From: Acetobacteraceae bacterium
Lineage (GTDB): Bacteria; Pseudomonadota; Alphaproteobacteria; Acetobacterales; Acetobacteraceae
Reading direction: 5' to 3'
Assembly: GCA_019241425.1 (NCBI GenBank)
Contig: JAFAXA010000293.1
Location: 1 to 50,582, forward strand
Length of the DNA: 50,582 nucleotides
The translations under genes were made by a program, and so were the position numbers. This document shows, one piece after another, positions 1 through 50,582 of this stretch. The notes under the pieces were generated by a model. The model had not been told where the DNA came from and did not search any database. It worked only from the letters and a program-made list of their open reading frames with translations. How positions within the stretch are numbered: position 1 is the first letter of the stretch; each line of letters opens with the position of its first letter.

Positions 1-93
1 GACATGCCGAAGGTGGAAGCGCTGAAGCGCGTCTACCCCGACCTGTATCGTCCGGACCCGGTTCTGGTCGCGGAGGCCGCGCCGTCACACTGA
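1..93 (+). CDS. C-terminal end of an unidentified protein, truncated by the window start
   Basis: Frame 1 is open from base 1 to TGA at 91-93 (DMPKVEALKRVYPDLYRPDPVLVAEAAPSH*). Confidence 0.4.
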   Translation, partial: DMPKVEALKRVYPDLYRPDPVLVAEAAPSH

Positions 94-185
94 CGGCGAT
101 CGGGGCGTGACTCGACGGGTTCCGTGGTTCACCCTCGGCGCCCGTTCGTTTCGTTGATGCGGCACGCCGCATCGGGAGCCGCCCG

Positions 186-1298
186 ATGGATCATGGTTCC
201 GCCCACGCCGCACCGTTTCTGACCGTCCGCGACCTGCGCGTGCGCGCCGTCAATGTGCCGGTCGATCCGCCGCTGCAAACGTCACGCGGCCCGTTCCGCC
301 TGGCACCCCTCGTGCTGCTGGATCTCCGAACGGAGGAAGGCGTGACCGGCCGCGCCTACGTGTTCACCTACAGTCCGGCCGCACTCGGCCCGACCGCCGC
401 TCTGGCGGCGAATCTCGGGCCGATGATCGCAGGGGAGCGCCTCGCCCCGGCCGCGCTGTCCCGGACGCTGGCGGCCCGGTTCCAATTGCTGGGAACGGAG
501 GGGCTGCTGGGCATCGCGCTGGCGCTGCTCGACATGGCGTTCTGGGACGCCGCCGCACGCGCGGCAAAGCTGCCGTTGGCGCGGTTGCTGGGCGCGGCGG
601 GTGACGAGCGGGTCCCCGCCTATGCGAGCTTGCGCGGCTGGAGCGCGGGGGACCTCGCCGAAGAGTCGGGACGGGCGGTCGCCGCCGGGTTCCGGGCCGT
701 CAAGCTGAAATTCGGCCATCCGACGCTGGAAGCGGAGCGCGAGGTGTTCCGCGCCGTCCGCTCGGCGGTCGGGGACGGCACGGACATCCTGGTGGACCCG
801 AACCAGTTCTTCAGCGTCCCCGAGGCGATCCGCCGGGCGCACCATTACGCCGATTGGGGCGTGGGATGGCTCGAGGAGCCGGTGCGCGCCGGCGACCTGC
901 GCGGTCACGCAGAGGTGGCGCGGGCCGTGCCGCGCCTGCCAGTGCAGCGGGGCGAGAACGACTGGGGGCCGGAGGGCATCGCCGCCTCGCTCGCCGCCCA
1001 CGCCTCCAGCCTGCTGATGCCTGACGCGATGAAGGTTGGCGGCGTCAGCGGGTGGATGGAGGCGGCCGCGCTCTGCAAGGCTGCCGGCGTTCCGATGAGT
1101 TCGCATCTGTTCATCGAAATCAGCGCCCATCTTCTCGCCGCCACCGCGGGGCGGGACCGGCTCGAATGGCTGGACCTGGCACGGCCGATACTGGCGGCGG
1201 GCAGCCCGGGTTTCGCGGAGGGCAGCGCGACCCCCGGCGACGGCCCGGGCTTCGGCCTGGAATGGGACGAGGAGGCCGTCGCCCGCTATGCGGCGTGA
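186..1298 (+). CDS. Mandelate racemase/muconate lactonizing enzyme family (enolase superfamily)
   Basis: 370 aa; VKLKFGH (KxK), DILVDPNQ, WLEEPV, RGEN, MPDAMKVGG, SSHLF motifs in the order typical of the mandelate racemase subgroup. Confidence 0.88.
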   Translation: MDHGSAHAAPFLTVRDLRVRAVNVPVDPPLQTSRGPFRLAPLVLLDLRTEEGVTGRAYVFTYSPAALGPTAALAANLGPMIAGERLAPAALSRTLAARFQLLGTEGLLGIALALLDMAFWDAAARAAKLPLARLLGAAGDERVPAYASLRGWSAGDLAEESGRAVAAGFRAVKLKFGHPTLEAEREVFRAVRSAVGDGTDILVDPNQFFSVPEAIRRAHHYADWGVGWLEEPVRAGDLRGHAEVARAVPRLPVQRGENDWGPEGIAASLAAHASSLLMPDAMKVGGVSGWMEAAALCKAAGVPMSSHLFIEISAHLLAATAGRDRLEWLDLARPILAAGSPGFAEGSATPGDGPGFGLEWDEEAVARYAA

Positions 1299-1408
1299 GG
1301 CCGCGAGCGGGGCAGGCTAGTGCCGTCTTTTCCTCCGTCGCGGGTGAACCGGGTCACATCCAGTCTCCTGAAGCCGCCGTATGATCCATGTCGCGAGGAG
1401 GAGCGGAC

Positions 1409-1795
1409 ATGCTGCTTTATTCGGAAGGCCGCCACGACGACGGCGATAGCGACGCCGGAATAGCGCTCGGGGGCTTTGGCCAGGGCGTGTTGATCGGCGA
1501 GGAAGACTTCGCTCCGGCTGCGGCGGTCTCAAAGGCCGATGCGCAGCGCCATTGCGGTTCAGAGCCACAGCCCGGGGGCGATACCGCTCCTGCCGGACCC
1601 GACCGCCCGTCCCTCAAGCAGCGGGCCCTGGCCTTCTCCCGAGCCGGCTTGCTGGCGGCCTCGGCGGTCGTGCTGACCTTCTGGATGGCGCACACGCCAT
1701 CCGCGTTGCCGGGCCTGCAGGTCGGCGCGACGGAGGCTCCGTCCGATCTGATAACGCTCGCGCTGGACTCCGTCCCGGTCGTTGCGGACTGGTAA
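1409..1795 (+). CDS. Hypothetical protein with one predicted TM segment
   Basis: ORF 1388..1795; the ATG at 1409 has a GGAGGAG-type SD; hydrophobic AGLLAASAVVLTFWM. A competing antisense ORF exists. Confidence 0.4.
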   Translation: MLLYSEGRHDDGDSDAGIALGGFGQGVLIGEEDFAPAAAVSKADAQRHCGSEPQPGGDTAPAGPDRPSLKQRALAFSRAGLLAASAVVLTFWMAHTPSALPGLQVGATEAPSDLITLALDSVPVVADW

Positions 1796-1866
1796 GAGGC
1801 GCCGGCCAGGACGGGCGCCGTCGTCGCGCCCATCACGTCGGCCCGGGTTTGTGCTACGCTCCCGCC

Positions 1867-2454
1867 ATGAACGCGCCGCTCCGCACGGGCTGGACCGCCG
1901 AGCAGTTCTTCGCCTGGGAGGGTCACGCGTCCGGGCGCTATGAATTCGACGGTTTCGCTCCGGTGGCGATGACGGGCGGCAGCATCAATCACAGCCGCAT
2001 CACCGGCAATGTGCTCGCGGCGCTGCGAACGCGCCTCGGCGGGGGGCCGTGCGAGGCGCTCGGACCGGATGCGGGTCTCGCGACTGCGGCAGGCGCGATC
2101 CGTTATCCGGATGCCCTGGTCACGTGTTCCCCCCAACCTTCCGGCGCAGCACGCACGGTCACGAACGTCGTTATGGGGTTCGAGGTGCTGAGCGCGGCGT
2201 CGGGGCGTACGGATCGCATCGTGAAGGTGCGCGAATACGCGGCGGTGCCATCGATCCGCCGTTACGTCATCCTGGAATCCCGCAGCGCCGGGTTGCTCGT
2301 GTTCGACCGGGCGGACGCCGCCGAGACCTGGCGGGCGACGACGCTGACCGCCGAGGACGTTCTGCGCATGCCGGAGATCGGCGTGGCCATTCCGGTCGCG
2401 GAATTCTACAGCCGCGTCCAGTTCGGCGACGATCCCGCAACAGCCGGCGGGTAG
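1867..2454 (+). CDS. Uma2 family (DUF820-like) PD-(D/E)XK nuclease-like protein
   Basis: WTAEQFFAWEGHASGRYEFDGFAPVAMTGGSINHSRI...YPDALVTC...VREYAAVPSIRRYVILE pattern; ATG at 1867 inside ORF 1552..2454. Confidence 0.8.
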   Translation: MNAPLRTGWTAEQFFAWEGHASGRYEFDGFAPVAMTGGSINHSRITGNVLAALRTRLGGGPCEALGPDAGLATAAGAIRYPDALVTCSPQPSGAARTVTNVVMGFEVLSAASGRTDRIVKVREYAAVPSIRRYVILESRSAGLLVFDRADAAETWRATTLTAEDVLRMPEIGVAIPVAEFYSRVQFGDDPATAGG

Positions 2455-2460
2455 GCGCGC

Positions 2461-3081
2461 TCAGCGCCGCGACAGCGCGAGCTTGGCGCCGAAGGCGAGA
2501 AACACGCAGCCGGCCGCGCGGTCGGCCCGGCGGACGACCGCCGGACGGCGGAGCCATTGGGCCAGAGGCCGGGTGGAAAGGATCAGGGCCATCAGCCACA
2601 ACAGGCCCATCGCCGCGTGCAGGCAGGCGAGCAGGAAGGCCCATGGCGCGACGGCCGAAGCGTGCGGAACGAATTGCGGAAGAAAGGACAGATAGAACGC
2701 GCCGACCTTTGGGTTGAGCAGATTCTGCAGGACGCCCTGCGCGAACGGCAGCGCTCGCGCCGACGCGCTCCCCGCCCCGGCCGGGAAGCGGTTGCGCGGC
2801 CGAAGCAGCATGGAAGCGCCCGTCCAGACCAGATAGGCGGCGCCGGCCCATTTCACCACGGCAAACGCCCACGCCGACCCGGCGAGCAGCGCCCCCAATC
2901 CGATGGCGACCGCGCCGCCCCAGAGCAGGCAGCCCACGACCACCCCGCACGCCGCTTCCGCCGCTGCCCGCGCGCCGTCCGCAGCCGCCGTACGCAGCAC
3001 GAGGGCGGTGTCGAGGCCGGGCGTGACCGTCAGCACGGCCGCCGCAAGCAGGAAGGAAAGCAAGGACTGGGTTGCGGTCAT
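2461..3081 (-). CDS. LysE/RhtB family translocator
   Basis: MTATQSLLSFLLAAAVLTVTPGLDTALVLRT N-terminus and NLLNPKVGAFYLSFLPQF; the start at residue 21 of ORF 2461..3141 fits the family better. Confidence 0.85.
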   Translation of the reverse strand: MTATQSLLSFLLAAAVLTVTPGLDTALVLRTAAADGARAAAEAACGVVVGCLLWGGAVAIGLGALLAGSAWAFAVVKWAGAAYLVWTGASMLLRPRNRFPAGAGSASARALPFAQGVLQNLLNPKVGAFYLSFLPQFVPHASAVAPWAFLLACLHAAMGLLWLMALILSTRPLAQWLRRPAVVRRADRAAGCVFLAFGAKLALSRR

Positions 3082-3139
3082 CGCGGCGGCTATCATAGCC
3101 GTGCGGAACGCGAGAACCATCGCCGGAACAAGGACGGAC

Positions 3140-4108
3140 ATGCCGGGCCACGACCACCACCACGACCACCCCGGCCATCAGCACGGGCCGGGCGGTCATC
3201 ACCATCACGATCACGCGCCGCCGGCCGGGTTCGATGGCGCGTTCGCGATCGGCTCGGCGCTGAATGCGTGCTTCGTGCTGGCCGAGGTGGTGTTCGGATT
3301 CGCCGCGCATTCCGTCGCGCTGCTCGCCGATGCCGCGCATAACCTCGGCGACGTGCTCGGCCTGCTGCTCGCGTGGTGGGCGGCGTGGCTCGGCCGCCGG
3401 CATCCGACGCAGAGCCGCACCTATGGTTATGGGCGCAGCTCGATCCTCGCCTCGCTGACCAACGCCGTGGTGTTGCTGGTCGGCGTCGGCGGCATCACGG
3501 TGGAAGCGGTGCGGCGGCTGATCGAGGGCGTCCCCGCCGGTGACGTCGGCGGCCGGACGGTGATGCTGGTGGCGGCGGCGGGCATCGTCGTGAACGGCGG
3601 CACGGCGCTGCTATTCGCCAAGGGACGCGGGGGCGACCTCAACGTTCGCGGCGCATTTCTGCACATGGCGGCGGACGCCGCGGTTTCGGTGGGCGTCGTT
3701 TTGTCGGGCTTTGTCATTCTGACGACCGGATGGGCGTGGCTGGACCCGCTGGTCAGCCTTGGCATCGCGGCACTCATTCTGGTGTCGACCTGGAGCCTGC
3801 TGCGCGACAGCCTCAACCTGGCGATGGACAAGGTGCCGGAGAATGTCGACGCGGCGCGCGTGCAGGCGTTCCTCGCCGAACTGCCCGGCGTGACCGGGGT
3901 GCATGATCTGCACATCTGGGCGCTCAGCACGACGCACACGGCTTTGACCGTGCATCTGGTGCGGCCGAATGCGGGTACCGACGACGCGTTCGTCCATGGC
4001 GCCTGCCGGGACTTGCGGGAACGATTCGGCATCGGGCACGCAACGATGCAGATCGAGGACGGCGACCCGGCCCATTTCTGCACGTTGGCCCCGGCCGACG
4101 TCGTGTGA
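3140..4108 (+). CDS. Cation diffusion facilitator (CzcD/ZitB-like zinc/cobalt exporter)
   Basis: His-rich N-terminus HDHHHDHPGHQHGPGGHHHHDH, then NACFVLAEVVFG, ALLADAAHNLGD and HMAADAAVSVGVV; CDF C-terminal domain VHDLHIWALSTTHTALTVHL. Confidence 0.92.
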   Translation: MPGHDHHHDHPGHQHGPGGHHHHDHAPPAGFDGAFAIGSALNACFVLAEVVFGFAAHSVALLADAAHNLGDVLGLLLAWWAAWLGRRHPTQSRTYGYGRSSILASLTNAVVLLVGVGGITVEAVRRLIEGVPAGDVGGRTVMLVAAAGIVVNGGTALLFAKGRGGDLNVRGAFLHMAADAAVSVGVVLSGFVILTTGWAWLDPLVSLGIAALILVSTWSLLRDSLNLAMDKVPENVDAARVQAFLAELPGVTGVHDLHIWALSTTHTALTVHLVRPNAGTDDAFVHGACRDLRERFGIGHATMQIEDGDPAHFCTLAPADVV

Positions 4109-4126
4109 GCCGTCCGGCCGCCGCGC

Positions 4127-4684
4127 TCAGTTCGGGCGCGTGCCGGCCTCCTGCGGCTGTGCGGCGGCGCCGCGCCGCGCCTGCCAGAGCGCGACGAAGT
4201 CGACCGGCTGCAACATCACCGGCGGGAAGCCGCCCTCACGGGTGACGTCGGCCAGGATGTTGCGGGCGAACGGGAACAACAGCCGCGGGCATTCCACCAG
4301 CAAAACCGGCTCGACCGCGTTTTCCGGCACGTTGTTCAGCGTGAACACGCCGGCGAAGGACAGCTCGGCGACAAACACCGTCGCGCGCGGCGCGGCGGTG
4401 GCGCCGGCGGCAGCGGCGTCCTGCCCATTGCCGGCCGGGTTGGGACCTTCCTGCGCTTCGGCGCGCACCAGCAAAGTCACTTCGAAGACGTTCTGATTTT
4501 CGCCGAGCCGGCGGGCCTGCACGTCCAGATTGATGCTGACCAGCGGTTGACTGCGCAGCTGGGTATAAATCTGCGGCGCGTTCGGCACCTCGAAGGAGAG
4601 GTCCTTCACGTATTGGATATTGACCACGAGCGGCACCGGCGGCCCCTGCTCGGTGCCGGTCGGCGGGGTAGTGGCCTCGGACAT
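4127..4684 (-). CDS. secB: Protein-export chaperone SecB
   Basis: NIQYVKDLSFEVPNAPQIY...FVAELSFAGVFTLNNVPE...LLVECPRLLFPFARNILADVTREGGFPPVMLQPVDFVALW; ATG at 4684. Confidence 0.95.
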   Translation of the reverse strand: MSEATTPPTGTEQGPPVPLVVNIQYVKDLSFEVPNAPQIYTQLRSQPLVSINLDVQARRLGENQNVFEVTLLVRAEAQEGPNPAGNGQDAAAAGATAAPRATVFVAELSFAGVFTLNNVPENAVEPVLLVECPRLLFPFARNILADVTREGGFPPVMLQPVDFVALWQARRGAAAQPQEAGTRPN

Positions 4685-4766
4685 GCGACGCGCTCCATTC
4701 CATGCAACCCGGCCGATGGAGGCCGGGGCCGCGCCGGTAGCACACCGGGCGCTTCCCCGCCACCTT

Positions 4767-5321
4767 TCAGGGACGCCAAACGATGTCCGGCGGCGGCGGG
4801 GCGGTCGGGTCGGCGCGCAGCCACTCGCCATTCATGAGGCTTCGTCCCGTAAACGCCAGGATAAAACCCCAGTGGCTGACGACGAGCGTTGCGGACCAGT
4901 CCGGCAGCGCCGCCATTTCGGCCCGGAACAATGCCGCGCGGGCGATCACGCCTTCCGCCGCCTCGGTCGCCGCCGGCCACCACACCTCGTCGATCGTCGC
5001 GAAATCGCGGTCGGGCCAGGCCCGTTCAAGCGCGAGGCGGGGCGTGCCGACATCGCAGGTAAAGGCGTAGCGCTCGCGGACCAGCGGGTTGACGAACACG
5101 GGGATGCGGAGGCGAGACGCCACGGTTTCCGCCGTTTGCAAGGTGCGTGTGTAGGGTGACGTGATGATCCGGGCCAGGTTCTCGCCCCGCAAACCCTCGG
5201 CGGCCTGCCGGGCCTGGGCAAGGCCTTCGTCGGTCAGCGACGGATCGACGATCCCCGGATCGCGCCGTGTCCTCGTGAAATGGACGTTGAAGTGGCTTTG
5301 GCCGTGACGGAGCAGGATCAT
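4767..5321 (-). CDS. Histidine phosphatase family protein
   Basis: MILLRHGQSHFN (RHG motif), TSPYTRTLQTA, LVVSHWGF; ATG at 5321. Confidence 0.88.
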   Translation of the reverse strand: MILLRHGQSHFNVHFTRTRRDPGIVDPSLTDEGLAQARQAAEGLRGENLARIITSPYTRTLQTAETVASRLRIPVFVNPLVRERYAFTCDVGTPRLALERAWPDRDFATIDEVWWPAATEAAEGVIARAALFRAEMAALPDWSATLVVSHWGFILAFTGRSLMNGEWLRADPTAPPPPDIVWRP

Positions 5322-5421
5322 GCGGGGCCGATACAAGCCCAACGGATGTGCCGCAACCGAACGTCGAGCGGTGGCGGCGGCGCGGCACGAGGATCGCCGC
5401 GTCTTACGCGGTGCGGCACGG

Positions 5422-6351
5422 CTAAGCCAGGCGATAAACCCGCCGCGCCGTGCCGAAGAAAAAAGCCTCCTGATCCGCGCGTTTCATAGACGACACGATG
5501 ACTTTGAATCCGTCCAGGATCTCCCCGAAGCTCGCACACAAGCTATCGACCGGAAAATTGCTGCCGAACATCGCCCGCTCCGCGCCGAACAGGTCGAGCG
5601 CCGCGCGGACGATCCAGCCATTGCTTTCCGCCGTCCAGCGCTGCCCGGGCACACCCATGCCGGACAGTTTGACGACGACGTTCGGGCATCGGGCAAACCT
5701 CGCCATGGCGGCGCGCCAAGCGTCCAGGCTCTCCGCATCCCGCTGTGACGGCAGCCCGGCGTGGTTCAGGATGATGGTGGTGCCCGGAAAGTCGCGCGCG
5801 AGATCCACGGCTTCGTCCAAATTCCACCACGGCGTTTGCAGATCGAAGGCGAGGTCGTGCGTCGCCAGCAATGCAAATCCGTCGCGCCAGCTCCGGTCGG
5901 ACATCAGCGTCCGCGCGGTGCCGACCTCCTCCGGGCGGCTCGGCCCCCCCGGCTTATGGCGAACGCTGCGCACCAGCGGAAACGCGGCTTGGCTCGCCAG
6001 CACCTCCGCGACGTCCGGCCTGTTCAGCCACGCTTGCGCGACGATTGCGTTTGGCCAGCCGAACCGCTCGGCGAGGCTGGTCGCGTACCGAGTTTCCCCG
6101 ATCGGGTCGGATGGATCCCACTCCGTTTCGACATAGACGGTCTGCACGATGTCGTGTCCCGCCGCGTCTTGCTTGTATTCGTCCGGCAGATATCGGCGTT
6201 TGATCGCGCTGTAGTCCCCGTAACGGAACGGAATGCGAGCCTCGGGCGCGAGCCATGGATGCGGGTTGATCGCCGGCTCCCAGAAATGATGGTGGGCGTC
6301 CACGATCGGACCATCCCACCACCCGTCCTCGCGATCGACATTGCTCGCCAC
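5422..6351 (-). CDS. Amidohydrolase family protein (COG3618-like; lactonase/PDC hydrolase-related)
   Basis: PIVDAHHHFWEP, TIILNHAGLP, RAMFGSNFPVDSL; likely GTG start at 6351, just after the upstream TGA at 6354-6356. Confidence 0.85.
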   Translation of the reverse strand: MASNVDREDGWWDGPIVDAHHHFWEPAINPHPWLAPEARIPFRYGDYSAIKRRYLPDEYKQDAAGHDIVQTVYVETEWDPSDPIGETRYATSLAERFGWPNAIVAQAWLNRPDVAEVLASQAAFPLVRSVRHKPGGPSRPEEVGTARTLMSDRSWRDGFALLATHDLAFDLQTPWWNLDEAVDLARDFPGTTIILNHAGLPSQRDAESLDAWRAAMARFARCPNVVVKLSGMGVPGQRWTAESNGWIVRAALDLFGAERAMFGSNFPVDSLCASFGEILDGFKVIVSSMKRADQEAFFFGTARRVYRLA

Positions 6352-6353
6352 GC

Positions 6354-7661
6354 TCAGGCACTCCGCGCGAGGCGAAGAGCCGGGAATGCGATGAGCGACG
6401 TTCCGACGATATAGAGGGCCGCGCAACCGGCGAAGAACAGCAGCACCGCATAGTAATTGCCGAACAGTTGCAGGATCCCGCCCGTGATGATCGGCACCGC
6501 AATCCCGCTCGAACTGCCGGCGAAATTCATCACGCCGCCGAGCAGCCCGACCTTTTCGCGCGGCGCGAGCACGGTCGGCAGGCTCCAGTACAGGCTGCCC
6601 CAATACAGGAAGAACAACGTGGCGGAGAGGATCGCGACGGCGCCGACCGGGTCCGAAACATACGGCAAGGCGATGAACGCGGAGAGCGTGGCGAGGCCGG
6701 AGAGGCCCAGCATTCCCTTGTACACCGTGCTGCGCGCCCAGCCGCGCGCGAGCAGCGCGTCGGCGGTGAACCCGGCGAACAGCGACCCGGCCATGCCACA
6801 GAGAAAGATGACAAAGGTTGCGTATCCCATTTGCTTCAAATCGAAGCCGCGCGCTTGCGCCAGATAGCTCGGGCCCCAGGTCAGCAGGCCGAAATTGATC
6901 ATCGCCCAGGCCATGCGGCCGACCAGCAATCCGGCCATCGAGCGCGGCGCGATGCGCGGCGGCGCTTCCACCAGAACCGCGCCCGGCTCCGCCGTCGTTG
7001 CGCCGGTGATGTGCGAAAGTTCCGCGGCATTGACGCCGGGATGGGTCGCCGGATCATCCCGCAAATAGCGCCACGCGACTGCGCCGAGCGCGATCGTCGC
7101 AAGCCCCGCGACCAGGAAGGCGAGCCGCCAAGACTGCAACACGAGGATCAGGAAGGAGATGATGACGCCGCCGAACGCCGCACCCAACGGAGCGCCGCTA
7201 TCCATGAACACCGCACCGCGGCCTCGCTCCTGCGGGGAGAGCCAAAGAGAGCTGAGTTTTGCACCCGCCGGGAAAACCGGCGCTTCCGCGGCACCGAGAC
7301 CCACGCGGGTCAGCAGCAGGCTGAGGCCGCCGGTGGCCATCGCCGCCAGTGCCTGGAATGCGCCCCACAACACCGTCGATCCCGCAATGATCCGGCGGGG
7401 GCCGAACCGATCGATCAACCATCCACCGGGGACTTGCAACAGCGCATAGCTCCAGAAGAAAGAACTCAGCAGCACGCCCTGCATGGCCGGAGACAGCGCG
7501 AACTCCCGGCCGATCGTCGGCATGGCGATCGACAGAGTGGTGCGGTCGATCAGGTTGATGACGACGACCACGAAGACGATAGCGAAGATCCGCCACCGCA
7601 CCGTGCTGGACGATTCGGCCGCGCTAAGATCGCGGACGGCCGTGTTTGCCGATTGAGACAT
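6354..7661 (-). CDS. MFS transporter (ACS / organic acid family)
   Basis: MSQSANTAVRDL...RWRIFAIVFVVVVINLIDRTTLSIAMPTIGREFALSPAMQG; ATG at 7661. Confidence 0.88.
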   Translation of the reverse strand: MSQSANTAVRDLSAAESSSTVRWRIFAIVFVVVVINLIDRTTLSIAMPTIGREFALSPAMQGVLLSSFFWSYALLQVPGGWLIDRFGPRRIIAGSTVLWGAFQALAAMATGGLSLLLTRVGLGAAEAPVFPAGAKLSSLWLSPQERGRGAVFMDSGAPLGAAFGGVIISFLILVLQSWRLAFLVAGLATIALGAVAWRYLRDDPATHPGVNAAELSHITGATTAEPGAVLVEAPPRIAPRSMAGLLVGRMAWAMINFGLLTWGPSYLAQARGFDLKQMGYATFVIFLCGMAGSLFAGFTADALLARGWARSTVYKGMLGLSGLATLSAFIALPYVSDPVGAVAILSATLFFLYWGSLYWSLPTVLAPREKVGLLGGVMNFAGSSSGIAVPIITGGILQLFGNYYAVLLFFAGCAALYIVGTSLIAFPALRLARSA

Positions 7662-7705
7662 TGCTGGTTTCCTCCGGGTAGGACCGTTCTCGTTGCGTGC
7701 GCGGC

Positions 7706-9010
7706 TCAGCGGTTCACCAGCCGCGCCGGGATCAGGAAGATCAGGCCGGCCCCGAGCACGAGCGTCGCCGCGAGGAACAGGATCGCCGGTTCGGTTCCGC
7801 CGGTGGCGGTGGCGGTCCACCCGACAATGGCCGGGCCGAAGAAGCCCGACAGGTTCGCAAACGAGTTGAGCACGGCAAGGCCGCCCGCGGCGGCGACGCC
7901 GCTCAATAGCGCCGTAGGCAGATTCCAGAACAGCGGCGGAATGGCGAGGATGCCGGCGGTCGCGATGCACAGCGCCAGAAGCCCCATCGCCGGTTGATGC
8001 TCGAACACGACGGACAGCACCAGCCCGGCCGCGCCGGCAAGATAGAGGCATGCGAGATGCCAACGCCGCTCGCGCCGCAAATCGCTGCTGCGGCTCACCA
8101 GAACCATCGACACGATGGCGCAAAGGCTCGGGAGCGCCGCCATCAACCCGACGGTGAAAGGGTCGTTCACCCCCATGTTCACGATCAGCGTCGGCAGCCA
8201 GAAGTTCAGCCCGTACAGACACAAATTGCAGATGAAAAAGATGACCGTCATCAGGATGATCAATGGATTGGTCAGCGCCTGACCGAGTGTCAGCACCGGT
8301 TTGGTGGCCCGATCCCGCTCGAGATCGGCCGTGATCGCGGCTTTTTCGGCGGGCGATAGCCAGGCCGCCTCGCTCACCCGATCCTGCAACGCGAGCAACA
8401 GGACCACGCCGATGACGATGCTGGGCAGCGCCTCCAGCGCGAACAGCCATTGCCATCCGCTATAACCCCAGGCTCCCGAGCACGCCTTCAGGATCCATCC
8501 GGAAAGCGGCGCGCCGATGAAACCGGCAACGCCGAGGCCGATGAAGAACAGCCCAACAACGCGGCCGCGCCGCTGCGCCGGAAACCAGGAGCTGAGGTAA
8601 TAGATCACGCCGGGCATGAAGCCCGCCTCCGCCGCGCCGAGCGCGAAGCGCATGGCGTAGAACTGCCACGCCGTGTGCACGAGCAGCGTCAGCGCGGAGA
8701 TCACGCCCCAGGTGAGCATGATGCGCGCCAACCAGACCCGGGCACCAACCCGGTGCAGCATGAGGTTGCTCGGCAGCTCGAACAGGAAGTATCCGAAGAA
8801 GAACACGCCCGCACCGACGCCATAGACGGCGTCGCTGAAATTGAGGTCGGACGCCATTTGCAGCTTGGCAAAGCCGACATTCACCCGATCCAGATAGGCC
8901 GCGAGAAACGCCGCGATCAGGATCGGCACGATCCGCATCGTCGCCTTTCGATAGGCCCGGTCTGCGACGTCCGGCAGTTCTTCTTGCAACGAAACGGCGG
9001 CGCCGCTCAT
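7706..9010 (-). CDS. MFS transporter (ACS family, tartrate/phthalate permease-like)
   Basis: RAYRKATMRIVPILIAAFLAAYLDRVNVGFAKLQM...GYFLFELPSNLMLHRVGARVWLARI; ATG at 9010. Confidence 0.9.
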   Translation of the reverse strand: MSGAAVSLQEELPDVADRAYRKATMRIVPILIAAFLAAYLDRVNVGFAKLQMASDLNFSDAVYGVGAGVFFFGYFLFELPSNLMLHRVGARVWLARIMLTWGVISALTLLVHTAWQFYAMRFALGAAEAGFMPGVIYYLSSWFPAQRRGRVVGLFFIGLGVAGFIGAPLSGWILKACSGAWGYSGWQWLFALEALPSIVIGVVLLLALQDRVSEAAWLSPAEKAAITADLERDRATKPVLTLGQALTNPLIILMTVIFFICNLCLYGLNFWLPTLIVNMGVNDPFTVGLMAALPSLCAIVSMVLVSRSSDLRRERRWHLACLYLAGAAGLVLSVVFEHQPAMGLLALCIATAGILAIPPLFWNLPTALLSGVAAAGGLAVLNSFANLSGFFGPAIVGWTATATGGTEPAILFLAATLVLGAGLIFLIPARLVNR

Positions 9011-9963
9011 GTCGTTTCTCTCCCTTGTGGCAGGCGATAGGCCCGCCTTGCATTGTCGGCAAATACGGCCCGGATCGTTGCGTCGTCGGGTTCGCCGATC
9101 CCGTCCAGGATCGCATCCACGATCGGGCCGATGTTGGCGCCGAGGCTGCTGACCGGCAGGTTGCTGCCGTACATCACGCGCCCGAGGCCGAAGATCGCGA
9201 CCGCTTCCTGCACCAGCTTTGCCGTGCCGCGCGGGTCGAACCCGCCGCCCGCCAAGCCGAACTCCGACAGCTTCAGGAACGTGCGCGGATGGGACGCGAG
9301 GACGGCGAGGCCGGCGCGCCATGCCGCAAGCCCCTCCGCCGACCGATCCAGCGGCAAGCCGCAGTGATTGACGATCACGGTCAATCCGGGCAGCGGCGCG
9401 ATGGCCTCCGCCGCTTCGGCCAGATGCCAGAACGGCACCCTCAGATCCCAGGACAGGCCGGCGGCCTCCAGCGCCTGCAATCCGGCGTGGACCGCCGCAT
9501 GCTGGAGCGAGCCGGGCTGGCCGCGCACGGAGCTGCCGGGCTCGCTTGCCGTGACGGGTTTGCTGCGAATGCCGCGCATCAGCTTGCTCGCGCTATGGCC
9601 GCGAATGATCGACGCCATGTCTGGCTGCAGGAATGAAACGTGCCCGACGCACGCGCTGGGCAAGCCGGTTTCCTGATGCACCTGCTCGAGCCAGCGCGTT
9701 TCGCCAAGCTGGTCGGCGCGGTCACGCTCGGCCTCGATATGGACGCTGCCCGCGATCCGCATCGGCGCTTGATCGCGGCGCAGATCCTCGACGCCGTAGT
9801 TCCGGCAGATCGCGCGGTACGGGCCGAGGAAGAAGTGCGGCTCGTACCGATCTTGCAGCCAGGGGTACCGGCCGGCCGACAAATCCCACAGATGGTGGTG
9901 GGCATCGACGATCCCATCCGGCAGCGCCGCCGCGACCCGTTGCAGCCCCGCGCCCCCTGTCAT
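9007..9963 (-). CDS. Amidohydrolase family protein (COG3618-like)
   Basis: GIVDAHHHLWDL, TVIVNHCGLPLD, RVMYGSNLPVSSLG; 4-nt overlap with the downstream MFS gene. Confidence 0.85.
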   Translation of the reverse strand: MTGGAGLQRVAAALPDGIVDAHHHLWDLSAGRYPWLQDRYEPHFFLGPYRAICRNYGVEDLRRDQAPMRIAGSVHIEAERDRADQLGETRWLEQVHQETGLPSACVGHVSFLQPDMASIIRGHSASKLMRGIRSKPVTASEPGSSVRGQPGSLQHAAVHAGLQALEAAGLSWDLRVPFWHLAEAAEAIAPLPGLTVIVNHCGLPLDRSAEGLAAWRAGLAVLASHPRTFLKLSEFGLAGGGFDPRGTAKLVQEAVAIFGLGRVMYGSNLPVSSLGANIGPIVDAILDGIGEPDDATIRAVFADNARRAYRLPQGRETT

Positions 9964-10844
9964 GATTCGGCAGGGTTGCGGCGTTCCAATTCGACCAGCA
10001 GCCCGGAATGATCGAGATCACCCGCGTGGGCAAGCAGGCCGCGGAACAGCTCGGCGGTGATCGCCGTGTAGGGCGTGTCCCGGACCGCCAATCGGCCGGC
10101 CGCGTCGAGCGCGTTGTCGAGATCCTTGAGGTGGGTAACGGAGCGGCCTTTGGTCACAAAATCCCGCTCGACCATGCGCTGGCCGTGCAGGTCCAGAACG
10201 CGACTCTCGGCGAAGCCGCCCCGCAGCGCCTCGCGCACCTTGGCCGGGTCCGCCCCGCCGCGCTCGGCAAGCAGCAGCGCTTCCGCGACCGCTCCGATGG
10301 TGACGCCGACGATGATCTGGTTGGCCAGCTTGGCGAGCTGCCCGGCACCGGCCGGGCCGACATGCACCGGCCGGCCCATGGCGCGAAGCACCGGCTCGGC
10401 GCGCGCGTAATCGGCCGCATCGCCGCCGGCCATGATCGCCAAGGTTCCCGCGGTCGCGCCCACTGTGCCACCCGAAACCGGCGCGTCGACATGGCCGACA
10501 CCGAGGGCGGCCAGCCGCTTAGCGTGGTCCTGCGCTTCGAACGGTTTGATCGAACTCATATCCACGACCAGCGTGCCGGGCCGCATCGCGGCCGCCGTAT
10601 TCCGGCCGAACAACACGTCCGTAACGACCGGTCCGTTCTCGAGCATCAGCACGACGATGTCGGCGTCCCGGACCGCCTCGGCCGGCGTTTCCGCGACCGC
10701 GGCGCCATCCCCGGTGAGGGCTTCTGCCTTGGCGCGCGAGCGATTCCACGCGACCACAGGAAACCCGGCCTTGAGCACGTTGCGGGCTTGCGGACCTCCC
10801 ATCAGCCCGACGCCGAGAAAGGCGATGCGCGATTGCTGGGTCAT
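9960..10844 (-). CDS. NAD(P)-dependent oxidoreductase, 3-hydroxyisobutyrate dehydrogenase family
   Basis: IAFLGVGLMGGPQARNVLKAGF, DAPVSGGTVGATAGTLAIMAGG, GAGQLAKLANQIIVG. Confidence 0.9.
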   Translation of the reverse strand: MTQQSRIAFLGVGLMGGPQARNVLKAGFPVVAWNRSRAKAEALTGDGAAVAETPAEAVRDADIVVLMLENGPVVTDVLFGRNTAAAMRPGTLVVDMSSIKPFEAQDHAKRLAALGVGHVDAPVSGGTVGATAGTLAIMAGGDAADYARAEPVLRAMGRPVHVGPAGAGQLAKLANQIIVGVTIGAVAEALLLAERGGADPAKVREALRGGFAESRVLDLHGQRMVERDFVTKGRSVTHLKDLDNALDAAGRLAVRDTPYTAITAELFRGLLAHAGDLDHSGLLVELERRNPAES

Positions 10845-10865
10845 GTTTGTCTCTCCTCCTTCCCG

Positions 10866-12143
10866 TCAGGCCAGGGCGGCGGTGACGGCCGCCGGTTCAA
10901 CGACCGGGCGCTGCGGCTTGATCCACATCGTCGCCGCTGCACCGGCCAGCAACAGGCACGCCGAGCCGGCGAACGGCAGCGTCCAGTTGCCGGTGCTGTC
11001 GATGATGATCCCGAACACGATCGGCGAAATGATGCCCGCGATCGCCGAACCGGCGTTCATGAGGCCGCTCGCCGTCCCGGCATAGCGCGGCGCTACGTCC
11101 ATCGGCACGGACCAGATCGGGCCGATCGTCAACTCCAGCATGAAGAAGGCGGCGCTCAGGCTGATGAGCATCAGCGTGAAGTTCGTGCTGAAAAGGACCG
11201 GCAACAGGAACACGAACGCACCGAGCAGGCTGGCCATGATGACGTTGCGGCGCGCCGCCTCGGTGTTGCCGGTGCGTCGCAGGATGCGATCGCTGATGAT
11301 GCCGCCGGCCGTGTCGCCCACCACGCCCGCGAAGAACACGCCGGAGGAGAACAAGGCGGTGCTCTTCAGGTCGAGCCCATAGCCGTGCAGAAAGAACACC
11401 GGCAACCAGGTGAAGAACAGCCAGGCGGTCCAGCCGTAGCAGAAGTAAACAATCATCGTGGGCGCCATGCGTTTGATGACGGCGCCCCACGGCACCGCGT
11501 CCCCCTTTGCGGAAATTTGGCGGAATGCCGGCAATTCGGCGATGTCCTCCGGGCGGATCCCCTTGTGGGCGCGTGGATCGTCGCGGAAGTAAACCCACCA
11601 GACAACGACCCAGACCGCAGTCAGCACGCCCAGAATGACGAAGGATGCGCGCCAGGATAGGGTCAGCATCAGGAAGGTGACGAAGGGCGGTGTGATCGCG
11701 TTGCCCAGCCGCGAGCAGGAATGGGTGACGCCCTGGGCGAATCCGCGCTTCTCGACGGGCGTCCAGTTCGTCAGCGCGCGCGCGGCCGCCGGTAGCGTGG
11801 CGCCTTCGCCGATGCCAAGCACGAAGCGGATCGCGAGCAGCGCGGAAAAGCTCTCGATCAGGCCCATGCCGAGCGTTGTCACAACCCAAATGCCGCCGCA
11901 GACGAGGAGAGTGATGCGTGAGCCGATCCGGTCGGCGATCCAGCCGCCGAACACCTGTGAAACGACATAGGAATAGCCGAAGGCCGAGAATGCGACACCC
12001 AGTTGGGTGTTCGTCATTCCCAGTTCCTTCATGATCGGCCCGGCGGCGGTGGAAAGGTTCACCCGATCCACGTAAAGCAGGAACGACATCGTGCTCAGCA
12101 GGATGAGCACGTTAAGCGGCGCGCCGCGGCGATAGCCGAACAT
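10866..12143 (-). CDS. MFS transporter (ACS family)
   Basis: NVLILLSTMSFLLYVDRVNLSTAAGPIMKELGMTNTQLGVAFSAFGYSYVVSQVFGGWIADRIGSR; ATG at 12143. Confidence 0.9.
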   Translation of the reverse strand: MFGYRRGAPLNVLILLSTMSFLLYVDRVNLSTAAGPIMKELGMTNTQLGVAFSAFGYSYVVSQVFGGWIADRIGSRITLLVCGGIWVVTTLGMGLIESFSALLAIRFVLGIGEGATLPAAARALTNWTPVEKRGFAQGVTHSCSRLGNAITPPFVTFLMLTLSWRASFVILGVLTAVWVVVWWVYFRDDPRAHKGIRPEDIAELPAFRQISAKGDAVPWGAVIKRMAPTMIVYFCYGWTAWLFFTWLPVFFLHGYGLDLKSTALFSSGVFFAGVVGDTAGGIISDRILRRTGNTEAARRNVIMASLLGAFVFLLPVLFSTNFTLMLISLSAAFFMLELTIGPIWSVPMDVAPRYAGTASGLMNAGSAIAGIISPIVFGIIIDSTGNWTLPFAGSACLLLAGAAATMWIKPQRPVVEPAAVTAALA

Positions 12144-12213
12144 CGACGTTCTCCCAATTTTCTTCGATCGTAGCGGCGGGATTTCGCGTCCCGCTGCGGC
12201 GACGTCCGGCGAA

Positions 12214-13245
12214 CTAGGCGGCCATGCGGTCCCGGGTCTTGCGCGCCATCTTGGCTGCGAGCAGAACAGCCGCCTTGCTGGCACCGAGATTGGCGACGCC
12301 CTTTCCCGCGATGTCGTAGGCCGAGCCATGAGCCGGCGTGCAGATCGGGAACGGAAAGCCGCCGAGCAAGGTCACGCCACGGTCGAAGCCGATCAGCTTC
12401 ATCGCGATCTGTCCTTGATCGTGATACATCGTCAGCACCGCATCGAACGCACCTTTGACGGCGCGCACGAAGACTGTGTCGGGCGGAAAGGGTCCGTCGG
12501 CATTGATGCCCTCGCGCTGCGCCGCTTCCACTGCGGGACGGATGATCGCGTCGTCCTCGTGGCCGAAATTGCCGCCGTCGCCGGCGTGCGGATTGAGGCC
12601 GGCCACCGCGATCCGCGGTTTTGCCACGCCGGCCTCGCGCAAGGATGCGTCGGTCAGCTTAATGTCGCTAAGCACACGCGGCGTCGTGATGAGAGCCGCG
12701 ACTCTTGAGAGCGGCACGTGCGACGTCACGCGCGCATTCCACAATCCCTCGAGCACGTTGAACTCGCTCGCCGGGCTGTCCACGCCCAGAATTTCGGCGG
12801 TGTAGCCGATCTCGTCGTCATAGGGCGGATGCGACATGCGCATCGCCGCCTTGTTAAACGGCGTGAAGCACACAGCGCCCGCCTTGCCGGCGGCCGCGAG
12901 CTTCAAGCAGGTCGAGAAATTCGCCAGAGCGAACCGTCCGCCCTCGGCCGCAGCGACGCCGCGCTCGATCGTCGCCGGATCGAGATGGCCGAGATCGATC
13001 AGGACCGGCTTTTCGCCCGGGGTCACGTCCGTATCTGGGCCGCGTGTCTCGACATCGAGGGCCACATTGCCGTCGGCGGCGCCTTGGGCCAGCACGCGGC
13101 GATCACCCACAACGAGCAGCGATGCGGCCTCGCGCACCTCCGGGTCGGCGATCAGCTTGGCCGCCAATTCCGGCCCGATCCCGGCTGGATCGCCGATCGC
13201 GAGCGCGATCACAGGCTTCACTCCGTATTGGTTCCCGGCCGTCAT
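12214..13245 (-). CDS. PdxA family dehydrogenase (4-hydroxythreonine-4-phosphate dehydrogenase family, PdxA2-like)
   Basis: IALAIGDPAGIGPELAAKL, ICFTPFNKAAMR-like segment, AGLNPHAGDGGNFGHEDD, VLTMYHDQGQIAMKLIGFDRGVTLLGG. Confidence 0.9.
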   Translation of the reverse strand: MTAGNQYGVKPVIALAIGDPAGIGPELAAKLIADPEVREAASLLVVGDRRVLAQGAADGNVALDVETRGPDTDVTPGEKPVLIDLGHLDPATIERGVAAAEGGRFALANFSTCLKLAAAGKAGAVCFTPFNKAAMRMSHPPYDDEIGYTAEILGVDSPASEFNVLEGLWNARVTSHVPLSRVAALITTPRVLSDIKLTDASLREAGVAKPRIAVAGLNPHAGDGGNFGHEDDAIIRPAVEAAQREGINADGPFPPDTVFVRAVKGAFDAVLTMYHDQGQIAMKLIGFDRGVTLLGGFPFPICTPAHGSAYDIAGKGVANLGASKAAVLLAAKMARKTRDRMAA

Positions 13246-13307
13246 GGCGTCGCCTCCCTCTTCTCTGGTCCCGGCCGTCTTAACAGACTTCAAGTTAAAT
13301 GCAAGGT

Positions 13308-13333
13308 TCCTGTATACAGAACGCAGCATACAG
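13308..13333. promoter_or_regulatory. Candidate GntR/FCD operator
   Basis: Perfect 10-bp palindrome CTGTATACAG at 13310-13319, plus a half-site CATACAG at 13327-13333, between divergent pdxA-like and gntR genes. Confidence 0.5.
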
Positions 13334-13406
13334 GGTGCGTGTGCGTTGCCATAGACTCGGCGAGTCCGCTACAGAGACGCGAGCGGAACCTCTGGAAGGG
13401 TTAGAC

Positions 13407-14066
13407 GTGGACCAGCTAACAGTCGCTCCGGTCGCCCGCCACACGCTTCACGAAGACCTTGTCGGGCGCATCCGGGACCTCATCATCGAGGGGCAGCTCG
13501 CGCCCGGCACGCGGATCCATGAGGGCCAGCTCGGTGAGGCGCTCGGGGTTTCCCGAACACCGCTCAGGGAGGCGCTGAAATTCCTGGCGAGCGAGGGCCT
13601 GATCGATTTGGTACCGGGGCGCGGCGGCGTCGTCCGTCAGCTCAGCGCGCAGGACGTCCGCAACATGCTGGACGTTCTGGTCGCACTCGAATGCCTGGCC
13701 GGGCGTCTCGCCTGCCGCACTGCGACCGATGAGCAAATCAAGCATGTCCGCTCGCTGCACGACCGCATGATGAAGCTATACGCCAGCCGCAACCGGCTCG
13801 AATACTATAAGCTCAATCAGGCGATCCATTCCGCCATCGCCACTCTCTCCGGCAACGATTTCCTGGCCTCCACCCATGAAGCGATCCAGTCGCGGCTGAA
13901 GCGCATCCGTTTCATCGGAAACGACGAGCCGGATAACTGGGGCGAGGCCGTCGGAGAACATGTCGAAATGATCGAGGCTTTGGAGCGGCGTGACGAGGAA
14001 GCGCTCACCGAGATCCTGACGCGGCACCTCCAGGAAACGTGGAAGCGCGTGCGCCCAATCATCTGA
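13407..14066 (+). CDS. GntR family transcriptional regulator, FCD domain
   Basis: LHEDLVGRIRDLIIEGQLAPGTRIHEGQLGEALGVSRTPLREALKFLASEGLI; FCD histidines LNQAIHSAI and GEHVEMIEAL; GTG start at 13407. Confidence 0.9.
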   Translation: MDQLTVAPVARHTLHEDLVGRIRDLIIEGQLAPGTRIHEGQLGEALGVSRTPLREALKFLASEGLIDLVPGRGGVVRQLSAQDVRNMLDVLVALECLAGRLACRTATDEQIKHVRSLHDRMMKLYASRNRLEYYKLNQAIHSAIATLSGNDFLASTHEAIQSRLKRIRFIGNDEPDNWGEAVGEHVEMIEALERRDEEALTEILTRHLQETWKRVRPII

Positions 14067-14115
14067 CCGGCAACGCCAGGCCTATTCTCCGGCCCGCATC
14101 GATCGAGAGTAGGGT

Positions 14116-14679
14116 TCAGGGCTGGAGGTGCGGATTGGACCACCGGGCCCGCAACAGCCCGCTTTCGGCGGCAACTTCCCATCGTGGCGGCGGCCGCACC
14201 ACCCGCGTCGTCGTGTTTCCAGCGAGCGCGGTCCTGTACTGCGGCGCCAGCGCGAGCGCATGACCGCCTTGTTCCAGGTCCACTTCCTCCCCGGACACCG
14301 CCGTGATTTTCCAGCCTGCGACGATCTGGCCGGGCTCTACGAGCACCGGCTTCGCGCCCCCCGGCGGTTCGAAAATGGCGACACGCTGGCTGGGCGTCGT
14401 GATGATCCCAGCCAGCCGCGGTAGTTCGGCCTGTACGGCGCTCGTTTGTTTGACGTCGGGCCTGCGGTCACGCGCGAAGAGCGGCCGGGCAAGGCTCACC
14501 GTTGCCCAGCGCTCGACGGCACTTGCTTCCGGCGCGGTCGATCGGACCGTGTCGCCTGGAACGCGCCTCGCCTCGCCGGTGCCGCGGCGAACGCCCTGCT
14601 CGTCGTCCGTGCCGAAATGCGACAACTCGGCGGCCACGATCGCCGCGAGCAGACCGCATGTCAGTCCGAGCAGGCGCAT
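14116..14679 (-). CDS. Type II secretion GspN/GspC-like membrane-anchored protein
   Basis: N-terminal hydrophobic segment; SLARPLFARDRRP; LPRLAGIITTPSQRVAIFEP...LVEPGQIVAGWKITAVSGEEVDLEQGG resembles GspC/GspN/PilP homology regions; ATG at 14679 overlaps the upstream TGA by 1 nt. Confidence 0.6.
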   Translation of the reverse strand: MRLLGLTCGLLAAIVAAELSHFGTDDEQGVRRGTGEARRVPGDTVRSTAPEASAVERWATVSLARPLFARDRRPDVKQTSAVQAELPRLAGIITTPSQRVAIFEPPGGAKPVLVEPGQIVAGWKITAVSGEEVDLEQGGHALALAPQYRTALAGNTTTRVVRPPPRWEVAAESGLLRARWSNPHLQP

Positions 14680-16619
14680 CAATCGCCGGTCTCCGCCAGC
14701 GCCGAACCGAGCGGCTCGTCGAAGCGCAGCAGTCGTCCCGCATTGGCCATTCCGGCCAGGGTACTGAAATTGTGCACAACGGCCGCGACGATCGCTCCTT
14801 CAGGACCCAGCATGCCCGTGCCGGCGAGAGCGACGAGCAGGCACGTCCAACCAAGCCCCATCGCGACGTTCACATGGATGGTGCGGCGGCATCGCCGGCT
14901 CAACCGCAGACACGTGCCAAGGCGACGCAGATCGCTGGTCATCAACACGATGTCAGCCGAGGCGAGCGCAACGTCGGTGCCCTGGGCTCCCATCGCCACA
15001 CCGACGGCCCCCGCCTTCAGGGCAAGGCTGTCATTGATGCCGTCGCCCACGACCAGAGGTCGGTAGCCGTCCTCGAGTTCCCGAAGCACGCGGTCCATCT
15101 TCTGCTGGGGCAAGGCTTCGGCGTAGATCTCCGAAATGCCGAGCGCCTCCCCGATCCGGCGCGCGACGCGCTGGCGATCGCCGGTCAACAACATTTGGCG
15201 CCGCAAGCCGAGTGCCTTCAGTTCGGCGAGCGCGGCGCCCGCCTCGGGGCGAGGCTGGTCAGCCAACATGAGCCAGCCGAGGAAGGTCGTGCCACGGCTC
15301 ACGCCGACAATCGGTCCATCGTGCTCCGGCAGCGGGGTCGTGGGCACGCCGAGTTGCCCGAAAAGCTCCATCCGGCCCAGACACACGGTCTCGCCATTCG
15401 CAGTCGCGGTCAGCCCGAGGCCGCTGACTTCCTGCACATCCCCGAGCGGCAGCCGTTCCGGCGGCGACACAAGACCGGCCAATCCGCGGCTCACCGGGTG
15501 CGAACTGCGGGCACCGAGTGAGGCGGCAAGCCGCACGATCTCGGAGACCGGAACGGTTGCCGCGACCCGCAGGAGAGAAAGCTCCCCGAGCGTGACGGTG
15601 CCCGTCTTGTCGAACACCACGGACGTGACCTCGGCCGCGTGCTCGAGAAAGGCCGACCCTTTGATCAGGATGCCGTGACGGGCGGCAACGGCAATCGCGG
15701 CGATGGCCGTTGCCGGGGCTGCCAGCACCAGTGCGCAGGGACAGGCGGCGACCAGAACCGCCAACATCGCCTGCGAGGATTGCGTCGTGAGCCACGCAGC
15801 AACCGCGATGAGCACGATCAGCGTGATATAGGGCCCGGCAAAACGTTCGAGGATCCGCGTCACCCGGGGCTTCGCCTGCTCCGCTTTCTCCATCAACTGA
15901 ATGATCTTGCCGAGCGTGGTCTCCTGCCCGACGCGGTTCACCCGCATGATCAACGGCCCGCGCAGGTTGATCGATCCGGCCAGCACCGGATCATTGTCCG
16001 AAACATCCGCCGGCACCGATTCACCGGTCAGCGACGCAGTATCCAGGCTGGACCGGCCGCTGATAATGGTGGCGTCCACCGGTGCGCGATCGCCGGCGCG
16101 AAGCTCGATCCGATCGCCGACGCGGATATCAGCCGTCGGCACCTCGGCGACGGTGCCGTCCGCACCGATCCGGCGTGTCGTCGTCGAGACCAGCCGGCTC
16201 ATGGCGCGTATCGCCTCCTGGGACCCGAGGAGGCTCCGTTCTTCCAGCACGTGACCCACTGTCATAACGATCGGAAGGATGGCCGCGGTCATCAGGTCGC
16301 CCGTCGCCCAGGCCGCGATCAATGCGATCGCGACCAGCAGGTCCGTCATGCCGTGCAAGCTCGGCTGAACGACGCTGTTCCAGCCTGCCGACAGGACCGG
16401 AACGGCGACAAGCGCGGCGGCGCCGGCGGCGACCAGGTCCGCGATATACCGCTCGTCGGGAAGCAGGATCCGCCACAGCACGGCGATGCAGAGCAAGCCG
16501 ACCGCCGCCATCGCCAGGAATAGGCGCAGACCGAGCAGCCATTTGGCCCCCGGCCCGAGCAGAGACAGATCGTCGGGATCGAGGCCGCGGGTCTCCGGAG
16601 CGCTTGCGGATACGCTCAT
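14679..16619 (-). CDS. Heavy-metal translocating P1B-type ATPase lacking an N-terminal HMA domain
   Basis: ACPCALVLAAP, VFDKTGTVT, SSHPVSRGLA, LTGDRQRVA, VVGDGINDSLALKAGAVGVAMGAQGTDVALASADIVLM. Confidence 0.95.
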   Translation of the reverse strand: MSVSASAPETRGLDPDDLSLLGPGAKWLLGLRLFLAMAAVGLLCIAVLWRILLPDERYIADLVAAGAAALVAVPVLSAGWNSVVQPSLHGMTDLLVAIALIAAWATGDLMTAAILPIVMTVGHVLEERSLLGSQEAIRAMSRLVSTTTRRIGADGTVAEVPTADIRVGDRIELRAGDRAPVDATIISGRSSLDTASLTGESVPADVSDNDPVLAGSINLRGPLIMRVNRVGQETTLGKIIQLMEKAEQAKPRVTRILERFAGPYITLIVLIAVAAWLTTQSSQAMLAVLVAACPCALVLAAPATAIAAIAVAARHGILIKGSAFLEHAAEVTSVVFDKTGTVTLGELSLLRVAATVPVSEIVRLAASLGARSSHPVSRGLAGLVSPPERLPLGDVQEVSGLGLTATANGETVCLGRMELFGQLGVPTTPLPEHDGPIVGVSRGTTFLGWLMLADQPRPEAGAALAELKALGLRRQMLLTGDRQRVARRIGEALGISEIYAEALPQQKMDRVLRELEDGYRPLVVGDGINDSLALKAGAVGVAMGAQGTDVALASADIVLMTSDLRRLGTCLRLSRRCRRTIHVNVAMGLGWTCLLVALAGTGMLGPEGAIVAAVVHNFSTLAGMANAGRLLRFDEPLGSALAETGD

Positions 16620-17689
16620 TCGTCCGGTCCCGGGACGATGACGGATTGTCCGTTACGCATATCCACGGTGGTCACGTGACCGACCTTGCGCAGGATGGCG
16701 CCGATGTGGTCGCGGTAATACTGACCGAGCAGACTCTCGCGGTTGGCCGCGTTCAGTTCCGCATGCAACAGACCGATATCGGCGGTCTCCGCCGACGCGG
16801 CGCGGATTTGTTCTTCCGCCGCTGCTTGCGCTTCGCTGCGACTGCGGTCATGCGCGCGCTCGGCTTCCTGCAGGGTGCGCGCGGCATCCGTGCGCGCCGC
16901 TGCCACGGTTTGGTCGGCGATCTGGGAGGCCGTCAACACCCCGTCGAAGGCCGCCTTGGCCATCGGCGGCAGCAACGCCACCATGTCGATACGCGTAACC
17001 TCGACCCCCAGGCCGGCGCCGTTATTCTGCAAAGCCACCAAGCGTTGGTTGACGCTCCTCACCAGTTCCCCACGCAGCGCCTGCCGCCGGGTGGCAAGCT
17101 CGCCGCTCACCGCCGCGTCCGTGTCTTCCGGGCGCGCGACGAGAAAATCGTCGAGGTCGTGGCCGGAAACCGTCGCCACCGCGCTCGCGCGGTAGATCCG
17201 CTGCAAGGCAGGCTCTACATGCTCGCGCGCGAGAACGTAGTCGCCGGGCTCCGCAACACGATAATAGAGCGTCGCTTCGTAGCGGACGACACTGCCATCC
17301 GCGGTGAGAAAATATTGGCCGTTCCAGGCGTCCTTCTGATGCCGGAGCGTGACCACGTCATCCGGCTGACGCACCTCGAAATCGGTCTCGGCTGACGGAC
17401 CGAGGGAGGCGGGCATCGCGATCTTGAGCGCAATCTGGTGATCGTAGGCGGGCAGCAACGTGATCTGCTCGATCGGGTCCGGCCATGCGAGAACCAAACC
17501 CGCATCCTGAACGCGTTCGATCTGGCCGAAGCGCTGCACCACCGCGCGGCTATCCGGCGGTACTTGCCGCACATTGCCGACCGCCCAACCGGCCGCCAGC
17601 AGCAGCACAGCGACAAGACACATGCGAAATCCGAGGCCCACCATGTCGGCGGCGTTGAACCTGGCGCCCGCCTGAAGAACGGGTCTCAC
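16616..17689 (-). CDS. SPFH/Band 7 protein, HflK-like
   Basis: N-terminal TM; VPPDSRAVVQRFGQIERVQDAGLVLAWPDPIEQITLLP; A/E/R-rich helical C-terminal region (QEAERAHDRSRSEAQAAAEEQIRAA); GTG start, 4-nt overlap. Confidence 0.85.
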   Translation of the reverse strand: MRPVLQAGARFNAADMVGLGFRMCLVAVLLLAAGWAVGNVRQVPPDSRAVVQRFGQIERVQDAGLVLAWPDPIEQITLLPAYDHQIALKIAMPASLGPSAETDFEVRQPDDVVTLRHQKDAWNGQYFLTADGSVVRYEATLYYRVAEPGDYVLAREHVEPALQRIYRASAVATVSGHDLDDFLVARPEDTDAAVSGELATRRQALRGELVRSVNQRLVALQNNGAGLGVEVTRIDMVALLPPMAKAAFDGVLTASQIADQTVAAARTDAARTLQEAERAHDRSRSEAQAAAEEQIRAASAETADIGLLHAELNAANRESLLGQYYRDHIGAILRKVGHVTTVDMRNGQSVIVPGPDE

Positions 17690-18741
17690 CGGAGTTGGCG
17701 TCCTATCGGATCGGACGCCGGTCCCGGCGCCCCCTCGGCCCGCCCGACCTGCAATTCGGAAATCGGCGGCGAATGCGATGGCTCGGATTCCGGCGCGGAT
17801 GGGCCGGGCGCTGCCGGCAGTTCCTCGACAAGCGCCCGGAACGGTTGCGCATCGGTGCGCAGGATGAGGCGCGTCTTCGGACCGATCGTCGCGCCGAGCG
17901 TGTCGAGCGACCGCACCAAGGTGTAGAGTTGAGGGTCAACAGCATACGCCTCGGCATGGATCGTCGCGGCCTTTTCCCGCCCTTTCGCCTTGATTTCGGC
18001 AACTTCCTGCTGCGCCTGCGCGCCAATCAGGCGGGCGTCACGCAAAGCGTCAGACCGGATGGCGGCGGCGGCGCGCAATCCTTCCGCCGTTCGTTGGGCG
18101 GCCACCGTTTCACGCTCCGCTCGCATGCGGGCGACCGTGGCCGCGAGCGTTTCCGCCGGCAGGCTGAGGCGCTCCACCCCCGTTTGAACGATTCGGATGC
18201 CGTACGTGTCCAGGACCTGCTGATAAAGGCTGGCCTGTAGCTGTTGTTCGAACGCCGCCAGCCGCGCCTCGTGCCGATCCGCGTTGATGAGATTGGTGAG
18301 GCTGAAATTGCTGGCCGTCAGTTGCAGCGCTGAGCCGAGAAAGCTGCGAAGCTGACGGGCGATGTCGTCCGGATCGATGTGGCCCGTCCGCAAAAACTGC
18401 TTGATGTGTGCAGGATCACGGTCGACTTGCCAGGCGACATAGGCCTGCACGAGGATGCGCAATCCCTCTCGCGTGCCGACATCCTGCAACCCGCTCGACG
18501 TCGTACGCAGCCGCAGATCGACGGGGATCGTGCCCTCGATCGGCGCCGGCGCTTTCCATGCCAGGCCGGGCTCGGTCAGCACGCGAACCGGTTTTCCGAA
18601 CTGGGTCACAACAACGGCACGATTGGGCGCCACCATCAACAACGCGGAGGTCGCGCCGGCGGCGCACAGGAACGCCACGGCGGCCAAGATGCGCAACGCG
18701 GGGTTCAGCTTTCCGCTTCGACCTGCGGTCTGCGCGCTCAT
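17686..18741 (-). CDS. SPFH/Band 7 protein, HflC-like
   Basis: VAPNRAVVVTQFGKPVRVLTEPGLAWKAPAPIEGTIPVDLRLRTT; TYGIRIVQTGVERLSLPAETLAATVARMRAERETVAAQRTAEG matches the HflC pattern. Confidence 0.88.
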   Translation of the reverse strand: MSAQTAGRSGKLNPALRILAAVAFLCAAGATSALLMVAPNRAVVVTQFGKPVRVLTEPGLAWKAPAPIEGTIPVDLRLRTTSSGLQDVGTREGLRILVQAYVAWQVDRDPAHIKQFLRTGHIDPDDIARQLRSFLGSALQLTASNFSLTNLINADRHEARLAAFEQQLQASLYQQVLDTYGIRIVQTGVERLSLPAETLAATVARMRAERETVAAQRTAEGLRAAAAIRSDALRDARLIGAQAQQEVAEIKAKGREKAATIHAEAYAVDPQLYTLVRSLDTLGATIGPKTRLILRTDAQPFRALVEELPAAPGPSAPESEPSHSPPISELQVGRAEGAPGPASDPIGRQLR

Positions 18742-20636
18742 GGCTCCCTCTCCCCCGACGCGGCGCGAGGTTGCAACCCGTCTCGGGCCCCGCCCGGGGG
18801 TCGCAGATCGACCACGGGCAGTCCCGTGCCGCTCAATCGATGGTCCAGGATTTCGAGCGGGACATTCGCCAATGCCGCCTTGATATCGGTGAAATAGCGC
18901 TCGAGCAGAAACGGCTGGCTTGCTGCGCGGTACGGACGATCATCGGCAATGATCTCGGTCAGACCAGTTTGAGCGGCGCTGATGCTCTCCTGGCTCAGCG
19001 CCGATGCTTCATCGATGGCGCTATGGGCATCCCGCTCGGCAACGCTTCGTGTGGTCTCGGCGCGTCCCCGTTCCGTGGCAATCGAACTCGTCGCGGCGAT
19101 TTCCGCCGCTTGGACATGACGATACGCTAAGGCGGCACCACTGGGCGGGTGAATGGCCTCGATCGTCACCGCAACAATGTCGAGGCCGGAGTCGAGCCGA
19201 TCCAGGGCTTGCTGCAGACCCGCTCGCAGACTGGCCGCGATGATGCCGTGATTCTCGCCGAGTACTGTCGGCAGTGTGCTCGTGGCAAGATAGTCGGCGA
19301 GCAAGCGGCCGGATAGTGAGTGCACCAACACCTCCGGGTCCGCCGTTCGATAGAGCGCGGCTCGCGCAGCGTCATCGGTCAGCCCGACACGATAAAGCAC
19401 CCGGACGGTCACGCTCACGGCCTGAAAGCTTGGTTGCGACCGATCGCCGGCAGCGATCAGATACGGAGCCTCGCCGGGTGTTTGTGAATCCCACAGCCGG
19501 TTGGCGCTCGGCGGCGGATCGCCCTCGGCTGCCGAGGCGTCGGCGACAGGGGAGTCGGCGCCGGCATCGCTGTCCGCGTTGCTGATGAGAACCGCGTGCA
19601 GTGTGCCGTATTCGACGTGGCGGACCGCGCCGAATGGCCGCGGGAGCACCAGATGCAGACCAGGCTGCAGGATCGCGACAACCCGACCAAATCGCTCGTA
19701 GGAGCCCCGTTCATTCAGATCGATCCGCGTGACCCCGGTCAAACCCCAGCAACACAGGAGCATCAACAACAAGACCGGTGCCGCCGCCGCTCGCATGAAG
19801 CGCAACGCCCAGCTCCGGGTGAAGTCCACGCCGAACTCCGATCGCACCACGACGGCCGCGCGTGCGGGCGAGAGCAGTCGGCCACAGAGAAAGCCCGCGA
19901 CAACGCTCGCAATTGGCGCGCGAGCGGCCGTGTGGTCGCGAGATGGCAGGAACCACGATCCCAAAGCCCTGAGCACGAGTTCCAGGCAAACGGCGAGCAA
20001 AGCGGCGGAGATGGCGGAACGACTCCAGTAGACGAGTGCGACGTCCGGAGCGTCCGTCAATGCGAGAAGTGAAGTTGCGAAGAGGCAGCCCACCGGGAGA
20101 AACAGCAAGCCGCCGAGATCGACGGTTTCGGGCAGTTGCTCCGCTGGAATCGCTGCAAGGGAGCGCTGCGCTATGAGGCACGGTGTCGCCAGTATCAGCA
20201 AGGCGCTTGCGACGGCGAAGCCTCCGGGTGATCCCAGCGCTTGCGGAAGGTGAGCACCAGGGGGCCAGTCGCTGATGATCGCCAACGCGGCCGCTCCGGC
20301 GAAAAGGAGAACCACCGCCATCCCCGAGCCCTCAGCAAAGCGCGATTTCACAGAGACCGGCAGACCACGCCGGCGGGCAAGCGCGGCAGCGGCACAGGCA
20401 ACAAGCCCCAGCGCGGCAAGCAGCAACGAGGCCACACCGGCGCCGGCCAAACCGAAGGCGCGGAACGCGTCAAGCCATGGCAGTTTGCAGCGGGCGAGCA
20501 AGGCGGACATCGTACCCGCGGCGGCGAGATACACGAAACCGAGTGTCATCAAGGGGCGAACCAGCCGCGCGGCGACGACGGGCTGCGAAGGAGGCGGAGG
20601 CTCCGGCCGGGGAGACGCTGTGTGGTCTGCGGTCAT
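18738..20636 (-). CDS. Large polytopic membrane protein with C-terminal SPFH/Band 7 (HflK-like) domain
   Basis: About 7 hydrophobic segments, then GLTGVTRIDLNERGSYERFGRVVAILQPGLHLVLPRPFGAVRHVEYGTLHAVLI and LGENHGIIAASLRAGLQQALDRLDSGLDIVAVTIEAIHPPSGAALAYRHVQAAEI. The ATG at 20636 avoids overlap with the upstream gene. Confidence 0.82.
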   Translation of the reverse strand: MTADHTASPRPEPPPPSQPVVAARLVRPLMTLGFVYLAAAGTMSALLARCKLPWLDAFRAFGLAGAGVASLLLAALGLVACAAAALARRRGLPVSVKSRFAEGSGMAVVLLFAGAAALAIISDWPPGAHLPQALGSPGGFAVASALLILATPCLIAQRSLAAIPAEQLPETVDLGGLLFLPVGCLFATSLLALTDAPDVALVYWSRSAISAALLAVCLELVLRALGSWFLPSRDHTAARAPIASVVAGFLCGRLLSPARAAVVVRSEFGVDFTRSWALRFMRAAAAPVLLLMLLCCWGLTGVTRIDLNERGSYERFGRVVAILQPGLHLVLPRPFGAVRHVEYGTLHAVLISNADSDAGADSPVADASAAEGDPPPSANRLWDSQTPGEAPYLIAAGDRSQPSFQAVSVTVRVLYRVGLTDDAARAALYRTADPEVLVHSLSGRLLADYLATSTLPTVLGENHGIIAASLRAGLQQALDRLDSGLDIVAVTIEAIHPPSGAALAYRHVQAAEIAATSSIATERGRAETTRSVAERDAHSAIDEASALSQESISAAQTGLTEIIADDRPYRAASQPFLLERYFTDIKAALANVPLEILDHRLSGTGLPVVDLRPPGGARDGLQPRAASGEREP

Positions 20637-20721
20637 TATGCGTGCCGGGGGGCGATCGTCCAAAAACGATGCGCTGCCACCCCGAGCTTGGGACGGCAGC
20701 GCAAGGTTAGATTTCCGCGTG

Positions 20722-22647
20722 TCAGTGGAAGTCAAACATGTCCATCAGATTGCTGATCGCCGGGCTGTTGATCGGTGCGTAGGGGTTGGAGGAGTTCGTG
20801 ATCGGATTCGGAAGATTGTCGCGCCCGTTCTCCGACACCGGAGGAAGCCGCCAGTTCTTTTCCACGAACTTCAGGAACGAGACATGATCGGCGTAGGCGT
20901 GCGATATGCGGCCGCCGCGTGAATAGGGCGACACCACGATGGCCGGGATCCGTGTGCCGTCACCGAAAAAATCGAGCGGCTGGATATAGCCCGAATCCCA
21001 ATACCCACCGCCCTCGTCGAAGGTAACGATGATCGCCGTATGGGTCCAAAGGTCGCGGTTATGCTCCGTGTGTTCGATGATCCTGCGCGTGAACGCCTCG
21101 AAGAGATCGAGCTTCGATGATGCCGGATGACCATCCAGCAACCCATCCGGCTTCACGATCGAGACGGCCGGGAGATGACCCGAACTGATATCCGCTTCCA
21201 GATCCGTCACATCGGCCAGATGCGCCTGGCGCTGGGCCGCATCCGTCATGATGGCGGTCTCGTAGAGGAAAGGATTGCAGATGTTGCAGTAGAGTGACCC
21301 GAGTTCGCTGTTCGGGTCCTTGAGATAGAAGTTCCAGCCGGCCCCATAGTATTTCCATGACAGGCCGGCATCGTTCAGCGTGTCGCCGATCGTGCGCACG
21401 GGCGAGGGCGGGATCGTGAAGGTGGAGGTATTGACGGTGCCGTCACCGAAATATCCGGGATTATAGTTATTGAGAAGGTAGTAGGCGCCCTGTTTGCACC
21501 TCGTTGGCGGCGTATAGGGCAGGCTCGCGAGATAGCTTACGACAGCGCCGACGCCGGGCTGGTTCATGTCGGAGCAGTTGCTGTAGCTGCCGCCGCTGTA
21601 ACCGTCCTGCGTATAGTAGTTGTTTGTGCCAGCTTGCGGGTTCGGGTTTTCGATTTCGTTCGTTGGCGGCGTTGCAATGTTGCCCTGGCCGTCCGTGTAG
21701 TAGATGGCGAGGCCCGTGCCGAGGGCAATGTGATTGGCGCCCGTGCCGCCCATGATCGACTGGTGGAAGTTGTCGCTCATCGTGTAGGTGTCGGCGAGGT
21801 GCTTGAACCACGGCGCATCGCCCTTCGCCATGTTCCAGAAGCCCATAGAGGTGGAACCTTCACCCGTCGTTTGGTTGGTGAAGTTTGCCGGCTGCGGCTT
21901 GCCGTTGCTGCCCGCCCCGATCGTCGTTTCCACCCAGGGGAACAGCGAATTGGTGCAGCCGGACGGGTTCGCCGCCGTGATCGTTGCGGGGGAGCAGTTC
22001 ACCTGCTGCCACATCTGATAGAATCGATGCACGGGGCTGGCGGTGTAGCTGTCATAGGGCAGATTCGGGCCGCTCAGTTGAAACGGACCGTTTGGCAGGG
22101 CCGTCGCGTTCGGAATGCGCGTGTCGACGGAGTCGCTGGGCAGTCCGGTCGCGCCCGTCGTGAGCAGCTTGTAGTCACGCGTCGGCAAGCCATTCTGGAT
22201 CAAAGTTTCCGCCGCGGTCGCAGCGGCGAGCGTTGCGAATGGCGGCGGATTTTCGTCGCTCGCCGCTGTGGGAGCCCCGTCCGTCATCGCGGGCGGCAGC
22301 ACGGAATAGAGCGTCTGTCCGTCCGGGCTGAGCTGGTAGGTGGTGCGGTCCGAGGCTTCCTTCTGCGCCGCTTTTGCGAAGTTCGGGCCGGGAGTCCCGT
22401 CGGCGTTCACGATGCCCTCCGACAGGAGATTGTACACCGTTTGACCAGCCTGGGGCGTGTAGGTGGCGAACACGTGATCAAACGTGCGATTCTCGCCGAT
22501 AATCAGGATGACGTGCTCGATCGGCGTGGTCGGTGTGCGAGCGGCCGACTGTGCGAACGCTGGGCCTACGGTGAGCGATGTCACCGCCAAGGTCGCAAGT
22601 CCGCGACCGAAGGGGTGATTGGATTGCGGCAATAAACGCCTTCTCAT
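20722..22647 (-). CDS. Phosphoesterase family protein (phospholipase C / AcpA-like), secreted
   Basis: Signal-like N-terminus; IEHVILIIGENRTFDHVFATY; IMGGTGANHIAL; SIVKPDGLLDGHPASSKLD; IIVTFDEGGGYWD. ATG at 22647 is preceded by GGAGGG. Confidence 0.88.
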   Translation of the reverse strand: MRRRLLPQSNHPFGRGLATLAVTSLTVGPAFAQSAARTPTTPIEHVILIIGENRTFDHVFATYTPQAGQTVYNLLSEGIVNADGTPGPNFAKAAQKEASDRTTYQLSPDGQTLYSVLPPAMTDGAPTAASDENPPPFATLAAATAAETLIQNGLPTRDYKLLTTGATGLPSDSVDTRIPNATALPNGPFQLSGPNLPYDSYTASPVHRFYQMWQQVNCSPATITAANPSGCTNSLFPWVETTIGAGSNGKPQPANFTNQTTGEGSTSMGFWNMAKGDAPWFKHLADTYTMSDNFHQSIMGGTGANHIALGTGLAIYYTDGQGNIATPPTNEIENPNPQAGTNNYYTQDGYSGGSYSNCSDMNQPGVGAVVSYLASLPYTPPTRCKQGAYYLLNNYNPGYFGDGTVNTSTFTIPPSPVRTIGDTLNDAGLSWKYYGAGWNFYLKDPNSELGSLYCNICNPFLYETAIMTDAAQRQAHLADVTDLEADISSGHLPAVSIVKPDGLLDGHPASSKLDLFEAFTRRIIEHTEHNRDLWTHTAIIVTFDEGGGYWDSGYIQPLDFFGDGTRIPAIVVSPYSRGGRISHAYADHVSFLKFVEKNWRLPPVSENGRDNLPNPITNSSNPYAPINSPAISNLMDMFDFH

Positions 22648-23057
22648 CTCGTGTTCCCTCCGCATGCGCAATCCACCGCACGCTCATCACGTGCTTGCGG
22701 ACTCACATTGATGTTTGCCGAGCGTATGTTGCCTTGCCTATATTCCAAACCCCGAAAGGTCAACCACCCCGTTGCGCGAAAATAGCGTATGAAACTTGAA
22801 TTTCCGGTGTATGTCGGATTGATGACGCGCACGGTGACCATCAAATGTCACGCCATTGACGTAGAACGGCATGGGCCGGACGGGCTACACGCCGCCGAGT
22901 TTCGACGAGGGGCGGATGTCCGACATCGCATTGCAGCGTGGTGTCACAGGAGCGTCGCCACGTGGCAGACTGCCTTGCGCAACGGCCGTGCAAGCCGGAC
23001 TTGCGAAGCGGCAGATGAACGGTCAGCGGCGGTTGAGACGCCCACGGTTGGTGTGAC

Positions 23058-24770
23058 ATGCATTACGCCGTACTCGCTACCGACTATGACGGCACCATCG
23101 CCCATGACGGTGTTGTGGACGACGCAACACTCGACGCGCTGGAACGCCTGAAGGCCGGACAGCGTCGGCTGGTCCTTGTCACTGGCCGCGAATTGCCCGA
23201 CCTCCAGCGCGAAATGCCGCGCCTCGACCTGTTCGACCGCGTTGTCGCGGAGAATGGTGCTCTGCTTTACACGCCAGCGACGCGGGAACAGAAACCGCTG
23301 GGCGAGGCACCGCCCGCCGCCTTCGTCGAGCGGTTGCGCGCGCTCGAGGTATCGCCCCTCTCCGTCGGGCGGGTCATTGTCGCGAGTTGGGAACCCAACG
23401 AGGGCAAGGTGCTCGACGCCATCCGCGACCTCGGGCTCGAGTTGCAGATCATCTTCAACAAAGGCGCGGTTATGGTGCTGCCCGCCGGGGTCAACAAGGC
23501 AACCGGTCTCCTCGCCGCGCTCTGCGATCTTGGCTTGTCTCCGCTTGACTGCGTGGGGGTCGGTGACGCCGAAAACGACAACGCGTTCCTGGAAGCAAGC
23601 GGATTCTCGGTTGCGGTCGCCAACGCCCTGCCCGCACTCAAGGAGCGGGCGACGTTCGTAACGGAGGGTCAGCGCGGGGCGGGTGTCGCGGAACTGATCG
23701 ACCGCATGCTCGCGGACGATCTGGAGGGGCTCGATACGCATGAGCCGCGCCAAAGTGTCCTGATCGCAGAACCGCGCGACGGCGATGACGGTCCGGCGTT
23801 GCACCTGCAGCCGAAACGGGAAACCCTGCTGCTCGCGGGCGCTTCGGGAGGCGGCAAGTCGACGCTGACGTTGGGACTGTTGGAGCGGCTAGGCGACGCC
23901 GGCTTTCAGTACTGCGTCATCGACCCGGAAGGCGACTACGAGGGCAGCCTAGCCGCCAGCTACGTGGGCGACGCCAGGCAGCCGGCCGACGTGTCGGCAG
24001 TGATGGGAGAGTTGCGCAAGCCTCAGCAAAGCGTGGCCGTCAATCTGCTCGGCGTTCCGCTACAGGACAGGCCGGCTTTCTACGCCGCCCTGCTTCCGGA
24101 GCTGGCGCGGTTGCGCGAGACCACCGGCCGCCCGCATTTCGTTGTGGTCGACGAGGCGCATCATCTGCTGCCGACTGAATGGAATCCCCCGGCGGGAGAT
24201 TTTTCGGCGAGCCTCCAAGGCACGATGTTCGTGACGGTGCATCCGGAGCATCTCTCGCCGCGCGTGCTCGATCGCGTGGACCGGATGCTGGTGATCGGCC
24301 GCGATCCGGCGAAGGCGGCCGGCGCGTTCTGCGGCAGCCGCGGCTTGCATTGCCCCGCACCCGACGTGAAGCTGGAAACCGGGGAGGTGATGACGTTCGC
24401 CGCCGGTGATCCCGATATTCGCGTGATGCGGGTCGTGCCCGGCAACGGCACGCGGCAGCGGCACGTGCGCAAATACGCGGAAGGGAAGCTCGGTGAGGAT
24501 AAGAGCTTCTATTTTCGCGGGCCGGACCGCCGGCTCAATCTGAGGGCGCACAATCTCACGCTCTTTGTGCAGATCGCCGAGGGCGTCGATGCCGAGACAT
24601 GGGAGCATCACCGCCGGGCGGGCGATTTCTCCGAATGGATCGGATCCGCCATCAAGGATGGCGAACTCGCGCGCGCAATCGCCGCCATCGAGCAAAGCGA
24701 AGCGGCGACGGACGACTCACGACGCCAAATCCAGGAAGCAATCGAGGCCAAGTACACCGCACCGGCCTAA
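23058..24770 (+). CDS. HAD-IIB family phosphatase fused to a P-loop (HerA/FtsK-like) ATPase and a C-terminal domain
   Basis: HAD motifs ATDYDGTIAHDG and GVGDAENDNAF; Walker A LAGASGGGKSTLT; Walker B HFVVVDEAHHLLP; C-terminal YFRGPDRRLNLRAHNLTLFVQIAEGVDAETWEHHRRAGDFSEWIGSAIKDGELA. Confidence 0.85.
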   Translation: MHYAVLATDYDGTIAHDGVVDDATLDALERLKAGQRRLVLVTGRELPDLQREMPRLDLFDRVVAENGALLYTPATREQKPLGEAPPAAFVERLRALEVSPLSVGRVIVASWEPNEGKVLDAIRDLGLELQIIFNKGAVMVLPAGVNKATGLLAALCDLGLSPLDCVGVGDAENDNAFLEASGFSVAVANALPALKERATFVTEGQRGAGVAELIDRMLADDLEGLDTHEPRQSVLIAEPRDGDDGPALHLQPKRETLLLAGASGGGKSTLTLGLLERLGDAGFQYCVIDPEGDYEGSLAASYVGDARQPADVSAVMGELRKPQQSVAVNLLGVPLQDRPAFYAALLPELARLRETTGRPHFVVVDEAHHLLPTEWNPPAGDFSASLQGTMFVTVHPEHLSPRVLDRVDRMLVIGRDPAKAAGAFCGSRGLHCPAPDVKLETGEVMTFAAGDPDIRVMRVVPGNGTRQRHVRKYAEGKLGEDKSFYFRGPDRRLNLRAHNLTLFVQIAEGVDAETWEHHRRAGDFSEWIGSAIKDGELARAIAAIEQSEAATDDSRRQIQEAIEAKYTAPA

Positions 24771-24826
24771 TGTCTGCGTAACGCTTGGATCGGAGGCAAG
24801 CCAGCACCGACGGTTGACGACCGCGT

Positions 24827-25042
24827 TTATCGCGCCTGATCGGGAATTGCGGCACGCGCTGCTCGTTCGAGGCTATCTCTGACGGTCGGCTGACGCGAAC
24901 CGTCCCGGGCGCCGCGAGATCGTGACAGCCTGACGGCTTGTGGGTTGCTCTCCGATGGCGAGTCGCCTTCCCAATCAATGTCGGCGTCATCAGGCGTCGA
25001 GAACTCCACGTGCGAGAGGATGCTGCGTATTGGCTCGGTCAT
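24827..25042 (-). CDS. Small hypothetical protein (71 aa), translationally coupled to the glycosyltransferase
   Basis: ATG at 25040-25042 overlaps the glycosyltransferase TGA (25039-25041); MTEPIRSILSHVEFSTPDDADIDWEGDSPSESNPQAVRLSRSRGARDGSRQPTVRDSLERAARAAIPDQAR. Confidence 0.5.
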   Translation of the reverse strand: MTEPIRSILSHVEFSTPDDADIDWEGDSPSESNPQAVRLSRSRGARDGSRQPTVRDSLERAARAAIPDQAR

Positions 25043-26136
25043 GAACGTTTCTCCAATTCGGTTTGCGCAATGGGAGGACGGGCCGGTACGACGGCCAAGT
25101 TCCTGAGAAATGCTTCGGCGCAGGCTCGCCACGAGAACCGTTCTGCGAAGCTGCGGCAAGCCGAGCGGTTGCACCCCAGCGCCGCCAAGCAGGCGCGGCG
25201 CAAATTCCAGTCGGTCGCGCCGACCTCTGGATGCCCGGTCAGCAGATCGATCGGCCCGGTGACCGGAAAGGCCGCAACCGGAGTACCGCAGGCGAGCGCC
25301 TCCAGCAGCACGAGGCCGAATGTGTCGGTGAGCGACGGAAACACAAACAGGTCGGCCTGCGCGTACGCACTGGCGAGCGCCGCTCCATGGCGCTCGCCCA
25401 CGAAAACCACCTTCGGGTAATCCCGTCGGAGGGATGCGAGCTGCGGCCCGTCGCCGACCACCATTTTCGTTCCGGGCAGATCCATATCGAGAAACGCCCG
25501 GATGTTCTTTTCGACCGCGATCCGGCCCACATAAACGCTGAGGGGACGCTCCGGCCCGTCTGATCTGTGCGGCTCCGGTCGGAACAGGTCGATGTCGACC
25601 CCGCGCGACCAGGAACGGATGTTGCGAAAGCCGCGCGTCACCAACTCACGGCGGAGGCTTTCGGCGGCCACAAGCGTGCCTTGCGCCGGGCGATGGAACC
25701 GCCGTAACACAGCGTAGCTGAAACGGACCGGCGCACCGGTGCGCGCCCGCAGATATTCGGGGAAGCGGGTGTGAAACGCCGTCGTGAACGGCATGCCGAC
25801 TCGGAGCGCCCAAGCCCGGGCAGCCCAGCCAAGCGGCCCTTCCGTCGAGATATGCAGCGCGTTCGGTGCGAAGGCCTGGAGCATGGCATTCAGGCGACGG
25901 CGCGGCTTCAGGGCAAGGCGGATCGAGGGATAGCTCGGCAGCGGAACCGTAACGAAACGATCCGGTCCGATCACCTCGGCCACATGACCCATCTTGCGCA
26001 GTTCGTGGAGAACGGTGCGCATCGTGCGGACGACACCGTTCACCTGCGGTTCCCAGGCGTCAGAAACGATCAGGATACGCAGCTTTCCGCCCGCGGCTTG
26101 TTCGGCGAGATCAAGTGACCGGGGCTGGTCGAGCAC
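25039..26136 (-). CDS. Glycosyltransferase family 4 (Agt-like glycolipid synthase candidate)
   Basis: LRILIVSDAWEPQVNGVVRTM, ISTEGPLGWAAR, SRGVDIDLFRP, VYVGRIAVEKNIRAFL, FVFPSLTDTFGLVLLEALACGTPVAAF. Likely GTG start at 26136; start uncertain. Confidence 0.85.
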   Translation of the reverse strand: MLDQPRSLDLAEQAAGGKLRILIVSDAWEPQVNGVVRTMRTVLHELRKMGHVAEVIGPDRFVTVPLPSYPSIRLALKPRRRLNAMLQAFAPNALHISTEGPLGWAARAWALRVGMPFTTAFHTRFPEYLRARTGAPVRFSYAVLRRFHRPAQGTLVAAESLRRELVTRGFRNIRSWSRGVDIDLFRPEPHRSDGPERPLSVYVGRIAVEKNIRAFLDMDLPGTKMVVGDGPQLASLRRDYPKVVFVGERHGAALASAYAQADLFVFPSLTDTFGLVLLEALACGTPVAAFPVTGPIDLLTGHPEVGATDWNLRRACLAALGCNRSACRSFAERFSWRACAEAFLRNLAVVPARPPIAQTELEKRS

Positions 26137-26938
26137 GCGCGCGTTCCGTCGGTGAGCTGAAAAACGAAAGCTGGTTTTCGGCGACCCAGTCGAGCAATTC
26201 GAGGCGGCCGTCCTCATGCTCCACCAGTGCCGTGCAGCTTTCGACCCAATCGCCGTCATTGACATACAGCACGCCGCCGATGTCTCGCATCTGGGCATGA
26301 TGAATGTGGCCGCAGACGACGCCGTCATAGCCGCGCCGCTGCGCTTCGCCGGCGAGAGCGGCCTCGAACCGATCGATCGCCTTCACCGCGCCTTTCACCT
26401 GCCGCTTCGCCCAGGCGGAAAGGGACCAGTAGGGATAGCCGAGTCGCCGCCGCGCAGCGTTGAACCATCGATTGACGACGAGCGCCGCCGTGTACGCGCC
26501 GTCGCCGAGAAGCGCCAGAAACTTTGCGTAGCGCACCACGCTGTCGAACTCGTCGCCATGCATGATCAGCAGCTTGAGCCCGATTACGGTCTGGTGCGTT
26601 GCCTCCTTGCGGAGCTTGATCCCGGCGACCTCCAAATTGAGCGGCAGCCATGCGCGGAACATCTCGTCGTGATTGCCGGGAATGTAGACGATCTCTGTGC
26701 CCGCCTTGGCATGCGAGAGTAGAAGGCGAAGCACTTCGTCGTGTCCCTCGTCCCAGTACCAGGACCGGCGCAGCCGCCAGCCGTCGAGAATGTCGCCGAC
26801 CAGATACAGATGTTCGCACCGAACGCTGCCGAGGAAATCCGCCAGAAAGTCGGTCCGGCAGCCTTTCGTTCCCAGATGCGTATCGGACAGAAAGATGGCA
26901 CGATAGCGCCGCACCCGAGGTGGCGGAATGGCGTTCAT
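26111..26938 (-). CDS. Metallophosphoesterase, UDP-2,3-diacylglucosamine diphosphatase-like (PlcP-like)
   Basis: YRAIFLSDTHLGTKGCRTDFLADFL, LVGDILDGW, YIPGNHDE, LIMHGDEFD, VVCGHIHHA; ATG at 26938. Confidence 0.88.
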   Translation of the reverse strand: MNAIPPPRVRRYRAIFLSDTHLGTKGCRTDFLADFLGSVRCEHLYLVGDILDGWRLRRSWYWDEGHDEVLRLLLSHAKAGTEIVYIPGNHDEMFRAWLPLNLEVAGIKLRKEATHQTVIGLKLLIMHGDEFDSVVRYAKFLALLGDGAYTAALVVNRWFNAARRRLGYPYWSLSAWAKRQVKGAVKAIDRFEAALAGEAQRRGYDGVVCGHIHHAQMRDIGGVLYVNDGDWVESCTALVEHEDGRLELLDWVAENQLSFFSSPTERARARPAPVT

Positions 26939-27105
26939 CCGGGGGCAGATCCGATTCGCTTCGTTTCCGAGCCGCACGGTGCTGATACGCGCGATTGCGA
27001 TTTATGCACGTGAACCTTGAATGACGCGGGTGCAATTGCCACGCCCGGTCGGACCGTCATCGCATTGACCCGGTATCTTCACCAGGCCGTCATGCCTCCA
27101 ATGTC

Positions 27106-28032
27106 ATGCTGCGAGTTTGGCCGGCGCACCGCGTGCGGCTTCGCATGCGCGGGCGGCTCTCGATGATCGTTTTATTCAACCCAGCGGCCGGCCGCCGCAG
27201 AGCGCATCTGCTATGGCGCGTGCTGGACGTGTTGTCGGCGAACGGAACGCGGCTGGAAATCACCGAAACGACTGGTCGCGGCCACGCAACGGAACTCGCA
27301 CGCCAGGCGGCGCAGGCTGGCGCACCGCTGGTGGTGGCGGCAGGCGGCGACGGCACGATTGCGGAAGTCGCTTCCGGGCTGATTGGAACGACAACCCGGC
27401 TCGGCGTCATCCCGCTCGGCACAGCCAATGTGCTCGCGCAGGAACTCCGACTTTCTGTCGAGCCACGCGCCGTCGCCGCCGCACTCGCCTTCGGCCGCAC
27501 CCGACTGCTTTGGCCGGGGCTCGCGGACACTCAGAGCGGCTCGCGCACCTTCGTGCAAATGATCGGCGCCGGGCTGGACGCGCAGGTCGTGCACCGGCTC
27601 TGCTTACCGCTGAAGCGAGCGATCGGGCGCGGCGCTTATGTGCTGCAAACGTTACGCGAAAGCACTCGCTACCAGTACCCGCCGCTGCGGGTAACGCTGG
27701 ACGGCGCGGCGACCGAGACGGCCAGCGTCATCGTGACGAAAGGCCGCCTTTACGCCGGCAACTTCACCTTGGCGCCGCTCGCCCGCCCCGAGGAGCCTGG
27801 TTTCTGGGTCGCATTGTTCGACAAAGGCGGAATGTTGCCAGCGCTCGGCTACGGGGCGGCGCTGACGTTGGACCTGCTCCCGCGGATGCCCGGGTGCAGG
27901 TTGGTGCGTGCTTCGCGCGTCGAGATCCGGGGCGCTGATGCGACTCCGGCACAGGCGGACGGCGACCCGGCGGGCGTCACGCCCATCGTGATCACCGACG
28001 CGGAGAAGCCAATCGAGGTCGTGACCGGATGA
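27106..28032 (+). CDS. Diacylglycerol/lipid kinase family protein (YegS-like)
   Basis: MIVLFNPAAGRRRAHLLW, VVAAGGDGTIAEVASGL, LGVIPLGTANVLAQEL. True start may be 27163. Confidence 0.88.
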   Translation: MLRVWPAHRVRLRMRGRLSMIVLFNPAAGRRRAHLLWRVLDVLSANGTRLEITETTGRGHATELARQAAQAGAPLVVAAGGDGTIAEVASGLIGTTTRLGVIPLGTANVLAQELRLSVEPRAVAAALAFGRTRLLWPGLADTQSGSRTFVQMIGAGLDAQVVHRLCLPLKRAIGRGAYVLQTLRESTRYQYPPLRVTLDGAATETASVIVTKGRLYAGNFTLAPLARPEEPGFWVALFDKGGMLPALGYGAALTLDLLPRMPGCRLVRASRVEIRGADATPAQADGDPAGVTPIVITDAEKPIEVVTG

Positions 28033-28050
28033 GCCGGGTCACGGTCGCGG

Positions 28051-28076
28051 CCGGCTGATCTCTCCGGCTGATCTCT
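28051..28076. repeat. Perfect tandem duplication 2 x 13 bp (CCGGCTGATCTCT)
   Basis: 28051-28063 and 28064-28076 are identical and adjacent, just downstream of the lipid kinase stop. Confidence 0.95.
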
Positions 28077-28138
28077 GTTGTTCGTCGGAGCGTAGAACCG
28101 GGCTGCGATTCACCGCCGCGCTTGTCAGTGACGTTCGA

Positions 28139-28189
28139 GTGTCATTCCTTCGTCACGGGGGTCGTGCCACACTGCCATCAAACCGTCAC
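28139..28189 (+). promoter_or_regulatory. Candidate tandem PHO-box-like elements (11-bp phased repeats)
   Basis: GTGTCAT-TCCT-TCGTCAC (28139-28156) and CTGCCAT-CAAA-CCGTCAC (28172-28189); starts differ by 11, 33 and 11 bp, compared with the CTGTCAT-N4-CTGTCAT consensus. Confidence 0.45.
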
Positions 28190-28312
28190 TGTGCGTCGAC
28201 TTGGTACCGATGCGAATCTGTGTTTCCTGTCGAATCGCGTCCGCCGCACGAATCCGGCGCGGTCACAGACGCATTCCGTGCAACGCGGTTTGGCGTTCAG
28301 AGAGTTCGGGGA

Positions 28313-29014
28313 ATGACGGTCGAGCTAAGCAAGAACGCGGTTGTCCAGGCATACGGGCGATGGGCGCCCATCTACGATGTGGTTTTCGGCCCGGTATTCC
28401 GGACCGGGCGGCAGGTTTCGGTCCGTGCCGCCGAGCGGATCGGTGGCCGCATTCTGGAAGTTGGAGTGGGTACCGGGCTTTCGCTTTCGAGCTACTCCCG
28501 AGCCAATTCGGTTTCGGGCGTCGATATCTCCGAACCGATGCTGGCGAAGGCGCGACGGCGCGTCGCCCGGTTGGGCTTGGACCATGTCGACGCGCTCGAC
28601 GTCATGGACGCCGAACATTTGAGCTTTCCCGATGCGTCGTTCGACGTGGTGGTCGCTCAGTACGTCGTGACCGCGGTGCCCCACCCCGAACGGGCGTTGG
28701 ACGAATTCGTGCGTGTCCTGAGGCCTGGCGGCGAACTCGTCATCACCAGCCGTATCGGGGCTGAGTCGGGATTCCGTGGCGTTGCGGAAAAGGCGTTGAT
28801 GCCGATCACCGGCTGGCTCGGCTTCAGAACGGATTTTCCTTGGGATCGTTACACCCGCTGGGCCGCTGCTCGGTCAGACGTACGGCTCCTGGAACGTCGC
28901 CCGATACCGCCGTTTGGTCATTTCTCCCTTGTTCGCTTTACGAAACAGGAAGCGGGCGGCGCTGGGTCGCCCGGCGCGGAACGCAATCCACAAACATATG
29001 AGGACGTGGGATGA
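28313..29014 (+). CDS. Class I SAM-dependent methyltransferase, PmtA-like phosphatidylethanolamine N-methyltransferase
   Basis: VQAYGRWAPIYDVVFGPVFRTGRQVSVRAAERIGGRILEVGVGTGLSLSSY, GVDISEPMLAKARRRV, VVAQYVVTAVPHPERALDEFVRVLRPGGELV. Confidence 0.82.
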   Translation: MTVELSKNAVVQAYGRWAPIYDVVFGPVFRTGRQVSVRAAERIGGRILEVGVGTGLSLSSYSRANSVSGVDISEPMLAKARRRVARLGLDHVDALDVMDAEHLSFPDASFDVVVAQYVVTAVPHPERALDEFVRVLRPGGELVITSRIGAESGFRGVAEKALMPITGWLGFRTDFPWDRYTRWAAARSDVRLLERRPIPPFGHFSLVRFTKQEAGGAGSPGAERNPQTYEDVG

Positions 29015-29622
29015 GAGGCTTCTTGGATCATCTGCGCGTGCAGCGCTGGGACGATCATCGCTACTACCATCATAGCCGGATCAACCAGTCCCTTCACCTG
29101 GTCAGCGCACTGAGTTTTTTGTGCGCCTATGTCATTGCCTTCAAGGATCCCGCGAAGGCCGCGCTCGTCGGTTGGCTGGTCGCGATGACCAGCCGGCAAA
29201 TCGGCCATCTTTTCTTCGAGCCGAAGGGCTATGACGAAGTGAATCAAGCGACCCACGAGCACAAGGAGGAGATCAAGGTCGGCTACAATCTCCACCGCAA
29301 GATCGTGCTCCTCACGATCTGGGCGCTGTCGCCGTTGCTGCTGATCCTCATGACCAAGCTTCCGTTCCCGTTCCCGACCTATGACAATGCCAGCGAGTTC
29401 GTGCGCAATCTCGGTTATCTATGGCTTGCGATCGGCGTCGGCGGTCTGCTGTTCCGCAGTTTTCACTTGTTCCTGATCAGGGATCTGCAGACCGGCTTGG
29501 TGTGGGCGGTGAAGATCCTCACCGATCCGTTCCATGACGTAAAATTATATTATCGAGCACCGTCCTATTTGCTGCGCGGCGAGCTGTTTGATACCCAGAC
29601 ACTTCAGGATTGTCACAGGTAG
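29011..29622 (+). CDS. Conserved His-rich integral membrane protein of unknown function
   Basis: ATGA overlap with the methyltransferase; HHSRINQSLHLVSALSFLCAYVIAF, SRQIGHLFFEPKGYDEVNQATHEHKEEIKVGYNLHRKIVLLTIW; several TM segments. Confidence 0.75.
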   Translation: MRGFLDHLRVQRWDDHRYYHHSRINQSLHLVSALSFLCAYVIAFKDPAKAALVGWLVAMTSRQIGHLFFEPKGYDEVNQATHEHKEEIKVGYNLHRKIVLLTIWALSPLLLILMTKLPFPFPTYDNASEFVRNLGYLWLAIGVGGLLFRSFHLFLIRDLQTGLVWAVKILTDPFHDVKLYYRAPSYLLRGELFDTQTLQDCHR

Positions 29623-31376
29623 CCGGGGCTCGGCCCGGAACCTCCGTCAGCACTCCGCTGCGAGGCCGGCGCGTCGTCCGGGACGACGTCGCCGCCTTCG
29701 CCGAAGGTCGCACGTGCGGTCCAACTGCGGCGCCGCATGACCGCCATCTCCCGCAATATCTGGCGGCGGATCGCCTTGTTGCTGGCGGCGGGGTCCGTTC
29801 GCCACCATCCGTCGCGCTCCATCGCTTTGGCTGCGGCCACGAAGCGGCGGGCAACTTCGGCGAAGTCCTCATCGGTGTAGTTGAGGCTGAAAATGAGCCG
29901 CCCGGTGCCAACCCAACTAAGTGCCAGACCTTCCGCTCCCATATAGTATTGCAGCATCCAGTTGTAGCGGGACGGCCGTGGATAGCGGACGGTCCAGATC
30001 GACGAAAGATGCTCGACGGAGACCGGCAGCTCGGCGTCACGCAAGCTCGCATTGAGCTGAGAGGCTCGGCTGGCCCAGACATCATCGAGGCCTCGATACA
30101 GCCGAAGCACCTCCGCGGTCTCGAGGGCGCGCAGGAACTCATTCATCGCACCCATCACGTAGGGATGGGAATTGAACGTGCCGCGGGCGAGACAAACATC
30201 AGCCGGCCTTCCTTCGCGCGTCCTGCGCATGAACGCACGCCGTCCGCACAACACCCCAACCGGCAAACCGCCGCCAAGCGTCTTGCCGTAGGTCACGAGA
30301 TCGGCGCGGACGCCGAAATATTCCTGCGCGCCGCCAGGTGCGAGACGAAACCCGACGAACACTTCGTCGAAGATCAAAACGATACCGCGCGCGGTGCACA
30401 ATTCCCGGAGTTGCCGCAGCCACTGCGCGTAGTTCTCGAGGTCGGGGTGCGCTTCGGCACTGGCGCCGACGAGCGCCCCGTCGCTCGGGGCGGCCTGGTT
30501 GGGATGCAAGGCTTGCAGCGGATTGACCAGCACGCAAGCGATGTCCCGGCGGGTCCGCAAGACCCGGAGCGTGTGGTCGGACATGTCGGCCAGCGTGTAG
30601 GTGTCCCGCTCGAGGGCGGGGTTGCCGATCCCTGGTTGAACCGCGCCCCACCAGCCGTGATACGCGCCGCAGAAGCGCACCAGATGGGAGCGCCGGGTAT
30701 GGTAACGTGCGAGTCGCACCGCTTGCATCACGGCCTCGGTGCCGGACATGTGGAACGAGACCTCGTCCAAGCCGGATATCCGGCAAAGGCGCTCGACATT
30801 GTCGTGCAGGGCAGGGTGATACGAGCCGAGCACCGGGCCAAGGTCGCCGACCAGAGCGGCGCCGCGCGCAATGCACGCTTTGTAGAAATCATACCCGAGC
30901 AGGTTCACGCCGTACGAACCGCCGACGTCGTACATCACGTTACCGTCGAGATCGGTGACCGTAACGCCGCCGGCCGAGGAGAGCACCGAGCCCGGGGAGA
31001 GGCGTTCCTGCACGAAGCGGCTGAACTGGAAGGGCACCCGGTATGCGCTCGTGAATTGCAGGTCGGAGGCGCGGCGGGCGATCGCTGCGGTTGCCGCACG
31101 TGTTCGGCTGAATTTTTGGGCGTAGAGTTCGGACAAACGCCGGAAGCCTTCCTCGCGGCGGATCGCGATCACCTCGGGCGAATTATCGCACCGGAAGAAA
31201 CTACGCTCGTCGTATTCATAAAAAGGGAGGACCGAGGCGATGCGGCGGCTGATGCGCGGATGCCCGGCAAGCGACGGGTGCTTGGCCCGTGACAACAGGA
31301 AGCGACTTCTTGCCCGTGCCGCCAGTCCGCCCACCGCCATCGCGCCCGCGAGAACGCCGACCGTGCTCACCACCAC
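29613..31376 (-). CDS. Class III PLP-dependent aminotransferase / glutamate-1-semialdehyde aminomutase-like, membrane-anchored
   Basis: HMSGTEAVMQAVRLARYHTRRSHLVRFCGAYHGWWG, IVLIFDEVFVGFR, DLVTYGKTLGGGLPVGVLCGRRAFM; hydrophobic N-terminus (VSTVGVLAGAMAVGGLAA). Confidence 0.85.
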   Translation of the reverse strand: MVVSTVGVLAGAMAVGGLAARARSRFLLSRAKHPSLAGHPRISRRIASVLPFYEYDERSFFRCDNSPEVIAIRREEGFRRLSELYAQKFSRTRAATAAIARRASDLQFTSAYRVPFQFSRFVQERLSPGSVLSSAGGVTVTDLDGNVMYDVGGSYGVNLLGYDFYKACIARGAALVGDLGPVLGSYHPALHDNVERLCRISGLDEVSFHMSGTEAVMQAVRLARYHTRRSHLVRFCGAYHGWWGAVQPGIGNPALERDTYTLADMSDHTLRVLRTRRDIACVLVNPLQALHPNQAAPSDGALVGASAEAHPDLENYAQWLRQLRELCTARGIVLIFDEVFVGFRLAPGGAQEYFGVRADLVTYGKTLGGGLPVGVLCGRRAFMRRTREGRPADVCLARGTFNSHPYVMGAMNEFLRALETAEVLRLYRGLDDVWASRASQLNASLRDAELPVSVEHLSSIWTVRYPRPSRYNWMLQYYMGAEGLALSWVGTGRLIFSLNYTDEDFAEVARRFVAAAKAMERDGWWRTDPAASNKAIRRQILREMAVMRRRSWTARATFGEGGDVVPDDAPASQRSADGGSGPSPGYL

Positions 31377-31403
31377 GGGCGGGTTCCCGGTGATGATCGT
31401 CCG

Positions 31404-32318
31404 ATGACCGGCATACGCCGGGCCGTTCGGCTATTTGCGCGGGGAGAGACCGTCAACTTCCTGCTGACCAATCGCATTCCGCGGCGTTTTGCGACGCAGT
31501 TCTTCGGGCGGTTCAGCCGCATCGAAAACCCCGTGGTGCGCACGCTCTCGATCGGTGCCTGGCGACTGTTTGCGGATCTCGATCTCAGCGACGCGCGCGA
31601 TAAGCGATTCCGCAGTTTGCACCATTGCTTCGTCAGGAAATTGCGGGACGAGGCGCGGCCCGCAGATGCCGACCCCGACCTGCTCGTCAGCCCTTGCGAC
31701 GCAATCGTCGGTGAATGCGGTTCCATCGAAAACACGACGTTGCTCCAGGTCAAAGGCTCTTCTTACCAGTTGCACGAACTACTCGGCGAGGGAGATGATG
31801 GACACGAGTACAGGAACGGATGCTATGCGACACTGCGCTTAACCTCTTCGATGTATCATCGATTCCACGCGCCGCACGACTGCCGGATCGAGTCGGTCAC
31901 CTATATCCCGGGCGACACGTGGAACGTCAATCCGCCCGCACTCAAACGCGTCGAGCACCTGTTCTGCAAGAACGAGCGCGCCGTCATAAAAACGCAAATG
32001 TCGGGGCATCCGGTCGCGATCGTTCCCGTTGCCGCCATTCTGGTCGCGGGCATTCGCTTCAGCTTTATGGAAACCGACTTCGACCTGCGCCGCGGGGGCG
32101 CGCGGACGATCCGGCTCGATCAGCCTTTGCGCAAGGGTCAGGAGATGGGCTGGTTCGAGCACGGGTCGACGATCCTCGTCTTCGCCCCGAGCGGATTCAG
32201 CCTTTGCGAAACGGTACGGGATGGGACCCGCATTCGCGCTGGACAACCTTTGATGCGGCTGCCGGAACGAACGGAATCCTCCGCCATTCGCGACGATCCC
32301 TCAGGCAAGGCCGGCTAG
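31404..32318 (+). CDS. psd: Phosphatidylserine decarboxylase
   Basis: VSPCDAIVGECG, TSSMYHRFHAPHDCRIESVTYIPGDTWNVNP, FEHGSTILVFAPSG (autocleavage GST motif). Confidence 0.88.
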   Translation: MTGIRRAVRLFARGETVNFLLTNRIPRRFATQFFGRFSRIENPVVRTLSIGAWRLFADLDLSDARDKRFRSLHHCFVRKLRDEARPADADPDLLVSPCDAIVGECGSIENTTLLQVKGSSYQLHELLGEGDDGHEYRNGCYATLRLTSSMYHRFHAPHDCRIESVTYIPGDTWNVNPPALKRVEHLFCKNERAVIKTQMSGHPVAIVPVAAILVAGIRFSFMETDFDLRRGGARTIRLDQPLRKGQEMGWFEHGSTILVFAPSGFSLCETVRDGTRIRAGQPLMRLPERTESSAIRDDPSGKAG

Positions 32319-33022
32319 CCACATACGGTCTGCCTAAGCAAACGGCGGTGCGCGGCAGAACGGTCATACTCGCTCTGAAACCAACCGGCCCTGCTGGTCT
32401 CGCGCACAGGCTTGTCAGTAGCGTCGAGATCGCGACTGATCTGCTCGGGTGGCGCCCATGCGCGTCCAGAGGCCGCCAACGCGTCGCCCCGTGCGTTGGT
32501 AGACGGCGAGCGTGACCGACCCGGGCGCTCCTGGTTCCCCAGCCAAAGGCATACCTTGGGATCGCCGAGGACGTCGGCAGAGCCAGCCGCCCTTGTTCGC
32601 CAGGGCTCGCTGCCGGTCGGGGTGCACCGGCATCCCCAAGTGCCACCACGAGGTCATCCAGCCCACAAACCACGACGTCACCCCGGATCGCCCGCGGGAG
32701 GATTGGGTGCCCCGGCGGCCCGATTGCCCGGCCTGTCCGCCCTTCCCTTAACGTGTGAGACTGTGCCGATTCGGCTTGATACCGCGATCAACCGCACAAA
32801 CCTTTGGCTCCGGAGATCGACCCAACTCTCCATCCTTGCGCTTGAACGCGCGCCGATCACGCACGAGTCAATCCGCGCCCGGCAGAACCGTGGGGTTGAG
32901 CACTTTCAATCCGCACGAGATTGTGCATTGGAGCGACGACGTCATCCCGGCGTGACTGTGGATCGCGCCGCCAACTCGGCGAGTGACAGCGTTTTAACGA
33001 TCGTCCGAAATCAAACCTGACG

Positions 33023-33379
33023 TCATCTCCAGCATAGAGTCTGCACCGCGACATTGGCCAGCATGGTCGCGGAAGCGAGGACGAGCGCCACTGGCATCCA
33101 CCGTTTTGCACGCTGCGGTTGCCGATCCCGCCCTGCCAACATGACGAAATAATAACGGCCCCACGGCAGGGCCACCGAGCGGCGGACGTCGAGACTATGG
33201 CCGACCGCATACCGCATTCCGAACGCGCGATGGATCGCCTGTAGCTGGGCGGGGGTGAAGCTGGCCGCCACGTCGGGCGCCGTCCGCGCGAGAAAGCGTT
33301 GAAGGAAACGGCTTTTCGAGTCGTCCGGCGCGGCAGGTCGGGCTGTGTGGAGAGTGCGCGGGATCATGGGACAAAGCAT
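33023..33379 (-). CDS. Small conserved membrane protein
   Basis: FTPAQLQAIHRAFGMRYAVGHSLDVRRSVALPWGRYYFVMLAGRDRQ then a C-terminal TM (MPVALVLASATMLANVAVQTL). Confidence 0.6.
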   Translation of the reverse strand: MLCPMIPRTLHTARPAAPDDSKSRFLQRFLARTAPDVAASFTPAQLQAIHRAFGMRYAVGHSLDVRRSVALPWGRYYFVMLAGRDRQPQRAKRWMPVALVLASATMLANVAVQTLCWR

Positions 33380-33483
33380 GAACGAGGAGGCTTAAGCGGC
33401 AATGAACACGTTTTGTTCTCGTGGAGAAGGAGCCGATTGCAACGCCTCGGGTCGGGTTGCAAAAAAATGGTTGCAGCACAGCT

Positions 33484-33493
33484 TACAATTGTA
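33484..33493. promoter_or_regulatory. Palindrome TACAATTGTA, possible MarR-type operator
   Basis: Perfect 10-bp palindrome in an A/T-richer intergenic stretch upstream of marR; preceded by TTGCAA (33437, 33457) and TTGCAG (33471). Confidence 0.3.
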
Positions 33494-33663
33494 TGATCTC
33501 ACTTTACCTCGCCGCCATTTGCTGTAACAAAAGAAAGCGGCAGGCCGGAAGCGGGCCGAATCGGACCCTTCGGTCTAGCGTCTCTTCTCCACATCGCCGG
33601 CTCCGGCGAGCGAGGATTCGCGCGACTGGTCCCTGTTGAAACTAACGATTGAGGGGAAAGACT

Positions 33664-33777
33664 ATGCGCTTTGTTGGGAACGAAACACTTCATCGTGTCT
33701 TTGCCAGGAATATCCTGGCGAACTCAGGAAGATGCCTTATCTTCGGCTCAACAATAGCCGCGCAAATGCGGCCGTAA
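33664..33777 (+). CDS. Possible small/leader ORF (37 aa)
   Basis: MRFVGNETLHRVFARNILANSGRCLIFGSTIAAQMRP*, preceded by GAGGGGAAAGACT (strong SD). Confidence 0.3.
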   Translation: MRFVGNETLHRVFARNILANSGRCLIFGSTIAAQMRP

Positions 33778-33824
33778 CCGTACCGGGTTGATCAACTGCT
33801 GCTCCTAAAGGGGATCGGGGTGCC

Positions 33825-34331
33825 ATGAATACAAAATTGTCTGAGCTTGCCGTGGAAGATTCGGGTGATTTCAAGCTCGAGGAGTTCCTGCCCTTCCAGC
33901 TCGCCGCGACGACAAGCCGCGTTTCGCGCATGTTCGCGAAGCGTTTCGCGGAGGAACTCGGCCTGTCCATTCCGGAATGGCGCGTGCTCGCGGTCGTAGG
34001 GCGGTTCGGAACCGCCTCGCCGAGCATGGTCAGCGAATGGGCGGCGATGGACAAGGTCAAGGTCAGCCGGGCCGCCGCGACGCTGGTGGCGCGCGGCCTC
34101 CTGAAGCAGACCCAGGACCCTTCGGACGGGCGCGCTCGCCTCCTTCGCCTGACCCGTAAGGGAACCGGCGTGCACCATGCGGCCGTGCCGCTCGCGCGCG
34201 AACTGGAGGAAAATCTCGCCTCCGGCTTGTCGCGGGGAGACTGGGGCACCCTCCAGCGTGTGCTGCTCCGCATGAGCGCGCATGTCGAAAGCATCACCGG
34301 CGGCGTCGACGGCGACGAACCGGAAGAGTAG
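33825..34331 (+). CDS. MarR family winged-helix transcriptional regulator
   Basis: LSIPEWRVLAVVGRFGTASPSMVSEWAAMDKVKVSRAAATLVARGLLKQTQDPSDGRARLLRLTRKG. Confidence 0.92.
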   Translation: MNTKLSELAVEDSGDFKLEEFLPFQLAATTSRVSRMFAKRFAEELGLSIPEWRVLAVVGRFGTASPSMVSEWAAMDKVKVSRAAATLVARGLLKQTQDPSDGRARLLRLTRKGTGVHHAAVPLARELEENLASGLSRGDWGTLQRVLLRMSAHVESITGGVDGDEPEE

Positions 34332-34401
34332 TCGCGGGGTTTCGCAGGGCCGGCATCAACCCCGGTGGTGGAGAGAGGCGGGCATGCCTATTCTTTAGGT
34401 C

Positions 34402-35391
34402 ATGCCTTTCTCTCCCCTTCCCGAGACCCCCGCCTTTCTGGACCGGGGCCGTCCCGACGTGCCGGACATCGTCGTTCCGCGCGGCATCACGCCCTTCTAT
34501 CTGCCGAGGCGCCCGGTGCGCGGCCGGCTGATCCGCTTCGGCGGATTGGCGGACGCCCTGTTGACGCGTCACCACCACCATCCTGCCGTCACCCGCCTTG
34601 CCGGCGAGGCCCTCGCACTGGCGGCCGGGCTCGCCACCGCGCTCAAGTTCCAGGGCTCGTTCAGCGTTCAGGCGAAGGGCGACGGCGCGGTGCCGATGCT
34701 GCTCGCCGACTGCACGGATGGCGGGGCACTCCGCGGTTATGCGCGTCCCGAGCCCGAACGTCTTGCCAAGACGCTCGAACAGGGGCCGGAGCCGACCGCC
34801 CGCGGCCTGCTCGGCGCGGGTTACCTGGCCTTCACCGTCGACCAAGGCAGCGACCGTGAGCGCCATCAGGGCATCGTCGCCGTCGAGGGTGAGACGCTGG
34901 CCGAGATGGCGCTGCACTATTTCGCAACCAGCGAGCAACTTCGCTGCCATGTCCATCTGGCCTGCGACAAGGGCCCGGATGGCTGGCGCGCCGGCGCGCT
35001 GATCCTCGAACGCGTGGCGCAGGATGGCGGTCTCGAGCTACCCGCCGAGGGCGAGGATGACACGCAGGACGAGGAAAGCTGGCGCACCGCGACCGTCCTC
35101 GCGGCGACATTGACGGACGCGGAACTGCTCGACGAAGAATTGCCCTCCGAGCGCCTGCTCTACCGGCTGTTCGGCAGCGAGGGCGGGGTCGTGCTCGAAC
35201 GGTCGCGGGCGCTGTCCTATGGCTGCCGCTGCTCGCGCGCCCGCCTTCTCAACATCCTGAAGGGCTTTCCGGCCGAGGACCTCGATCACATGACCCGCGA
35301 GGACGGCCAGATCGCCATGACCTGCGAGTTCTGCAACTACGATTTCCTGTTTCCTCGAACGGATGTCCGGGGCAAGGACGAAGCGGCCTGA
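34402..35391 (+). CDS. hslO: Hsp33 family redox-regulated chaperone
   Basis: N-terminal Hsp33 domain and C-terminal zinc site YGCRCSRARLLNILKGFPAEDLDHM...MTCEFCNYDFLF (CxC...CxxC). Confidence 0.92.
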   Translation: MPFSPLPETPAFLDRGRPDVPDIVVPRGITPFYLPRRPVRGRLIRFGGLADALLTRHHHHPAVTRLAGEALALAAGLATALKFQGSFSVQAKGDGAVPMLLADCTDGGALRGYARPEPERLAKTLEQGPEPTARGLLGAGYLAFTVDQGSDRERHQGIVAVEGETLAEMALHYFATSEQLRCHVHLACDKGPDGWRAGALILERVAQDGGLELPAEGEDDTQDEESWRTATVLAATLTDAELLDEELPSERLLYRLFGSEGGVVLERSRALSYGCRCSRARLLNILKGFPAEDLDHMTREDGQIAMTCEFCNYDFLFPRTDVRGKDEAA

Positions 35392-35392
35392 G

Positions 35393-36004
35393 ATGGCCGG
35401 ATCGGGCCTGCCGCGCCGCGTCCTCCTCGCCATGCCGCCCCTGCTCGGGGTTGCGGCCTGCACCGGCGGGCGCGAGCCGCCACTGACAAGCCCGGGGACG
35501 AACTTCCCGGCGCTGTCATACGAGTACCTCACGCCGATCCGGCTCAAAGTCGCGACGGTGGATGTCGAGAACCAGTTCGTACCCTCGCCCGGCGATCTCG
35601 GCCGCTTTTCCCCTGCACCACCCGACGCGGTACTGGCGCAGATGGGGCGGACGCGCTTGGGCGCGTTCGGGGCCGAGGGCCGGGCCGCTTTCGTCATTCT
35701 CGATGCGTCCCTGACCCGGGCGGGCGATTCCTATTTCGGCAATTTCGCGGTCGAGCTCGACGTCTATACCGGTGCCGACCGCGCCGGGTTTGCACAGGCG
35801 CGCGTGACCCGCAGCCGCACGATCGACCCGACGACGCCCCGGGACGCTGCACTCTATGCACTCACCCGCGATCTGATGGACGGCATGAACGTCGAGTTCG
35901 AGTATCAGGTCCGGCAGTCGCTGCGGGACTGGATTGCGACGGTGCCCGATGCGACCGCACCGCAGATCGAGCAACAGGAGCTGGCCCCGCCGCCTCCGAG
36001 CTGA
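35393..36004 (+). CDS. Predicted lipoprotein of unknown function
   Basis: Lipobox-like LLGVAACTGG; ATG at 35393 is 2 nt after the hslO stop. Confidence 0.7.
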   Translation: MAGSGLPRRVLLAMPPLLGVAACTGGREPPLTSPGTNFPALSYEYLTPIRLKVATVDVENQFVPSPGDLGRFSPAPPDAVLAQMGRTRLGAFGAEGRAAFVILDASLTRAGDSYFGNFAVELDVYTGADRAGFAQARVTRSRTIDPTTPRDAALYALTRDLMDGMNVEFEYQVRQSLRDWIATVPDATAPQIEQQELAPPPPS

Positions 36005-36161
36005 GCTGTCGGGCGCACAGACTCCGGCGTTACCCGCTGCATGGATCGGATCCGCCCGGCCGCCAGTTGTGTGCGGTGGCGCTGCAACCTGCGAGCCTTG
36101 TACATCCGCCTCTGGATCGGCTAGGATACGTGTTCCCGAGTCGCGCCGAGCGGACATCCCG

Positions 36162-37067
36162 ATGCCATTCGATTCCGGGCCGCGCTCCCGCCGGCCGCCG
36201 TCCCGCGCACGCCGTTCCGAGATCGGACGCCAGACCGTGGTCGAAGGCGACTGCCTCGCCGAGCTGCGGGCGATGAAAGCAGCCTCCGTCGATGTCGTGA
36301 TCACCTCGCCGCCATACAATATCGGCGTCGCCTATCGCAGTTACCACGACCGGCGTCCCCGCGCCGCCTACCTCGCCTGGCTTTCCGAGGTGGGCGACGC
36401 CATCCGCCACGTCCTGAAGCCGGACGGCTCGTTCTTCCTCAATGTCGGCAGCACGAATGCCGATCCCTGGGTGGCACTCGACGTTGCCGGCGCCTTCCGC
36501 GACCTTTTCGTGCTGCAGAACCAGATCGTTTGGGTGAAGTCGGTCAGCGTGGGCGACGACACGATCGGCCACTTCAAGCCGATCATCAGCCGTCGCTATC
36601 TCAACAACAATCACGAGGCCGTCTTTCAATTCACGCATAAGGGTGATGTCACGATCGACCGGCTCGCGATCGGCGTGCCCTTCAAGGACAAATCGAACAT
36701 CACGCGGTGGGGCCACGCGCGCGACCGGCGCTGCGCCGGGAACGTCTGGTTCATTCCGTATCAGACCGTGAAGTCGAAGGCGCAGAAATTCGACCACCCG
36801 GCCGGCTTCCCCGTGGAGCTGCCCGCCCGTTGCATCCGCCTGCACGGCGTTGCCGATGCCGTGGTGCTCGACCCGTTTTGCGGTGCAGGCTCGACCTTGG
36901 TGGCTGCGGAGACGCTGGGCCGCCGAGGCATCGGCATCGAGATCGACCCTCATTACGCCAGGGCGGCTATCGCGCGCCTTCGGGAGATCGCCAATGGCAA
37001 GGCACAGGCTGACAATCCTCGAAGCCGAACTGTCCACACCGGCGATCGGTCTCGCGCTCGGCCTTAG
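36162..37067 (+). CDS. Site-specific DNA methyltransferase, beta class (SPPY)
   Basis: Motif IV VDVVITSPPYNIG precedes motif I VLDPFCGAGSTLVAAETLGRRGIGIEID, the beta-class order; DGSFFLNVGS. Confidence 0.92.
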   Translation: MPFDSGPRSRRPPSRARRSEIGRQTVVEGDCLAELRAMKAASVDVVITSPPYNIGVAYRSYHDRRPRAAYLAWLSEVGDAIRHVLKPDGSFFLNVGSTNADPWVALDVAGAFRDLFVLQNQIVWVKSVSVGDDTIGHFKPIISRRYLNNNHEAVFQFTHKGDVTIDRLAIGVPFKDKSNITRWGHARDRRCAGNVWFIPYQTVKSKAQKFDHPAGFPVELPARCIRLHGVADAVVLDPFCGAGSTLVAAETLGRRGIGIEIDPHYARAAIARLREIANGKAQADNPRSRTVHTGDRSRARP

Positions 37068-37587
37068 CCCCGACGAGGTGATCCGCAAGTTCAGCGATCC
37101 TCGCGTCACCTCCTGGTTTGCCGAAATCTGGGGCGAGCGCCTGTTCCGCTACAAGGCGCATGACAGCAGCAATCATCCCGGTTCGGATGCGCAGGTCGAA
37201 CTCGGAGCGCTCGGCCGCTTCGACATCAGCGTGCGCTGCTTCAACCGCAATACGATCAAGTTTCAGAAATCCAAGTTCATCGGATCGGGGCGCAGCGCCA
37301 CGCTGGAAGACTTGATCGAGTCGGTCGAAAGCGTCGAGCGCGTCGTGGTGGTGGATCTGCGCCGGTGGCCGAAACTTCGCTTCGTGCCGCTCGATTCGAA
37401 GCCGCTGCTCCGGCTGATCCGCCTCGGCCGCCTCACGCCGACCGGGATCTCGCCCAACCGTTTCGACACGTGGCTCGCCACGTCATTCGACATCGCGGTG
37501 CGGCAAACCACGTTGGAGGATGCGTCGGCGCTGCCATCGCCCCCAGCAGCGACGAGGCCCGCTCGTCCGGCCGATCTGTTCGGCTAA
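36994..37587 (+). CDS. Unknown protein overlapping the methyltransferase; candidate cognate restriction endonuclease
   Basis: 197 aa, ATG at 36994 overlaps the methyltransferase by 74 nt; GRFDISVRCFNRNTIKFQKSKFIGSG suggests a possible PD-(D/E/Q)xK-like core. Confidence 0.6.
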   Translation: MARHRLTILEAELSTPAIGLALGLSPDEVIRKFSDPRVTSWFAEIWGERLFRYKAHDSSNHPGSDAQVELGALGRFDISVRCFNRNTIKFQKSKFIGSGRSATLEDLIESVESVERVVVVDLRRWPKLRFVPLDSKPLLRLIRLGRLTPTGISPNRFDTWLATSFDIAVRQTTLEDASALPSPPAATRPARPADLFG

Positions 37588-37614
37588 TATCGCCACCACC
37601 GCAGGGAGGAAACC

Positions 37615-38364
37615 ATGCCCGGAACACTCGCAGGCAAGACCGCCGTCATCACCGCCGCCGCGCAAGGGATCGGCCGCGCGTCCGCCGAACTTTTCGGCCG
37701 CGAGGGCGCGCGCGTGATCGCGACCGACATCAACGAAGGCCTGCTCGCCTCGCTCACTGGGCCCGGCATCGAGACGCGCCGGCTGGACGTGCTGGACCGC
37801 GCCGCGATCGACGATCTCGCCGGCGACCTCGGCCCGGTCGACGTGCTGTTCAACTGCGCGGGCTATGTCCACCACGGCACGATCCTCGAATGCGAGGAAC
37901 AAGACTGGGAGTTCTCCTTCGCCCTGAACACGCGGGCGATGTTTCGCACCATCCGCGCCTTCCTGCCGGCGATGCTCGCGAAGGGCGGCGGCTCCATCAT
38001 CAACATGTCCTCGATCGCGGGACCGAAAGGCGTTCCGGTCCGCTGCGCGTATGCGGCGAGCAAGGCGGCGGTGATCGGCCTCACCAAATCTGTGGCCGCG
38101 GATTTCGTCACCAGAGGCATTCGGTGCAACGCGATCTGCCCCGGCACCGTCGCCTCGCCCTCGCTCGAAGAGCGCATCGCCGCGCAAGCAAAAGACGGCG
38201 GCGTTCCGGTTGAGCGAATCCGCCACGCCTTCACCAGCCGCCAACCAATGGGCCGTCTCGGCAAGCCCGAAGAAATCGCGGCGCTCGCGCTCTATCTCGC
38301 CTCGGACGCCGCCGGCTTCACCACCGGCCAGGCCCACATCATCGATGGCGGCTGGTCGAATTAG
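37615..38364 (+). CDS. SDR family oxidoreductase (2-keto-3-deoxy-L-fuconate dehydrogenase-like)
   Basis: GKTAVITAAAQGIGRASAELFGREGARVIATDI, FNCAGYVHHGTILEC, YAASKAAVIGLTKSVAADF, IDGGWSN. Confidence 0.88.
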   Translation: MPGTLAGKTAVITAAAQGIGRASAELFGREGARVIATDINEGLLASLTGPGIETRRLDVLDRAAIDDLAGDLGPVDVLFNCAGYVHHGTILECEEQDWEFSFALNTRAMFRTIRAFLPAMLAKGGGSIINMSSIAGPKGVPVRCAYAASKAAVIGLTKSVAADFVTRGIRCNAICPGTVASPSLEERIAAQAKDGGVPVERIRHAFTSRQPMGRLGKPEEIAALALYLASDAAGFTTGQAHIIDGGWSN

Positions 38365-38423
38365 ACGGGCAACGCATCGCCACGGAAAGTGCCGCCGGAA
38401 CGCAAACAGCGAGTCCGGCGCCG

Positions 38424-40130
38424 TTACGGTCCAGGCAGATCGGTGATGGCGCCACGCGACGCATCGGCGACCAGCCGTGCATATTTGGCGAGAATGCCGT
38501 TCGAATAGCGGGGCGGTGGCGCTGTCCATCCGGCCAGCCGATCTGCTAGTTGCGCCTCGGTCAGCGCGACGTCGAGGCGGCGGCGCCCGACATCGATGGT
38601 GATCTGGTCACCCTCCGCAAGCGCCGCGATCGGCCCCCGCTCGACGGCCTCCGGCACGATATGGCCGATCACGAAACCACGTGTCGCACCGGAAAAGCGG
38701 CCATCGGTTATCAGCGCGACGCTCTCGCCCAGCCCGGCCCCTTGCAGCGCTCCCGTCACGAGCTGCATTTCGCGCATGCCCGGGCCCCCTTTCGGGCCCT
38801 CATTGCGCAACACCATGACGTCGTTCGGCTGGATGTGTCCTGCTTTGATGGCGGCGAACGCCTCCTCCTCCCGCTCGAACACCCGCGCCGGGCCGGTGTG
38901 CATGGATTTCGATTGGCCCGATAGCTTGATCACGCAACCACCGGGCGCGAGATTGCCGCGCAGGATGGCGATGCCGCCCTGCGGCTTGAGAGGCCGGTTC
39001 AACGGCCGCACAACTGGCTGCCCAAGCGGCTCCGTTGCCGCCTCGATCATCTCTCCCAGCGAGCAACCGGCCACCGTGCGCTCGCCGCGGTGCAGCAGAC
39101 CTGCCTCGGCCAATCGCTTGCCGACCACCGCCATGCCGCCGGCCGCGTGCATCTCGGGTGCGGTGTAGGTGCCCCAGGGCCGCAGATCCGCGAGCACCGG
39201 CGTGTTGCGAGAAATGCGGTCGAAATCGTCCAGCGCGAGCGCGACGCCGAAATCATGCGCGATCGCGAGCAGGTGCAGCACGGCATTGGTTGATCCGCCG
39301 GTCGCCATGACGCCGCTGATCGCGTTCTCGAAGCTAAGCCGGCTAACGATCGATCGCGGCGTTACGCCGGCGTTGACGAGATCCACCGCGAGCCGCCCGC
39401 ATGCAGTCGCCGCATCGAGCTTGCCCGTATCTTCGGCGGGAATACCGTTCCACCCCATCGCCGACAGGCCGAGCATCTCGCACGCTGTCGCCATCGTGTT
39501 GGCGGTGAACTGGCCCCCGCACGCGCCGGCGCCGGGGCAGGCGTGATCCTCGACGTCCTGGAGATCCTCCGCTGAGATCTTGCCGGCATTGAACGCGCCC
39601 AGCGCCTCGTACGCGTCCTGGATCGTCAGATTGCGGCCGGTGAACGGGTTGCCGGAGCGAACGCAGCGCCCGGCGGCGATGCTGCCGCCATACAGCATGC
39701 AACCCGGTATGTTGACCCGGCCGAGCGCCATCGCCATCGCGGGCACGGTCTTGTCGCAGCCGGAGATCGTCACCAGCCCGTCGAACATGTGGCCGCGCGC
39801 AACCAACTCCACGGAATCGGCGATGAGATCGCGGCTGACCAGGGAGGTTTTCATCCCCTCGGTGCCGGTCGTGATCCCGTCATTGATGGCGACCGTGTTC
39901 ACTTCGATCGGCGTGCCACCGGCTTCGCGCACACCCTCCGCCACGCGCTCGGCAAGCGCGCGATGGTTCCAGTTGCACGGCATCGTGCCGATCCAGCAAT
40001 GCGCAATGCCGATTTGCGGGCGGGACAGGCTTTCATCCGTGAAGCCGACCGCCTTCATCATCGCGCGTGCGACGGTCCGGTCCGGCCCATCCAGGAGGAT
40101 GCGGCTTCGCTGCCGCGGGTCGATCGCCAT
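38424..40130 (-). CDS. IlvD/Edd family dehydratase (dihydroxy-acid or sugar-acid dehydratase)
   Basis: IGIAHCWIGTMPCNWNH, TISGCDKTVPAMAMALGRVNIP, DHACPGAGACGGQFTANTMATACEMLGLS, LITDGRFSGATRGFVIGHIVPEA. Confidence 0.93.
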   Translation of the reverse strand: MAIDPRQRSRILLDGPDRTVARAMMKAVGFTDESLSRPQIGIAHCWIGTMPCNWNHRALAERVAEGVREAGGTPIEVNTVAINDGITTGTEGMKTSLVSRDLIADSVELVARGHMFDGLVTISGCDKTVPAMAMALGRVNIPGCMLYGGSIAAGRCVRSGNPFTGRNLTIQDAYEALGAFNAGKISAEDLQDVEDHACPGAGACGGQFTANTMATACEMLGLSAMGWNGIPAEDTGKLDAATACGRLAVDLVNAGVTPRSIVSRLSFENAISGVMATGGSTNAVLHLLAIAHDFGVALALDDFDRISRNTPVLADLRPWGTYTAPEMHAAGGMAVVGKRLAEAGLLHRGERTVAGCSLGEMIEAATEPLGQPVVRPLNRPLKPQGGIAILRGNLAPGGCVIKLSGQSKSMHTGPARVFEREEEAFAAIKAGHIQPNDVMVLRNEGPKGGPGMREMQLVTGALQGAGLGESVALITDGRFSGATRGFVIGHIVPEAVERGPIAALAEGDQITIDVGRRRLDVALTEAQLADRLAGWTAPPPRYSNGILAKYARLVADASRGAITDLPGP

Positions 40131-40177
40131 TGCCGGATGCTCGCTGATCGGAACGCGTTGGGGGAGAGCTTCGTGCG

Positions 40178-40846
40178 TCAGATAGCGGACGGCACGTTGA
40201 ACACATCGAGCGTGGAGCGGCCCGTCATCAGCTCGCGCTCCCAGCCATGCTCGGCCTGCACCCGCGCAAGAGCGGCCTCGAGCCGCGCTTCCGCCTCCTC
40301 GCGCGGTATCACGACCAGCCCGTCATCATCGCCCAAAATCAGATCGCCCGGCGCGACCCGTGCGCCCGCGAATGAAATCGCCTCATTCACGATGCCCCCC
40401 TCCATCGAGGACGGCCCTCGCGGGTTCACGTGTCGCGTGAAAACCGGGAAATCCTCCCATTCGCGCAACCGTCCGCTGTCGCGCACGGCGCCGTTGACGA
40501 TCACGCCCGCGACGCCCTTCAGCCGCGCCGAGCCGCTCAGAAGTTCACCGATGATCGCCGGATTGTTGCGACCGCCGCACTCCACGACGACGACGTCCCC
40601 CGCCTCCGCCACAGCGATCGCGTGATGCACGGCGCCGTAATCGGTGCCGGTGCAAAGAGCCGTCACCGCGGTTCCAACCAGCCGCCGGCCGGCCGCAAAT
40701 GCGCGCAACGGCCGGATCGCCGGATCGATCACCGTATGGCCGCCGAGAACATCCGTGGCGACACTTGCCGGCACCTCGGACCAACGGGCAACGACCTCGC
40801 GCGAAACGGGCGCTGTGGGACGAGGATGAACGCGAGTGGGCATCAT
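40178..40846 (-). CDS. RraA family protein (HMG/CHA aldolase-like)
   Basis: ASVATDVLGGH, GRRLVGTAVTALCTGTDYGAVHHAIAVAEAGDVVVVECGG, GVIVNGAVRDSGRLREW. Confidence 0.85.
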   Translation of the reverse strand: MMPTRVHPRPTAPVSREVVARWSEVPASVATDVLGGHTVIDPAIRPLRAFAAGRRLVGTAVTALCTGTDYGAVHHAIAVAEAGDVVVVECGGRNNPAIIGELLSGSARLKGVAGVIVNGAVRDSGRLREWEDFPVFTRHVNPRGPSSMEGGIVNEAISFAGARVAPGDLILGDDDGLVVIPREEAEARLEAALARVQAEHGWERELMTGRSTLDVFNVPSAI

Positions 40847-40926
40847 CTGCTCCTGTGTCGTGAACCGGTCAGGCAATCAGTTACCGCATCAGCTTCACGG
40901 ATCGGCCCGCGTCTCCGGCACGTCGT

Positions 40927-42180
40927 TCACTGCTCCTCCTGCACCGAATGCAGGAAGGCCAGGATCGACTTGAATTGGTCATCCGTGAAAACGCCGGTCC
41001 AGTTCGGCATGCCCTTGTCGGGACGACCATTGGTGACAGTGACGAAAAACACCTGGTCCATGGTCTCGCCGTAGCGATGGTGCAGCAGGCGCAGATTGAT
41101 GCGGCGTTCGGCCTGGACCGCATCCGGACCGTGGCAATGCGCGCAGGTGCTGTTGAACAGATCCGCGCCCTGATGAACCGTGTCGGCATCAGCGACCGCA
41201 GCGTTCTGGCTGCTCGAAGCGGAGCCGGCGCCCTCGCCGGCCGGCAGTTGCGGCATCGGACGGGCGCCGGGCGGCAGCGGCGCGCCTTTGCTGACGGACG
41301 GGATCTGAAGATCTTCGCCGAAACCGACACCGCCCTCCGCCGCCGCCGTCCGGACCGGCGCCGAATCGGCGATCGGAAACCCGTAGCGTTTGGCGAGAGC
41401 GCGGATCACCGCCCCGTCTTGCGCGAGGGCGCCGTCGACCTTGTCGCGCAACGCGTCCTCGCCGGGCGCAAAGGCGATCGCCGCATTCCACCGCATCCCG
41501 TCCGCCGCGAGCGGCAGGACGCGATAACGGGAGTCCTTGGGGCTGGCGTTCGCGTAGCCAGCAGAGGGCCCCCATAACAGGGCTGCATCGGCGCGTCCGT
41601 CTTCGAGCGCCTGCAAACCTTCTTCGGGCGACGTTACAGTGACGGCGTCGACATCTTCTCGTTTCGCCATCAAGGCTTGCGCCGGCGATCCGAACTGGAC
41701 CGCGACGCGCTTGCCGGAAAGCGCGGGCAAGTCGGCAAGCGGCGAATCGACGCGCGTCACCAGCGCGTAGCCGACCTCGATCACGGGCGCGGACACCGTC
41801 ATGCGATTCTTGCCGCCGCCCTCCGACCCGGATGGCACGCCGAAGAACATGTCGCATTTGCCCGCCAACAGCGTCGTCCGCAGCATGCGCTTCGGCGCGT
41901 ACGTCGCCGCCCACACCACGTCCAGCGGACGCCCGAGCTGCTCCGCCAGATGCTCCGCCAATTCAAGGTAGAATCCTGGCCTCGCACCGGCGTTGCCCGT
42001 GAACGGCAGATTGTCCGGGTCGGCGCAGACCCGCAACGGCGCGCCTTCGTTCGGAGCGGCGGCGATACCCCTCCCAGCAACGCCGCACACGGCGAGCGCG
42101 AGCCCGATCGCGACGGCGGTGGTCCGCGCCATAGAGGACCGACCGGCCCCTGCGCCCTTTCCTTGCGTTGTCGCGTTCAT
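40927..42180 (-). CDS. Fusion of quinoprotein-associated periplasmic substrate-binding protein (XoxJ/MxaJ-like) and cytochrome c
   Basis: LRVCADPDNLPFTGNAGARPGFYLELAEHLAEQLGRPLDVVWAATYAPKRMLRTTL; C-terminal STCAHCHGPDA haem site and KGMPNW. Confidence 0.9.
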   Translation of the reverse strand: MNATTQGKGAGAGRSSMARTTAVAIGLALAVCGVAGRGIAAAPNEGAPLRVCADPDNLPFTGNAGARPGFYLELAEHLAEQLGRPLDVVWAATYAPKRMLRTTLLAGKCDMFFGVPSGSEGGGKNRMTVSAPVIEVGYALVTRVDSPLADLPALSGKRVAVQFGSPAQALMAKREDVDAVTVTSPEEGLQALEDGRADAALLWGPSAGYANASPKDSRYRVLPLAADGMRWNAAIAFAPGEDALRDKVDGALAQDGAVIRALAKRYGFPIADSAPVRTAAAEGGVGFGEDLQIPSVSKGAPLPPGARPMPQLPAGEGAGSASSSQNAAVADADTVHQGADLFNSTCAHCHGPDAVQAERRINLRLLHHRYGETMDQVFFVTVTNGRPDKGMPNWTGVFTDDQFKSILAFLHSVQEEQ

Positions 42181-42185
42181 GGCGC

Positions 42186-43886
42186 TTAATCCGGCAAGGC
42201 GAAAACAAGCAGCGCCCCGCCTTCCGGCGTGAGTGCGGCAATCTGTTTGCCGGGGTCCCCCATCGCCGCGGGCTGCGAAACGGTGCGACCGACGACAACG
42301 CCGACATACTGCTTGCCGTCAACCTCGAAGCTCATACCGCCCGCGCCGATGCCGGTGCCGACATTGATCTGCCAGAGATTCTGACCGGTCCTGGCGTTCA
42401 GCGCATGGAAGATGCCGGTAATGTCGCCGAAGAACACGAGGTTTCCGGCAGTCGTCATCGTGCCACCGTTATAGGGCAGCGGCAATTTTATCTCCCAAGC
42501 CTTTTTGCGCGCGACCGGATCCCACGCCATCAGGGCGCCGCTATAGCCGCCCGGACCCGCATAAACGTTGAAGTCCGAACCGAGGTAGAACACGCCGCGC
42601 CGATAGGCGATCTCGACGCTCTTCATGTCGGTGCACATGTTGTTGGCGGCGATGTAGGCGAGGCCGGTATCGGGATTGAATGAGATAGGCTGCCAGTTCT
42701 TGCCGCCGATCCAGGCCGGGCAGACGCCGGTAACCGGATGGCCCATGGATGGCCGGTTGGCGGGATCGATGATGGGCGTGCCGTTCTCGACGTCGTAACC
42801 CTTGGCCCAGTTCACGGGAACGAACGGATCGGCCGACACGAGTTGGCCGGTGTCCCGGTTGAGCACGAACAAGAACCCGTTCCGGTCGGCCTTCATCAAG
42901 GCGGGCAGCGTCTTGCCGTTCACCGGCAGATCCGCGAGCACCGCCTCGTTCACCCCGTCATAGTCCCAAACGTCCGCCGGTGTCTCCTGAAACCACCATT
43001 TGATGGCGCCGGTCTTCGGGTCGAGCGCGAGCGTGCTCGCGCTGTAGAGATTGGACAGCTTGCCGTAATTGGCCGAGCCGGCGCTGCGCACCGAATCATT
43101 CCACGGGCCGGGGTTGCTGGTGCCCCAGAACAACGTGTCTGTCTTCGGGTCGTATGAGCCCACGCCCCAGGCCGCCGCGCCGCCGTGCTCGGCGCTGTCT
43201 CCTTTCCACGTATCGCCGTTCGGCTCGTCCTTGGCGGCCGTGAGCCACGTTTTCCAGATCTGCTTGCCGGTCGCCGCATCGTAGCCCTGCAGCGCGCCGC
43301 GCGCCCCGTAATCGCCGCCGGCAAAGCCGGTGATGACGACGTTGCCCACCACCACGGGCGGCGATGTGATCGCCGAGCCCTGCTTGTAGTCGACGACCTG
43401 CGCGTTCCACAGTTCTTCGCCCGTTTTCGCATCGAGCGCGACCAGATGCCCGTCCAGGCGCCCGAGGAAGATCTTGCCGTCCGCGTAGCTGACGCCGCGG
43501 CTGTCGACATCGCAGCACGCGTATTGAATCATGTCGTCGGGAAGCTCGGGCTGATACTGCCACTTGATACGGCCGGTTTTTGCGTTCAGCGCGAAGACGG
43601 TCTTGGGTCCCCATGAACTGGAAACATACATCGTGTCCCCGATCACGATCGGGGTGGCCTCGTTGGAGCGGAGTGAGCCGAGTTGCAGGGTATACGCCAG
43701 CCGCAGCTTCGAAACGTTCGCGTCATTGATTTGCGTGAGCGGGCTGTAGCGGGTGTTCGCGTAGGTCCGGCCGTAGGTGCTCCACTCGCCGGGCTGGTCG
43801 TCGGCGGCCGACGCCGCGACCGGCGCCCCGAGGATGCACAAGGCGGCGAGCGCCGCCGACCGCAGAAGCGTTGAGCGCGTTTTCAT
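42186..43886 (-). CDS. PQQ-dependent methanol/ethanol-type alcohol dehydrogenase with lanthanide-type Asp (XoxF-like)
   Basis: YACCDVDSRGVSY vicinal cysteines; PADVWDYDGVNEAVL; W-motif repeats (GEELWNAQVV, KQIWKTWL, AIKWWFQE, QNLWQINVG). Confidence 0.92.
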   Translation of the reverse strand: MKTRSTLLRSAALAALCILGAPVAASAADDQPGEWSTYGRTYANTRYSPLTQINDANVSKLRLAYTLQLGSLRSNEATPIVIGDTMYVSSSWGPKTVFALNAKTGRIKWQYQPELPDDMIQYACCDVDSRGVSYADGKIFLGRLDGHLVALDAKTGEELWNAQVVDYKQGSAITSPPVVVGNVVITGFAGGDYGARGALQGYDAATGKQIWKTWLTAAKDEPNGDTWKGDSAEHGGAAAWGVGSYDPKTDTLFWGTSNPGPWNDSVRSAGSANYGKLSNLYSASTLALDPKTGAIKWWFQETPADVWDYDGVNEAVLADLPVNGKTLPALMKADRNGFLFVLNRDTGQLVSADPFVPVNWAKGYDVENGTPIIDPANRPSMGHPVTGVCPAWIGGKNWQPISFNPDTGLAYIAANNMCTDMKSVEIAYRRGVFYLGSDFNVYAGPGGYSGALMAWDPVARKKAWEIKLPLPYNGGTMTTAGNLVFFGDITGIFHALNARTGQNLWQINVGTGIGAGGMSFEVDGKQYVGVVVGRTVSQPAAMGDPGKQIAALTPEGGALLVFALPD

Positions 43887-43943
43887 ATGGGACCTTCCTC
43901 CTTCTATTTGTTTCCGTCTACCCGCAGGCGACCGCGCGTGCGA

Positions 43944-44738
43944 TCAGGATGACGTCCGGATCGGTTTGTCCTTGGCTGGATCGAATGGAAACATCAGCCC
44001 GGCCGCCAGAAAACCCCCATCGACGTTCAGCGTGTGGCCGGTGACGTAGGACGCGTCGTCCGACGCCAGAAAGACGGCCGCCGCCGCGATTTCGGCGGGC
44101 TCACCATAGCGGCGCTGCGGAATCAGGCGGTGATAGGCGTCGACCGTTTCCGGCGTGTGCATTCCCTTGCCGGTTTCGGTCATGATCGGACCGGGCGCGA
44201 TGGCGTTGACGGTGATGCCGTGCTCGGCGAATTCCACCGCCATGATTTTCGTCAGCACCTCCAGCCCGGCCTTGGAGGCGCCGTAGGCCGAGCGCCCGAC
44301 GCCGCCTTTTTGGCCGGACAGAGACACGATGTTGACGATCTTGCCGCCGGTACCCTGCGCGATCATGCGACGCGCAGCAAGCTGGCTGCAAAGCATCGCC
44401 CCGGTCAGGTTGATGCGGATGATGCGCTCCCACTCCTCCAGCTCGATGTCGAGCACGAGGCGGGTCGCGCCAATCCCGGCATTGTTGACCAGGATGTCGA
44501 TGCGCCCGAGCGTCTCCGCCGCCCTGTCGAACAGGGCCCGAACATCTTGCGGGTTTGCGACGTCGGCGCGGATCGCGACCGCCGCGGCACCGATCTCTCC
44601 TGCGGTCCTGTCGGCCTCGTCGCCGTCGCGGTCGGTGACCACGACCCGCGCTCCCTCCCGGGCGAACGCTTCGGCGATGGCCCGCCCGATACCGCGCGCC
44701 GATCCCGTGACGACGGCCACCTTATCTTGCAGCTTCAT
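43944..44738 (-). CDS. SDR family oxidoreductase
   Basis: KVAVVTGSARGIGRAIAEAFAREG, DILVNNAGIGATR, YGASKAGLEVLTK, LNVDGGF; ATG at 44738. Confidence 0.9.
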   Translation of the reverse strand: MKLQDKVAVVTGSARGIGRAIAEAFAREGARVVVTDRDGDEADRTAGEIGAAAVAIRADVANPQDVRALFDRAAETLGRIDILVNNAGIGATRLVLDIELEEWERIIRINLTGAMLCSQLAARRMIAQGTGGKIVNIVSLSGQKGGVGRSAYGASKAGLEVLTKIMAVEFAEHGITVNAIAPGPIMTETGKGMHTPETVDAYHRLIPQRRYGEPAEIAAAAVFLASDDASYVTGHTLNVDGGFLAAGLMFPFDPAKDKPIRTSS

Positions 44739-44823
44739 ATGTCCGTCCATCGGTTGTCGGCCGCAGCAACGCGGCAGCCTCGACCTTTAAAAGTGAAAAG
44801 GACGGTGCCCATCGATCCGCGAC

Positions 44824-45666
44824 TCACGCCGCCCGGCAACTGAGGCCGCCGTCCACCGGAAGGCAGACGCCGGTTATGTAATTGGCCTCGTCCGACGCAA
44901 GGAACACGGCGGCGGCGGCGATGTCCCATGCGGTTCCCATGCGGCCCATCGGGCAGGCTTCATCCCGCGCCTTCTTCATGGCCGCGGCATCGGCGTATTG
45001 GCCGCTGATCTGCTGGTAGATGAGCGGCGTGTTCATGAGGCCAGGCATGATCGCATTCACCCGGATTCCCTGCGACGCGTATTGCAGCGCGAGTCCTTGC
45101 GTGAACTGATTGAGGCCCGCTTTCGCCGCGTAATACGCGGAATAGGGATACCCGGTGTAGCGGATCGCCGCGATCGAGGAGATGTTGACGATCGCGCCCT
45201 TGCGGCGCTCGATCATCCTCGGAAGTACGTGCTTGCAGGTCAGGAACGCGCTGGTCAGATTGACATCGAGCACGGTGTGCCACTGCTCTTCCGTCAGCTC
45301 GACGGGCCCTCCCATGATCGTTGTGCCGACGTTGTTGTGCAGCACGTCAATGCGCCCGTGCCGGGCCATCACCGCGTCGACGACCGCCTTCACGGCCGCC
45401 GTCTCCGTTGCATCAACGTCAAAAATCTCAGCGCGACCGCCGAGATCGGCAATGATCGATCCGGTCGCCTCCGCCGCCTCTCGATCGCGGTCAACGGCGA
45501 TCACCGTCGCGCCCTCGCGGGCGTAAGCAACCGACGTCGCTTTGCCGTTGCCCCAGCCCTCGCCGACGCTGCCCGCGCCGAACACCAGGACGACCCTTCC
45601 CTCCAACCGTCCGCGCCCGGCGGGAATCTCGGCCGACATCGCATTGGCGGGCCGCAGTGGGGTCAT
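44824..45666 (-). CDS. SDR family oxidoreductase
   Basis: RVVLVFGAGSVGEGWGNGKATSVAYAREGA, DVLHNNVGTTIMG, YYAAKAGLNQFTQ, LPVDGGLS. Confidence 0.9.
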   Translation of the reverse strand: MTPLRPANAMSAEIPAGRGRLEGRVVLVFGAGSVGEGWGNGKATSVAYAREGATVIAVDRDREAAEATGSIIADLGGRAEIFDVDATETAAVKAVVDAVMARHGRIDVLHNNVGTTIMGGPVELTEEQWHTVLDVNLTSAFLTCKHVLPRMIERRKGAIVNISSIAAIRYTGYPYSAYYAAKAGLNQFTQGLALQYASQGIRVNAIMPGLMNTPLIYQQISGQYADAAAMKKARDEACPMGRMGTAWDIAAAAVFLASDEANYITGVCLPVDGGLSCRAA

Positions 45667-46388
45667 CGGGGCAACTCATGTCCAGACATGTTGCGCTGGT
45701 CCGGATCGAGCGTGAACCGGCGTCCCCAATCGAGGTGCGACCTCATACGGACCTCGGCTTCGTCCACCTTGCCGGCGCGCACGGCGTCAAAGATCCCGCG
45801 ATGCTGGGCGGCGTTCGTCACCAGCCGTTCAGGATGCGCGCGGTGCATTCGCCGCGACAGCCGGTACATCTTGTCGCGGAGCTGGCGGAGGGCGCGCTCC
45901 ATTTCGGGGTTGCCGTGAAATGCCGCGAGCACCGTGTGGAACTCTAGATCCAGCACATGGTAGCGTCCGGTGTTACCGCTGGCCGCCGAAGTCTCCTGCT
46001 CGTCCAGGATGTCCTCGATCTGATTGGCTTGCGCATCCGACAGGCGACCGGCGAGCGATCGTACGACGTGACACTCGATCACCAACCGCAGTTCGTAGAA
46101 GTCCAGGATCTCCCGCGCGGCGATCTCCGGCAGCCGGAAACCGCTGTTCGGACTGACCAGGATCAAACCCTCGGCGCGTAAGCGCTCCAACGCGGAGCGC
46201 ACTGGTGCGAGACCAAGGCCGAGCCGCGCCGCCAAAGCGCGCTCCGAATAGAACGCGTCCGGGTTTTCCTGCAGGAGATGCGCCTTGATTTTCGCGTATG
46301 CCTCGTCCCTTAGCAGGGGGCGAGCCTCACCGGACGGCGTGACGGGGTAATGGCGGTTGGCCCTCGCAACAGCCGTCAGAACCGACAT
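45663..46388 (-). CDS. GntR family transcriptional regulator, FCD domain
   Basis: RDEAYAKIKAHLLQENPDAFYSERALAARLGLGLAPVRSALERLRAEGLI; FCD ELRLVIECHVVRSLA, LDLEFHTVLAAF; ATGA overlap with the downstream SDR. Confidence 0.88.
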   Translation of the reverse strand: MSVLTAVARANRHYPVTPSGEARPLLRDEAYAKIKAHLLQENPDAFYSERALAARLGLGLAPVRSALERLRAEGLILVSPNSGFRLPEIAAREILDFYELRLVIECHVVRSLAGRLSDAQANQIEDILDEQETSAASGNTGRYHVLDLEFHTVLAAFHGNPEMERALRQLRDKMYRLSRRMHRAHPERLVTNAAQHRGIFDAVRAGKVDEAEVRMRSHLDWGRRFTLDPDQRNMSGHELPR

Positions 46389-46448
46389 TCGAGCGTTCGC
46401 TCCCGGCGGAAGCCTGTTTGCCCAGCTTTCCTTGCAACAGCTCGTAAC

Positions 46449-46470
46449 TGACATGTCAACGCGTTGTCAA
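46449..46470. promoter_or_regulatory. Candidate operator: two overlapping perfect palindromes
   Basis: TGACATGTCA (46449-46458) and CAACGCGTTG (46457-46466), followed by TTGTCAA, between the gntR start and the divergent oxidase gene. Confidence 0.4.
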
Positions 46471-46680
46471 TGGTATCGTTTCAGCCTTTCTGAGCAGGAG
46501 GCGCAGGCGGCTCTGTCCGGTCTGCGAGTCCCCCGTCACCCAGGAGAACGCAAGCTTGGCGCCGAGGCGAAGGCTGCACTAACGTCGCCGAACGCCGCCC
46601 GGCGGGGTCGTTCAGGCACATGGTCCGCCAAGACGCAAGGGCGGGGCGAAGCTCCGTGCAGGCAGAGGGGAGTGCCAGTC

Positions 46681-47934
46681 ATGACCAATGCGACGCGAGC
46701 AGACATCCGGGACGTCCCGCTCGCGGTATCATCGACGGGGGCGGGTCGCGACCGCGACACCCCGGCGGCCTCCGGGCGTTTCAAACGCCTCTACAACATC
46801 GCCGAAATCCGCAAGGCGGCACTTTCCGCCCTACCACGGCCGGTGTTCGATTTCGCGGACGGTGCGGCCGAAGATGAGCGCACGTTGCGGCGTAATGTCG
46901 AAGCATTCGCCGACGTTGCGCTGCTGCCCCGGCCGTTGAACGGCGCCGCCTCCTGCGATCTCTCGGTTGAACTGTTCGGCCGGCGGCTGGCGATGCCGCT
47001 CGTCATCGCGCCCACCGGCCTCGCCGGTTTGTTCTGGCCCGACGGCGAGCGGGAGTCGGCACGGGCAGCTTCCGCGAGCGGCATCGCTTATTGCGCAAGC
47101 CACGGATCGGTCTGCACGCTCGAGGAGATTGCCGGCACCGGCGTCGAGCCGCGATGGATGCAGGTCTTCGTCTACAAGGACCGAGGCTTCACGCGCGAGA
47201 TGGTGGAACGCGCCGACGCGGCGCGCTACTCGGCCCTGGTTCTCACCATCGACAATCAGTTGCTCGGCAATCGCGAGCGGGATTTGCGAAACGGCTTCAC
47301 CATCCCGCCCCGGTTCGGGCTCGCGGGAACGCTCTCGACCGCCACCAAGGTGCCATGGCTGCTGCGCATGCGGACGGCGTTGCCGCGCTTGACTTTCGGC
47401 AACTATGTGCGGCCGGGCCATGCGAACGACATTGCATCGCTCGCCGGCCGGCTGGCCGAGCTGCTCGATCCCGGCCTGTCCTGGGCGGAGGTCGATTGGC
47501 TGCGCAAAATTTGGCGGGGGCCGTTTATCATCAAAGGCGTGCTCCACCCCGATGAGGCGCGCGAGGCCGTGCAACGCGGCGCTGACGGTATCGTCGTGTC
47601 GAACCACGGCGGACGCCAGCTCGATGGCAGTCCGGCCAGCTTCGATGCGCTGCCGGCGATCCTCGAGGCCGTCAGTGGTCGCATCCCGGTGCTGATGGAC
47701 GGCGGCGTGCGCCGTGGCAGCGACGTCGTGAAAGCGGTTGCGAGCGGCGCCGCCGCCTGCCTGATCGGACGCCCGCAGCTTTGGGCGCTGGCGGTCGGCG
47801 GAATGGCGGGGGTGCAGCACATGCTCGGCATCTTTCGCCGCGAGATCGATCGAACGATGGGCCTGATGGGCGTGAGCCGAACGAGCGATCTCGGCCCGCA
47901 CTGCCTTGTGCCATCGCGATTCGGGCGGCGCTGA
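46681..47934 (+). CDS. FMN-dependent alpha-hydroxy-acid oxidizing protein (lactate/glycolate/mandelate family)
   Basis: ALPRPVFDFADGAAEDERTLRRN, LVIAPTGLAGLFWPDGE, IIKGVLHPDEAREAVQRGADGIVVSNHGGRQLDGSPASFDALP, VLMDGGVRRGSDVVKAVASGA; ATG with AGAGGGGAG upstream. Confidence 0.93.
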   Translation: MTNATRADIRDVPLAVSSTGAGRDRDTPAASGRFKRLYNIAEIRKAALSALPRPVFDFADGAAEDERTLRRNVEAFADVALLPRPLNGAASCDLSVELFGRRLAMPLVIAPTGLAGLFWPDGERESARAASASGIAYCASHGSVCTLEEIAGTGVEPRWMQVFVYKDRGFTREMVERADAARYSALVLTIDNQLLGNRERDLRNGFTIPPRFGLAGTLSTATKVPWLLRMRTALPRLTFGNYVRPGHANDIASLAGRLAELLDPGLSWAEVDWLRKIWRGPFIIKGVLHPDEAREAVQRGADGIVVSNHGGRQLDGSPASFDALPAILEAVSGRIPVLMDGGVRRGSDVVKAVASGAAACLIGRPQLWALAVGGMAGVQHMLGIFRREIDRTMGLMGVSRTSDLGPHCLVPSRFGRR

Positions 47935-47973
47935 TCCGGCGTCCGTTCGCCCGAACAACCGGAGACGACACTC

Positions 47974-48450
47974 GTGAAGATATATTCGCGCTCGTTACTG
48001 ATGTTTGTCGTGTTGGGATCGTTGGCGCTGGGATCAGCCCCGGCCGCGCGGGCGGACTGGGCCTACACGCATTGGGGGATGACGCCGGAGCAGGTCGTTG
48101 CCGCCTCGGGCGGCACGGTCACTCTGTTGACCTCATCAGAGCGCACCCGGAACGAGTACGACGGCTGGGAGCTGGCGGCGCAAGGCTTCTACGCGACCGG
48201 CTCGTTGAGGCTGCCGGTCGGCTTCACTTTCGACACCAAAGGAGGCGGCCTGAAATGCGTCATGTTCAACGCGATGGGAGATGAGGTCGCGGCGCTGCGC
48301 CTGATCATGCAGGAGCAACACGGCAAGCCGGCGCGTGAGAGCAGCTTCGCGTCCTCGACGACCGCGACCTGGCACACGCCGGACAACATCGAATTGCTAG
48401 CGGGCGAACAGCCGCTGGCCGCCGTTGTGACGCAGTGCCGGCCGAAATGA
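47974..48450 (+). CDS. Secreted hypothetical protein
   Basis: GTG start; signal peptide SLLMFVVLGSLALGSAPAARADWAYTHWGMTPEQVVAASGG. Confidence 0.65.
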   Translation: MKIYSRSLLMFVVLGSLALGSAPAARADWAYTHWGMTPEQVVAASGGTVTLLTSSERTRNEYDGWELAAQGFYATGSLRLPVGFTFDTKGGGLKCVMFNAMGDEVAALRLIMQEQHGKPARESSFASSTTATWHTPDNIELLAGEQPLAAVVTQCRPK

Positions 48451-48517
48451 CGCCGAGCGCCGCACCGGAGACCTGGCTGGGACGCACGTTCCGGGCACGT
48501 CACCGTGCTGCGACGGC

Positions 48518-49750
48518 TCACGTGTGAACGAACTGGCAGCCTCCCTCGCGCAGGGGACGCAGCGCCTCATCGGCGGGTGTCGTCGCCGCAAGCTTGTAAA
48601 GATCCCAAGCGCTCTTGCTTTCGGACGGCTTTTTCACCTCGAACAAATAGGCCGGAAACATGCCGCGCCCGTCTTCCCGAACCTTGCCCTTGCCGAACGC
48701 GTCGTCCTCGGTCGGCACCTGCTTCATGCGTGCAACGGTCGCGGCGCCGCTCTTCTTGGCCTCGGCGGCCCCCATCTCCGAAGCGACCTTCAGATAGTGC
48801 ATGACGCTGGAATAGGTGCTTGCGTGCGCCTGATTCGGATAGTTGTTCGGCGTCGACGGGAGCACGCGCTTGGTGAAGGCGCGCGTCCGATCGTTGAGAT
48901 CCCAATAGAACGACTCGGTGAGATGCAGGCCTTGCGCGGTTTCCAGCCCGATCGATTTGACGCCGTCGATGAAGATCAGCAACGGTGCGATCTGCATGCC
49001 GCCCTGCGGTAACCCGAACTCATGGGCTTGGTTGATGCAGTTCACCTGGTCCAGACCTGCATTCGCCAAGCCGAGGACCTTCGCCCCGCTGGCCTGAGCC
49101 TGCGCCATGTAGGACGCGAAATCGGTGGTCTCCGGGAACGCGTAGCGTGCCCTGCCGACGACCTTGCCGCCCGACTTGGTGACGAGAGCGGCCGTCTGCT
49201 CCTCGAGCGAATGGCCGAAGGCGTAGTCGGCGGTGATGAAAAACCAGCTGTCCCCGCCGGCCTTCACAATTGCCCCGCCCGTGGATCGCGCCAGGGAATA
49301 GGTATCGAAACTCCAGACGATGGTGTTGGGCGAGCATTGGGATCCGGTGAGTGCAACCGAAGTTGCGCTCGCGTTGAGGTGAATCTTGTCTTTCTCGCGC
49401 GCGATCTGCGACACCGCCAGGGCGACCGACGAGTTCGGCACGTCGGAAATGACATCGACCCCGTCATTGTCGATCCAGGCCCGGGCGATGCTCGCGCCGA
49501 TGTCGGCCTTGTTCTGGTGGTCGGCCTGCAACACCTCGACGTCCAGGCGGTTTCCGCCGGCCGCGGCGAAATCGGCCACCGCCTGCCTTGCGCAAGCGAT
49601 CGATGTCGGCCCGGTCGCGTCGCGATAGGGTCCGGACAGGTCGGTCAGCACGCCGATACGGAGCTTTGGTGTCTGGCTCCGCGCCGCCGTCACGGGCAAC
49701 GTCGTGGCCAGAGCCGTTGAAACAAATGCCCGGCGTGAGATCCCCACCAC
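48518..49750 (-). CDS. ABC transporter substrate-binding protein (branched-chain amino acid/amide type)
   Basis: SRRAFVSTALATTLPVTAARSQTPKLRIGVLTDLSGPYRDATGP; ITADYAFGHSLEEQTAALV; NAGLDQVNCINQAHEFGL. Confidence 0.9.
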   Translation of the reverse strand: MVGISRRAFVSTALATTLPVTAARSQTPKLRIGVLTDLSGPYRDATGPTSIACARQAVADFAAAGGNRLDVEVLQADHQNKADIGASIARAWIDNDGVDVISDVPNSSVALAVSQIAREKDKIHLNASATSVALTGSQCSPNTIVWSFDTYSLARSTGGAIVKAGGDSWFFITADYAFGHSLEEQTAALVTKSGGKVVGRARYAFPETTDFASYMAQAQASGAKVLGLANAGLDQVNCINQAHEFGLPQGGMQIAPLLIFIDGVKSIGLETAQGLHLTESFYWDLNDRTRAFTKRVLPSTPNNYPNQAHASTYSSVMHYLKVASEMGAAEAKKSGAATVARMKQVPTEDDAFGKGKVREDGRGMFPAYLFEVKKPSESKSAWDLYKLAATTPADEALRPLREGGCQFVHT

Positions 49751-49852
49751 CGCCTCCCCTGCGCTATTGAGCGTTCGCTTGCGCCGACTATGCGCGCGCG
49801 GCCCGCTCCCGGTCCAGCAGGGCGGCTCGCCGCCCCGGGCTTGGACGGCCGC

Positions 49853-50582
49853 TCAGATGTGGATGGCGTGACCGAGCGCGCGCAGCGCCGATTCGTGGAA
49901 TCCCTCGCTGAGCGTCGGGTGGACATGGATCCTGCCGGCGATGTCCTCCAGCACCGCGCCCATTTCGATTGCGGTGACGAATTGCCCCGACCAATTTAGA
50001 GACGTGCGCGCCAACGGCCTGCACGCCGATTACGCGGTGATTGTCGCGCCGCGCAACCACGCGGACGAAGCCGCCCTCCTCCCCGGCCTCCATCGAGAGC
50101 GCGCGCCCGTTGGCGGCGAACGGGAACAGGCCGGTCATGCAGTCGATGCCGGAATCGGCAGCCTCGGCCGGCGAAAGGCCGGCGCTCACGATCTCCGGTT
50201 CGGTGAAGCAAACAGCCGCGACGGTCGCCGGGGCGAAGCGCCGCCGCGCGCCGGCGATGATGTCCGCGACCATCTCGCCCAGGGCGGACGCTTTATGCGC
50301 GAGCATCGGTTCGCCGACGAGGTCGCCGATTGCCCACACGTTCCGCACCGAGGTCCGGCAGCAATCGTCCACCCTCACGAACGGACCGCGCATGTCAACG
50401 GCCATACGCTCCAGTCCCCATCCCTTGGTGCGCGGCCTGCGACCCACTGTGCCGAACACGGCATCCCCGAGGACTTCGTGCTTCGTGCCGTCCTTCGTTT
50501 GCACCTGCACGGCCGAGCGATTGCCGCCATTCACGAGACCCGTCGCCTTGGCGCGCAGAAACACGGCCACGCCCGCCCGCTC
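49853..50582 (-). pseudogene. Dihydrolipoyl dehydrogenase (pyridine nucleotide-disulfide oxidoreductase) C-terminal part, frameshifted; truncated at window end
   Basis: [68 protein letters not shown]; frame is lost at CCCC (49985-49988). The +1-corrected frame reads [43 protein letters not shown], ending at 49853. Confidence 0.8.

Follow-up and report, generated by a model that had tools for sequence, protein, structure and literature searches.

An SPFH gene trio linked to HmtA-clade P1B ATPases across proteobacterial classes, and its variant in an Acetobacteraceae genome

The window analysed here, a stretch of 50,582 nucleotides from an Acetobacteraceae genome, carries an operon in which genes for three SPFH proteins precede a P1B-type ATPase gene. 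Judged by sequence, this operon is a variant of the hmtA module, without histidine tails and with a weakly GspC/PilP-like extra gene and an upstream phosphoesterase. Its homology to the hmtA locus of Pseudomonas aeruginosa is practically certain. An earlier impression that the combination lacked any experimental description was therefore mistaken, as the operon corresponds to the locus PA2434-PA2439 (PMC4542158, PMC11761036, PMC8531726) and the combination has already been seen experimentally; in the papers we searched, the SPFH genes and the ATPase are nowhere read as one module. Work on zinc uptake has taken the genes of the hmtA locus one at a time, and its SPFH genes were set aside as ‘HflK/HflC protease modulators’. 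The exceptionless pairing of one pump subtype with three SPFH proteins in the sampled genomes, together with a metal-binding tail that one of the three usually has, points to a possible transporter-in-a-cage module.

Organization of the operon

Five open reading frames occupy positions 14116-20636 on the minus strand, as the initial annotation had placed them. Gene A (18738..20636) encodes a polytopic SPFH protein of 632 aa, recognized by its Band_7 match, hydropathy, AF2 model and position in the tree; an alternative TTG start at 20735 is less likely. It is followed by gene B (17686..18741), an HflC-type SPFH protein of 351 aa (Band_7, profile comparison with structures, tree), and gene C (16616..17689), an HflK-type SPFH protein of 357 aa (Band_7, TIGR01933 below its cut-off, tree). 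Next come a 646-aa P1B-type ATPase of the HmtA clade (14679..16619; TIGR01525 at 504 bits, tree) and a fifth gene (14116..14679) whose product has one N-terminal TM helix and a possible GspC/PilP homology region, the latter on sub-cut-off PilP/XpsN matches. Upstream of gene A by about 86 nt lies a PF04185 phosphoesterase gene, acid phosphatase/PLC-like and likewise on the minus strand (20722..22671; PF04185 at 1.3e-52).

The junction overlaps are as first described: ATGA at 18738-18741, GTGA at 17686-17689, ATGA at 16616-16619 and TGATG at 14679, the last being 1 nt with the ATG start of the fifth gene and 4 nt with a TTG start at 14682. Because overlapping starts and stops are ordinary in operons, it is conservation, not overlap, that counts. 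It also holds that no FtsH gene adjoins the operon; FtsH is found in two pieces on other contigs (C117 and C229), and a canonical hflK-hflC pair on contig C293, so that the SPFH proteins of the window are not the only HflK and HflC of the genome. With canonical hflKC and FtsH located elsewhere in the genome, we rejected the reading of the locus as an hflKC operon displaced from FtsH.

Conservation of the four-gene core

Protein A, searched against 120 genomes of the same family, gave seven clear further matches (E < 1e-50) above a background of HflK-like matches (E > 1e-19), and the order A > B > C > ATPase is kept in the family relatives wherever contigs are long enough. Across a sample of 399 Pseudomonadota genomes, a profile of B matched 11, including the window's own, all at E < 1e-133 and with no further match down to the limit of 1e-60. 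A profile of the ATPase clade matched the identical 11 genomes at 1078-1151 bits, again with no further match in the 399 down to 1e-170. This test of co-occurrence comprises 399 genomes, with matches in five genera, mostly Pseudomonas. All ten loci fetched from the sample show the cassette; in some of them longer opposite-strand ORFs mask a gene in the automatic gene list.

In a scan of genomes of named species, a relative of B turned up in 516 stretches, and the best 80 of these, nearly all from Pseudomonas, were examined for gene order. The four-gene order of polytopic SPFH, HflC-like, HflK-like and P1B ATPase is present in 80 of these 80, and the same order recurs in enterobacterial, other gamma-, beta- and alphaproteobacterial loci. 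The conservation of the core order across classes places the operon far beyond chance; the neighbourhood search removes the objection that the arrangement might not be conserved in other genomes. The coupling of SPFH proteins to a P1B ATPase, as proposed in the initial annotation, is conserved and distinct from the genome's own hflKC, while the fifth gene stands outside the conserved core.

The cassette is also carried on plasmids of Burkholderia ubonensis, Paraburkholderia sprentiae, Rhizobium tumorigenes and Klebsiella aerogenes, and on the P. sprentiae plasmid it sits a few kb from genes for a zinc ABC transporter and a PCuAC copper chaperone. Such mobility, and the general role of SPFH proteins in organizing membranes, could be taken to mean that the trio builds a lipid microdomain of a general kind, which shields membrane proteins during metal stress, and that its genes are linked to the pump only by shared regulation and cassette transfer. 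We consider this very unlikely, as neither part occurs without the other in the sampled genomes and the ATPases belong to a dedicated clade. These same two observations argue for a specific partnership between the SPFH proteins and the ATPase.

Several loci deserve separate mention. On the conjugative plasmid of K. aerogenes (L229, 7118-12844) the cassette lies less than 3 kb from a Tn3-family transposase. In two enterobacterial-like genomes it is found between a ytfL-like gene and an msrA-tamA-tamB region (L076, 4279-10166; locus GC 52-54%), and no DNA related to the cassette was found in the E. coli genomes searched. In one enterobacterial-like genome the HflC-like gene is split by a single in-frame TAG (L078, 7214-8197), the result of either sequencing error or decay.

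A distinct clade of P1B ATPases

The ATPase of the window has the DKTGT motif, a CPx motif in TM6 and a match to heavy-metal family models, which identify it as P1B-type; it exceeds the cut-offs of both TIGR01525 and TIGR01512 (504 and 459 bits). Its motifs are CPC at 293-295 (TM6), DKTGT at 337-341, GLGW at 588-591 (TM7) and HNFST at 616-620 (TM8). Placed in a tree beside CopA, ZntA and further P1B ATPases, it falls inside the HmtA group, which forms a single clade (100/100) on a long branch, sister to the ZntA group and outside it. The clade keeps CPC in TM6 together with GLGW in TM7 and HNx(S/G)T in TM8. The P1B-2 (ZntA) signature is absent: GLGW takes the place of GLK with its TM7 lysine, and HNxST or HNxGT that of DTG or DSG with its TM8 aspartate. 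On these divergent TM7 and TM8 residues, the HmtA-clade ATPases are a P1B subtype that by its motifs fits neither P1B-1 nor P1B-2, and their recognition as a clade of their own (CPC / GLGW / HNx(S/G)T) is, at the level of sequence, new here. The best-scoring solved structure is 7qbz, a ‘cadmium translocating’ P-type ATPase with SPC and HEGST, motifs of the P1B-4 type, at the equivalent positions. The only other P1B ATPase found in the source genome, which is 90% complete, groups with copper-type pumps.

P. aeruginosa itself is absent from the best 80 of the 516 loci. One locus considered as a stand-in (G531) was discarded on its neighbouring genes. Another (G524), with a glyA-like gene nearby, was used as the example of the P. 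aeruginosa group (PA7-type), since the azurin of that genome is 98% identical to P. aeruginosa azurin. The window ATPase is 58% identical to this PA7-type HmtA. A protein at the position of PA2436 is encoded in only a few loci, from the P. aeruginosa/citronellolis group; at that position L069 (9142-9594) has a 150-aa secreted-looking protein between the HflK-like gene and the ATPase.

The SPFH proteins and their histidine tails

All three SPFH proteins match Band_7 (A, E 1.6e-11; B, 4e-29; C, 1.1e-16), and none reaches the NCBIfam equivalog cut-offs of TIGR01932/TIGR01933 (82 against 134 bits; 77 and 53 against 159 bits). Hydropathy and the AF2 model give gene A about seven predicted TM helices, followed by an HflK-type SPFH domain and a helix of about 91 residues; the model has a pLDDT of 61.5 and its best PDB folds are HflK and HflC. 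Given an N-terminus on the inside, seven TM helices would bring the SPFH domain of A into the periplasm, where that of HflK lies. B and C are single-TM SPFH proteins by hydropathy. In the SPFH tree each of the clades A, B and C is supported at 100/99 or above, B is the sister clade of canonical HflC (95/90), and A and C group together (90/82) beside HflK; the B family profile matches the E. coli HflC structures at E ~1e-25. The assignment of two of the SPFH proteins to the HflK type (A and C) and one to the HflC type (B), as read from trees and profiles, is new here.

So too is the histidine-rich tail on most of the HflC-like proteins. A histidine-rich N-terminus with at least 10 His is present on B in 80 of the 80 best loci (of 516), and 7-15 His are found in this tail in most of the other alpha-, beta- and gammaproteobacterial loci examined. 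The canonical HflC sequences in the tree start almost directly at the TM helix. In E. coli, HflC has its N-terminus in the cytoplasm, and the tail of most HflC-like proteins of the cassette is probably cytoplasmic as well. The ATPase also has a histidine-rich N-terminus in 16 of the best 80 loci (of 516).

The relationship of B to HflC and of A and C to HflK invites a different explanation, in which the trio are FtsH modulators for metal stress that bind this zinc protease and retune it under zinc shortage, the pump being merely co-regulated. FtsH is indeed a zinc enzyme, and PA2437-2439 are annotated in the literature as HflK/HflC. However, canonical hflKC coexists in the genome, none of the examined loci contains FtsH, the co-occurrence that proved perfect involves a single ATPase subtype, and both the histidine tails and the polytopic HflK variant are left unexplained, so we regard retuning of FtsH as unlikely.

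Relation to the hmtA locus of Pseudomonas aeruginosa

The P. aeruginosa locus comprises PA2439 (HflK family, the first gene), PA2438 (HflC), PA2437 (HflC family), PA2436, PA2435 (HmtA) and PA2434. The window shares its four gene types in the same order, with the ATPase inside the HmtA clade. It differs in lacking histidine tails on B and the ATPase, a PA2436-like gene and a Zur box that could be found, and in adding the GspC-like gene and the upstream phosphoesterase.

RNA-seq of a znuA mutant shows the listed genes of PA2434-PA2439 raised by 5.6 to 14.4 fold (PMC4542158), and the proteins of the locus are more abundant under zinc depletion, with a significance that differs by protein and method (PMC11761036). 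Zur shifts the promoter of PA2439, the first gene, in gel-shift assays, and in the same study hmtA mRNA showed no Zn response (PMC8531726). For HmtA, import of both Zn and Cu has been reported, which is unusual for a P1B pump (PMC8456098); a review calls this import unconfirmed and asks for confirmation (PMC10393844). Since HmtA has been reported as an importer (PMC8456098, PMC10393844), the premise of the initial annotation that P1B ATPases export metals is doubtful here. Papers annotate PA2437-2439 as HflK/HflC protease modulators (PMC11761036), and our literature search found none that joins SPFH with HmtA or treats the SPFH genes as part of a transporter.

Zur-like GTTATATCGTAAC boxes occur in 68 of the 80 promoters of the best (of 516), Pseudomonas-type loci, the box pattern having been defined after inspecting a few of the same promoters. 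No GTTATA..TAAC-like Zur box precedes gene A or the phosphoesterase in the window, where this Pseudomonas-type pattern may not be the host's own. Neither the source genome's znuA, a fragment at the end of a contig, nor its two FUR-family regions yielded a Zur box that could serve for calibration.

A proposed cage around the pump

The partnership, the clades and the tails are features of the sequences themselves; the single complex, the metal relay and the inward transport are what we infer. The mechanism that we consider most likely, and reasonably probable, is a dedicated HflKC-like cage that would house or stabilize a metal pump and handle its metal. From their sequences, we give the SPFH proteins a little better than an even chance of physically housing or scaffolding the ATPase. 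A, B and C would assemble an HflKC-like ring with their SPFH domains in the periplasm, housing or clustering the ATPase as HflKC houses FtsH, and the cage would stabilize the ATPase or control its access to metal. Where N-terminal histidine tails are present on B, as they are in most relatives, these tails, at times joined by those of the pump, would encircle the pump's cytoplasmic opening and act there as a relay or buffer for Zn/Cu. By homology with HmtA, the pump would take up Zn and/or Cu when these are scarce; for inward Zn/Cu transport in the source organism we put the odds at even. Given the loss of the histidine tails, the cage in the window's lineage may serve as a scaffold only, or its cargo or regulation may have shifted.

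A stronger version, which we offer only tentatively, is that one subclass of metal P-type ATPases has SPFH proteins as its obligate cage-chaperone, with a closed periplasmic compartment surrounding the pump and a cytoplasmic ring of histidine tails that channel Zn/Cu. If true, it would explain how a pump of the P1B fold could act as a high-affinity importer, and the window's lineage would have kept the cage without the tails.

Known systems offer partial parallels. The HflK-HflC-FtsH cage of E. coli (7VHP, 7WI3) likewise has both HflK- and HflC-related SPFH types, but the window has three SPFH genes rather than two, one of them polytopic, and their partner gene encodes a P1B ATPase instead of FtsH, with canonical hflKC separate. 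In mycobacteria the P1B pump CtpC is scaffolded by PacL1, a membrane protein with a His-rich metal-binding motif (PMC9374683). There too a P1B ATPase is encoded with a membrane protein bearing a His-rich motif, but PacL1 is a DUF1490 protein and not SPFH, CtpC is an exporter, and the foci are flotillin-independent. The human stomatin-aquaporin 1 complex (PDB 9zd2), by its database title, likewise pairs a stomatin-family assembly with a transport protein, and differs in organism and cargo. Whether bacterial SPFH cages serve cargoes besides FtsH, and how metal import by a P1B ATPase could work, are now testable questions, and the tail-less variant of the window is a natural test of the need for tails.

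The variant in the window

The histidine-rich N-terminal tail of B is missing in the window and in two relatives (G063 and G093), and nearly missing on the Klebsiella plasmid; the ATPase is without a histidine tail in the window and G063. The phosphoesterase neighbour is common to the window, G063 and G093 only (loci L037 and L047). It is possibly co-transcribed with the operon, though not part of the core. In another genome (G109) a different, phosphatase-looking gene lies upstream of the cassette. A GTGAC-N8-GTCAC inverted repeat, read by eye about 170 nt before the phosphoesterase start (22820-22860, minus strand), is a possible operator.

These neighbours could suggest that the ATPase exports metal to the periplasm, the direction of most P1B ATPases, and loads a secreted metalloenzyme, here the PF04185 phosphoesterase, with the SPFH cage as the loading site. 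The phosphoesterase is directly upstream in the window, G063 and G093, and the phosphatase-looking gene of G109, judged without a family scan, is another gene in the same place. Set against this, a phosphatase neighbour is missing in the great majority of loci, and HmtA, a reported importer, is induced when zinc is scarce, so a loading role appears very unlikely.

The fifth gene had been called GspN/GspC-like. The resemblance stands as far as sub-cut-off PilP/XpsN matches (E ~0.002; 19 against 35 and 17.5 against 400 bits) and finds no structural counterpart, as its AF2 model has no significant fold match. No gsp genes are present among the window proteins scanned, and on these three grounds a type II secretion GspC/GspN assignment was rejected. 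The only homologue found, 40% identical, is encoded in L037 of G063, which is the closest relative among those whose contigs reach far enough.

Other features of the window

Two further features of the window lie outside the operon. An ORF at 23058-24770 on the plus strand encodes an unusual fusion, in which a Cof-type HAD hydrolase makes up the first ~215 aa and is joined to an AAA/HerA-like P-loop domain. At 40930-43886 on the minus strand a PQQ dehydrogenase adjoins a protein that fuses a solute-binding domain to a cytochrome c domain; the pair may represent a methanol dehydrogenase of the XoxF type and its XoxJ/XoxG-like partners in fused form.
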